From assembly GCF_000001735.4 (NCBI RefSeq), contig NC_003075.7, forward strand, positions 7,875,001 to 7,939,000: a stretch of 64,000 nt of DNA. Reading direction: 5' to 3'. Both the position numbers and the translations under genes were made by a program. The notes beneath the pieces were generated by a model. That model worked only from the letters and a program-made list of their open reading frames with translations. It searched no databases and was not told the DNA's origin. Origin of the DNA: Arabidopsis thaliana (Eukaryota > Streptophyta > Magnoliopsida > Brassicales > Brassicaceae). Positions 1 to 64,000 of the stretch are shown here, piece by piece; the first letter of the stretch is position 1, and each line of letters opens with the position of its first letter.

Positions 1-1877
1 TTTAAATACGGTTAAGACAAAGACCAAACTAGTAAAGAGACTAATTTTTTACTTTAGCATATCAAACATGTGAATCTATGGAGGATCAAGGCTGCATGAT
101 ATCTTGTGCTTCTTTGGATGTAAAGGTATATTGTATTTTTGGAAGTTAAGTTGATTCTCTCCGTCAACAGAACAATAATACAGGAAAAAACTTTGACAGC
201 ACAAACTGACCTCCAGTTGAACTTTCCCACCACCTCCAATTCCGTCTAGTTCTACTAGCACCTTGTGCAAGTTTCCTTCGGAAGCAAAACAGAACAATAC
301 AGCTTAGAGACAAAAGCCACAACTTAGAAGTTCAGTAAATTCATCAGATGTATCACTACTTGCGTATAACTAATCCACAGTTGATATTTTTAGTCAGAGA
401 ATATTTGCAAGATCTCATTGCCAAGGAAGCATTTTCAGGAAAGTCTTCATCTTTGTTAGTGTATAAACCACAACTCCGCCAAGTGGTTAAATATATCTCT
501 AGATTCCACTAATCTTAGTGCTTGTTAGTGAATGTAGAAATTCTGACTTGCTAGTTTAAAATCCTTTACTCAACAACAACAACACAGACTTCCTTCCTCA
601 TTTTTAACACAAACTTGTAAACTGAATAAATTGATAATGAATAGGTGAACTAATTCTCACCATCACAAACGGATTCCAGGTTGATTTCGGAATTCCCCAT
701 ACGTTTATGCGGGGTAACAAGGTTTGCATCCCAAGCTGCAATCTGAAGCTCATTAAAACAATTTTTGGGAAGTCAAGCAAGGCTCTATATATTCAGAGTT
801 CACCAGGCCACAATAGTTGAAACATTTTCACCTCTATCTTTTTTGCAGGAGGCAGCTTGATATTAAAAACAAAGTCTTCGTTCCATTTCGGCTCTTTTGT
901 CCTGCCAATATGACAATGACACCATTCTTTGTTCAAGTTAAATGAAAGGTTTGAGAAGCAATGATCAACTTATATATCATATCGAAAATAAGACTGCTCC
1001 AGAACACTTCCACTATGATCAGGCTAGAGATTGTGTATGCATCTAATTAACAGAGTAAGCTCATAAATTCGGCTAAGAAACACGATCCCCCAAAGGAAAA
1101 TGCAGTAAAAAGCATAAGAAACTTACCCCCATTTGGTTTTGCTTTTAGCAACCTGACCATCCAAATCCATCACCACATAAGGATCACTCGTTCCCTAAAC
1201 ACAAAACCAATAAGAACAATAACAATGATCAAAGTAAAAAAGAAAAACATAGAAATAGTAAGGTCATATTGCTTCAAGAATCGTAAAACACACACCCATG
1301 GATCTAAAGCAGGAAACTCAAATCCTCTTTTGAGTTTAATAAACAATTGTCCATCATATATCTCCCTAACAAATGACCTGAAACAAGTATATAATTCCAT
1401 CTCTTCAATATCTATAAAAAAAACTCTCTAAGAAAAAAAAAATCAAAAACCAAAAAGAACTTCACATACTCAGAGAGGTAGAGAGTGTTACATCCAGCTG
1501 CATTAACCTCACGCTTGCCAATATTTTCCTGAGAATCAAAACAGAAAAATCAAAGTATTATTGGTTAATTTTCCTTCGGAAAATACTCAGAGGAGAGAAT
1601 CAGAAGTTACCGGAGGTGAAGCGTAGGATTCGAAAGCAAAACCAGCGAGAATAACGGCGAGATTGATATCGAACGGAGAACGTTCATCTTTCTCAGGTAA
1701 ACTTACTTCCTTCGTTTCTGATTGAGCGAAGCAACGGAGCGAATTAGGTTTAGCTCTGAGTCTGAAAGTGATTTTCCCGGGAAAGTTGAAGGTGCGGGTA
1801 TTGAAGATAGGAGAGTAGCGGAGACGGTGTTTTGGACGGAGGAAGTGAACAGAGAAGTGTAATTGCAGAGATGTCAT
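1..1877 (-). CDS. Chloroplast-type triacylglycerol lipase with C2 domain, 5' part only (AT4G13550-like)
   Basis: The 5' part of a multi-exon minus-strand gene that runs off the left edge. Exons read from phase and splice signals: 1611-1877, 1470-1528, 1296-1377, 1127-1194, 832-901, 661-742, 211-275; all phases join. The acceptor of the 661-742 exon could lie 6 bases further upstream. I could not place an exon below 211. The first ~50 residues are rich in S, T, R, K, F and P with almost no acidic residues, like a plastid transit peptide. Residues ~100-230 look like a C2 domain: FVREIYDGQLFIKLKR, then TSDPYVVMDLDGQ, then KEPKWNEDFVFNI, with the Asp of SDPY as a Ca2+ ligand candidate. The lipase domain itself is outside the window, so the lipase call rests on my recollection of the locus and the C2 arrangement. 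Start ATG at 1877 is the first in frame. Confidence 0.75.
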
Positions 1878-4763
1878 CGTTTGAAATTTGAATTCGAGAA
1901 ATTTGGAGAAGAAGAAGAAGAAGAGGATTTGTGTTCTTCTGGAGAATTCTGTGGAGCTGATTGTCTTGTTGTCAAAATTGAAACCATTAACGGTTTCTTT
2001 TTCAATTGACAGTGAAATTAATATAATTAAGAAAATTGCACTTTTTAATAACGAAATTATGCTTAATACAAGATACTTTGTGACATTAATGTTATCTTTG
2101 TGGTTTCATTTGAGCTGGTAAAAGATACTTTTAACACATGGGTTGGGAAGAAAATTAGTTACTCCATGACATAATTTTTACTTAAACACATTTTTGTGTA
2201 AGTTAATTATTCCGCTGGGCGCTGGAGCTTTCACCAGCAACGAGGAACATCGACGTAGAGATTAAGTCTATGGAGCTTTCAGCAGCAACTAAAAAAAAAC
2301 ACTTGCTTCCAGAGATTGGTTAGAAATAATAGCCACAATGGCATTAAACCCAACCCAAAGACACCAAAAAAAATCTTGATCCGTAACTTTGATTTGTTCT
2401 TAAATAATTAAAATCGATAAGCTTGAAAAACAAATCGAGTCTTTTAAACAATAGAAGTTTAAGAAATTATGATTTTGGATCTATAATTGAAACACAATAT
2501 AAAACAAGAGAAAGAAAACATTATTCTAAACTAGAAAGCAATCCGGCCAAAAGATCAATGAGACACCGGAGATGGGCGGTGATACTCTAGACCTAAACTA
2601 GCCAACCGCCGCTATAGAAGCCAACATATGCCATAAGCTAGCCGACTACCACCGTAAATAGAAAACCTCATCGGGCAGAAAATCAGACATCTATGCTGAG
2701 AAAGTCAAAGGATTTTGGTCAGATAGCCGGTCAACAAATGCTGAAGAAGTCGTTGTTACCGGGAAAAAAAGCTGCGATGACTTCCTCTCTAAGTATTGTT
2801 CTTGTTAGAAAAATTTGATATATTAATTTTAAAAACTAAACATATAATATTTAAAAACATATAAATGGACAAATTCAATTTTAAAGAAATCTCATAGTTT
2901 AAGAAGCTCATTGCACATTGCTCATGATTTGTTTCTACAACAAAATGATTTGTGCTTGTTGCAAGTCCCCGTATCTACGAACTCGAGCAAACGAGCACAC
3001 ATTTATCTATGTTTTCTGCTTTTTCTGATATAAAATTTTAGATCTCCTAAAAATAAAATACATAAACTTTCACGAATTAGACCACTCCAGATACATCGAA
3101 TCATTTTGATAGAAACTTACCCACACTGTATATTCTGAAACTGATAAAGATTAAAGTCTTATAAAAATCTTGAAAATTGATGTTTCCGATTCCTACAATA
3201 CACCTTCAACATACAAAATAACTTAGAAAAAAATCTAGAAATTCAAATGCTCGACGTTAATCTCATTAATAGAAAATGTCTATATTCCGTTTAAAATAGT
3301 GACATTGTTTTTAAATATATATTTTAAAACAACATCTTACTATAAACCAAAAATATTTTTTCTTATGTTTCTTTATTTCTCCACAATAGTCACGCTACCT
3401 TTAGGTTTAAAATAAAATAAAAAGCTGAAAAAACATTCTTAAAAAACATTTTAAAAAAAACAAGTCACTATTTTAAAAATGAGACTAACCTCACACATTC
3501 AAACCTTTTTGGGTGTTTTCTTCATTATTTTGTATGGTGAAAGTTTGTTGTAGGAGTCGAAAATAATAGAAACTAAATGTTGGAGTCAAAAGAACTCTCA
3601 AGGTCTTTTAAGTGATTTTTTTTTTTCATTTTTTTTGTATTTCCTGAAAATTAGAAAAACATAATTGAATGCAACGCTGATATATACTTCTTTAATTAAT
3701 TCAACAATGGAATAAAATAAGTAAAATTACATCAACGATGCACTCAATGATGTTCATTCAAACCCAGGGGAAAAAAATATCTCCTTGCTCATTTCTATTA
3801 CCATGGAGATAAACACAAATATCATTTATAAGACATTTGGTCGTGTCTTTGGTTTGAAAGCAGTACAATGCTTGCTTGTACTACTGTGTACGATTAAGGA
3901 ATTGTACTAAATCTTATTTTTTGGGGGCTGTAGATTCTTTTTGAGGATTTTTTTTAATTATAGTTGCCTTTAGTTTTCATGTGATTGGAATACAAAAACA
4001 TTTTCATTTTTTTTTCTTGATTAAATAATGCATGTTTTCGTATCTACTAAAAAGATCGTGTTCTTTATGTACTGCAACGAAACACAAACTTTGTGTACTA
4101 CATGAGATTATCTTCACTTCAAAGACGTCGTTTGTTGTTAAACTCTCCATTTTGCTTTTTCAAGACCAATCATAAATTATAATTTGCTTTCATTATTATT
4201 AACTAGGCCTTATTACTTTGTTTAATTCGAAGAAAATAAATCTTAGGCTCATGAACACCATTTCCTTTCATATTTGGGTATGTAAGTACACAAACTTTTC
4301 GTTGATTTGGAAACCACCAAGTCTAATGCTTTATTCACTAAAAATCTATTAAATTCATTTTTACAATGCTTATAACACTTGCTCGGTTTAAACTTTAAAC
4401 AATATAGACCAACATCATGATAATAATGCAAGTTTACCAATAAGCTTATTAATCATATATAATTATTTTACTAATTTAATGAACTATATATTATCGGCTA
4501 CGATATTCGTACATGGCTCGGACTAGGATTACACGGTTTGTTCTAATGATAAGAGTGTTTGCTAATTTGGTTCATTCCTTTAAAATAGACAAAGGCTGTG
4601 ATGTTACAACATCTTATTACATCTCAGATTTCGGATTACATGATCACAAAACCTTTCAAAACAAATAATCTTATTACAAACATAATTTGGAGAAACCCAA
4701 AACTTCCAAAACAAGAAATTATTCATAAATATTTTAAATAAAATAGTTGAGAAGTATAAATTC
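1878..4763. other. Intergenic region, no gene seen
   Basis: About 2.9 kb between the divergent 5' end of the lipase gene and the 3' end of UNE15. It opens with a GAA-rich tract (1906-1925). Positions ~2540-2790 are visibly more GC-rich than the flanks and carry no long frame. From 2800 on it is strongly AT-rich with homopolymer runs. I see no coding signal, tRNA or recognisable transposon end. Confidence 0.6.
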
Positions 4764-5311
4764 TCATTTCTTCTCGTTCATGCCAAGACTGTTCTTCACA
4801 CCGTCAAGAGCACCCTGAGCCATGTTCTTCACTGATTCACCGGTCTACATATATAGATTTAAGGACTCATATATCAGTTTTATTAGCAAATTTTATCCTC
4901 TAGTTTTGGTAGTTACACATATAAGTATATACAATACCTGGCCGAATAAACCAGCGGCTTGTTCCTGGTTATGTTGTGCAGATTTGTTAGCGGAATGAGA
5001 TCCATCAGCGGTTTTGTCACGAGCTGATTGTGTCAAATCTGCAGCCTTGTCACGTGCTGATTGTGTCAAATCAGCAGTTTTGTCACATGCGGACTGTGCG
5101 GTTTGCTTCGCAGACTCGGTCCATTGCTCAGCTTTCTCCTACAATATCCATCAAAACCATATATAAACATCAACAAACTTAGGATTTGGTAAAACATTTA
5201 TTTGAAAATACGGTTTGAAGTTGATAACTATAATGTATGAAAGATTGAGATAGGAGAACGGACTTGAGCTTGGCCTCTGTTCTGTCCGGCGTTGAATTGT
5301 TGTTGCGACAT
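4764..5311 (-). CDS. UNE15: Small LEA-like protein UNE15
   Basis: Three exons: 5264-5311, 4938-5138, 4764-4844 (330 coding bases, 109 residues), all phases joining. The protein starts MSQQQFNAGQNRGQAQ. Its centre holds imperfect 11-residue repeats built on T-A-D-L-T-Q-S-A-x-D-K, and it ends VKNSLGMNEKK. It is Ala/Gln/Lys/Asp-rich, with almost no large hydrophobics, no signal peptide and no membrane segment. This is the composition of group 3 / seed-maturation-type late embryogenesis abundant proteins, which are disordered in solution and protect cells during drying. The 11-mer repeats are direct sequence evidence; the name UNE15 (AT4G13560, 'unfertilized embryo sac 15') is from memory of the locus. 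The repeat section has several near-identical stretches (about 5000-5100), so tandem expansion is likely. Confidence 0.85.
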
Positions 5312-5405
5312 GATTGATGATTCAAAAAGGATGATGAGGATTTGAAGTTTGTGAGAGAATAAGTTCTTTTAGCTTTGATTGATTGAATTGGTTTGATACG
5401 AAGTG

Positions 5406-5413
5406 TATTTATA
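5406..5413 (-). promoter_or_regulatory. TATA box of UNE15
   Basis: On the minus strand TATAAATA lies about 95 bases upstream of the UNE15 ATG, which places transcription start near 5380 and leaves a short leader. No better TATA match lies nearer the ATG. Confidence 0.6.
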
Positions 5414-5419
5414 GTATTG

Positions 5420-6780
5420 CATTTTGAATTTAGAGTGATTAGTGAATAAGACCTATTTTAATTTTTGTGATGTTGAGAGAATTGTGGGTGACCATTTGTG
5501 GTTCCTAACATATTCTTTGACTCTTTCTCTTCTTTTACTTTTTCTTTAAACATTAAAAATACTACAAATAATAGTTTTTATTCTCCCCAAAATAGAAACC
5601 AAACTTGGAACAATGAAAACTTAGAAAGCAAAACCATTGTTTTTACGGATCCTGGTTATCTCATTGAGTTGATAGCGAATCAGTAAATTTATAAGAAGCT
5701 AATTTTTATCGGCAATAATCACAATTTAAAACTTCAAAGTCACTTTTATAGTCAGTAATTTTTTTGTATAGATCGACTAATAAAGAAATTAAAGAAAAAA
5801 GGATAATTGGTAGGATGGAATTAATGACCAAACTTCAACCTTTTGATTTCGTAGTTATGATACAAGCCAACTCAACATTGATTTTTTATTCTAAAGTAAA
5901 TGGATGACTAAACGTTTATTATATCACAAACATGAGTTTACCCTATTTTATTCCAAGATGAGTTTGGCTACAAGATATTCTTCAGTTTTGGTTCGAGCAC
6001 ACTTAAGGTTATTCTTCGCTTTTCAGTTCAAAGAGCTTTTGTAGATATTATCTTTGTTGAGTAATAAATATAGCATTACCAAAAAATAGCAACACGAAAA
6101 TAAAATATAATGTTGAAATATAGTCACTGCTGTAATATAGTGTCATTTGAAAAAGATTGTGTGTCGTGGATAGCAAGTTTCGAACCTTGTTTAGGAGAGT
6201 TTCGGCCACGCTTAGAAAAAAAACATATAACAAAGTATTTTATTTATATATTTTTTTTACTTTAGAATATAGGTTTGAACTTCTTTTAAGTTTTAAAATG
6301 TAACTCTTCCACTTTGGTATTTATTTTACTAAAACTAAGTTTCACTACTTTCAAACTTTTCAACTTCTTTCATTTCTTCAAAGGTCTCCCACTTAATCTG
6401 TTGTCATTTCTAAATAGAAAAATATAAATTGACTTTGTAAAATTACATCCAATAGATACTCAAATTTTAAAACAAAGAGACCTTTCATCTTATATCGCAA
6501 CAATTAATTAATATGACCTTTGTTACACCACTTCCACACACATTTTGAAAAAAATTGATTTTCCCCATTTTACCCAATATTTAACAAGTTCATACTAGAG
6601 TTTACACGTTAGAGCTTTATGTTTTATATATGTAGTGATCTGTAACACTAATTTACATTCACAACATGATTACTTGACTTCACAGACATGAAAGCTTTTA
6701 TCATTTAATCTGAAAATGAGATGATTTTCCACATTTGTTTCATTTTTCACATTTGAAGTTGTACAAAACGTTTGTTTCTC
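5420..6780. other. AT-rich intergenic DNA, no gene seen
   Basis: Upstream flank of UNE15 merging into the repeat-rich zone. All frames are short and of biased composition. I see no transposon terminus. Confidence 0.5.
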
Positions 6781-6784
6781 CTAA

Positions 6785-7000
6785 AAACACTTGTGTCATC
6801 CAGACTAAAAAAGGCTTTTCATGAGTTTAAGAATGAATTTAAAATTCATAAGCGAATAAAAGTAACTTCTAGTGGTAACATCTTATCAGTTGGTGTATCG
6901 TAGCACAATATCCTTTGTTCAAGATTCGACATTGTCTTTAGGAAGTGTTTCACCTGCTTCTCTATGTCTTCGTCGTCATAAGATCACCAAAGAGTATTTC
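6785..7000 (-). pseudogene. FBD-domain fragment of an F-box/LRR gene
   Basis: The minus strand reads a degraded FBD domain: residues like ED.EKQVKHFLKTMSNLEQ..LCYDTP spread over several frames. The same block occurs at 15310-15610 on the same strand with high similarity, and in the opposite orientation at 15640-15790. FBD domains follow leucine-rich repeats in a very large Arabidopsis F-box family. Frameshifts and the lack of an F-box or LRR body in frame show it is a remnant. Confidence 0.55.
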
Positions 7001-7049
7001 CTTCCCCCCCCCCTCCAACGTTTGCATAAACACCCATCCTCGTTGCACA

Positions 7050-8415
7050 TTGTTTAGTACGTATATTCGTTATGCAGATAAAAAGAGACTATTTCAAAAT
7101 TTATTTATGTGTAAAAGCAAATCAATTGTTAATGTGAATAATGTGTATGCTACTTTAAAGACGAGAGTTTCTAGATTGGATAATTGTTGAGTAGATATGG
7201 TAGATTTCTACTCTACACATGATACAATAATTAACAGTATCAGGTAGTTGAATACATATATTGTTTCACTACTGTCATTAAGCACTTGAAATTAAAACCG
7301 AGTTAGCTATATATATCATAACTAACTAATTTTCAATTGTTAACTTTTGTCAAAAAAGATGGGACTGACCTTAAAATTGTCACAAGAGAAGTAGAGGATA
7401 TTAACATTCCATATTCCCATGAGAAAGTTTTTCAAAATATTTTTGTCTTTGAGTTTTAAAGTAAGTTCTTCTTAACATGTTATATGTATAATATGATCAT
7501 GTGTCGTTTAAAGTTCGAGACTAAATTCAACAAACGAATCAAAACTTGCTTGTTGATACTCATCACCCATATTATCAAAATATTCTATGTATACCATATT
7601 TGGATTATCGACAGTGACACATTCTCATTAGCCTCATTAACATCTTGAACCTTATAAAAAAAGTTTTAAAACGAAAAAACTTTAGCCTCTTGAGGATTGA
7701 AATAAACACGGTCACTGAATAAGGTTGAAGTTCCAAATAAGTACTAGTTCTGCTTCAAATTAAATAGTTCTAACTCTTCGAGCACATGACATCCAAATAG
7801 AAGTTTGTTAAACGTTTATACCAAATCTTGACTTTGATGACGTTTAACAAAGCTTCTATCTGGATGTCATGTGCTCGAAAAATTAGTACTAATTAATTTG
7901 AAGGGGAACTTGAACTATTTGGAACCTCAACCTTGTTTCGTGTGACCATGTCTATTCCAACCCTCAAGAAACTGAAGTTTTTTTGTTCTGAAACTTTTTA
8001 TGTGTTTAAGGATGTTGGCTAATGAGAATGTGTCACTGTCATTTGATATTTCAAATATGGTCAACCTAGAATACTTTGATATTAAGACTGATAAGTATCA
8101 ACAAGCGAGTTTTGATTCGTTTGTTGAAGCTAGTCTCGGACTTCAATGACACTTGATATGTTCATACATGTAACATGTGAAGAAGAACTTATTTTGGAAC
8201 CCAAAGACAAGAATAGTTTGAAAACCTTTCTCATGAGAATATGCAATGTTAAGATCCTTTACTTGTCTTGTGACACTCTTAAGGTCAGTCCCATCTTTTT
8301 TGTTAAAGTTTACAATTGACAATTAGTTAGTGATGACATAGTTTAACTTGGTTTTTGTTTCACGTACTTAATGACTGAAGTGAAACAATACCAGTATTCA
8401 ACAACCTGATACAAA
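7050..8415. repeat. Long inverted repeat of F-box/LRR gene pieces, unit 1
   Basis: The left arm (about 7240-7815) is the reverse complement of the right arm (about 7825-8410), meeting near 7820. Matched landmarks include a GTCAGTCCCATC motif (reverse-complemented near 7361, direct near 8284), the AATGAGAATGTGTCACTGTC block (direct near 8020, inverted near 7620), and the block ending in ATTCAACxACCTGATAC at both ends. The right arm read on plus gives broken F-box/LRR protein: NLEYFDIKTDKYQQ, EEELILEPKD. A transcript crossing it would fold into a stem of roughly 550 base pairs. Confidence 0.75.
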
Positions 8416-8429
8416 CCGGTATTCATAAA

Positions 8430-9560
8430 AAGAGAATATTTGAAAATTTATTTATGTGTAAAAGCATATTAATTGTTAATGTGAATAATGTGTATGCTAC
8501 TTTAAAGACGAGAGTTTCTAGATTGGATAATTCTTGAGTAGATATGGTAGATTTCCACTCTACACACGATACAATAGTTAACAGCATCAGGTAGTTGAAT
8601 ACAAATATTGTTTCACTACAGTCATTAAGCGCCTGAAGTTAAAACCGAGTTAGCTATATCATAACTAACTAATTTTCAATTGTTAACTTTTGTCAAAAAA
8701 GATGGGACCGACCTTAAGATTGTCACAAGACAAAGAGAGGATATTAACATTCCATATTCCCATGAGAAGGTTTTTCAAAATATTTTTGTCTTTGAGTTTT
8801 AAAGTAAGTTCTTCTTAACATGTTATATGTATAATATGATCATGTGTCGATCAAAGTTCGAGACTAAATTCAACAAGCGAATCAAAACTTGTTTGTTGAT
8901 ACTCATCACCCATATTATCAAAATATTCTATATGTATACCATATTTGGATTATCTCATGAGAATGTGTCACTGTCATTTGATAATTCAAATATGGTCAAC
9001 CTAAAATACTTTGATATTAAGACTGATAAGTATCAACAAGCGAAGTTTTGATTTGCTTGTTGAAGCTAGTCTCGGACTTCAAATGACACTTGATATGTTC
9101 ATACATGTAACATGTGAAGAAGAACTTATTTTGGAACCCAAAGACATGAATAGTTTGAAAACCTTTCTCATGAGAATATGCAATGTTAAGATCTTTTACT
9201 TGTCTTATGACACTCTATAGGTCAGTCCCATCTTTTTTGTTAAAGTTTACAATTGACAATTAGTTAGTGATGATATAGTTAACTTGGTTTTTGTTTCACG
9301 AACTTAATGACTGAAGTTAAACAATACAGGTATTCAACAACCTGATTCAGTTAACTATTTTGCCATGTATAGAGAGGGAATCACTGCCAAATCTACTCAA
9401 GAATTTTCCAAATCTAGAAACCTTCTTCTATGAAGTAACATACACATTCTTGATATTAACAACTGACATGATTTTACACAGTAATAAATTTTGAAACGGT
9501 CTCATTTTATGTTTCATGGTGTGCAACACGAATATACTAAAAGATGTGTCGACGAAGATA
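8430..9560. repeat. Long inverted repeat of F-box/LRR gene pieces, unit 2 (tandem copy of unit 1)
   Basis: 8430-8935 repeats 7080-7610 in the same orientation. The right arm 8950-9350 repeats 8020-8415. The centre is shortened, so the arms meet near 8950 with the ~300-base middle of unit 1 missing. Beyond 9370 the right arm continues as an inverted copy of about 7000-7230, extending the palindrome. Unit 2 is therefore a tandem duplicate of unit 1 that lost its centre. Confidence 0.7.
8950..9225 (+). pseudogene. F-box/LRR fragment, degraded
   Basis: Plus-strand translation gives DNSNMVNLKYFDIKTDKYQQ, then after a +1 shift near 9047 a frame with SLGLQMTLDMFIHVTCEEEL and LKTFLMRICNVKIFYLSYDTL. 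The pattern of an LRR in which a strand 'NVKIFYLSYDTL' precedes the next repeat is typical of plant F-box/RNI proteins. A parallel copy lies at 8040-8285. No start codon, no F-box, and a frameshift: a remnant. Confidence 0.5.
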
Positions 9561-9589
9561 AGTGCTTTTGAAAATGTTCGGATGATTAT

Positions 9590-9870
9590 GGTGGAGGGAG
9601 AGATGGTATGATAGGAGAAGTCTTTTGCTCATAGAAGTAGAGTGCTAACAGTTCACAATGACTTTACAATCTATGTGGCTCCTTGAAACAATAAACTATG
9701 GATGTGCATAACTAATGGACAATCTTCATATTTAGGAATGACTAAAATATCTTAACTAATGCTTAAACACTCATGTGTCACCAAATAACAATACATGGAA
9801 CATGAGTGTCAATAATGACCTTGTATTGTAATGGGTCGCTGGTTTAGTTGAAGTTCCAGTAGCACATACC
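9590..9870. repeat. Dispersed repeat, copy 1 of 3
   Basis: A block running from about GATAGGAGAAGT, through ATGTGGCTCCTTGAAACA and GACAATCTTCAT, to GGTTTAGTTGAAGTT. Related blocks lie at 10845-11045 and 17130-17310, all in the same orientation. It flanks the H2A.Z copies on both sides, so it was probably part of the ancestral duplicated segment. It has no open frame. Confidence 0.6.
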
Positions 9871-10017
9871 GAAACTACATTCCTTTTTTATGGAGTAATT
9901 CTGTTTTAGGATATTTTTAGGGTTTTTGGATTTTGTATAAGACAAAAAAAAACACAAACACAATAAGCTACTTAACTAGAAAATAACATCATCATATAAT
10001 TTGACTAAATAAACAAA

Positions 10018-10315
10018 TCACTTCTTCGTGGTTTTGTTGATGAGAGACATGTGGATGTGAGAGACTACTCCTTATCCACCAATTGTTACTTTGATAAATG
10101 GATCAAGATCCCTATCTCCTGCGATCACCAACTATAAATGCATTAGAGTAATCCTCTTTATTTTCTTATCATTGATTGTGTTTTTCGGTAACTCAATAAC
10201 CTATGAAGTTAGGCACTCTAGGATTGAAGCCATGTAGTCAACAACAATAGCACCAAGTCGACCATGTTGTAGATACTCTAGTCTTGAGTTGCATGTGAAT
10301 ACGACCCACTAGAAA
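10018..10315 (-). pseudogene. Histone H2A.Z pseudogene, antisense-oriented partner of HTA4
   Basis: The minus strand from 10315 translates in pieces to an H2A.Z core: VDYMASILE, then PLIKVTI-like remnants, ending [13 protein letters not shown] and a TGA at 10018-10020. Several in-frame stops occur, for example just after ILECLTS. Its 3' end keeps the full H2A.Z tail, with one Lys to Met change, which the facing HTA4 copy has lost. It pairs with 10398-10720. Confidence 0.75.
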
Positions 10316-10397
10316 TTGAAATAAACAAAGAAATTTCATTTTTTGTAGTATAATTTGATAAAATTTTATACTGATATTGTTTCTTTGTTTCTTTCAG

Positions 10398-10664
10398 TTT
10401 CAAGTGGCTCGTATTCACAAGCAACTTAAGAACAGAGTTTCTGCACATAGTAGTGTTGGTGCGACTGATGTTGTCTACATGACTTCAATCCTTGAATACC
10501 TAACTACAGAGGTTCTTCAGTTGGCCGAAAACACTAGCAAAGATTTAAAAGTGAAGAGGATAACTCCAAGGCATTTGCAGTTGGCGATCAGAGGAGATGA
10601 AGAGCTTGACACACTCATCAAAGGAACAATTATTGGAGGAAGTGTGATCCCTCACATCCACTAG
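10398..10664 (+). CDS. HTA4: Truncated histone H2A.Z variant (HTA4)
   Basis: The exon begins after TTTCAG at 10397 and encodes an H2A fold: [16 protein letters not shown] (canonical FPVGRIHRQLKTR), [60 protein letters not shown]. The GDEELDTLI and IPHIH segments mark it as H2A.Z-type rather than canonical H2A. It is incomplete: I find no exon for the N-terminal tail and no in-frame ATG upstream within the exon. The first internal Met is in VVYMTS. The TAG after HIH corresponds to an AAG Lys codon in normal H2A.Z, and two bases are missing just after, so the last ~11 residues are gone. A stable nucleosomal histone is unlikely; it may be a pseudogene. HTA4/AT4G13570 is from memory. Confidence 0.7.
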
Positions 10665-10844
10665 TCTCATCAACAAAACAACCAAGGAGTGATTTGTTTC
10701 TTAAGTTAACTAATATGATGTGATATGCTAGTTAAGTAGCTTATGGTGTTTCAGTTACTCTAGTTTTGGATCGGAGAAGTAGTTTAAGTGTTAAGTCTTG
10801 AGACATCATAATTTTACGTCTCATCTCGTAAACGATAGGAGAAG

Positions 10845-11045
10845 TTCTTTGCTCCTAGAGTTTTGGTGCTAAACAATTCACAGTGATATGCATTCCATGT
10901 GGCTCCTTAAAACACTCAACCATGCATGCACAAGCAGTGGACCATCTTCATATTCATGACTGACTAAAATATTGTCATCAATGCTTACTAATATGTCAAA
11001 TTGTAGTAACTCGGTGGTTTAATTGAAGTTTCATTGTTATATATA
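10845..11045. repeat. Dispersed repeat, copy 2 of 3
   Basis: Similar to 9590-9870 and 17130-17310: GATAGGAGAAGT, CATGTGGCTCCTTAAAACA, GGACCATCTTCATATTCATG, then GGTTTAATTGAAGTTTC. No coding content seen. Confidence 0.6.
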
Positions 11046-11059
11046 TGGCGTATAGGCCT

Positions 11060-11860
11060 AAAGTTGTATGAAGTTTTGATTGATGAGTTAAGACATCGTA
11101 TTATATAAAGTAGGATTTTCAAGTTACTAACTCAACTGATTAAGACACAAGTCAAGTACTTTGAGGAGATATCGACATGTATCAAATTTAATTTTGTTAA
11201 TATATTTAAAATAAAAAATAGAAAATTTTCTAATCCTTTCAAAAAATATATACATAAATCACATTATTAATAAAATGGGTTTAAAAAAAAATTAGGAACC
11301 TATTCAAAAATGTTTTTTTTTGGGTGTATATTTTAATTCGATATATTTCAGCTTGACATATTACACAACTGTATTTCACGAAGCGAGACATATTTCAAAA
11401 TTTCAATTAATCAATTAGATTTTAATGCGTGTTTTAATATTTTTCAGTTGTGAAACTTAAATAGGCTTATCCTTTTATTTTCTTAAGAAAAACAAAAAAT
11501 AATATTGAATACATATCCATGTAAATTACAATATTTAATTATAAAATATATATGTAATTGTGAAAATAGTATCAAAATGAATGGGGGATTAAAAATTTAG
11601 TCGTCATTTTTTAGTAAGACATTTAAGATAAGCTAATGATTTCAATGTTTTCCTTACATAGTATAGACGTTTAGTAAAGATTTTTTTTAAAAGACATAAT
11701 AGATAGATAGAGTAGACTAATTGAGATGAGAGTTACAACATTAAACTAACTATATGTTGGTTAAGTTTTTTTTTTTTAATTTAAACTACAAAACCTTTTA
11801 TATATAAAATCAACTCATACTTTTTACACAAACTGAAAAGAAAATCATTTGGGCGCGCGC
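11060..11860. other. AT-rich DNA, no gene seen
   Basis: Low-complexity A/T-rich stretch with homopolymers (for example 11768-11780) and one short GC-alternating run GGGCGCGCGCGTTC near 11850. Nothing recognisable. Confidence 0.5.
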
Positions 11861-11864
11861 GTTC

Positions 11865-12770
11865 AAACTCAAATATATAATAAAGTTGAGATTGTTCTCA
11901 TATTTGAATCACTGTTAGAAATGAAAATAACATTTGAAAGACATAAATTTCTATCTAATCAATAGAAGTCTCATATCCACAAAAGATAAAAAAAAAAAAA
12001 AAAAAAAAATCTCTTATCAAATTTCTATCTAACTAATTTGACGGATATTATGCTAATTAAAAGTCTCAAATAAAAACTAAAAAACAAAAACAAAAGAAGA
12101 CAAGACGTACCGTACCGTTGACACAAAGCATCCGTGCATCATTTCTGTCACTTTTTCCGACAAAGCACGTATATTCTGTCTACTTTCATCACAGATCTAC
12201 GCAGTAATTAACAAAATATCTATTAAGAATCAAAAACACATAGAAAAAGAGAATAAAAACCAACTGATTAGATCTAAATCTGTATCGTTTTCGCTAACCA
12301 TATCGACAGTGTAATCCATTGGAGAATTCTTTCAGTTTTTCTTTGCTTGCTTGGTCTTAATCCTAAATCAATAAAAGTTAAATAGTTTAAGACAAGTATA
12401 TCTGAAATTTGATCGAATATTTTATATTGCTTGCCTGAAATGGATTCCTTCTTCCCGTACTGCTACAAAAGCAAATCTAACGTTGACACACTGCCGATTA
12501 CACCGAGAGCTATATCTTCTCGCCTTTGGATTCTGCTTCATCTTCAACCATGGATCAGAGAAGTTTTTGGTTCTTTGGGCGGCTGTGTTCTTGTCTTGCT
12601 ATGCTACGATATATATATCTATACAGAAGAAACAAAAGGTTTGTAAACCCTAATTATCTTTTTTGTCAGAGGGGGCATGTGTCACAACGTGTTTGGACAA
12701 CAAATAATCTAAAATCTTATCACAAGGTTTGTTTGGACAACAAATGTAAAGATTTCTTTCCATAAAAATT
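11865..12770 (-). repeat. Gene-like three-copy module, copy A
   Basis: Similar to 17360-19130 (copy B) and 22830-23900 (copy C). Read on minus it resembles the 5' end of a spliced gene: a TATA-like ATATATATAT run (~12605-12620), a leader containing a telo-box-like AAACCCTAA (~12640), an exon with KIEEAESEGEN-type coding in copy B, and an exon reading NSPMDYTVDMVSENDTDLDL (12240-12335). Copy A carries stops and an insertion of ~30 bases near 12470-12510. I do not recognise the protein. A poly-A tract of about 20 bases at ~11990-12009 sits inside. Confidence 0.5.
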
Positions 12771-12949
12771 AATTTGAATAATAGGACTATTCTAATTTTA
12801 AAAGATTTCTTTCTATGTATAACAAACTATTCGAAAATGTATGAATGAACTGTGATACCAAAAAAAAATTCTGTTGTGAAATAGAGTAATAAATTTTGCA
12901 GTGGTGAATTTTACAGAATCCAGATTGTCTGTTAAATGCTAAGACTTCA

Positions 12950-13095
12950 TACGCTTGGAGATCGTTGTTGCAAAGTCGAGATTTGCAAAGACAAGGTCTA
13001 TGATTTGCTATGGAGACGACTCGATGATCAACGCTTGGTCCGATCCCTGGTTGCCTTCACATCCACCAAGACTGCCACGGCCTCGTAATCAAACT
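12950..13095 (+). mobile_element. LINE (non-LTR retrotransposon) fragment, RT C-terminal region
   Basis: The plus strand reads SYAWRSLLQSRDL, then after a frameshift INAWSDPWLPSHPPRLPRPR. This matches the conserved stretch downstream of the reverse transcriptase in plant L1-type elements, where 'W+SLL..+DLI.KG..W.IG(D/N)G..I..W.DPWLP' is typical. The reverse transcriptase core and endonuclease are absent. Confidence 0.6.
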
Positions 13096-13529
13096 GATGG
13101 AAATTATATGGTCTAAGACTGTGTGAAAGCCACAGGAAACAGCTGGAACGAAACAAAAATTTGATAGTGCTTGCAGAGGAAGATGTCAAAGAAAGTTTAG
13201 CAATCAAGCTCAGCCACATTTCCAATAATTAGCCATGTGGATCCTTTGGAGATTGTGGAAGAGTAGGAATTTGGTAATGTTTCAACGAAAGAGTCTCTCT
13301 GCGTAAATGTTATTTTTCTGGCCAAGAATGATATGAAACAATGGAAGTTTACAGAAGAAGCAACAAAATCATCAAAGAAGCAACGAAATAAGCCATACGT
13401 TTTGGAGATGACGGCCAAAGAATTAGACAAAGTGTAACTATATATGATTGATCCTTTGTCAATGGAAGATTACAGTCAAATCAGGTTGAGTTATCAAATA
13501 TTATTTGGTTACTTATCTTGTATCAGGTC

Positions 13530-13665
13530 AAAGCACATGCAGAGTAACTATGAATGCTCTCGAAAGCTAACTACAAGCGCTTTGATCATGGTAATGCAAC
13601 ACTGTTGGACTAAAGGATACACGAAGGTTATTTTTTGAAGGTGACTGTCTAGTTTTCAGTCTCAC
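13530..13665 (+). mobile_element. LINE RNase H-domain fragment 1
   Basis: The plus strand reads a partial frame ALIMVMQHCWTKGYTKVIF, followed after one shifted base by EGDC. This is the helix-strand section of the RNase H domain found at the C-terminus of plant LINEs (E..AL..AM..C...G+..+.+EGDC). It continues the degraded LINE that starts near 12950. Confidence 0.55.
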
Positions 13666-13984
13666 TTTTATGTTCCTTCTATTATCACGAATGCCTTATA
13701 TTGTGACTATTGAAACTCTTGACACCACTATTAATAACGTCAGATGTTAAAACAAAAAAAAAACTAGTGGTGAAAAGAATGAAAATGTTAAGAGTGATAT
13801 ATAATAGGTAGGTGTGTTAATTTTAATGTCAACATAAAATCTATCTTTTAAAAATTATATGATCCAACGTCCCACTATGGTTAAAAGTTTTAGATAAAAT
13901 TTTAATTTATTATCCTTCACGAATCAAGCACATCTAACATTAATGTTAATTACTATATTAATCTCCACCCGTATTTTTTCACGT

Positions 13985-14150
13985 AAGAGTTTTGGTCATG
14001 GGAATGAAACATTGTTGGAGTAGAGGATACAAGAAGGTTGCTTTAATTTTGAAGATGACTGTTGGGGAGCATTGGTGGATATACTCAATCACAAAACGAT
14101 TAACTTTGGAGCCAAGTTATTGGAAGATGCAAGATATTGAAAGATCAAGA
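13985..14150 (+). mobile_element. LINE RNase H-domain fragment 2
   Basis: A second copy of the same section: VLVMGMKHCWSRGYKKVA, then in another frame ALVDILNHKTINFGAKLLEDA. Together with fragment 1 this shows a duplicated LINE tail. Confidence 0.55.
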
Positions 14151-14799
14151 TAGACTAAGTCAATCAGTCTCACTTTTGTGTTCCTTCTATCATCACGAAT
14201 GCCTTACATTGTGACTATTTAAACTAACGACACCATATTAATAAAGTCAAATGTTAAAAAAAAGCAGTGAAAACAGTGAAAATTTTAAGAGTGATAATAG
14301 GTAGGTGTGTTTATAAATACTAAACTGTTTGAATTCATTAATAAATAAGTGAGAAAAGTTTTAAAATAATTTTGGCATTTGACATAATAATGGTTTTGAT
14401 ACATTATATAAGATGTAGATAACAATATTGTAAGAACACATGTTTGTATATGTGTTTATAAATTGTTTGTACTTTGGTTTATGGTTCATACTTATCAATT
14501 TATCTTATCAGTGATTTACGCTGTTTTCTGTATCGAAATTATTTATCATTTTCATCTGACTATTTTTGATAGATTAGACCATAAGCAACGCTAGTCCCTT
14601 ATAAGATGCTATTTCAATAAATCAAAAAAAAAAAAAAAATAGAAAGGAAGGGACTGAGGAGAGAAGGGCTCCAAAAACCCTGATGAGGGACAATCTCAAC
14701 ACCAATTATACACGTGTAGGTTTTTTAGTAGTCAAACAATATTAAAAAATTTTAAAATATAATTGTAAAACTAAAATAAGAGAAAATCCCGTTTTGATA

Positions 14800-15000
14800 T
14801 TTTCAATTGGATTAGGGATGTTCAAGCTTCGAAGAAACGATTTCAGGAGTGCAGATTCACATGGGTCAATCGAAAACAGAACAAACCGACGGATATTCTT
14901 GCCAAGGGTCGCTTACTCCAGAATGAACAATTTAAATTTTACTCTTACGTTCCGATTGTAATTTCCTCAGCCTTACAGCTGGACAACTCTGGTTCATAAT
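14800..15000 (+). mobile_element. LINE RNase H C-terminal fragment
   Basis: The plus strand reads a frame with FQECRFTWVNRKQNKPTDIL, AKGRLLQNEQFKFYSYVP and VISSALQLDNSGS before a stop. The pattern 'F..V.R+.N..AD.LAK' is the last conserved block of LINE RNase H domains. A fainter echo occurs near 19855-19920. Confidence 0.6.
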
Positions 15001-15309
15001 ATCAATGGAAAAGAAGATGCTAAAACAAAATAAAAAGTTAAAATATCACCCTGTAAAGTCACAAAAGTTTAAAATAACTTAAAAATTAAAAATCTATCTA
15101 GCTAGAAGCTATATTATATCTTATATGTAAAATAGAACATATTTTAGTAAAGGTTTTAATTTTAGTTTTCAGAAGGAAATCCAATTTTTTAAAATTATAT
15201 GTTTAGTGTCACTAAACATATAAAGACACTAAACATATAATTTTAAAATTTTAGATTTTCTTCTGAACACTAAAATAATAAACTTTACTAAATTAGTGTT
15301 TAATTTTCC

Positions 15310-15990
15310 ATGTTTCAAGTTTTGCAAAACCGTTTGTTTCTTCCAAAAACAATTTTGTCATCTAGACTAAAGGAGGCCTTTCATGAGTTTAAGAATGACT
15401 TTAAGATTCAAAACCTAATTTTGCATATTTAATTGTCTCATCTTTTCCAAATACAGAATCGTGGGTGAATAAATGTAATTTCTAATGGTATCATCAAATG
15501 ATTTGGTGTATCGTAGCACAACATCAATTGTTCAAGATTCGGCATTGTCTTCAGAAAGTGGTTGACCTACTTGATTTGATCAGCTGTGTCTTCGTTGTCA
15601 TCACAAAGTTCGTTAATCTCTATTATCAAGTCCGGTGAAGGTCCTTAAGATATTTAAGTTTGAAGAAATTTGTGATGACAATGAAGACATAAAGGAGCAG
15701 ATCGAGCACGTCAAACACTTCCTAATTAAAGCAATGCCAAATCTTGATCAGGTGATGTTGTGGTAGGATAAACCAAATGATCTAATGAATGTCATGAGAT
15801 GGTGTAGTCTTTTTAGACGACTACGTCATCTCCATGATCTGATGAATGTCACTTGCAACATCTTTCCCGCTTCTAGTATCCTAGCTGAGCTTGAAAAACT
15901 CATGGCTTTGGGCTTAGCTAGAAAGACTTAATCTCTTCATTTTCAGGCCAAATTTCCCAACCAAGCTTCTTTAGCTAACCTTCTAAAGTG
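15310..15990. repeat. Head-to-head FBD fragments of F-box/LRR genes
   Basis: 15485-15609 read on minus (EDTADQIK.VNHFLKTMPNLEQLMLCYDTP) and 15640-15790 read on plus (VKVLKIFKFEEICDDNEDI, EHVKHFLIKAMPNLDQVMLW) are the same FBD domain in opposite orientation, about 55 bases apart. The plus copy still has the normal 'PVKVLK' entry of FBD domains. Downstream, 15790-15990 resembles 20960-21170 and has no protein I recognise. Stops interrupt both copies. Confidence 0.6.
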
Positions 15991-15999
15991 CAATGTAAG

Positions 16000-17120
16000 C
16001 TAAATAAATAGTACATACAATGCGGAATTCCGGACTTTAGGGACTCTAGCAGAGACTTTGTTCATAACAATCAAACCATGGAATCCGTAACACTTGATCC
16101 GCCCGTAGGCGTCTATCAAGGTTTTAAAATTCACTCCAACTGTGGTGTCGAGACCCGCTTTCTCGCTCTTAATGAGGTTTCAAGACACGCTTTCCTGATA
16201 GTTACTCTAGTTCTTGTATCGAGTTTGTTCACATTGGATATTTCATGTCGATACAAGGCAACTTTATCTCTTTTTCTAACGTTCATCTAAAAATTATAAA
16301 ACCAGAAATTTTAGCAAAAAACTTTAGGGACATAGTCGGATGACTATTTTAGTTTTTCAGTGACCACTAGTACATGAACAGAATGACCTACAACCGATAA
16401 TCATTTCAACTACAACCAAAAACTAATTATAATTAGAAATGCATTACTAGGCTAGTCTTAACATAATATATGAACTCAGTGGCCTACATTTACTATCATC
16501 AATTGCTTTTTCCAACATCAGAGAAGAATAAAGAAAAAAAATACCCAATGTATTATAAAATATAGAAATTCAACTTAAGTAGATTTATTTACTGTTTTAA
16601 TTAAGCTAGTTCTCGCTTTCGCCACACGAGACATGGTAGAAGCATCCATTCAACATCACAAGTTGGCTTATCCCCTTTAAGGACTTACTTATTATTATTC
16701 AAAGCACAATTGAGATGAAATTACAAGCCACAAGAGTCACATACAATTCATGTATGAAGAAAAAGGATGATTGGCTTGTCGTTCCATCTAGATTGTGCTT
16801 TCAATAGTGATAAATCAGGTCGCAAGGATGATAAGCCAAGTTTATATTGGTGGATACTTCCATTGCTTCTCTTGTGGCAAAAACAACATCAATCTGAGTA
16901 AAATAAAAGAGTCTATCTTTTTCCAATTAGGTTCTACATTTAATGCAACTCTGAATAGACTTTTAGTTTTTATATTTTCCCTTACTTAAGTGTTGGAAGA
17001 AGCAATTGATTATCGTAAAGAAATACAGAATAGTATATGTACTTTGTTGTAGTCCTCTCTTAGCTCAGAAGCTTGTAAAGGTAAAAAAAAAGTACATAAC
17101 ACTATCTGAAACGTAGAGAA
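16000..17120. other. No gene recognised
   Basis: Short frames only. The longest (16078-16290 plus and 16795-16989 plus) show no domain and no supporting splice or promoter signal that I can see. Confidence 0.4.
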
Positions 17121-17129
17121 AGCTATGAA

Positions 17130-17310
17130 GATCATTTGCGTCTAGAGGTGGAGTGCTATACATAGTGACATACAATCCAAGTGGCTCCATGAAAAACTAA
17201 ACCATGTATGCACAACCAATGGACCATCTTCATTCATTGCTCATGGAATAAATTCCATTCATTGTTTTAAGATATTTTTAATGTTTTTGGATTTTGTATA
17301 AAAATCCCGT
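17130..17310. repeat. Dispersed repeat, copy 3 of 3
   Basis: Related to 9590-9870 and 10845-11045 (AAGTGGCTCCATGAAAA, ATGGACCATCTTCATTCAT, GATATTTTTAATGTTTTTGG). It directly precedes module copy B, just as copy 2 precedes module copy A, so one ~2 kb segment was duplicated. Confidence 0.6.
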
Positions 17311-17359
17311 TTATGCATAGATATGTATTGACTTTTTATATATTGATTAATAAAGCTAC

Positions 17360-17678
17360 GTTGAGATTGTTCTCCCATATGTGAATCACTAATGAATTTA
17401 ACATTTGAAAGACATGAATTTTTATCTAATCAATAATAAGTCTCATATATTAAAGAAAAACAAAACAAATCAAATCAAAAATAGTCTTTTATCTAATCAA
17501 TTTTTCTCTAACCAACTTGACAGATGTTATGCTAACTAAAAGTCTCAAATCTATAAAAACAAAACAAAACAAAAGAAGACGTACCGTTGAAAGTGTATCA
17601 CTTCTGTCACTTTTTCCCGACAGCTCGTAGTGCACTTTCATCACAGATCTACAGAGTAATTTACAACAAATCTTTTAA

Positions 17679-17728
<50 letters not shown>

Positions 17729-19130
17729 CAAAGAATAAAACCCAACTGATTATATTGGAATCTGTATTGTTTCCCTAACCATGTGAGAATTCATTTAGTT
17801 TTTGTTTGCTTGCTTGGTCTAACAACTAAATCAATAAAAGTTGAATGGTTTAAGACAACTACACAAATACATGTTCAATCTATATGTATCAAAAGTTGAT
17901 TGAATATGAGTTGAACATTAAGAAGAAAAACAAGACACGTGAATGTACCTTGTATAGTAGAAGATTCAACACCCTGTAATCAAAGGACTTCAAATGAATT
18001 TCTCTCATCACATGTATCTTCAAATGTAAAGCAAAATCAAAGAGACAACAATATACTGAACCAGTTACCTTGTTTTAGATTGAAAGAGCATTAAGCTTTC
18101 TTTCTAACGCCAATACTCTTCACCCGACTTAACCTCACGTTGTATTCTAAACCCATGCAACAAATTAACGACATATGTTTGTCCGTTTCCTGATAAAACA
18201 GTAAGAAAATAAAATAAAAAGTTATAGCAAGGAATTATCTTACCTGTAAAAAAAAAATGAATTACATGTGTGTCAAAAAGGCCCTCACGTTCAAGCAGAT
18301 ATCCAAGCGGCTTTTACGGGTTAGCTTCAAACAAAACTCGTGATTCAGCAAACCACATATATATAAAGGACTCAAAATCAAGCGATTAAAACGAATCTGT
18401 ACCTTTAATTTCGCTAACCATATCGACATTTTAATCCATTGGAGAATTCTTTTACTTTTTGTTTGTTTATTACGATCTAACAAATAAGTCAATAGAAGTT
18501 AATTAGTTTAAGACAAGTATATATCTGATATTTGATACGAAAATAAAATATGTCTTACCTGAATTTGATTCCTTCTTCTCGTAAAATGAGATCTTCATTT
18601 CCACCATTCTCGCCTTCGGATTCTGCTTCTTCGATCTTCAACAATGGATCAGAGAAGTCGTTGCCTCTTTACGCGGCTAGGGTTTTTCTTTACATGGTGG
18701 CTATCAAAAAGGTGTGAAGTGTTTGATATGTTTGGCTATATATATGTATACAGAAGAAAAGGAATCGTAAACCCTAATTATCTTTTTCTTTCTAGAGTGT
18801 GTCATCATCCTGACAGGTGTCACAACGTCTTTGGACAACAAAATTTCTTACCCTATATGGCCTTATCATTTACTCAGTGTATCTTATCCCAAACTCTCTT
18901 TATTTCAGCAAATGCTATATATTAATCTAATTATTGTTATTTTTTCTTTTGATTTTTATTTATTTTTGTTTGTCTTTTTTTTTTTCTTGCTTACAGGATT
19001 GGTTTTGTACTTTGTCTATAAAATAAATAAATCTAATCTAATTTTAATACCTTTTCTTAATTAATTTAGTGTCAAAATATTTTTTTCAAAAACAAACTAT
19101 TTGAAAATATGTGAATTTTAATATGAAAAG
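17360..19130 (-). repeat. Gene-like three-copy module, copy B
   Basis: The longest copy. On minus: TATA-like run and leader (18725-18790, including AAACCCTA), an exon-like stretch 18556-18660 reading SDPLLKIEEAESEGENGGNE and ending in a GTAAGAC donor, a second stretch ~18360-18450, a third ~18265-18400 and a fourth ~18100-18195 (GNGQTYVVNLLHGF, REVKSGEEYW) after a TCAG acceptor. The left third (17360-17860) repeats 11880-12360 of copy A. I do not recognise the encoded protein. Confidence 0.5.
17681..17726. repeat. (AT)23 microsatellite
   Basis: 46 bases of perfect AT dinucleotide inside module copy B. It is absent from copies A and C at the same place, so it expanded after duplication. Confidence 0.95.
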
Positions 19131-20860
19131 GATTCAATGGTGAAAAAGTGAAAATGTAAGTGCCGATGAGCCGAAAGCTTAAAAATAATTTTGGTGTCTA
19201 ATGTAATAATGGTTTGATTATAAAAAATAAATTAATAATGGTTTGAATATATATTGTAAGAAAAATCTTTAAATTATTAAAAATATGCAAAAAAAAAAGA
19301 ATATGACTTAGAAATATTAAATGCATCACTTTTTTTAGTGTTCATACGTATCGTTTTATCCTTCCCACCAAAAAAAATACGTATCGTTTTATCCTCTCCC
19401 TGATTGATGCCTTATTCTATATATGTTGAAACTTTCACATTCTCCTTACTATCTTTTGACTCATAACAGGCACACAGTATACATAATGAATTGTTTTGCG
19501 CAATCACATAGTATACAAGTTAAGATCTCACCTCTAACAACCACAAAAGTTAAAACATAACTGTAAATATTAAAATTCTATCTAGAATCTATTTTATATC
19601 TTATGTGCAAAATAAGCTCTAGTTTATAAGAGAATGGTAGAAGATTTGCTTATAAATAATTACCCTTTTTCGACAACTTATAGAAGCATTAGCATGTACC
19701 CTTTATTCGAAATATGAGGCTCTATGAGACCATTAGAGCAACTGCATAGAAGTTTGAAGTGCTTTGACCTAAAAATAGACTAAACCCTCAAACTTTTGTG
19801 AAATTTAGGTTATAGTATGATTTTGACAAAAAATTAGGTTCTTCAGTTAGCAAAGAACCATCGAGCTGGATCTTCCGACTTCATTTATTATTCTTATGTT
19901 CCTGATTGTATTTCAGATGTTTTTCACAATGACAACATTGATTATGATTAATAAATGAAGTTGATTGTTAAAAACAAAATCTACGAATTCAATTGTGAAA
20001 TAGAGTAGTAAATGTTTTAGTGGTGAAAACATTGAAAATCTTAAGAATGAATATAGGTAGGTGTGTTTATAATGTAAGTGACGAAATTTTAAAAATAACT
20101 TTAGCATTTGTTATAATAATGATCTGAATATTATAGATTAATATATAAGATAAATATATTGTAAGAACACAGTTTTAAATTATAAAAATATGTGTCTATA
20201 AAACGTTTTATAAATTGAAATTTTTACATATATATCACTTTGGTTTAAGGTTCATATGTATCGTTTTATTTCTTCATTGATTGGCGGCTTTTTCTATATG
20301 TCAAAGTTTATCGCCTTTTTCTTACGATTTTTAATTGATTACACCCAAGTAGTTACCATATAGAAAATCTTTTATTGCAGCGATAAAATTTATGGAGAGA
20401 GAGATTATATAAACTAAAATCTCACCTTCTAAAGTCACAAAAGTTGAAGAAAACTAAAATTATTTAAAAACTATCTAAAAGCTATATTATATCTTATTTG
20501 TAAAATAAATTTATTAAAACACAAGTTTTATTTTTCTTTTCAAAAGAAAATTTATCTTTTGAAAATTGCATGATCCAACTGTAAAGATAGTAGAGTCCAT
20601 ATTAGAACAAGAAAATGAGTTTTTGTTAGTCCATATTTGTTCTCTTTGTTTGCTACTCCAACAACGCATTTATGTGGTCCTAGAAGAACTAACTTAAGTT
20701 CCATGGCGCTTGATTTTTATACTTGCCTCCATCAAGTCGATGGAGTTATGTTATATATATGTAGAGAGTAGTGACCATCATTAACACATAGTTACAATTA
20801 CAAATTGGTTACTTTCCTTTAGAAATTGAGCTCTTTCGTTCTTAAGTTTAAGAGGTATCC
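19130..20860. other. Repeat-derived AT-rich DNA, no gene
   Basis: Contains short echoes of other parts of the window: 19990-20110 resembles 13760-13815 and 14260-14320 (GTGGTGAAAA..., ATAGGTAGGTGTGTT), and 19860-19920 resembles the LINE tail. No continuous frame. Confidence 0.45.
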
Positions 20861-21170
20861 TCTTATCCAAAAACAGGGGGAATAAAAGCTAAGTAACTTC
20901 TACTGGTATCACTCTTAATGTCAAGTACAGTGAAGTGATCGGACTAGACCCTAGCTACTTTCAAGTCCAAAAATAGTTTTTTCAGACGATTGTATTATCT
21001 CCTTGATCAGATTAACCTCGCTTAAAACAGTTCCACAGCTTCTCCAATCCAATCCCATTGGAGCTTGATAAACTCATAGGGCTAGAAAGACTCAACCTCT
21101 TCACTTTCAGGCCAAATTCCAACCAAGCTTCTTCCGCTAACCTTTTAAACTTAGGGATGGACGGATGACA
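20860..21170. repeat. Second copy of the 15790-15990 block
   Basis: Shares CTCATAG/GGGCTAGAAAGACT, CTTCACTTTCAGGCCAAAT and AACCAAGCTTCTTCCGCTAACCTT with 15890-15985. It has no intact reading frame. Confidence 0.5.
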
Positions 21171-21290
21171 ACTTTCGTTTTTCAGTTTCAGAGACCCCTA
21201 GTTGATATAATAAATGAACACAATAAAATACAATGGATAAGCATTTAAATTATGGATTAAGCGTTCAAAAATAAAAGGAGTTACAACAAA

Positions 21291-22345
21291 TCATATATAT
21301 GAAAGTTGGTCAACTCTCTCCATATGAGTGATACATCATCACACCAATGAGTGCTACATGTCATTCTAAATTAATATCATTAAAAATAATAAAACTTAGT
21401 GATAAAAAAATAAAAGTTTTACATTGCATTGAATCATCCATTAATCCCACTCTTAACTAAATATCTTCATCTAAAAGAAAAAATATAAAAAATCATGTTA
21501 ATGTATTAAACACTACTTTCATCTTACTTTTCTTATTTTGCTATTTTTAATAGTATTACTTGATAACGACAAGAAATTTTCGGGTATTGCAATTTATTTG
21601 TTTGCTACTTAACTTTCTTAGTTTAGAATATTAACTTAATTGTTTCTTATTATTACATTTTTTGGTCTACATGATATGGTTTTTTTGTGCTTTATGATAA
21701 ATGGGTAACATTAATAATGACATACATGTTTTTTTAAGTAATGGTATTTTGAGATGTTATATATACTAAAAAATTCAATATACGATACTCTCTCCAATAT
21801 AGTTATATGCAAATGCAAAGAGAGAAACCTAAAAGTGTTGACTTAAAATACTATTTAATTTTTGCTTCTTTTTTTTCTCTTTCATATGAAAACTTTTAAA
21901 GCAAATGAGTAGTTAGTTATACATTTGTTATTCAAATTACGTAAATTCAATATTTAGCTATGAGCCTATGATTGGAATACTAGATTAGGAGAGAATACAT
22001 AGATTGAATTTTTTGCTTAGAATCAATTTAGGCAACTTTCAAACCAAATAAGTAAACATAATTGCATACCATTGTATCATATATTGTTGATTTAAGTATT
22101 TCATGATAGTGAAAAAAGATTATAATCTTGGGTATATAGAGAAGAAGATTTATACATGAAAAAAATATAATTGATATTTGAATCAAAAATGAATCTAACT
22201 ATACAAATATAATTACAAAAAATAAATATAACTTTATTAACTACATAATAACATACACAAAAATAACATAAATTAACAATAAAAATAGTTAAACATAATT
22301 TTTCTTAAACAATTTTTGAAACAATAACCCACGCTACTAACCTAG
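21291..22345 (+). mobile_element. Non-autonomous Helitron (ATREP-like), copy 1
   Basis: Starts TCATATATATGAAAGTTGGTC after an A and ends CCTAG before a T, the A|T target pattern of Helitrons. It is about 1.05 kb with no transposase frame. The same element at 30247-31951 has identical start and end logic. Here the 3' hairpin is damaged: the second half of the ACCCA...TGGGT stem and the following TATTCA are missing, so this copy is immobile. Confidence 0.75.
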
Positions 22346-22829
22346 TAGAAATAAAACAACAGAAATGAATTACTATATATGAACATGATATCTTACAACA
22401 GATATAATAAGTCGAATCGTTTTAGTTATCTTGATCTGAAATTTTACGATGCCATACATTGTAATATATGATGTTTTCTGGTGATGAAGATACTTCGGAA
22501 AAATAATAGAGTGAGTGAAGAACCACATGAACTTCTCGAAACTAATCTTCATTGATCAGGTGGTCAATTTCGAATCAAACAACAATGAAAGAAGAAAACA
22601 ATTGTAGTATTTCTTGATCACTAGTGGTCAAGGAATAGTACTTTGTTTTTTTATTGTTTCACGTTTCGATATAGACAATGATCAGCGAGGATGTTCATGT
22701 GACTTGAGACTTCACTCACTCTATATACTTGGTTCCCAATAATCTTCCTCACCGCAAAACACACAAATTACCGCATATGGTATCGTAAGATTTCAGAACA
22801 AAAGAACTCAGGCGATTCGACTTATGTAT

Positions 22830-23950
22830 CTATATGTGTGGATTGAATTATAACTTAACCCATGCAACAAATTAACAACGTTAACGATCGGTTTATATGT
22901 TTGTCCCTTTCCAAATAAAACAGTTAGAAACAAAAGAAAAGTAACCCATTATTAATGAATAAAGATACATAGGAATTGCTCTCATCAAATCTTCGAGACA
23001 AATCTAAATGATTGAGTGACAACAATAAACTGAACCACTTACATTGTTTTTGATTGAAAGAGCATGACAAAACCTTGGTGTCAAAAGTCCCTCAAGTTCA
23101 AGCAGATCTCCAAGCGGCTTCAACGGGTTAGTTTCAAACAAAACCCGTGATTCAGCTAACCTTATAAAACAAAAAATCAAACGATTAAATCGAATCTGTA
23201 CCGTTAATTTCGCTACCCACATATCAACAGTTTAATCCATTACAGAATTCTTTTAGTTTTTGTTTTCTTGCTTGATCTAACAACTAAATCAATAAAAGTT
23301 AAATGGTTTAAGACAAGTATATCAGATCTTTGATAGAAAATTAAATCTGGCTTGCCTGAATTGGATTCCTTCTTCTCTAACATGTGCTAGTAAAATGAGA
23401 TCTTCATTCCACCATCTCGCCTTCGGATTCTCCTTTATGGATCTTCAACATTGGGTCAGAGAAGTTTAGGCGGCTATGTGATGGCTATAGAACTTGATAT
23501 GTTATGCTATATATATATATGTGTGTGTGTGTATAGGTGTCGTAAACCCTAATTATCATTTTTTTTAGAGTGTGTCAGCCTTGTCAGGTGTCACAACATC
23601 TTTGGACAACAAAATTTCTTACCCTTATCATTTACTCAATATATCTTATCCCAGATTCTCTTTATTTCAGCAAATGCTATATATTAATCTAATTATTATT
23701 AGTTGATTATTTTATTTTATTTTATTTTGTCTTTTTTTTTTCTTGCACACAGAATGGTTTTGTTTATAAAATATAAATGATTTTTAAATTTAATAATTTT
23801 AGTTTCAAAACATTTTTTTTCAATAACAAACTACCTGAAATGTATGAATTCTATTATGAAAAATGATTCAATTATGAAATAAAGTAGTAATTTTGTAGTG
23901 GTGAAAACAGTGAAAATGAAAGTGCCGGAAGCTTCAAAACTTAAAACATA
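22830..23950 (-). repeat. Gene-like three-copy module, copy C
   Basis: On minus: TATA run (23510-23530), leader, degraded first exon (23380-23460), NSxMDxTVDM-like stretch (23200-23260), and an exon-like frame 23035-23165 reading AESRVLFETNPLKPLGDLLE, LEGLLTPRFCHALSIKNN and then a GTAAGTGG donor, and a last block 22855-22920. The 23035-23165 stretch is the best-preserved coding piece of the three copies. Protein family not recognised. Confidence 0.5.
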
Positions 23951-24046
23951 TGATGCCATTATGACTCCGTTTAAGCTTGGTCTTCCTTTATCTCAATATG
24001 ACGCTCTTATTCGCAAACTTATGCCAAGTTTGTCTAATGAGTTCAT

Positions 24047-24121
24047 TCATGTAGTGTGGCTACATGACATTTTTGGAGCAACCATCTCTGATTTTCATGT
24101 AGTGTGGCTACATGACATTTT
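24047..24121. repeat. Tandem pair of a short palindromic repeat
   Basis: TCATGTAGTGTGGCTACATG followed by ACATTTT occurs at 24047 and again at 24095, 48 bases apart. Each contains CATGTAG...CTACATG, a 7-base inverted repeat around a 4-base centre. The flank ACCATCTCTGATTTTCATG (24081) recurs at 24188, so a ~107-base tandem step is also present. Confidence 0.7.
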
Positions 24122-24419
24122 CCTTACCATTAATCTCATCTTTTAGTATCACTTACATTAAATTCCTCCTTTATAGAATGTGTTCAACCATCTCTGATTT
24201 TCATGCTTTGGAAGAGCTCTTTCTGTAGAAGATTCTCGATTAATGGTGGAATCGGCCTCAATGGCTATTGTTGATGCTAGAAGAAGAAGAAGGCAAGAAG
24301 CCCAAATGCATTATTGCCTTATATGATTTGTAAATAAGTTTTGAAGCGTTCGTTAAGCGGAGCTTGGCATGCTCATTCCCGCATGATGAACGAATCTATG
24401 AAAGATCCCTTTTTGGAAG

Positions 24420-25330
24420 AAAAATATTTGGATTCACCTTTATATTCACTTTATTTATTTTAGTCAATTAAAATCTGACACCTAATAATAATAAAAAGAA
24501 TTTAATTTAATTATAAAATCTAATTTTTCACTAAAACGAAATTATGTATCGGTTTAGATTTATTAGAAAAGATCAGGGTTTAGATATCAGTTTGAGTTTA
24601 GAAAGTACGATTAGGGTTTAGATTTATAGTTAAACGGATTATATATTGGTTTACGTTTATAAACATATTTAGATTTTACAATTAAACGAGGTTAAATGTC
24701 GGTTTGGGTTTAGAAAATATCCAAGTTTCAGAATAACTTAAACTGATGTGAGATGTTTTAAATGCACGGATTAGTTCATTTAACACTCATAAAATTAATA
24801 TACATAGTATAAAATATACTCGTAAATTTGATCATGAAATGATGAAACCATATAGTTAGTCGGATTATCATGACTAACTCATATTCTTTTCTTTTTATAT
24901 ATATAATCTACACCATGAACTAACATCACACAATTTTTCCAATTAATTATTTTATCAAAATTAAAAATTACAAATAAAAATCAAAATTGTGATGATCCCT
25001 TGCCACACCACGTTATAGTGTTTTCGATCATTAACATTTGTTGGTTTTAAATTTTATGTCTAAAGTATGTAAACCGGATAATATTAGAACAATAGCTTTG
25101 TACTCTGAGTACTCTCTTAGAAACTAGAGATTTTGGTTGACAAAAAAAAAAAAAAAAAAGAAGAAGAAGAAGAGATTTTGACTTTTCTTGGCCATAAGTT
25201 AATCAACAATTTATGTCCAAACCTAAACCACCCAAATCGGCTTAAGTCCCCAAAAATATAATAAACAAGTGATCGATAAGAGAACAAGTTCAACAACTTC
25301 TCAATCCTAAGAAATGCAACAACTACACAA
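24420..25330. other. Intergenic DNA and upstream region of DIR18
   Basis: AT-rich with a degenerate tandem of ~45 bases (24545-24720) built on GG(T/A)TTAGATTT...TTA, and a poly-A/GAA tract at 25140-25175. No gene seen. Confidence 0.5.
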
Positions 25331-25338
25331 ATCTTCCG

Positions 25339-25346
25339 TATTTATA
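25339..25346 (+). promoter_or_regulatory. TATA box of DIR18
   Basis: TATTTATA 80 to 88 bases upstream of the DIR18 ATG, giving a leader of about 50 bases. Confidence 0.5.
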
Positions 25347-25426
25347 CACCTATTGATCAATCTCAAATCCTTCAATCTTTCCTACAAAACAAAACCAAGA
25401 ATCATACAAAACAAGCATCCTCCAAT

Positions 25427-26161
25427 ATGATGAAACAATCACCATTCTCACTTTTAACATCAATCTTTCTCATAGCTGCTCTTTTTACTGCAACTACCGC
25501 ACTCGATCCTGCACCCGAAGACCCGATTTTTGAATTGTACATGCACGATATACTTGGGGGAAGCAGTCCCACAGCAAGACCCATTACGGGTTTGCTTGGA
25601 AACATCTACAACGGTCAAGTACCGTTTGCTAAGCAGATCGGTTTTGTTCCACCGCAAAACGGTGTAGCCATACCCAACGCAAATGGGGCAATGCCAACGG
25701 TTAACGGTATCAACGGTATTCCATTAGGTACTGGTTTGTCTGGAACAGCGTTTTCTGGTCAGAATCTAAATGGGATTCAGACTCAGTTGGGTCCTGATGG
25801 TCTGAGTCTTGGGTTTGGAACAATCACGGTGATTGACGACATAATCACATCTGGTCCTGACTTGGGGTCACAACCACTTGGTAAGGCTCAAGGTGTTTAT
25901 GTTGCCAGCTCAGCAGATGGAAGCACGCAGATGATGGCTTTCACAGCTATGCTTGAAGGTGGAGAGTACAATGATAATCTAAATTTCTATGGAATCTATA
26001 GGATAGGAAGCGCCATGTCACATCTGTCAGTGACTGGAGGAACCGGAAGGTTTAAGAACGCTTGCGGATTTGCAGAGGTTAGGCCGTTGATTCCTGCGGG
26101 CCAACACTTTGTTGATGGAGCTGAGATGCTGTTGAGGATCATTGTCCATCTGAAATACTGA
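25427..26161 (+). CDS. DIR18: Dirigent-domain protein DIR18
   Basis: Single-exon gene of 244 residues. A signal peptide spans residues 1-~25 (MMKQSPFSLLTSIFLIAALF... ending TTALDP). The dirigent domain is split by a long Gly/Asn-rich insertion. Block one is FELYMHDILGGSSPTARPIT (residues ~36-55). The insertion at ~75-120 is full of NGxxxPNxNG-type repeats. Then come GFGTITVIDD, AQGVYVASS, FTAMLEGGEYND, SVTGGTGRFK and the C-terminal LRIIVHLKY. Dirigent proteins act in the cell wall, steering coupling of phenoxy radicals. The inserted-domain architecture matches the ESB1-like subgroup linked to Casparian-strip lignin in roots; the role here is inferred from that subgroup. Two adjacent ATGs (25427, 25430) are possible starts. 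Confidence 0.9.
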   Translation: MMKQSPFSLLTSIFLIAALFTATTALDPAPEDPIFELYMHDILGGSSPTARPITGLLGNIYNGQVPFAKQIGFVPPQNGVAIPNANGAMPTVNGINGIPLGTGLSGTAFSGQNLNGIQTQLGPDGLSLGFGTITVIDDIITSGPDLGSQPLGKAQGVYVASSADGSTQMMAFTAMLEGGEYNDNLNFYGIYRIGSAMSHLSVTGGTGRFKNACGFAEVRPLIPAGQHFVDGAEMLLRIIVHLKY

Positions 26162-26368
26162 GAATTATGTTTAAAACTTGTGAATGAAATGTGTGTGAAA
26201 TGTGTGATGCCATTTGTAATTAAGAATGTTTCCTTCTTGTGAATTATTCCAACAACTATTCTGAGAAGGGTCTGGTTTATTGCTCTCATGCTTGATTCCG
26301 ACAATAAAAGTAAGAATAAGAATATTGGAAGGCTTGTGAATCGCCGGAACAAACACCGTTCACTCAGC

Positions 26369-28792
26369 TCAGAACACTCCAAAGAATGTGGCTGCAGCAA
26401 AAACTAAGAAGAGAGCTCCCCCAACATAGCCCACCTGCATCAAAAGACCACCAATTTTCATTAGCTTGTGCGCTATTCGGTTGCTGTGAATGGACTTGTG
26501 TAAGCATTAACTCATACCAGTTTCTCAGAGATATAGTTGGCAAGGAACGCGCCGCCCATGATTGCAAGCACTGTTGCTACTAAGTGTCCAGCAATAGCTC
26601 CGCTCGCAACTCCCAATGGAGACTATAACACAGATTTGAAACAGAGAAATGTTTAGGGTGTAGTGAGCTAAAGCTTGTGGTGTTGTGGGATGGTGTGAAT
26701 CATACCTGTGCAGCACCAAGCGCAACAGTAGCAAGCATTGATCGATCTCCCCATTCCTGATTAGACAAAGAACCCTCAATTATCAAAATGTGGATGGTTT
26801 AATTTAAGTTCTTGACAAACGCAAAGGGGTTCTTCTTTCTTACCGCAAAGAACACGAGGCTGAATGACTTCCAGAGGATTTCAAGTGGGTTTGTGAGCTT
26901 TTTGGACGCCTTTTCTTTCACGAGTTCCTCAGCTTCGGAGTATTCACCAAGTTCTATACCAGTTTCCTCACCATTCTTGGCTTCCACTGGTGGAAGATCC
27001 CATGCATCTTTAATGGATTTCAATCCAAAAAACATGAGAAGCGCAATTGCAGCATATTCTCCTATCGGTAGTGCTGTTCAAAGAGAGAAAAGTATCTCAT
27101 CATATATTTTCCAGAAAATGGTTTGTTTGTATGAGCAAAGTAACAGCTTGAAGATAAAGAAGCCTTAGGTAGCTTACTCGTTTGGAACTGAGCAGGCACG
27201 GATTGAAATATCTTCCCAATAACAACTGATAAGATAGTCATCAAAGATAAAGCCCCCATTGAACCTAAAAGGACCTTGTCAAGAAATTCAAGGTCAATAA
27301 CATCAGCGTTCACCGAATAAATAAGTACAAAAGGATCAAAGAGAGTGAGAGAGAAATATTAGAAGAAAACGTACCAGTGTTTTCTCATACTGCATGGCCA
27401 ACAAAGCAGCAATGAAAAATGTCTGGCCAACCGAAAACGACATAAGTGAGATCACAGAATTTGGGTAACATAAAAGAAATCTAAAGGTGGTATGCTACAA
27501 AATAGCGGCGACATGATTAGATAGATATATACCTTGTCTCCAATCTCAGAAACAAATATGAGTGAGAAGGCTGCTGTGAAGCCTGACTTTGCTACTGCTG
27601 CTAAAACTGAAGATGGTCCTCCTTTCACAAAAGTGATAAGAGAAAATACCAAACCACAACTCAGTAGTACAAGCGCTATTGACAAAGAATAAGGAAATGG
27701 CCCTCGAGGTTTTAAGCTGCAGGATACAATGAAAATACAAGGATCAAAGATCACATACACAATATAAAAGAGAAGTATAACCACACTAGCTTCAAATTAA
27801 CCCTATTACACACACACACATAAATTTAGTGTGGCATAATTCACAGAGATTTGAAGAAATTCTTCTACTAAAAGAAACACTTCAAGTATTTCACGAACTT
27901 CAACTTCTTATGTTTTTTTTTCAACTTCTTATGTTATTCCTGAGCCTGCCTATATAAACACCAATACCACAAAAAATCCTAACTTACTAAGCTTTCTTGC
28001 CAAAAAATAATAAGAGATACATATAATCACCATGATCTATAAAGTAATCACTTATGCCCCCTTAACTATTGCTTGCTCATACACCTAAAAAGAGTCAAAG
28101 AGATGATAAACTAAAGTTCCAAACACAAAATTACCAGTAAATGTTGCTACCTATATCCAAGCGGACAACGCCACTACAGATCCATGTCGATTTATTTCAC
28201 ACTTAAAACACAATTTTCAACAGTAAATTGGATCTTCACGGTATATATTGGTTACATGTCATAGTCTATATTCAGAGTCTAAACAGTCCCTTGTTAACAA
28301 GAAGAATATACTCATAAATGACACAAGTATGAACTAGTAACCTTTCTGATGAAGTGGCAGGAGACTGATCAAGAGAACTACTCTGAGATCCATCCTCTTC
28401 TCCACCACTATAACTCCCAGATCCAACACCAGCATCTGATGCACGAACTCTAAATTTTCCCCAGAGCAAATCCAACTTTGGTCTCCGTCTACATCTTACT
28501 ACAAACTAGTTAGTACTAGAAATCTTTAAATCGAACTCTAAAAAAATTCATTTCCATATGAACAAGTAATAAGAAATCTTTAGCTAAGCTCATCTCTACA
28601 CAATCCATAGCAAAGTCGTGGACTTTCAAGTCGTAGGAAGAGTAACTTACAAGGAAGAAACGTGGGTTTTCTCGAACTCTTCGGACAAGGCAAAGTTTCA
28701 GACAGAGACAGAAACGGGAGTTTCTGTATTGAAGATACAGTTACTGCTGTTGCTGTGGAATTAGCATTCTTGCTCAAGCTTGTGAGCTTCAT
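26369..28792 (-). CDS. CMT1: Chloroplast manganese transporter, GDT1/UPF0016 family (CMT1 / PAM71-HL)
   Basis: Nine exons: 28651-28792, 28342-28498, 27533-27716, 27375-27422, 27178-27274, 26844-27073, 26706-26756, 26518-26622, 26369-26434 (1080 coding bases, 359 residues), phases all join. Residues 1-~75 are a Ser/Lys/Arg-rich plastid transit peptide. The mature part has the family's two cation-binding signatures in transmembrane helices: SEIGDKTFFIAALLAM and EWGDRSMLATVALGA. The first is interrupted by an intron between GDK and TFF. A long acidic loop (about residues 220-260, rich in E and K) separates the two halves, as in the family. GDT1 proteins move Mn2+ and Ca2+; PAM71-HL/CMT1 sits in the chloroplast inner envelope and imports Mn2+ for photosystem II. 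Family and motifs are seen; the CMT1 assignment (AT4G13590) is from memory of the locus. Exon 2 acceptor chosen by phase. Confidence 0.92.
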
Positions 28793-28979
28793 GATCTTTT
28801 TATTCAGAATTCACGGAAGCAGATATATTAGTGAAACATTGCTTGAGTTGATTTCGTTTGATAAAGTAGAAACCCAGAAAGAAAGATTGAGACTTTTTTC
28901 CGAATTTTACTGCAAATCGAAGAAGAGAAGAATGGTTTGGTGATGGAGATAGGATTTGCAATTTCGGGTTCTCTTTGTC

Positions 28980-30240
28980 TGTGCGGTTGGGTTTGACTCT
29001 AGATTGGCCACGTGTGTTGTGAGTTCTCGAAGATAACGAAACGGCATCGTTTTATAGTTTACTGAGAAGTGAGAAAGTATGATATCATGTTATTTTTTTA
29101 TTTTATTTTTTGTCGGCGATATCATGTTAAACCACCCACAGTAAACCGTTTTTTGTTTTTTACATGAATGTAAACCATAATTAATTGAAAATGAAACTAT
29201 ATATAATTATCTTAGAGAAAGAAGAAGAGAAAAAAAAATTGTTGAAAATGAATTTTCTGCGATATTGCAGAAGTTATAACCTAGTAATATTAAATAATCA
29301 TACGTTAAAAAAAGAGAAAAAATAGAAATAACAATATCAGTTAAAAGTTTAAGATTTGATTTTTTACTCTACAAAAAAATTGTGTTCCTTAAATGTCTAT
29401 AGAAAAGTGTATGTATATTATTGTAAATAACAAAAATCACTTTATTAATCAATAAAACAGAAAAGTTCAAAAACATTAGGTAGTAATTTATGTGTGTTTC
29501 GATAACGATAGAGATAAATGTGTTTTTACTTTTTAGCAACTTAATAACATCTGAATCGGTTCAAGTACATATGTAGTGATTTTATACTAAATGTTGTAAG
29601 AAAAAAATGGTTCAATTGGATAAAAGAGCAAGTTAGATGGAAGATACCCAAAGACAAACATCCGTAGAAAGCCGCCGCAACAATCTTCGCTACATACTTA
29701 TAATTTTGTCCGTTGTTTTTCTCGTAGAAGTCTTACGTAGGAAAAAAATTGGCAAGATATGTAAGGTTATGAGTCTATACCAGAATATTGGATATGTTAA
29801 GGATGTTTGTCTTTGCTAACATTATTTCGGGGTTTGGTAGATTTTACAAAAGAAAAAAAAAACTATTCCATCCTATATCGATGGGCTGATATGATTCATT
29901 TGTGCTAGTGGATTAGCAAAAAATGTCATCACACGTTAACACTAAAATCATCATTTTTGAACTCCTCAAAATGACAATTCTTGCAAATGAAACCCAAAAG
30001 TACTAAAAATAATGGAATCGAATGGGGCAGTGCTGTCAACAAGCTGACAAGAGGTTTGGGCTAATAAAATCGAGAGGAATCCTCCGGACAGCATGGAGCT
30101 CAACAAATGGGAGATCCTTTCTTTCTTTTTTATGCATTTGTGGGTTTTGCTTGGAACCAAAGTAAGTCTATTAATTTAGATCTCAGGTTATTAATTTTTC
30201 TTATGTAAGTCTATGTCATAGGCGAACTGAAGAGGGAGTA
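28980..30240. other. Intergenic DNA upstream of CMT1, no gene seen
   Basis: AT-rich with poly-A and poly-T runs. Short frames at 29637-29819 and 29966-30160 show no recognisable domain. Confidence 0.5.
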
Positions 30241-30246
30241 CAAAAA

Positions 30247-31951
30247 TCATATATATGAAAGTTGGTCAACTCTCTCCATATGAGTAACACATCATCATAC
30301 CAGTGAATGTCACATGTCATTCTAAATTAATATTATTAAAAACAAATTTAGTGATAAAGAATTAAAAGTTTCACATTGCATTGAATCATCCATTAATCCC
30401 ACTCTTAACTAAATATCTTCATATAAAAGAAAAAATACAAAAAAATCATGTTAATGTATCAAACACTACTCTCATTTTACTTTTCTTATTTTGCTATTTT
30501 TTAATAGTCATTACTTGATAAGGACTAGAATTTTTCGTGTTTTGTAACTTAGTTGTTTGCTATTTAACTTTTTTTAGTTTAGTAATTTTAACTTAATCTT
30601 TTCTTTTTATTATATTTTTTGTCTACATGATATGGTTTTTTTGCGCAAAATATGATTAATCGGTAACATTAATAATGACATGCATATTTTTTTTAATAAT
30701 GGTCTTTTGAGAGGTTAGATATACCAAAAAGTTAAATATACGACTCTCTCTCCAATATGAATATGACTATATCTATATATACATTTTTGCAGCCATTTTG
30801 TGAAATAAATCCTGGAGTTGGAACTTATTTACAATAGATGCCACTGGCTTTTAATTATTGGGGTTTTCAGCAATAAATTGATTAACAAACGAAAAACATT
30901 CCAAATATATTCTAATCCCATATATCACGCAGATTTTTCCAAAATTTGAAATAGATTTCGGTAACTATTTAAAATAAAAAATGTTTGACAACCCAAAAGA
31001 CAATTGCAATCCCTTAAAATGAGCAAAACGCAACTAAATATATTTCTTATCAATTCACTAAATCTTATTTCTCCAAAATTTGAACTAAATTTCGACAACT
31101 ATTTAAAACAAAATTTTGTTTGACAAACTAAAACACAATTGCAATCCCTTAAAATATTTATTTTAATTATAAATTTAAATTAGCGGGGTACCGCAGTTTT
31201 TTTTACAGGACGGGTTTGGCGAAACAGGTTTGGAAGGACGTTACTTAATAACAATTGTAAACTATAAAATAAAAATATTTTATAGATAGATATAATTTGC
31301 AAAATTTTATATATACTAATTTCGAAAAACAAATTGTCTCCGCGGTGTACCGCGGGTTAAAATCTAGTGCAAATGTAAAGAGAGAAACCTATAAGAGTTA
31401 ACTTAAAAGACTATTTAATTTTTGCTTTCTTTTTTCTCTTTCATGTGAAAACTTTTAAAGCAAATGAGTAATTAGTTATACATTATGTTATTCAAATTAT
31501 GTCAATCCAATATTTAGCCATGAGCCTATCATGATGTGATTGGATACTAGATTAGGAGAGAATACATAGAACAAGAAATTGTTTGCTTAGAATCAAGTTA
31601 GGCAACTTTCAAACTAAATAAGTAACATAATTGTATACCATTTTATCATATATGGTTGATATAAGTATTTCATAATAGTTAAAAAAGATAAGAATCTTGG
31701 GTATATATAGATAAAAAGATTTATACATGAAAAAAATATAATTGATATTTGAATCAAAAGTGAATCTAACTATACAAATATAATTACAGAAAATGAATAT
31801 AATTTTATTAACTACATAATAACATACACGAAAAATAACATAAATTAGCAATAAAAATAGTAAATAAATTAGCAATAAAAATAGTTAAACATAGTTATTT
31901 TTAAACAATTTTCAAAACAATAACCCACACGTAGTTTGGGTATTCACCTAG
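30247..31951 (+). mobile_element. Non-autonomous Helitron (ATREP-like), copy 2, carrying a nested Helitron
   Basis: Begins TCATATATATGAAAGTTGGTC after A and ends with the hairpin ACCCACACGTAGTTTGGGT, then ATTCACCTAG, then T. Stem ACCCA/TGGGT plus CTAG|T is the diagnostic Helitron 3' end. Apart from a 596-base insertion at 30772-31367 it aligns along its length with the element at 21291-22345. Confidence 0.85.
30772..31367 (+). mobile_element. Nested small Helitron with exact empty-site evidence
   Basis: Begins TCTATATATACATTTTTGCA after A30771 and ends CCGCGGTGTACCGCGG (31340-31355), GTTAAAAT, CTAG before T31368. The host copy at 21291-22345 has the uninterrupted sequence TTATA|TGCAAATG at the matching place, so the insertion between A and T is seen directly. 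No coding capacity: non-autonomous. Confidence 0.88.
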
Positions 31952-32191
31952 TGTGTTATAAAAAAAGAAAACATATTATTGATTCTAAACACGGCTAGGC
32001 TCGAGTAAATGGGTCGAAAGCTTAATGGCTTATCTTTTTAGTGGATGTTCATGGTAATATGTTATAGACTCATAGTCAACACAACAAATAAATATCTTCT
32101 GTTTTCAACATTGAAACCGATAGTATTAATGGCCATAAATCTGGCATTTAATTCGTGATTGCTAATTTTAACGGAGTGGTTTTACTTTCGC
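31952..32191. other. Flank between Helitron and hairpin locus
   Basis: Unique-looking 240 bases upstream of the TATA box at 32192; likely part of the promoter of the hairpin locus if it is transcribed. Confidence 0.4.
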
Positions 32192-32199
32192 ATATAAAA
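32192..32199 (+). promoter_or_regulatory. TATA box of the candidate hairpin RNA gene
   Basis: CATATAAAAGG (core ATATAAAA) on plus, about 165 bases upstream of the 5' arm of the hairpin at 32356. Transcription would start near 32225 in a CT/A-rich context. No protein frame follows it. Confidence 0.5.
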
Positions 32200-32355
32200 G
32201 GTAGAAGAAAGAGTTTCTTCTGATACCCAATCTCATTCATTATCATAGACAACAAAATAAATCTTCTTCATGTCTCTTTTCTCTATTTTTTTCTAAGTCT
32301 TGAGATTATGCACATCATGAATGTTTGTTAGATTATTTTCGGATGTTGCAAATAA

Positions 32356-32695
32356 GAAGATCTGCAGTGATGGAGGAGGGTAAGTTGCCTTGCAAGACCA
32401 GTCAACCATAGAGTCTCTTTCAATAGTTGTGGTTCTTATCTTTGTTTGAGTGAGCAAAAAGAATAAGTTTTTTTACAATCCTATTTGATAACTTCAACAG
32501 AAATATGAGTTATAGATTTGATGAAGTAAAGGTATTTCTGATAATCTATAATTCATCATAGACAGAAATGTAGTCTTATACATGTAAAGTTATCAAATGG
32601 GCTCATGGAAAAACTTATTCCTTTTACTTAATCAAACAAAACTAAAGACCACAACGAAGAGACTCTATGTAGACTGGACTCGCAAGACAACTTAT
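32356..32695 (+). ncRNA. Candidate MIRNA or siRNA hairpin derived from a MET1-family methyltransferase exon
   Basis: The 5' arm (32356-32493) and 3' arm (about 32570-32695) are inverted copies, roughly 80% alike by eye, with a ~90-base loop. The 3' arm matches MEE57 in sense from the end of an intron into the exon (window 45724-45850; shared TTATCAAATGGG, GACCACAACG, GACTCTATG, AGACTGGACT). The 5' arm is antisense to 45744-45875. Because intron sequence is present, the copy was made from DNA. In a plus transcript from the TATA at 32192, the 5' arm would carry the antisense strand. Bases 32391-32415 are complementary to MEE57 45817-45841 at 22 of 25 positions. That is how young plant MIRNA genes arise (inverted duplication of a target gene). 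No small-RNA data are available here, so function is inference. I know of miR773 as a regulator of a MET2 gene, and its sequence as I remember it is not in this stem. Confidence 0.55.
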
Positions 32696-32699
32696 AAAA

Positions 32700-33900
32700 T
32701 AGTGTTTTAGTTAGACAATTAGAATCAACTAAAAAGTTTATAAATTTAGAAAATCTAATATTATAATATAGTTTAATTCTTATTTTTATAATATAATATA
32801 TGCATAATACGGAACATATATCTATATCTACTAAATCAACCGTTAAGTTAACAAAAATTGCAACCCTTTCTGTTTGACAAGTAGCAAAAATCTCAAATTT
32901 TACTCTTTTACTTTCATGTAATCCTATTCTATTATTCTTGAAAATAAAATTATCAAAAATAGAAAAATATTTTACCATTTTCTTAGCAACCACCCATGAT
33001 CTCAAAATCATCTCATCTTCCAAACTCTCTCCCACATATCTTTTTTGTTAAAATAACTCTTTCCCACTTTATTCAATAATTTGTTTGTTTTATAATTTTG
33101 AAATTTACCTATCTATATTTTTTCTTTTGATGAAATTTAACTATATAGCTAATTAATGAATTCAATGCACTTCTATTGTTAAAAACTAATGGCAACATAT
33201 GTTTGATTTTCCCAAAATATTTTGATATATGATGTAAATTGGCATTTATTTTGTATACGCATAGCATGGACCATAATGCTAGTCTAGTTGTATTATAAAT
33301 GTATCTATGACTTGTTGCGATAAGTTGCGATGAGGAAGAATTGGATATAGACTTCACGGATTAAACAACTGAAACCAACAAATGAAATACCCTAAATGAA
33401 AGAGTAAAACGTTTTTTTTTTGTTGGCTATTTACCTAAGAATCACAATGCAATTGTCAATAAAAACTAGCAGAAGTAGAAAGCCTTATTTAGCAAATTAT
33501 TAGTTAATCTTTTTCAGAAAAAAACTTAATTTTCTTGAGTAAATGTTTGTATTTCTTACCAATAATTAACACAAAAAGGGTTTTTATGCAAAAACACATT
33601 CGAAAAGTATTTGTTTGCAAGTTAACCCTCCACCTCAAATAAATACACGTCAATATCACAATCTCAAAAGTCACCCGCAATATAACCTATAGACGTGTAT
33701 AAATTTTGCAAACCGTATAAGTCAGTATATATGTTATCAAAACTACGTCGTTTTGAACATTTTTATTTTTTCCTAAGCTAACTAGGAAAAATATATCTAA
33801 AACAGGAAACATAATTTAAGGTGGCCTATGATCATCTATATTTATGAACAACCCAGACCTGTTTTCACATATCTGAAACAGAAACTAAGAACACGAGATT
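32700..33900. other. AT-rich intergenic DNA, no gene seen
   Basis: The longest frames are minus 32628-33035 (overlapping the hairpin) and 33109-33357. Neither has a domain, and the first is read through the inverted repeat. Confidence 0.5.
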
Positions 33901-33919
33901 TACAAAGTTCCCTCTGTTG

Positions 33920-34440
33920 CAAATCACAACGTTGAGGTACGTCTCGGTGAGGATTTGCTCCTCACAAGCCGAATCCACCATCCAAAGTTAAGAGATTACA
34001 ATGGTGCTCTTCAATGGAGATCTCTCACCAACTCTCGTCTACAAATCTCTCTCTAAGAAGATGAAGAAGAAGATAAAGAACAAGGAGCAAAACCCAGAGA
34101 ATCACTCTCTCTCACTTCTCTCTCTCTAACTCTCACCAAGAACCCAAAATTGAGAATAAGAATTTATCCATCATTAAGCTCACCTCTCTGCTCTTGTATT
34201 AAGTGATGAGCTGAATCTAACAAACGTTCGCACGTGTTAACATCCACACTTGTGACTTCTTCTTTATTCCCTTCAAAGCCTCTTCTTGAACTAGAAGCTT
34301 CACTTGAACATGTAAACTCCAAATACTCTAGTTGCTATAGAGTCTTTGCCAAACTTGAACTTGTTTTATCCTTCTTCTCTTTCATTAGCTTGAGCAAAGC
34401 TTCTTTGAGCTTTCTCCAAGCTCCACTTTAAAGTTGAATC
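33920..34440 (-). repeat. Possible retroelement-derived block
   Basis: About 520 bases with composition unlike its surroundings: CT-rich tracts on plus (34100-34130), few long A/T runs. Read on minus it resembles an LTR or leader of a copia element (GTAATCTCTTAACTTTGGAT, GAGGAGCAAATCCTCACCGA). I could not find matching LTR ends or a target-site duplication, so this stays tentative. Confidence 0.25.
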
Positions 34441-34652
34441 ATACTTTAACATAATCTCTTCTTCAATTTAATGGATTTGATATATTTGCCAGATCTTATA
34501 TATAAAAAAATAAAGTTCTTTTTTTTTCTATGGACATTCTTACTCTCTACACTTGTATGATAGAAAACAACAAAAAAAAACTACTACGCGTCACAGTTAA
34601 TTTCCGCGAATCTGTTGGATTGCTGCTGTGGTAATCAATTTATGTAGTACAA

Positions 34653-35811
34653 CTAGATATGGACCCGTGGTACATCCCGGGTTGATATTTTCTTTATAAG
34701 TTAATTTTTTTATTTTAATTAATATTATTTATATATGAATAACATATTAAAGAGGTAGATTACGGGTCTATATTTTTAATAAATAAAAAAATGATTTTTT
34801 ATCTTTAAAATGATATATATATATATATATATATATATAGGCTATTCATTTTTAATGTATGATACACCTCGTGACGATTTTTATAACTAAAACTATATTT
34901 AATTTTAAATTATATTTGTTTTGTTAATATTATTTGTTTTGTTTAGTGTTTACAATTGTATAATTATATTTTTATTATTAATTCTAGGGTTTCACCCATA
35001 ATATATCATCCCATAATAATATCAATCTAGACATGTCCCATGAAATTAAACATTATTTTCTTATTTTCTTATAAAGTTCAAATATTTATAATATTTGAAA
35101 CTTGAATTTTTTTAATATTGATCTAAACTTAATAGTTTTATTTTGATTGTTATATCTAGGATTAATGATTGATATTATAACTACAGGTTAGGATTATAAT
35201 TTTAGCCAATCATTTTGATCATTTTTATAGTATGACTCTGAAACATTGCCAGATTTTTAAGCAATGTGGGACCTTGTACACATATTTTATTTTTTTCATC
35301 GATTGAGTAATATATGTCAGTTTTTTAAAATTTGAATTACATCATATGCAGAAAAAATCCTAACATTTATTAACTATATGTATTTATACATAAAATCAAA
35401 ATCAATTAGAAATAAGAACAAATAAAAAAGTGAAAGAAGAATTTATATATTTATATTTACTGTAGGTAAAGAGAGTTTAGACAATTAGCAATTAATTGAA
35501 TATAGTGCAATAAAGATGAAATTTAATTAAGGATATAAATTTAAGATAATATCTCCATGGAATAGATTTTGTAAGGTCTAAAAACTAAATAGTATTTACT
35601 TTTAGGACAAAAATTTTGCTGAAAGATATTTTATGCAATAACTCAATTGTAATTATTCACAAATATAAATAAGTGTTTAATGTTGATTGATGATTTGTAA
35701 GTTTTGTACTTTAGAAAATTTTGTTTAGATATTTTTGTAAGGACTTGAAAGTTAATAATATTTTTTAAAAAGATTTTTTACACAAAATTTTACCAAAAAT
35801 GTATAAATAGA
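34653..35811 (-). mobile_element. Non-autonomous Helitron on minus strand
   Basis: On minus it starts TCTATTTATACATTTTT (from 35811), close to the start of the nested Helitron at 30772. It ends in a stem ACCCG...CGGGT (34663-34682), then CCATAT, then CTAG at 34656-34653, followed by T. Flanks are A34652 and T35812 on plus, consistent with A|T insertion. About 1.16 kb, no transposase. It contains a (TA)n tract at ~34817-34838. Confidence 0.65.
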
Positions 35812-36178
35812 TAATGTACATCGAATGAAACACATTACATTCCATATTTCCATTTAAATGGATGAATCATTGAACACCAAAATCGGTGGAAAAAAAAAAG
35901 ACCTCGCAACTCACATCAAGTCATCTTATTTCAACAATTTCATCATATTTTGTTTCTTGCAAATGAAAGCCCAAAGTGTGCTAATGTGCAAGGAAACAAA
36001 GAACAAAAAAAAAATAAAAAAAATTGCGATCTAAATTTTTGTTTTTCCTATTCCTTTTGTGTATAGGATTACAGAGATAGAGAACCTAATGAAAACTAGC
36101 AAAATCTTCCCGATTGATTAACGAATTTAACAAAAATGTTATAGCCGTACAATATACCTATAACGAGAATCTAAATAC

Positions 36179-37778
36179 CTATATAAACCACAACAGTAAG
36201 GCCACAAATAAAGCTATAGAGACAGTACTCTTGTTTATTATATAAGATCCAGATTCATCGGTGTTAGTTGTAGTAGTGGTTCCTTGTGGATTAAGCCCAC
36301 CGCCACCTATTCCAAACGGTGATGTCGTGGTGCCAGACGGTGGCCTCAATGTCGTCATTGGGCTGTTTCCGACGGTTGTTGACGGCGTTCCTCCCACTGT
36401 GGTAGTTGAAGCTGACCCTCCAGCGTTACTGCCATGACCAAACCAAAACTTTAACTAATATAGTTTATAAATAGAATGTTCTTGTTCAGTAATTAAATAT
36501 ATAAATGCACTATTCACGTCCAAATTTTAATATGATGATAAATGTATTGATTATATTTAGTGTTTCTAGCTTACCTCTTAAAACGAAGGTAATAATCTTT
36601 TCTTACAATAGACAATGACAATATTTGAAATAAAATTTATAATGTAGATATTGTTTAAAAAAGGATTAAAGTCAGAATTGGAAATGGAGAAAAGAAACAA
36701 TTTATCTTCCTAAGTAAATGCAACTCATCAACTTGTATACGCTTGTTCGTCACGAAACCTCTAAAGTAGAACACTACTGCAACATGCTTTGTTCCTTTTC
36801 TTTTTGCCTTTTAATTTATTTTCTTTTAGTTATTACAAACTTGTACCATTCTGACCAGAAAAAGGCTAGACCAACGGACAGAAACAGAATAATAGAACTA
36901 AAGAGGACATGGATCTCTACCGTTGAATGATTACTCGTAAAGATCATCCAACGGTTCAGAAACATTGAATGGGATATGCATATAATAAGTCATGCAAATT
37001 AGTACGACGCATGAAATATAATAGAATCACAACATCCTCAGTCAAATGAATGAAAAAATCGTGAGGTGGAGTTCCTTATCAGTTAAACATATTGAAATCA
37101 GAAACGAAGAGAAAGTTCGTAAATATATTAATAGAAAAATGAAACTTAAATCCAGTTTTTACTGTTTACGAGTAATATATGCAAAATATACAGATAGCAT
37201 AAAAAATTACGTACCGCACAGAATTTGGATACACGCATGATCCATAACCTACACAATAATAAACAAAAATAGAGCGAGTTAAAACACAAACAATCTTATA
37301 CACAAAGCTTATTGTTAGTAAAAAGTAAAAATAAACCGAGAAAATGTATGCAACATGAATAATGCAAAATTCTCAAAACGAAAAAAAAAAAAACTGCCTA
37401 ACTAGAAACATCGTCAACTATTATGACAGTTTTACCGAGTTAACCAATCCGGTTAAGCCATGTTTCTGTAAAATACATACTAGGATCGGTTTTGGCGATA
37501 GTGGATGTGCCAGCGAAGTTACATGAGCCAGGAGCCATGGCTGCACGTTGGAAGTAGCTATTGAAAGCGTAAGATGCGTGTGCCTGAACGGTGTTAGGGA
37601 GAAAACAGAGACCATTGGGTTGGATTGGAGCACAGTCAGCTCCAGCGGCACATGCGTAGTCTAGAGCCGCCTGAAGCGCTTGGCTCGTAACATCGAACCG
37701 AGCAACGCACCACATCGCAGCGGAGGAACGGAAGAGAAGAAGGAGGAGGAAGGAGAGAGTTTGGAGACAGAGAGCCAT
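36179..37778 (-). CDS. GPI-anchored X8 (CBM43) domain protein (AT4G13600-like)
   Basis: Three exons: 37481-37778, 37215-37248, 36179-36428 (582 coding bases, 193 residues), phases join. Signal peptide MALCLQTLSFLLLLLFRSSA. X8 domain follows at once: WCVARFDVTSQALQAALDYA, CAAGADCAPIQPNGLCFLPN, SYAFNSYFQ, CNFAGTSTIAKTDPS, GSCVYPNS, with the six conserved Cys and the leading Trp. Then a Thr/Pro/Gly/Ser-rich linker and a C-terminal hydrophobic tail (STVSIALFVALLLWFI) typical of a GPI anchor signal. X8 domains bind beta-1,3-glucan (callose); several relatives sit at plasmodesmata, so a cell-wall callose-binding role is inferred. The 34-base middle exon splits the X8 domain, as in related genes. 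Start at 37778 chosen because it begins the signal peptide; an upstream in-frame ATG at 37892 would put a basic extension before it. Confidence 0.88.
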
Positions 37779-38059
37779 TGGGAAGTGGTAAGAGAGAAAG
37801 GAAAGGAAGGAGTGAGAGTGAAGAGTTTGAGTGTGGAGCCTTACCTCTCTCACTCTCTTTTGCTTTTGCTTTGTTTTCTCTTTTCTTTTCATTTACATTA
37901 ATTCTTTTTGCGTTTCTTTGTTCTTTTTTTTGCTTATGTTGAATATGAGCTTTCCGTGTTGATTTTAAAATAAAGCTTAAATAAAAGATATAAGGACTAG
38001 TTATTATCCGAAAATATTTATGAAACAAATCAAAGTAACTAGAGTGAAAAGCATGCAAT

Positions 38060-40015
38060 TATGTGGAATTACATTTTCATAACTAGAAGGATTTTTTAGC
38101 CTCTATATCGCGGGTCTATGATAAATAGTGCAATTTTACAGCTAGATGAATTGTTTCCTCTATACTGCATCGATATACAACATTATCATAAGTGTTCCGC
38201 GAAAACATTGTTGTCAAAAAGCACAAAAAATAAATAAATTGAGTACATAACTGGGAAAGGGTCACACAACACAAGCACTCATCAGTAACACATTTAAGAT
38301 CTGAGATATTACACTTACACAATAACATGTACGTCTGTTCCGATGCATCAAACTAAAATGTGCATCTCCGATACTTATTATGGGATCCTATCAAGCTTTT
38401 ACTACCACGGTCTCCACCATATTCTAGACCGGATTTATACCAATTATTAACTTCTAAGCCACCACACCACCACTTTAATCATATATATGCATATCTACAT
38501 CACAAGAACATTGTACACAAAAGTATTGAGTAACTTACATCCACTCTGGAAAAATATTGATTACCGCTCTAAGTGAAAAATTAGTGTTCAATTTATATTT
38601 AACCTATGATGTCCTATTATTAGTACTAAGCTGGTGATGTATTAATGGATATAAATGGATTATTTTCTTTATTTGAATGTCGTTGTTGATAGGACAAATA
38701 TCTGGCAATATTGTATCAAATTAGAACTGTAAAATAGTATGATCAAAGAAATACATAGATATATTAATTCATTGCTCTGCTACAAAGAAAATAGCAATCT
38801 AAATTTAGAGTAAACATTTAACGTTCTAAATTAGCAATGCATTGCAAGATAAATAGATATACGAGTAATAATATTGGAGCAGCTCAAACGCTCGTCTCTC
38901 GTAGGGTATCTCAAGAATGATTGAAAACAGCATGAGAGAAAACCAGATAAGTTTCACATTCAAGAGACTTTGCTAGCCCATTTGAGAGACTCATGCACCA
39001 TTTGTTTCTTTTTAGTGGTAGCTTTTGTTTTAGTACTAAAATATTAGAATTATATCATTAAGAAACTCGAGTATCTCATCATTGAGGTTGTTCTTAGCTA
39101 AGGAGAATGCATTCCTACAAGTGACAACCACTTATGGCCTAAGGCCTATTCTGCGATTAATTTTATAAACAATTCTTCACAATATCTAAGATAATAGGGA
39201 GCAAATAGTGATGAAGATAGAGAACTAGTTTTTGAAGCAATGTGTGCTATATAATACAATACATTAACTATTGAAAATATGAGATATGGGATATTTCACA
39301 AAAGCTAAATTACAACTCATTACATTAATCAAAATCTGTAGGTACAACGTATCACATCATTTGTGCGAACTCTAGCATGTTAGTTTTAGAAAATAAATAA
39401 AGAGAATAAAATATTTTGTCATTTTTCTCTTTTAAAATGGGTCAAATTTATGTTTATGGAAGATATAATCTCATTGTTAAAAAGAGTAAGAAATCCTTTA
39501 ATATAAAATGGTCAAAAAAAATTTCAATCTTCAACTAAAATCTTTATCTTTTAATTAAATAATGGATATATATATATATATATATATATATGATTTACCA
39601 TATTCCCCAAAAGCTAAATTTCAATTAAGAAGAAAGAAAAGACTAAATTATAGCTCATCACATTAAATGAATTTGTAATGTATAATGTATCACAAGATTT
39701 TGCCAGCCCTAAAATGTTATAAAATTTCAGGGGTTTCTTTGTTCTATTCGAAAAAACATAGTCATTAGCTCCTCTGTCTTGTTATACTACTCTCACCAAA
39801 CGTAAGTTTTGCTTGTTTCATTTTTCTAAGTTTTTGTTGATATCAAACTAGATTTGAAGGATTTTATAATATATGTGACGATCTATGGCATGTCGATATA
39901 ATCTATGTGACATAGAAAATACTCATTTGGAGGGTTTTCTTATGTTCATGCAAATTTTTTTATGTAAATTGCATGCTAATTATTTGGATAATTTCGTTTC
40001 AAAATTAGGTTTTTC
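38060..40015. other. Intergenic DNA, upstream of MEE57
   Basis: About 2 kb with no gene seen. A minus-strand CTAG end with a poor stem occurs at 38085-38115 and was not accepted as a Helitron. A (TA)n tract lies at ~39568-39591. A possible untranslated first exon of MEE57 may lie in the last 250 bases, since an AG|G-like acceptor precedes 40010. Confidence 0.45.
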
Positions 40016-40021
40016 TTGGAA

Positions 40022-43000
40022 ATGAAGACAAAAGCTGGGAAACAAAAGAAGAGAAGTGTTGACTCGGATGATGATGTCTCTAGGGAAAGGAGACCAAAGC
40101 GAGCAACATCAGGCACAAACTTCAAGGAGAAATCTCTCCGTTTCTCTGAAAAATATGAAACTGTTGAAGCCAAGAAAGAGCAGATCGTGGGTGAGGAGAT
40201 CGTGGCGATACAGTGAACTTCTTCTTTGGAGAGCAATGATGATCAACCTCGGCCAAACCGGAGGCTGACTGATTTTATTTTATATGATTCAAATGGAGTT
40301 CCACAGCCTGTGGAGATGCTGGAACTTGGTGACATATTTATTGAAGGTGTTGTCTTACCTTTAGGTGATGACGAAAAGGAAGAAAAAGGTGTGAGGTTTC
40401 AATCTTTTGGTCGGGTAGAGAACTGGACTATATCTGGTTATGAAGATGGTTCCCCGGTGATATGGATCTCAACTGTGATTGCGGATTATGATTGCCGTAA
40501 ACCTTCTAAGAAATACAAGAAATTATATGATTATTTCTTTGAAAAAGCTTGTGCTTGTGTGGAGGTATGTAAGAACTTGTCCACGAATCCTGATACAAGT
40601 CTTAAAGAGCTTCTTGCTGCGGTTGTTAGGTCGATGAATGGAAGAAAGATCTTTTCTAGCGGTGGAGTCATCCAAGAGTTTGTTATATCCCAAGGAGAAT
40701 TCATATATAACCAACTCGCTGGTTTGGATGAAACATCCAAGAATCATGAAACCAAATTTGTTGACAATCGTGTTCTTGTTTCTCTAAGAGATGAGAGTCG
40801 TAAAATTCACAAGGCTTTCTCCAATGTTGCTCTGAGGATTGATGAGAGCAAGGTCTTGACATCTGATCAACTAATGGATGGTGGTGAGGACGAGGACCTA
40901 AAATATGCTAAACTACTGCAAGAGGAAGAACATATGAAATCTATGGATCGGTCGAGAAATAAGAGAAGTTCAACAACTTCTGCTCCAAATAAGTTCTACA
41001 TTAAGATAAATGAAGATGAGATTGCCCATGATTATCCTCTCCCATCTTACTATAAAAACACCAAAGATGAAACAGATGAACTTGTACTCTTTAATGCGGG
41101 CTATGCGGTTGATGCGAGGAACCTACCTTGCAGAACACTTCACAACTGGGCACTTTACAATTCTGATTTAATGTTGATATCTCTTGAGTTTCTCCCGATG
41201 AAGCCATGTGCTGATATCGATGTCACCTATTTGGGTCAGGTGAGGTGGCTCAAGATGATGGAAGGGTTTTTTTTCTCGATGATTCGGAGAACTCTACGCA
41301 ATCACATGATCATGATGGAATAAACATATTCCTTACTCAGATAAAGGAATGGAAGATTGATTTTGGGGAAGACATGATATTTGTTCTATTACGAACAGAT
41401 ATGGCCTGGTAAGCTTACTACAATTTATTGCATGTTTCTGTCTTATTTGTTACGGCTGCTGCTTGCTGACCAAGCTATGTTTATGTTAGAGAAATAGAAA
41501 CTTCCGCTAACGGCCAGTGTTTAGTTTAAAATTAAAAGCTCTTAATGTTTGTGTATTAAAGCTAGAAATAGAAACGTAGTACTTTAAGATATTTTGTTTA
41601 ACTTGTTTAATAGAACCACAATGATTTATTTTATTGTTTTGCTAGAAACTCATTGTTGTAAGGTGCTTTGTGTGTAACAAGCCATGGCATCGCTCTCTTG
41701 GCCTTCCTAACCTTGCAGTTCTTCAATTATGAATTAGAATTAGAATTTGTTTTGCTAGAAACTCATTTATTATGAATTAGAATTTAAAACTAAGATTAAA
41801 AGTAGGGTAAATTAAATAATAAATTCATTTTTTAGATATTTAATTTAATTTGTGGAAGCTTACGTTTTTCTTGTCTTCATTATTTGTAATCCATGATCAT
41901 AATATTTATTTATTTAATATGTAATGAGGCTTCATTAGAAATTTGTTAAGTGAGTATTTGATCAGAGATAAATTTTCTATAAAAAGAGAATTTGTGATTT
42001 TGCATAAAATAATGCAAGATAAATTATGTATTAAAACTGATATTTTGGTTTTACTTTAGTGGTTCTTTATTTATTTTGATACGGTTATTGTAAATATTAT
42101 TTTTTGAATTGTTTTACATGAATTGTAGTTTTTTTCAATACCTCTCTGGCTTTCGTAATTCTAAACAAGATTCTATTGCTAATGTATCATATATATGCAG
42201 GTATCGGCTAGGGAAACCGTCAGAGCAATATGCTCCTTGGTTCGAACCTATATTGAAAACAGTAAGAATTGGGACAAGCATTTTGGCTTTGCTCAAGAAT
42301 GAAACAAGGATGGCTAAGCTTTCATATACAGATGTCATAAAAAGACTATGTGGGCTAGAGGAGAACGATCAAGCTTACATTTCTTCTACGTTCTTTGACG
42401 TTGAGAGATATGTGATCGTCCATGGACAAATAATATTGCAGTTTCTTACAGAATGTCCTGACGAATATATCAAAAGGTGTCCATTTGTTACTGGTCTTGC
42501 AAGTAAAATGCAGGATAGGCACCATACAAAATGGATCATCAAGAAGAAGAGAAAAATGTTGCAAAAGGGAGAGAATTTGAATCTAAGGAGAGGCAAGGCA
42601 CCTAAGGTATCCAAGATGAAAGCCATGCAAGCAACAACAACTCGGCTTATCAATAGAATTTGGGGTGAGTTTTACTCCATTTATTCTCCAGAAGATCCGT
42701 TGGAGGAGATTGGTGCAGAAGAAGAGTTTGAAGAGGTAGAAGATGTTGAAGAGGAGGATGAGAATGAAGAAGAGGACACTATACAAAAAGCTATTGAGGT
42801 TCAAAAGGCTGATACACTTAAGAAAATCCGAGGTAGTTGTAAGGAAATGGAAATAAGATGGGAAGGTGAAATTCTTGGAGAAACTTGTGCTGGTGAGCCT
42901 CTCTATGGACAAGCCCTTGTTGGAGGTAGAAAGATGGATGTTGGTGGGGCTGTCATTTTGGAAGTTGATGATCAAGGTGAAACTCCATTAATCTATTTTG

Positions 43001-46000
43001 TGGAGTATATGTTTGAGAGTTCAGATAACAGTAAAAAGCTACATGGGAAACTCTTACAAAGAGGATCTGAGACTGTTCTAGGAACGGCTGCTAACGAGAG
43101 GGAACTTTTCTTGACTAATGAATGTCTTACTGTTCAGCTCAAGGACATAAAAGGAACAGTAAGTTTTGAGATTCGATCAAGGCCGTGGGGTCATCAGTAT
43201 AAGAAAGAGCACATGGCTGCAGATAAACTTGACCGGGCAAGAGCTGAGGAAAGAAAAGCTAAAGATTTGCCAATAGAATACTACTGCAAAAGCTTGTACT
43301 CACCTGAGAAAGGTGGATTCTTTAGTCTTCCAAGAAGTGATATGGGTCTAGGTTCTGGATTCTGCAGTTCATGTAAGATAAGAGAGAATGAAGAGGAAAG
43401 GTCAAAAACTAAACTCAATGATTCAAAGACAAGATTTCTCTCCAATGGGATCAAGTATTCTGTTGGGGATTTTGTTTATCAAATCCCCAACTACTTAAGT
43501 AAAGATAGGGGTAAAAGAAGGCCAGTGTTTAAGTATGGTAGGAATGTTGGGTTAAGAGCCTTTGTGGTTTGCCAAATACTGGATATAGTTGACCTAAAAG
43601 AACCCAAAAAAGGTAATACGACTTCTTTTGAGGTCAAAGTGAGACGGTTTTATAGGCCCGATGATGTTTCTGCAGAAGAGGCTTATGCTTCAGACATACA
43701 AGAGGTAACAACTATTTCTTACGTGAAATAAAAAAATTATTTCGTATGTTACATATTTGATAATGTTCAAAGGTTGATCTTACAGTTTTTTTATCTTTCT
43801 ACTTTTGGAAATTTCTTTAGGTTTATTATAGCGAGGACACATATATTCTTCCTCCAGAAGCTATAAAGGGAAAATGCGAAGTTATGAAAAAAACTGATAT
43901 GCCCTTATGTCGTGAGTATCCAATTTTAGACCATGTCTACTTCTGTGACCGTTTTTATGACTCATCCAATGGTTGTCTCAAGAAGGTATATATTAATTAA
44001 TTTTCTAAATAGTTTTTGAAGATAATATATTTATTGTTGGTTCCGTAAAAAAGTTGAACCGTTGTTTCTCTTAACTATTATGTAACAGTTGCCTTACAAT
44101 ATGATGCTGAAGTTCTCTACTATTAAAGACGACACACTTCTAAGGGAAAAGAAGACTGAAACTGGTTCTGCAATGCTTCTGAAGCCCGATGAGGTACCTA
44201 AAGGGAAGCGTCTAGCTACACTAGATATTTTTGCCGGATGTGGTGGCTTGTCTTATGGACTAGAAAAGGCTGGTATGTATTTATCTCTAGTCATATATTT
44301 TATCTTTCAAAATGCTTGAACACCATATATTCATATGCATGGTGTATGTACACAAGGTGTATCCGATACAAAGTGGGCGATCGAGTATGAAGAGCCAGCT
44401 GCACAAGCTTTCAAACAAAACCATCCCAAAACAACGGTTTTTGTTGACAACTGCAATGTAATTCTTAGGTAAATAGCCAACAGAAAAATATACTTTACTC
44501 TTTTAATTAGGTCATTTCTTGTGCTAGGATCAGTTGGTTGAGATTATTAATTAATGACAGGGCTATAATGGAGAAATGTGGAGATGTTGATGATTGTATC
44601 TCTACTACGGAGGCAGCTGAACTTGCAACGAAACTTGATGAGAACCAGAAGAGTACCCTACCACTTCCCGGTCAAGTGGATTTCATCAGTGGAGGGCCTC
44701 CGTGCCAGGTATATCTTAAAGTTGTTGTTTTACTTCTTCGATAACTTAATTTTGTAGAATAAGTGTTCTTAATGATTTGGAAAATTTGGCAGGGGTTTTC
44801 TCGTTTAAATAGGTTCAGTGACGGCTCTTGGAGTAAAAACCAGTGTCAAATGATATTAGCATTCTTGTCTTTTGCTGACTATTTCCGGCCAAAGTATTTT
44901 CTTCTAGAGAACGTGAAAACCTTTGTGTCATTCAATGAAGGACATACATTTCATCTTACTGTAGCTTCTCTTCTTGAAATGGGTTACCAGGTAATATTTA
45001 TTTCCTAATTCTATTATTTTTGTGTCATGGTCGTTCTTATTCATGATTGCTCTTTAGTAGAAGTTGGCTACATATGATATAAAGCAATGGTTTTCATATA
45101 ACAAGTTTGTTGAAACATGTAGGTGAGATTTGGACTCTTGGAGGCAGGAGCATATGGAATATCTCAACCTCGTAAAAGAGCTTTCATTTGGGCTGCTGCA
45201 CCAAACGAAGTTCTTCCGGAATGGCCAGAGCCCATGCATGTTTTTAATAATCCGGGTTTTAAAATCCCACTATCTCAAGGTTTGCATTATGCGGCTGTTC
45301 AAAGTACTAAATTTGGTGCACCTTTCCGTTCAATCACTGTGAGAGACGCGATTGGTGATCTTCCACCAATAGAAAGCGGAGAATCCAAGATAAACAAAGA
45401 GGTGTGGTTTAATAATTGCACCACTAGAAGAAAGTATCTATACATTACATTAAATACAATAACATGAAGTCATGGTTCTCGTGTCTTGTAGTATGAAGCT
45501 GTTCCGGTCTCGTGGTTCCAAAAGGAGATGAGAGGAAGCATGACTGTTCTCACTGATCATATATGTAAAAAGATGAACGAACTAAACCTCATTCGCTGTA
45601 AGAAAATCCCTAAGACACCCGGTGCTGATTGGCGTGACCTACCAGACGAACATGTAAGTCTTACTCTTATACACTCCGGTAGGAAATTCTTATTAAATCT
45701 ACACATCATTTTAAACGCAATTTTCTTATAATTACAGGTGAATTTATCAAATGGGATTGTGAAAAACATTGTTCCCAATTTGTTAAACAAAGCTAAGGAC
45801 CACAACGGTTATAAGGGACTCTATGGTAGACTGGACTGGCATGGCAATTTACCCACTTGCATCACCAATCTTCAGCCCATGGGGTTGGTGGGAATGTGCT
45901 TCCATCCTGACCAGGACAGAATTATCAGTGTTCGTGAATGCGCCCGATCTCAGGTAATAAAATCTCTAATGTTCCTTCCCTATTACTCATCTAGCATCAA

Positions 46001-46231
46001 TATAAGTGTAAAGAGTTTCTGTTTTGGAAATTGAAGTAATGTTAGCTTATGAATACAGCTCTGAAGTGAAATGATGGTTTAATAAAATTTTTGCAGGGGT
46101 TTCCGGATAGCTATAAGTTTTCAGGAAATATAAAAGACAAACATAGGCAGGTTGGAAATGCAGTCCCTCCACCATTAGCGTTTGCTCTTGGTCGGAAGCT
46201 TAAAGAAGCCCTACACCTTAGGAACATCTAA
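40022..46231 (+). CDS. MEE57: DNA (cytosine-5) methyltransferase, MET1 family (MEE57/MET3), frame broken in exon 1
   Basis: Exons: 40022-41408, 42201-43704, 43821-43985, 44089-44272, 44357-44468, 44561-44708, 44793-44990, 45123-45401, 45492-45653, 45738-45953, 46097-46231; all phases after exon 1 join. Order: Lys/Arg-rich N-terminus, two replication-foci (RFD) domains in exon 1 and early exon 2, acidic tract (42715-42780), two BAH domains in exons 2-3, then the catalytic domain: motif [11 protein letters not shown], motif IV GGPPCQGFS with the catalytic Cys, motif VI ENV, motif VIII QPRKRAF, motif [14 protein letters not shown]. This family copies CG methylation after replication. Two lesions: TGA at 40214-40216 after 64 codons, where MET1 has Leu, and a one-base deletion near 41226-41232 that shifts the frame until exon 1 ends. 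The catalytic half is intact by eye. I recall that the third METI-family gene was reported as truncated by an early stop. A product would need an internal start. Confidence 0.85.
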
Positions 46232-46332
46232 ATCTATATTTAATCCAAATGAATGATAGATTATATATTGTCACTTCATTTGATTTTAGAAGTAAAACCC
46301 TCTTCTTGAAACTCAAAGTCGTTGGTTTAGGA

Positions 46333-46508
46333 TGACACTATAGAAGGATCTAGAATATTCTCTAGTATATTTGTTAATAATTACTATAGTTTGTACTTAA
46401 GGAAACTAGATTAATTAGGTTACCATTCTATTCTCTATATAAACATATGTAACTGTATCTCTTATGAGAGTAAATATAACTTCTTCTAATTCCTAAACTC
46501 TCATCACA
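46333..46508 (+). mobile_element. Copia-type LTR remnant
   Basis: A ~176-base block starting TGACACTATAG and ending TCATCACA, with an internal TATA (CTATATAAAC at 46435). A primer-binding-site match follows 6 bases later. Its start is about 100 bases after the MEE57 stop. The exact 5' end is uncertain and I see no partner LTR in the window. Confidence 0.5.
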
Positions 46509-46514
46509 TTATCA

Positions 46515-46526
46515 TTGTATCAGAGC
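46515..46526 (+). other. Retrotransposon primer-binding site (initiator tRNA-Met type)
   Basis: TTGTATCAGAGC matches the plant copia consensus TTGGTATCAGAGC with one base missing. It is complementary to the 3' end of initiator tRNA-Met and supports the LTR call just upstream. Confidence 0.6.
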
Positions 46527-46577
46527 TATAATGATCTAACGATCGACTTTGTTCCTGAATCTCTTTTTTTTTTTTTT

Positions 46578-46725
46578 TAGCCGAGGGCTTCCAACATTTA
46601 TTGTTGTCTTTAAGCCGAGTGCTTCCAACATTCAAGTTCATCATGAACCTCTTAATCTAAGCAGAAATGCTTCCATAATTCAAGTCTAATCATAGACCTC
46701 TAAATCAAGTCTAAGTGCTTCTTTA
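46578..46725. repeat. Degenerate ~48-base tandem repeat
   Basis: Three to four imperfect units each carry GCTTCCAACATT or GCTTCCATAATTCAAGT, then CAT(C/A)ATGAACCTCT or ATCATAGACCTCT, then AA(T/A)C(T/A)AAG. It lies in what would be the leader of the copia remnant. Confidence 0.6.
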
Positions 46726-47355
46726 TTTTTTATACAATCAAGAAAAGATAAAAAAAAATACATCTGGTTATTTTTCGTTTTCTTAAGCCATTGAGCTTCG
46801 TTAATAAAGAGTTAAAGACTAAGGGGAGCGAGGTTTGTTTATTCCATTTTGAATGGAAAACCCTTTTATATTCTTTGGGTTTTGATTATGTTTGTTAATC
46901 AAGCAAAGCAACGATGTCTACGGACTATGCTTGATCGCCTTGCGAATTGGGTAAAGACAGATAAAAGTTTTATCCAACGTGTAAGAGTTAGTATAAATGG
47001 AAAATGTTGAGATGTATTCGAGAATTTAAAGAAAGTTAGTTGTTGTATTCTTTCCTACCTATTTTATCCACTTAAGATGTTATAATTTTTAGTCACGTCG
47101 CCATTTCGCAATACATAGATGGATGCAGACTCAATATTATCATTGGTCTATAGAGCGAATGTTTTTGAAACCTATCATTGTTTTGGTTTTTTTTACTATA
47201 TAAATGTTTAAAACTTTTTGATATGAATTTTTTAAATTAAAAAAAAAAGATAAATTAATACATAAAAAATTTGTGTACCCTTTTCAATTTTTTTTACTTT
47301 ATTAAGATTTGTGAGTTTTGGATTATATTGTGTTTTGTTTGGTTGGTGTGTATAG

Positions 47356-47669
47356 GTGGATCATGTTTTGTGCAAGATTTATCTGACTCCATCGGCAGCA
47401 AAGAAGAAGAAAATGAGGAGCTGAAGAAGATGATCAAGTGGTCGTAAAAAGAGGAGCAGCTGGATTTGCATTAATCGCAGCCTCATGATATTGTGTATCA
47501 GCCGCATCTTTTTCCTTATAACTTGGATAACATTTCTAAGTTGATCAGTTTTGAACAACAACCAGTGATCCCAGAGGATTTTGAAGATTTTTTGGCTGAC
47601 TTCATGAAGCAGGATGGAGATGAAGAATCCATCGACACTGAAGGAATGATGGAACACTACACTAACTGA
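47356..47669 (+). pseudogene. 3' exon of a NAC-like transcription factor gene, degraded
   Basis: After a TATAG acceptor the plus strand reads VDHVLCKIYLTPSAAKKKK, which resembles the last NAC subdomain (dWVLCKIY). After a shift it reads KEEENEELKKMIK, then two stops, then a clean C-terminal frame DIVYQPHLFPYNLDNISKLI, PEDFEDFLADFMKQDGDEES to a TGA at 47667-47669. The upstream NAC subdomains are not visible. The NAC call rests on one short motif. Unknown other origin is possible. Confidence 0.45.
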
Positions 47670-47699
47670 TCTCAGCCAGCTTATAGTTTTTTTTTTCAT

Positions 47700-49340
47700 T
47701 TTGGTTTGCGTTTTTGTTATACGGGTTTTGTTATCAGAAAGAAAAAACAGAGAGAAGATTTCATTATGTCTTAGTTGCTAATTGCTATGTTTCCTATAGG
47801 TAGTGTTCTCCAAAACAAGAGATAATTCTCCCTGTTGTTATTGCTTTTGATGCCTAGATACACAATTTATTCAACATTTTCTAATCATCTTAGAATTTCA
47901 AATATACACTAACATGTTACCGTTGTAAAACACCAGAGTCTTGTTCTTCTTCATGTTCTTCTCCTAAGCATTTGTCTTCCTCTGAAAAAAGAAAAAATAT
48001 AGAATATACCGGGTCTTTATAAGTCTGATGTTCGGAAGATTCATTTAGCTCATTTGCATCCTCAATCTTTGTTTTTCTCATCTAGTACGTCAGATGTCAA
48101 GAGCCATTGAATAAACTCAGATCTTTTCGTCTGCTCTCCCTGATCTTGTGTTGAGACAGATGAGGAAGATTAACCAAACTATCCCATTCATTGTTAATCT
48201 GGTACCTTCTGAAGAAGATAACAACATCTTTACCCAGAGTTCAATCAAGTATATTTTGCAAAAACTAGCCTAGTATAAGTCACGTGTAAGATGCATGTAG
48301 AACACAGAATTTTTTTTGTTTTGATATCAATGTTAAGTATTTATACCATTTTCGAAGTTTTGACAGAAGTTATAAAGAATACAAGTAATGGAAAAATAAA
48401 TCTACAGAAAGCACAAACAAAAACAAACAGTAATGGAGGAAATCTTTAACCAAGAGCGGAAACAAGAAAAGAAACACCGATTCCGAGAAGCTAAACTCGA
48501 AAATTTCAGTGATTTCCACAACTCGAAAATACCAAGGAGCTGGAATCTCATCTTACTTGCCACGAGCAAACCTTAGCAGAGGTCCGTCCTCAAAACCTCT
48601 CGAGTAAGGCACATTAACTTCTCTTCAAACTAACGCAAAACGTAAAGATAATAGAGAACTTAAACACAAATCCGACGAAGTCCTCTTGACAAGAAGATGG
48701 AGGGTTGTTCTCGTACTCGCTTGGCGGGATGGGCATTCTTAGTTGTTTAAAACTTCACCAATTGAAGTCTTATGGTTCATCATCATCCGTTGTAAGTTCC
48801 GCTTAACATCGCTATCACCGACAAGCTGATTTTCTTGTAGATGCAAGATTTACCACAACAATAAATCATCTGTTGACTCCGAGAAACCGCTTGAAAAATC
48901 TGTCTACAAACACTGCAAAATTGGAATTCTATAAAAAAAAAAAAATTCTGTTTCGATACAAACTAAACCGAGGCATAAGCTTCACCTATAGACCTAACCT
49001 GAAGTCTACTCCATTATTCATTAACGAATAATCTTTTGGCAAAAATATTAATCAAATGGCAATTTTGACCAAATTCTCATTTCATATCCGCTCAAGTTGG
49101 TAATAAAATTACCAAATATTTTATTAACAAAACAATATGAAAAAGAAAGAATTATATAATCGAGAAAAATAGAGAATATGGAAAAGTAGAGGCGTACGAC
49201 AAAGAAGACCTTAACACACACAATTCAAGCAATATATAAAAAAAAAATCCAATCTTTGTTCCTCAAAAATCCTCTGCTTCGCGTTTTTCTTCGGCATTGA
49301 CTTTACCAATCACAACTTTCTCCGGGATCGCCGATTTATC
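47700..49340. other. No confirmed gene; one short coding-like stretch
   Basis: 48138-48270 plus reads ALPDLVLRQMRKINQTIPFI, VNLVPSEEDNNIFTQSSIKY and ends in a TAG, without a start. I do not recognise it. The rest, including the relatively mixed-composition 48420-48960, has no frame. The last 300 bases are upstream of the SERF gene. Confidence 0.35.
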
Positions 49341-49352
49341 TTCGTTTCAACC

Positions 49353-50017
49353 ATGACTCATATCCTTTTGATTCTCTCTTTGCTTCAATCTCTTTAGATT
49401 CTCTGTTTCTCGGCCGATTGCAGAATTTAGGGTTTTGGTTTGCAGAATTAGGGGTTAAAGTTTTCAAATTTAGGATTTGTTTTGGGAGAAGATGCAATTG
49501 TAGTTTCGTTTCTAGATTGCTCTGTTTGTATAAAGACTAGATCTTGTTGGATATTTCTCGAATGTTGCTTATGGATCTTATAAGGATTCTGAATTTGTGA
49601 AACTAGAACAAAGTGTGTTGTTTTCTTTAATTCAAGCTTTTGATTTTTGATGCGTAATCGTCACGTGGAAGTCAGAGAGAGCGTGACCGTGAAAGAGCTG
49701 CCGCTCGTGCTGGTGGAAAGGGTAAGAATGGTGACGATGGTTTGACGCCGGAGCAACGCCGTGAAAGGTATAAACGAATCTGAAAAAACGAATCTTTAGT
49801 TGGGATTGTTCTGATCTGTGTGGTTGTTGTGTAATGATTCGATCTGTGTGGTTGTTGTGTAATGATTTGAACTTTGTGTAATGGTTGTTGTTGTGTAATG
49901 AATGATTTTAGAGATGGGAAAGCATTGCAAGAGAAAGCGGCTAAGAAAGCTGCTCAAGCTGCAGGTGCGAGTTCTGGTGGTGCAGCTGGAGGAAAAGGAG
50001 CTGCTGCTAAGAAGTGA
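49353..50017 (+). CDS. 4F5/SERF-like small protein (AT4G13615-like)
   Basis: Three exons: 49353-49359 (ATG ACT C), 49665-49767, 49912-50017 (216 bases, 71 residues). The protein starts MTRGSQRERDRERAAARAGG, continues KGKNGDDGLTPEQRRERDGK, then ALQEKAAKKAAQ and a Gly/Ala-rich tail ending AAAKK. MTRGxQRExDRERAxxR is the signature of the 4F5/SERF family, small highly charged disordered proteins; the animal and worm members promote amyloid aggregation, and the plant role is not known to me. The first exon has only 7 coding bases and is joined across an AT-AC intron (see separate entry). That start is chosen because it gives the exact family N-terminus MTRGSQ; no other ATG and donor does. Confidence 0.88.
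49360..49664 (+). other. U12-type AT-AC intron of the SERF gene
   Basis: The intron begins ATATCCTTTT, a full match to the U12-dependent donor consensus ATATCCTTT, and ends CGTCAC before GTGGAAGTC. Splicing AT-AC here joins ACT C|GT GGA into MTRGS. A branch-site-like TTTTCTTTAAT lies at 49621-49631, about 34 bases from the acceptor, further than usual. The second intron (49768-49911) is ordinary GT-AG. Confidence 0.75.
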
Positions 50018-53000
50018 TGATGATCATTTGGTTTGTCTTTTGAGCATATTGTAGACTTTATGTTTGAAATTGGGTTGTTTAGACCTGAAGCTTTGACTCT
50101 TGTCTGAAATCCCATTATAATGTCTTTGTGTTGAATTTGCAATTTGATGCTTATGGTGAAATCTTATTTGGTCTTTCTTTGATCTGTTATGAGGTTAAAG
50201 TTACAATTATACTGTCTCTTATGGTTCTTATTACTCTGAGTTTATGTTTCACTCTCAGATATGTTTGGAATCTATTCATATAGAATTATAGATCTGAGTT
50301 GTCATAGCTATTTGATGCATATGGTGAAGGCTTGTTTAGTCTCTCTTTTGGGGCATTGTAGTTCTTGTTAGGCTGACTTTATCTATCACTCTTTCTCTCA
50401 GAATGTTTGATAATCAAGTTATGCCGTCTCTGTACATCTTACTTGGTGTTTGATCTGTACAGAAGTTTATGACAGTTGTTTGAGTGTGCTCAGTGTTAGG
50501 TCATTGAATGGTTTAGTGGAATATTAATTAAGAAAACTCGAAACTAAAGATCTAGTCTAGGAAGCATTTTTCGGCTAAACACCGTTTCGTTTACCGAAAG
50601 TGTTATCCTAGTGATAGACATTGATGTCTGCTTGCGCAGTGAATCCCGTCTCTTTGATGGGTTTAAGGATTTTGCAGTTACATGGCCTGAGCTCTCTTTC
50701 TTTAGGAGCAACTAGTAGCTGTAATATACTAATTAAACGCAACATCCAAGCAATTACAATCACACCACAATAAACATGTAATTTACCATCATCATCCCTT
50801 GTTTATACTTGTAAACTAATCTTGATCATTCTACAAGTCCAGTTTAACTTTATGTTCAATCGTATCCATGTTTCATTTTCCAGATTTTCAACTGCAAGGT
50901 TGGTAGTCTCTCTGACTCATCTAGACCAATTAAATGAAGAGAGACAACCATTGCATTTTGGTTAAATCGGAGGGTAATTCACCTAGGTTCCGAGTTGGAA
51001 CCAATGTAAAAAATAATACAAATCGAGTAAATTGTAAAATAATAATTTTTTGAAAATTTTATGTAAAATATAGTTCTTTATTTTATTTTTATTCTTTGTA
51101 GTCAAAATTTTGTTTATAATTTGATTCTACTTTTATAATAAAATAAATTAATTTTATTTTAGGTGCAGTTTTCGGCGCACCAAACTATAAAGTTAGGATG
51201 AAATGTAAATAAATGAACTTAAAATATATATTTTTTTTTTTACAAAGATAGTAAACTAAAATAAAAATTAAATCGAATTCACCAGAAAAAAAGAGTTTAA
51301 ATTAAGTAACCACATTTGAGTGACACGTGATTGGATATTGATGGAGAGACGTGTCACTTTCAGTTTACGTTATTGGTTGTCGTTAGATCACAGTCTGACA
51401 AGCGTTTGCTGTCCCACTCTAATTTAATTATTCTTTCTTAAATAAAATTTGGAAAGTGAGTATTGTTTAGCATAATTTTACTTATTTATAAAGGTACAAA
51501 TTTTATTTAATAAAACTGCAGAAAAATAAATTCGAGAATTTAATTGACACGTGTGTCTTTTTTTGTTCCCTAAAATCATTTGCTTTTTAGTTATTTTGGC
51601 TTTTCTCTATCTGTTACAGAAATTATACATATATTCTGGGGGAAAAAAAAATTACATGTAAAATCAGATTTTCATGCATTAAGCACATGATTCGCTTTTG
51701 TTCTCTAATTTGTATGCATTGAGCACATGATTCACTTTTACAGAAATGCTGTCTGCAATATATTCTAGGTATTTTACCTAAATAGGAAGAACACAATCTA
51801 AAGGGTTCACAAACTATATGTTCATGCACCATAAATTCTATACTATAAATGGTTATGTGTTTTTTCTTATAGTGTAACCTACGTTTTTCTTTGTTCACAA
51901 AATTTTTAGTAAAGCTTCTAGATGTAATGTTGAAGGGTAAATTTTAGAGTTATTTTTCTTACAATTCAGTATGTCTTTAGGTGTAACAAGTTTTGAGGAA
52001 AAATATAAAATCGGTCTATAGAAAAGTTAACATATTCGTTTACCATAATACTGAATATCATTATCACACAAAATTGTGAGGATATAATGTATCATATATA
52101 GAGACAGTAAAAAAAAATCTGTAAATATAGTTTGGATTTGTGAACCGTTTAAAATAATCTTTTTTAAAAAAAATTTAAAAATCATATTCCCGTTAATAGA
52201 CTTTTTAAAAAGCGAATGTGTTTTAACAATTACAACAATAGTCTAATTACAAAATAGAACAACTAAAAATAGTGTTAGAAAATAAAAGAAGAACGGATCA
52301 TATTGTTCACTGGTGGCAAAGAATCCAAAGCATCAGTTCCGGGGGATTCAAAATCCGCAGTTTTACGGTAATAATAATGGGTCAAAAATTACCAAAGAAA
52401 AAAACATTTTAAAATAAATATAACTTATGACAAAGAAAAAAATATAAAAATCATTTTACTGAAATTAAAATAAATAATACGTTGTATGTGGACAAGGAAG
52501 AAGACAACATTGTATATATGTAACTTTATAAACATGGTTCTATATCTTAGATTATTAACAAAAGTAATAAATTATTAATTAGCTCATTCTGATGTGCAAT
52601 TGTGCATGATGAGTTATTCCACATTACATTCTCTTGCCCTCTTTTACTAGCACTCCTTTGTGCAGTCAGCCTCACATGTTCTTTGGTTATTTTTGTACTA
52701 AGACAAACTAATATGAATGATTCCTAAAATAGGTGATATGACGTGTTTTCCATTTGCCAAAGCTAAAAAGCATTTAGTTTTGTTCTGTAGTTGTCTTAAG
52801 CCGTGGTAAAAGAATATTTTGGAAATTAAACTAATTGTAAAGAATCTTACGAGCAAACTTCACCTAATTCAAAGAGTTCAAGAAATTTTATATTAGAATG
52901 CATATATAGCATCCATAAATTCACATGGCACCTTCGACAAATTGACTTTAATATTCTTTTTTCTTTGGTAAATAATCTTTAATATTCTTTATACACTACT

Positions 53001-56000
53001 ACCATATGAATATATGATTAATTTTAAATAAAATCTTCCGAAGTCACAAAAAAATAAAGTTGCATCTAGTCTGAGTAGTGTCTATACGAGTCTCGATAGT
53101 CGATATACGTGATGATCTTTTTATTTTCTTTTTCACAGATGTGAAATTTATTTAAAATAAATAATAAATTTTTACTATAATTGAAATCTTTGAATATAAA
53201 AAAATAGTAAGCAAGTTATTTTACTGTTATAAATAAGCATTCTCAAAGTGTTGGGTTTTGTTTAACTTTTTGAATATTAAAAGAACCGGAAATCAACGAT
53301 CAACATGATCATCCAAAAATATGGAAACCATGAAGACCGAGAAAAATCTAGATAATTGTCATATCTTAGTTTAGGAATATTTACAATTATCTCTAAATAT
53401 ATTATTTATATTTATGTTTATCATAGTTTGGGAAACTTAAATCAGTCTCCTCTTTATATAAGAGAATGTTATACCTAAAATTTATCATTGAACCAAATGG
53501 TGTTAAACCTAAAATATTATAGGGTATACATTTACTAACATTGATTTTCATGAAATCGACTAGTGATCACTTTTCCAAGATTAATGGAAGATGAGATATT
53601 AAGGATAGATTGTATCCAAAAAAAAAAGACATATTATGGATAGTTTAATAGGTGTATATCAAGAGAGATGTTTGAACCTAAGATTCAAAACTTTCTTCTT
53701 ACAAAATAAAACGATTACTAGATAGCTTTGGCTAATTCATTGGACAAGGAAGCATTTACTTATCTACTATCTTTACTATGCAACACTACAACTCATAAGT
53801 TTTTTGATATAATATCAACTTTAAAATAGTCGAAATGTCGAATGATTAGGATCGATAAAAAAAATCAAAAATGGAAAGGCACATGATGTATGGTTTTTAG
53901 TGTAATTTTTTTTTTTTTGGTGTAAAAGAATGCACATGATGTATGTTTGAGATTCTATACCTTAGTTATTCAACTTGCACTTAAAGCCTTTGTACTGCAA
54001 GCTAGCTAGATTCATATCGTTCAATGAGAACAAAAAGCTAGATATACGAAAACTCTTCTAGCAAGATTACTAGAGTAAGAAATATATTTCAAAGTACTTG
54101 CGTAAATAATTTAGATAGTGAATAAAAACATTTGTGACCAATAGAAAGAAAACAATAACGACAAAATTAAAAATTCAGCAATTGAAATAGAGGAATATGG
54201 CTCCTCCATCAACACAATTTCTTATTTTTCAGCTTTAATTATAGTATAAATCTAACAAATGTTTTAATATTTAATAGAAGCACAAATCGTATGTATATGA
54301 AATTTATTTCAGATTAATACAATGATATGTACTAGGCCGTCTGTTGCTATTCTCTATCAACATTTGTTTTTCTTTTGGTCTTTGACAAAAAAAAAAAAAA
54401 AAAATGCTCTATCCGTAGATTTTGAGTTTTAAGCTTAAACAATTGTTTATAGACACGCTTATCTCACTCGGAAGCTCAGCCATTAACTTTTTATTGAAAC
54501 ATATAACGGCAAAATAGTGGTATATATTTCGAAAAAAAATCATGAAATCTAATAGAACATGTAGCAGTAAACAAATTTTTTTAATTATTTATGTATAAAA
54601 TAAAATAATTATTGGAATATAACATTAAAAGGGTAGAACCTGTATTTTCTTCAATAAAGCAAAATCATAGACAATTGCTAACATTTTTTATATGTCTATT
54701 CTATTTTATATTAACGTACGAAAGTAAAATGTGAAATGTTTTGAGATCGAGAATGCTATTTTTATGAAAACAAATAACGAAATTGGAAAAATGAATTAGT
54801 AAACCAGATAAAGTCATATGTTGTCACTTGTTTTTTTTTTTGTTTTTTTTTAATGTTGTCACTTGTCATCATTTTATATTATGTTTTTTATGTCCTATCT
54901 ATAAATGATAGAAAATAGAGATATTATTTAATAAACAAAACCTCCTTAAATATTTGTTTTTGAGATGATGTATTTAGGAATGTCGTATAATAGCGCCAAC
55001 TTGCTAATTTATATTGAGTATTAGTTTTTAAATTATGAGACAGTGACCAAAGCAATTTTTTTATGAAAAGTTCTAATATAATTGTAGCCTTTTTTCATTA
55101 GATGTCTGGTATACATGGTTAAAAATGTCTTCACGGTGACCATCAGTGATTAAAGCCCATACTAAGACATACATTTACTATTAAAATATGTTAGAGATCA
55201 AATTGGATCAAATTAATTTACATGAAACTGGAATAGGTTAAAAATAAAAATAAGAAAGAAATACTTTTTTCCTCTGATTTTTTTGGTCAACTGCTTTTTT
55301 TTTTCCTCTTAAGCCTTTTTATAAATTTTATTTTGTCGTTAACATTTTGTTTCCATAAATCAAATAATAATTCTTTTCGTAAAACGACCCAACAGTCATC
55401 TCAAAGGACAAAATGTGCATCATCTCAAATTAGAATACGAAGCTTCCAATTCGACCCTTATCTTACCTGTTTGATTCATTGTTAAACATGTTTAATGAAC
55501 TATATTATATTAAAAAAAGAAACTTATATCTTGATTAGTTACTTAAATTTAGTCTCAAAATCTAAATTGACAATATAAAAAATTGGAGTAACTAAAGATG
55601 AAGCAAGAGATGAGTATATGCGTCGGAAAAAGTGTTCTTGCAAGGAATTGTATCCATTGTAACAGTGACTAACATGAACGAACAGAATAATTTATGGGTG
55701 AATCCGATTAATTTAAAAAGTTAAGAGACCACATCAGCAAGTTATTACAATATTGTAAAATAAAGAAGCAGACATAAACTGATGTTCTAGAGAGGAAAAG
55801 AAGACAACCCATGACTTCCGCATTAGTTGGATTCAATTAGAGGCCAAAACTTGAAGCTAATCATTGTATTTGGATGATAATATTAATAATTATGGGCTCA
55901 CTAATTATAAGCATTTGTGGTGATTATCTGTGCTAAACTATACGTGGTTTACAAATTAAATTTTATTCTCCAATTAGATAAATGTTATCATGAAATATCG

Positions 56001-57130
56001 TTTCAATAATGTTTTCTTGGTATCACATCGCTCCAATAATTAGTCCCGTACAACTGTAATTAAGAAGTTTAATAATTACTATTCAGTATGTATTCAGACG
56101 TACATATATATATATATAGATATATTTTTTGTAATTTGCATTTCACAGCGGATCACTAAATATACATTAAACATTTGTGTATTCATCTATATATATTACT
56201 ATAATATAATAGTGAAAATTTATGTTTTTTGAGATGGAATCTAGCAAAGAAAAGTCCTATACTGTATGGTCCAAAGTCATATTCCTAGGTTTCGCCTTAA
56301 AAACTCTAAAGATAACTAAACAGACGAGAATAATAAATTAAACACAGTTAGAATCGTTTGTTTATTGAAAAAAAAAAGCTTAAAGAATGCTTAAAGATTA
56401 AGGTTCTTACAAGAAATATATATATCTTAGTAAGGGAAACCAAATTTACATATAAAAAAAATATAAAAAAAATTGGTACTTCTTTTTCTTGCTATGACTT
56501 TGAATATACTACAGATTTAATGTTCTAAGTTTAATTAACAAGATATTGAACATTAAACCACATCCTTTTTATTTTTCGTGTACTGTATATACATATATAT
56601 TGAATATATATCTCTTATTAACAAGATATAACAATAATGTAATATTAGTACAACCATCAAATTGAAAAGCAAATTTCGTATTTATACAATATGAAAAAAC
56701 TAGAAGAACTTTTAAATATTTAAAGTGACCAAATGAAAACAACGTTGGTATCCAACAACAACATCATTCGTAAAATTTAAATATAAAACCCTATACCAAA
56801 AAAAAAACAATATATGGCTATATATAACACCTAAATGAGTTAGGGCTAAGCTGTCACGTTTGGATTGATAAGTTATAAGAAAAAGCGAACGTAAAATGGA
56901 GGCCACGAACAAGTCGCAAGATAAGAAAAAATAAAGGTCAAATTATTGTTTATGAAAGAAAAAAATACAAAATATTAACAATAATATTGTTTAACCAAAA
57001 GTGTTTGTGAGACTCTTTAATTCTCTAGTTTACATATGAACAAATTAAGCTTGGCAGAGCGTAGATCTGAGTCAGATGATAATGTTTTTTTCGGACAATA
57101 AAGTTAGGTTCCTTAAATTTTCTAATATTA
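50018..57130. other. 7 kb gene-free region
   Basis: The 3' flank of SERF to about 50,700 has mixed composition; from 51,000 on it is AT-rich with many homopolymers. Frames are short and of A/T-driven composition (for example minus 51623-51898 and 56712-56912). I see no transposon ends. The only structured signal is the G-box palindrome at 51319-51358. The last ~1 kb should hold the ERF062 promoter. Confidence 0.55.
51319..51358. promoter_or_regulatory. G-box inverted repeat
   Basis: AGTGACACGT (51319-51328) and ACGTGTCACT (51349-51358) form a perfect 10-base inverted repeat around a 20-base spacer. The left arm is part of a CACGTG G-box. Another GACACGTGTGTC lies at 51546. These are ABRE/bZIP-type cores, but the nearest start codon downstream is almost 6 kb away. 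Confidence 0.5.
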
Positions 57131-57177
57131 TCTCCACATGATCACACCAATACACACACAACACTCCTTAATTCTCG

Positions 57178-57186
57178 TATATATAA
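57178..57186 (+). promoter_or_regulatory. TATA box of ERF062
   Basis: TATATATAA preceded by CTCG, 87-95 bases upstream of the ATG at 57273. It lies inside the frame that would be used if translation began at 57138. Confidence 0.55.
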
Positions 57187-57272
57187 ACATTTATTCTCCA
57201 CCTATTTTGTCAAAATTAAGAACAGGCTTCATTCTCTGGACAAACACTCAAAAAACAAACAAAAAAAGGAAC

Positions 57273-58304
57273 ATGGAAGATCAGTTTCCTAAAATAGAAA
57301 CTAGCTTCATGCACGACAAGCTCTTGTCTTCTGGAATCTACGGGTTCTTGAGTTCTTCGACGCCGCCACAACTTCTCGGTGTTCCAATATTTTTGGAAGG
57401 TATGAAATCTCCTCTTCTTCCTGCTTCTTCGACTCCGAGCTACTTTGTGTCGCCTCATGATCATGAGCTCACATCTTCTATTCATCCATCTCCGGTAGCT
57501 TCTGTTCCTTGGAACTTTCTAGAATCTTTTCCTCAGTCTCAACATCCTGATCATCATCCTTCTAAACCTCCAAACCTTACTTTGTTCCTTAAAGAACCAA
57601 AGCTACTAGAACTTTCTCAATCCGAAAGCAACATGAGCCCTTACCATAAATACATCCCAAACTCCTTTTATCAATCAGACCAAAACAGAAACGAATGGGT
57701 AGAGATCAATAAAACTCTAACCAACTATCCCTCGAAAGGTTTTGGAAACTATTGGCTAAGTACCACCAAGACTCAACCCATGAAGTCAAAAACAAGAAAG
57801 GTTGTTCAGACGACGACCCCAACAAAACTGTATAGAGGAGTGAGACAAAGACACTGGGGCAAATGGGTCGCAGAGATTAGGCTTCCAAGGAACAGAACCC
57901 GTGTTTGGCTCGGCACTTTTGAAACCGCTGAGCAAGCAGCAATGGCTTACGATACAGCAGCTTATATCCTTCGTGGCGAATTCGCACACCTCAACTTTCC
58001 TGATCTTAAACACCAGCTCAAGTCCGGTTCTTTGCGATGCATGATCGCCTCACTTTTGGAGTCCAAGATTCAACAGATCTCATCTTCCCAAGTAAGTAAC
58101 TCTCCTTCTCCTCCTCCTCCAAAAGTGGGAACACCGGAGCAAAAGAATCATCACATGAAGATGGAGTCAGGAGAAGACGTGATGATGAAGAAACAGAAAA
58201 GCCATAAGGAAGTGATGGAAGGAGATGGTGTACAATTGAGTAGGATGCCTTCTTTGGATATGGATCTCATTTGGGATGCTCTCTCATTTCCTCATTCTTC
58301 TTGA
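57273..58304 (+). CDS. ERF062: AP2/ERF transcription factor ERF062
   Basis: Intronless, 343 residues from the ATG at 57273 (388 if the in-frame ATG at 57138 is used, as I believe the database model does). One AP2 domain at residues ~185-245: [54 protein letters not shown], with the usual Arg, Trp and Gly contact residues of the DNA-binding sheet. WVAEI with A and the D/E region of the helix place it in the ERF/DREB superfamily; the ERF062 name fits the DREB A-6-like subgroup from memory. The N-terminus is Ser/Pro-rich with no domain. The C-terminus has a basic stretch and an acidic-hydrophobic end, [12 protein letters not shown], a likely activation motif. Start choice: the TATA at 57178 would put transcription start near 57210, downstream of 57138. 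Confidence 0.9.
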
Positions 58305-59092
58305 CTTCAAATTAATATTTGTCAAACTTATTTTACTTACTTCTACCCTTTTTTATATCAAAAGTTTCCACCAAAGAAAGAAATTCATATTATGATGCCA
58401 AGATTGGTTTGCATTTGGGGTTGAACACATTGTAATTCTTCTTACGACCACATAATCAAGTGGTTCTCCTTTTTTTGTCTGCTAATTAATTGTTCTTTTC
58501 TTTGCGGTTACTAGTAACCATAAAATAGAAAAGTGTTTGTTTTCTAATGAGAAAATATTATAATTCTGTTGCACCAACTCCAACTTTAAAAGTCCAATGT
58601 TAGAATATTTCCTACATTCTATACTAAAGCTCAAAGGTCAATAGAGAATATGAATAGTAATAGGGCAGAGAAGCGTTAAAGGGCAAATATGAATTTAGAT
58701 TATCTTTTCTTTTGTCAACAACTACAATATGAGTTTCTACAACCAAATAAAAAGTTGATTATATAACTTTAGAAATAATTATGTCATTTTTAGCTTCAAT
58801 TGTATTTCCGAATATGCAAACAAAAGTGAAAAATCTAAAGTTTTGGCACAGAAATAGAAAGAGGACAAGTATCACTTATTTGGAAAGAGAAGAAACTTAA
58901 ACTTTTTACCGACCACAAAAGCGTCAATTTTTGTTTCGAAACGACGCCGTTTAGAGTACAAAGTACAATACTCTCCCGGCAATAACCAACATTAGAGTTT
59001 TGGCAGAGATTGTTACAAAACTACACTTGCTCATGTTTTCACTAGGCGTATAATCGTGTCGTGTTATTTCGAGTAAGTACATACCTTGCAGT
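58305..59092. other. Convergent 3' region, no gene
   Basis: Separates the 3' ends of ERF062 (plus) and the DUF593 gene (minus). AT-rich, no frame. Confidence 0.6.
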
Positions 59093-61029
59093 TCAAGCAC
59101 TATGCAGGTCCAGTGGCATAGACATAGCCTTTACCTGCAAAAACACCATTTGAAACCATACAAGATTCAGCCACTTGGTAAGCAAAAAACCATGGAAGAT
59201 TTAACTACCAAGAACTGTGAAACAAAGAGAGCACTCTTAGCAATTTTTCAACCCTCATATCAAAGCACACAACGATGAAACTCACCATTGTGGATGAAGG
59301 GCTAGAAGAGTCAAGATGTCCAGATCTTCTAGCCTCCCAAAACCGGCTTGTTTTATCTCCACAACGCTGTACCTGCGATTTGCTCTGATCTTTGGAAGAA
59401 AAACTGATCTTCTCTCTTCCCTTTTGTACAGCTCTTAACCGACCTCTCAGCAACCCAACTTCACTCTCTATTTTCAGTCTTTCATAGTCAATAGCTGACA
59501 TTGAATTTCTTCGCATATTGGTAGACATGTTACTTTTCCCTTGTGGAAATGCATAACTTGTATCTGAAACACTTTGTGATCTGTCCAGTTTCAGATCCTG
59601 AGTGGCATGGTCAGAAGGAACATTCAGTTGCCCCTTGTTATCTTCATCAGTCACTACATGGATGTCATGTACATGACAATCAATGTCGTGAGGGTCCTCA
59701 CAAAGCTTCTTAGAAACAGCAATGTCGCTAGTTCTTGATACTAGTTCTGCATATAAAGTTTCACCTTCCTCTCTTTCTTTCAGTTCTATATCACTCAGGG
59801 CATCAAATGGCTCACTTCTTGACTGATCACACTCAGTATTGTCCATCTGATTAGTGAAGATCTCAAATCCAGAAGAGACATTCACAGTCTCCATGTCATC
59901 CCATGGTTCAGTAATCTGTTGCGGCGTCTGCAATCTTTCGATTTGAGCTGGTTTAGAATCTGGAGTATTGTGAGGTTGCTCAGTCTCAAGAAACATTTGC
60001 CTGTAGGTATCAACTTCCTTCTCCAGAAAATGTTTCTCCCTCTCCCTCCTAAGCAAAATTTCTTTAAGAATACTCATCTCTTCCGCATCAAAAGCAGACT
60101 TTTCTTCTATCATCCGCTGATATTGCCTAGCTTCCATCTCTATCGACGCCTTTTCTTCTTGCAACCGTAATATCATACCTAAAGCCTCATCTGCAGCAGA
60201 TGCAGCAGCATTTCTCTCTTTCTCAAGTTCAAGAGCTAACGAAGCACGTGCAGCTCGTTCTTCCCCAAGCACTTGTTCTGACATCTCAACCGTCCTCTGT
60301 ACCATACCAGGGGAACTGCATGCACCCTCTCCCACTCCACACCCAACAGAACTTAGTGAAACACTTTTCCGCAACGACACATCCTCCAATGCTTTTCCAC
60401 TATCTACAATGTTACAACTTGCATCAAAATCAACATTCACTATCCAATATAATTGAATAAAGACAACAAAAAAACTTACCATTGGAGTTCACAAGAAGAG
60501 GATCATTTTCATCATATGATCCCTCAAAGCTCTTAAGGCCTAAACAACTTTGGTAATGGTTCTTGAAACCATACGGCGACCTATGGAAGCTAAGCCGCTT
60601 ACTCTTAACTTTAAAGCTTCCTTTTTTCAAACTTTGCGCAGTTAAAAGATCGAACCCTGAAGCCTTATTCTCAAACTTTCCAACAGAAGGAGTAGTACTA
60701 GATACCTCATCTTCCAACTGAACACGTCTACGCTCACATTTTCTCTTCTTTCCACCATTATACAGAATTGAATCAAAAGGTGTTCTATTTTTAACAGATC
60801 TTTGAACAGAAGAGATCTTTTTAACCGGAAGATTCCTTAAACTCTCTTGAAAACACTCACTGTATAGACCATCACAAGGACATGGTAGGTCTAAACCAAA
60901 TAAACCGAGGAACTTCGATGTTACATAAACGATAAACGATGCGCAAAGTAGCGAAAACGCAACGGAAAGATCGATAAACGCAGCCACTAAACCTTTAAAT
61001 GTCCATGATTTTACCTCCTGGCAACGCAT
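59093..61029 (-). CDS. DUF593 / GTD-binding (zein-binding, myosin-binding) protein (AT4G13630-like)
   Basis: Three coding exons: 60480-61029, 59286-60403, 59093-59134 (1710 bases, 569 residues), phases join. A membrane segment sits at residues ~10-45 (GLVAAFIDLSVAFSLLCASF and on). The basic middle is rich in K, R, S. The GTD-binding coiled coil is at ~245-340: ARASLALELEKERNAAASAA, DEALGMILRLQEEKASIEME, ARQYQRMIEEKSAFDAEEM, REREKHFLEKEVDTYRQMF. A late coiled coil (IDYERLKIESEVGLLRGRLR) is near 495. In this family the domain binds the myosin XI cargo domain and the membrane segment ties it to endomembranes, so a role as a myosin receptor on vesicles is inferred. An untranslated intron probably ends just before the ATG (TTGCAG|GTATAAAATG near 61035). 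The last exon adds only 13 residues. Confidence 0.88.
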
Positions 61030-61863
61030 TTTATACCTGCAAGTATACAATAATCTACAGAAATTACTCAAAGTTTGAGAAATTGGTTAGAGAATCAAAT
61101 TGTTATTTGAATCAATTACAAGCATATATCCAAATCTAAGACTAATTTGGTAAGTTAATCAATCAATCAATCAAATTATATATAAACACAATCGTTACCA
61201 CAGAGAAAACTCAACGATGAATCAATCGTTAACACAGAGAAACTCCTTGCGATTTGATTAATTTTTAGTAAATTAGAGAATTGAAACTCACACGAAGAAG
61301 AAGAAGTTGAGAAATCTTGGGGAAGCAAGCACAACGTAAACGGCTCTTCCTCTGCCGTTTTTATTTTCTCTCTTTGTTCAAAAATCAAAACTTCTTTTTT
61401 AGTTTTCAAAACTTCAGTTGCAAATCACCGTACGAGTGAGCAGATACGCCGTCATTTTATCGCCGACCCCATCACTCTCTTCCTCTTGAGATTTTTTTTT
61501 TTTTCTTTGACATTTTATTTTACACACGTAATCAAATTTGTGCATTTACGCAAATGTGTGCCAACTAATTTGTAGACAAGATCCAATCTATAGCATGGAG
61601 ATAAGTTATGAGTATTTAATGAGTATTTTTTATGTTATACAATTACATAAATTCTATATTTAGGTTTGTCCAAAAAAGAAAAAAGAAGGCAAGCTTAGAA
61701 AAAGTTGAAGCAAATACACAAACTAAAAGAGAGGCTACAGATTCAACAAATATATACATAGACGCTAAGACAAGTTTGATGACAGAGTTTAGAGTTAAAT
61801 ACAACATAGCAAAATTAAATAAGCTAAAATCTGGTCTCGCTCTCTCTCTCTCTCTTGCTAACT

Positions 61864-63497
61864 TCATCCAATGCTACTACTAGGCATAACCCATCCAGCA
61901 TCATGACCAACAACCACACTATCTCCATTTCCAAACACTCCTCGTTGTCTCTTCTTCATCAACGCAGCTGATACCGGACTTCCTACAGTGCTGGAAGTCA
62001 GAGAGCTCTCTGCTGAACAGTTGTTCTTGTGCTCTATTGCTACTGCAAGCTCGGATAAGGATGGAATCATCATTTTGGTTGTGTCGAAGGTGCTTGTTGT
62101 TCCTTGGCACCCATTGGTGATGGAGGCCTTTATGGCTAGCTCTGAAAGCTCTTCTCTAGCTGCCTCTAACCCAGCAAATGCAACAGCTTGCTCCTCTATA
62201 GCCTTGCAAGCTTTCTCTAGAATTGATTGCAGGTACTTCCCTTGTGCCTCGATCCTTAACTGGAGTCGCCTTTGCACCTGCGTATACTAATGGATCTTAT
62301 TAAATGTGGAACCAGGGCTCAAACATTAGTATATGCGGTTTCTATGGTTCTAACTTTCATGAAAAGATTTCCTAAGTAGTAACGTTCTGATAAGCTTTAA
62401 GGAAATTCAATGGAGGTTTCTATATAGTCTCTCATTAACCAAAGTCTCTCTGGTATTTGGTGAATTCGAAGAAGAAACTAACCTCTAGTTGCTCGTGTAG
62501 TCTTCTTTGGACTTCCATCTGGGCACGCAAAGCTTCAGTGACCTGGTAACTCCTGGCTCAAGACAAAAACAATGAGTGTTATAGACAGTGAATATAACAC
62601 TTGGAATAAAGAGAACACTTGAAACCATACTCGTTCTGTTCTTGAGCAGCCAATCTTAAGGATGATGTTGAAGATGAACCAGTGTCCTGACTCTCCGCAA
62701 CACAAGAAACTACAGAGATATAAGTTCACAAAGATATAAATGCACAACTGAATCCATAAAGATATAAATGGATTCTTAGCTAAAGATATAACTGAATACC
62801 ATCCTTAGAGTTGTCAATTGATTCTTTACAAGATTGCCTCCCCAAGCGGAATTTCTACCGAGCAAAAAACCAGAGAACAACACAGTCAAAAAGCAATGAA
62901 CTTTGTTTGTTATAAGTAGCCAAAGAAGCATAATTTGATATTGAAGGTAGTAGCATCAAAACCTGAAGATGAGATTTGAGATGGTAAAGAGTGAGACCCT
63001 TCACTCCCATTGTTCTCATTATAGTTTTAGGCGTTGCTTCTGACATCAAACCAAACACACAAAAAAACTAATCTTGTAAACAAATCTCAAGGCCAATAAA
63101 AAAAACCTAAAGAATGCCACAGTAATTCCTAAATTGTTCTAAGTGACATAAACCCAAGAAATCCATTCTATTTCAGGATGATTGACTTCCAAATCTGAAA
63201 GAAATTAGACCTAACTCGTTGTCAAATTCTTCGTACTAACTGAAGAACAACAGATTAAAAAAAAAAACACATTTCATTCTAAGATCCATAAATTTCTAAG
63301 AAGGGACACTTACTGTCGGGTCCGCCGAGCTGAGTGACGGCGTCAACGAATCTTTCATGGAGCTCAGAGGTCCAACGAAGGCGAGGCTTGGGGTCAGTGG
63401 TTAGGACCAGACAAGCGTCGATGGGAAGATTGGTTCCGTCAGAGTAGTCTCCCAAGCTGCCATCTAGAGGAAGCGAAGACCGAATCGCCGAGTACAT
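61864..63497 (-). CDS. UNE16: MYB-CC (GARP) transcription factor UNE16
   Basis: Six exons: 63314-63497, 62963-63039, 62800-62854, 62631-62709, 62483-62552, 61864-62277 (879 bases, 292 residues), phases join. GARP/MYB-like DNA-binding domain at residues ~36-95: KPRLRWTSELHERFVDAVTQ, LGGPDKATPKTIMRTMGVKG, LTLYHLKSHLQKFRLGRQ, with the SHLQKFR hallmark. MYB-CC coiled coil at ~135-185: QVTEALRAQMEVQRRLHEQL, EVQRRLQLRIEAQGKYLQS. The LHEQLE motif marks the clade of PHR1/APL-like proteins, several of which bind phosphate-starvation promoter sites; this member's target is not visible from sequence. UNE16 (AT4G13640) is from memory. A possible in-frame ATG at 63641 would add 48 residues; I chose 63497 because family proteins start MYSAIRSS-like. 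Confidence 0.9.
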
Positions 63498-63499
63498 TC

Positions 63500-64000
63500 T
63501 TCTTTGATCCCCACAAAGGAACAAACTTTTCTTCGTTTCTTTTATTTTCTCGGCTGTTTTCCCGGGAAAGTGAAAGAAAGTGTGAAGAAAGATATTGTGG
63601 ATTTCTAAGACAGCGAAGAAACGAGTTGATAGATTGGACAAGACAACACTCGGATAGTATTTTGTGTTTATATTTGTGCATTATTGAATTTATTTAGATA
63701 TTTTCAAAAAAAAAAAAAGAGAGAGCAGAATTTATGTTTTGGTTATTTGTACTCTTTGCATTGAAATTCCAAATAACATATATGTTTTGAAAAAGTAGTA
63801 AGATAAAATTTCTTTTAGTTATTATTTTCGTTTTTCAATAGCAGAATAAAACTTCAAGTTCTCTATCTTAAGATGGTGCTAACTGCTAAAATAAACCAAA
63901 TGAAAAAAGAAAAAAATAGGGTCCTCAATTTTTTTTTAAATATCAAATCCTTTAAACCTACTAGACATTTTTCCAATTATTTTTCTTTTATATAATTCAA
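63500..64000. other. Leader and upstream region of UNE16
   Basis: Mixed-composition leader up to ~63,660, then AT-rich promoter sequence with A and T runs. No further gene visible before the edge. Confidence 0.5.

Follow-up and report, generated by a model that had tools for sequence, protein, structure and literature searches.

The window, meaning the whole 64,000-nucleotide stretch of DNA analysed here, covers positions 7875001-7939000 of contig C4 (chromosome 4) of Arabidopsis thaliana and contains a long hairpin. The hairpin is flanked by frames for a dirigent-domain protein (25403-26158, plus strand) and an X8-domain protein (37889-37443, minus strand), with other genes possible between them. 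Roughly 13 kb away lies an exon of MEE57, which is MET3 (PMC9110472), and both arms of the hairpin are related to this exon. The features are given below in window coordinates; Novel_24 and Novel_24* denote a published small RNA and its star strand (PMC7324540).

32127-32280, plus strand: promoter core and presumed 5' leader, by similarity to Chr1:10021158-10021322 (minus strand)
32193-32199, plus strand: TATA box TATAAAA, read from the sequence; the Chr1 copy reads AAATAAAA at this place
32367-32504, plus strand: 5' arm, matching in antisense the MET3 exon plus the final 7 bases of the intron (BLAST)
32397-32417, plus strand: Novel_24 (21 nt, 5p), exact match, single in the window
32505-32578, plus strand: loop region with its own smaller stem (RNA fold)
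32579-32694, plus strand: 3' arm, matching in sense the MET3 exon plus 5 bases of the intron (BLAST)
32660-32680, plus strand: Novel_24* (21 nt, 3p), exact match, single in the window
45738-45953, plus strand: MET3/MEE57 exon related to the arms, by sequence similarity, with splice signals read from the sequence
45815-45835, plus strand: predicted Novel_24 site in MET3, with mismatches at miRNA positions 1 and 8 and a G:U pair at 20 (score 3.5)

The window also holds the Rfam-recognised miRNA precursors MIR841, MIR3932 and MIR397, at 10251-10462, 15577-15699 and 3654-3760 (minus), respectively, all less than 30 kb from the hairpin. Compared with their own reverse complements, the MIR841 and MIR3932 precursors are 77% and 72% identical.

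Both arms of the hairpin match one MET exon

BLAST searches within the window aligned the 5' arm with 45865-45731 in antisense orientation (75.7%, E 4e-22) and the 3' arm with 45733-45851 in sense orientation (74.6%, E 1e-15). A preliminary description of this DNA had proposed two inverted arms derived from the MEE57 exon, at 32356-32493 and ~32570-32695; we recovered both, with limits about 10 bases away from those proposed. The arms stand head to head, and the antisense arm does come first in a plus transcript, as had been suggested. Also borne out was the complementarity of 32391-32415 to 45817-45841 at 22 of 25 positions, the seven neighbouring registers tested giving 2-6. Compared with its own reverse complement, the hairpin matches over 32381-32694 (71%, E 4e-35). 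The exon starts at 45738, so that the matches include 7 intron bases in the 5' arm and 5 in the 3' arm. Because intron bases are present in both, the arms were presumably copied from DNA and not from mRNA.

The stretch 32340-32720 folds with -135.8 kcal/mol, as compared to a mean of -75.84 (sd 5.13) for shuffled sequences (z -11.69), and 0 of 100 shuffles were as good. Thus, the hairpin passed the folding check against shuffled sequence that had been put forward with it. The stem is not perfect, as there are mismatches and a 5-base gap between the arms.

The two arms are identical to each other at 92 of 117 positions. Identities of the 5' arm are 103/135 with MET3, 103/138 with MET2a, 103/138 with MET2b, and 92/136 with MET1, while those of the 3' arm are 90/114, 93/117, 94/117, and 82/117, in the same order. 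In a tree built on 117 columns, both arms and MET3 group against MET2a/b with support of 91.4/90. Inside this group, three orders fit: none of six topologies is rejected by the AU test (p 0.087-0.74), and two further measures exclude one topology each. A 3-base gap in MET3 is absent from both arms, so that they do not represent a copy of present-day MET3. The parentage would lie on the MET3 side of the family, with several orders of the arms and MET3 compatible with the alignment. If neutral sites change at 7e-9 per year, the divergence of the arms (Jukes-Cantor ~0.25) suggests an age of roughly 18 million years, assuming no gene conversion.

In an inverted-duplication MIRNA, the resemblance of both arms to a single gene extends past the miRNA site, and this is found here: outside the miRNA segment, identity to MET3 is 85/114. 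This agrees with the earlier suggestion that the locus arose when a MET-family exon was duplicated in inverted orientation. Fragments of MET3 have been copied elsewhere too. Its 3' end (window 45890-46400, where the query ended) has two copies, 89% identical, at C2:2152874-2153414 and C2:2158188-2158728, which sit 5.3 kb apart in repeated DNA on chromosome 2.

The promoter-leader resembles a stretch of chromosome 1

Genome-wide searches covered 7 contigs with 119,662,809 bases. We found that the promoter-leader matches its Chr1 counterpart at 73% over 166 columns (E 2e-20), and its 3' part at 77%. Among the best candidates scored, the Chr1 stretch was the sole other copy detected, and the reciprocal search returned the same pair. 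When a 27-base pattern derived from both copies was searched with up to 3 mismatches, only these two places were found in the genome. The TATA box predicted ahead of the arms, at 32192, is present one base further on. Both promoter-leader copies run into ATGTCTCTTTT, as if they had once been the start of one gene.

Behind the Chr1 copy, a search for a second hairpin returned 0 inverted pairs of at least 15 bases in 1,651 bases. A copy of a MET promoter was likewise unsupported: the best match of 31900-32366 to the MET loci and to the upstream regions of MET2a, MET2b, and MET1 had an E of 0.07. The hairpin thus seems to have joined a non-MET promoter.

The hairpin is the probable source of a published small RNA

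Small RNAs from Col-0 leaves infected with Phytophthora capsici have been sequenced (PMC7324540; reads under PRJNA607881). Table 2 of that paper lists Novel_24 as a "potential novel miRNA" of 21 nt from the 5p arm, with a precursor of 284 nt, GC 30.3%, and MFE -116, together with the 21-nt Novel_24* from the 3p arm (PMC7324540). Novel_24 is reported to be up-regulated at all infection stages, by northern blot and stem-loop qPCR, with a maximum at 12 h, and the authors term their six candidates potential miRNAs or siRNAs (PMC7324540). They tested as a target AT4G36150, an NB-LRR gene, and reported its mRNA to be lower (PMC7324540); the word "methyltransferase" occurs 0 times in the main text.

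Both strands match the hairpin exactly, and for the exact match of Novel_24 no second place in the genome was reported. From Novel_24 to Novel_24*, the hairpin spans 284 nt with GC 30.3%, both values equal to those in the published table, while the MFE obtained here was -111.5 vs the published -116. Identity of sequence, star, precursor length, and GC makes this the same RNA, for which the paper pursues another target. Thus, by exact match, the hairpin is the source of Novel_24, and its genomic placement and MET origin are established in the present analysis. Novel_24 overlaps the segment 32391-32415 singled out in the preliminary description.

A full-text search of the main texts of openly licensed papers with 14-base words from the arms, which covered part of the stem, returned PMC7324540 only, and no statement of a MET origin of the locus was found in the openly licensed main texts searched. 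In Rfam, no family reached its gathering score at the hairpin. The hits to MIR2630 and MIR8007 (23 bits each vs cut-offs of 144 and 195; E 0.026 and 0.044) were taken as chance. Two loci that carry the sequence we take to be miR773 (C1, 13.05 and 13.07 Mb) were likewise unmatched at gathering score. Rfam is thus incomplete for Arabidopsis miRNAs, and absence from it does not show that the hairpin locus is unannotated.

The plant MIRNA criteria of Axtell and Meyers (2018) reportedly ask that miRNA and star both be sequenced, one from each arm of a foldback of up to 300 nt, with at most 5 mismatched positions, at most 3 in asymmetric bulges, and 2-nt 3' overhangs, and that the duplex account for at least 75% of the reads, with no majority of 23-24-nt reads. 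At the hairpin, the published pair lies exactly on the two opposite arms of one foldback, with 4 unpaired miRNA bases, 1 nt of asymmetry, and 284 nt from miRNA to star. The unpaired bases of Novel_24 in the fold are 1 and 8-10 (4/21), and the 3' overhangs are 2 nt for the star and 1 nt for the miRNA. Of the 130 start positions examined along the 5' arm, 73 satisfy the same duplex limits; thus, the structure does not single out Novel_24.

Among the differences between the arms, 7 are wobble-keeping transitions, 9 pair-breaking transitions, and 9 transversions (p 0.80), which gives no sign of selection for pairing. The miRNA segment is identical to MET3 at 18 of 21 positions; 10 of 118 windows are better and 16 equal (itself included), so this match is not exceptional. 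Compared arm to arm, the segment is identical at 18 of 20 positions compared; among 118 windows, 2 exceed it in identical columns and 10 are level with it (itself included). The latter figure leans mildly towards a kept duplex, while the other selection figures do not.

Predicted targets of Novel_24

Putative targets were scored on genomic DNA by an ungapped, Allen-type scheme (mismatch 1, G:U 0.5, doubled at positions 2-13). A control of up to 300 random 21-mers from the window, with those inside MET3 skipped, had a minimum of 1.5, about 5% at or below 5.5, and a median of about 8. Novel_24 scored 3.5 on MET3 and 4.5 on both MET2a and MET2b, while the best place at the MET1 locus scored 9.0 and was on the wrong strand. 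The duplex energy ratios were 0.85 for MET3, 0.79 for MET2a/b, and 0.45 for MET1. The predicted match is thus fair for MET3, borderline for MET2a/b, and poor for MET1, which would be spared. Position 8 of the miRNA is mismatched in the MET3 and MET2a/b sites alike. The preliminary description had proposed that the hairpin yields an miRNA or siRNA against MET messages; the small RNA and its star do match the two arms exactly, while action on MET messages is a prediction from these scores.

With 3 plain mismatches allowed, Novel_24 found 3 places in the whole genome, namely the locus itself, MET3, and C4:1106236, as compared to 1 for a reversed control. The C4:1106236 site, which scores 4 and is mismatched at positions 2 and 3, falls within a 958-aa open frame, presumably TOC159. 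A wobble-tolerant search with at most 3 mismatches gave 136 forward and 129 reverse places vs 902 and 429 for the reversed control; because the control gave more, such matches mean little alone. Among the matches listed, 28 places in the genome have 2 mismatches with G:U free, and MET3 scores best of these, strand and transcription being ignored. In 20 kb around the position which we take to be that of AT4G36150, the best site, inside an NB-ARC frame, scored 7.0 whether or not one gap was allowed. Scores of 1.5-2.0 on MET3, better than that of Novel_24, were obtained with other 21-mers from the 5' arm; thus, an siRNA mode would also reach MET3.

MET3 is reported to be endosperm-specific, with no seed phenotype on loss (PMC9110472). 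Novel_24, as a leaf RNA, is therefore a poor fit to it.

Relation to miR773

miR773 targets MET2 (At4g14140), with At4g08990 as a predicted target (PMC1790633). Reviews connect this miRNA with immunity (PMC5855737), and a further paper names a miR773-DNA-MET module and includes MET2b among phasiRNA loci (PMC7001039). The family targeted is the same as that predicted for Novel_24, while the sequence and the locus (Chr1) differ. The MIR773 loci were placed with what we take to be the miR773 sequences; with up to 1 mismatch, the pattern occurs at only two places in the genome, both on Chr1. The hairpin as a relative of MIR773 was rejected: 3 kb round each MIR773 copy showed no DNA similarity to the MET loci, the window, or the Chr1 promoter-copy locus at E up to 1e-3.

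Discussion

The locus is likely a young MIRNA-type gene, born by inverted duplication of a MET-like exon behind a promoter-leader without a clear MET match, and it is very likely the source of a discrete 21-nt miRNA-like RNA. According to the mechanism that we propose, genomic DNA from part of a MET3-like methyltransferase gene would have been placed twice, head to head, behind this promoter-leader. The plus transcript, from a presumed start, would form a stem some 115-130 base pairs long, from which a Dicer-like enzyme would free at least one 21-nt duplex, Novel_24/Novel_24*. Novel_24 begins with A and might thus be loaded into AGO2. The 5'-arm strand, being antisense, would pair with MET3 messages and less well with those of MET2a/b, and these messages might be cleaved.

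The locus resembles MIR163 and MIR161, young Arabidopsis inverted-duplication MIRNAs with a long foldback and both arms gene-like beyond the miRNA site (PMC1790633). MIR163 derives from SAMT methyltransferase-like genes, and its promoter is reportedly a copy of the one at its source gene (PMC1790633), whereas the promoter of the hairpin locus has no clear MET match and resembles the Chr1 stretch. Also unlike for MIR163 and MIR161, targeting at the hairpin locus is predicted only.

Alternatively, several Dicers might process the long stem to numerous RNAs of 21-24 nt, with Novel_24 just the survivor of the miRNA caller and MET messages still silenced, via several siRNAs. The length of the stem and the better fit to MET3 of other 5'-arm 21-mers would suit such a hairpin-siRNA locus, as would the finding that most gene-similar foldbacks described earlier give complex siRNA populations (Fahlgren 2007, PMC1790633). 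We consider it rather unlikely, as a discrete 21-nt RNA and its star were called after filtering and the RNA was blotted (PMC7324540), and the stem is interrupted by mismatches and the gap between the arms. A remnant, that is, a decaying inverted duplication with no transcript, would be consistent with the 25 differences among 117 arm positions and the lack of any sign of selection for pairing, but it is highly improbable given that both duplex strands were sequenced and one was detected on northern blot and by qPCR (PMC7324540).

A real miRNA could also have its useful target outside the gene of origin, for example in AT4G36150, the MET match then reflecting ancestry only. The family of origin is the best target for only 7 of 16 gene-derived MIRNAs (Fahlgren 2007, PMC1790633), the AT4G36150 mRNA is reported lower (PMC7324540), and MET3 expression is confined to endosperm (PMC9110472). 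Since the AT4G36150 region offers no site better than 7.0, as compared to 3.5 in MET3, we hold this alternative, too, to be somewhat improbable. For the MIRNA-type gene that we favor, it is possible but doubtful that it measurably regulates MET3 or MET2a/b in one tissue or another, and control of CG methylation by the hairpin RNA is a hypothesis that we put forward as such. It is unlikely, though conceivable, that the locus provides a second small-RNA route besides miR773 onto the non-canonical CG methyltransferases, by an oomycete-induced miRNA from a copied exon under a foreign promoter, with MET1 spared.

Our results give a published small RNA, induced by infection and hitherto unplaced, its birthplace and ancestry, and they point to MET3 and MET2a/b as candidate messages that it matches better than the tested AT4G36150. 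If Novel_24 acts on them, little-studied reproductive methyltransferases would be controlled by RNA from a copy of their own exon. If the second route exists, small RNAs of two independent origins would act on the MET2/MET3 family and connect the methylation machinery with infection or with seed development.
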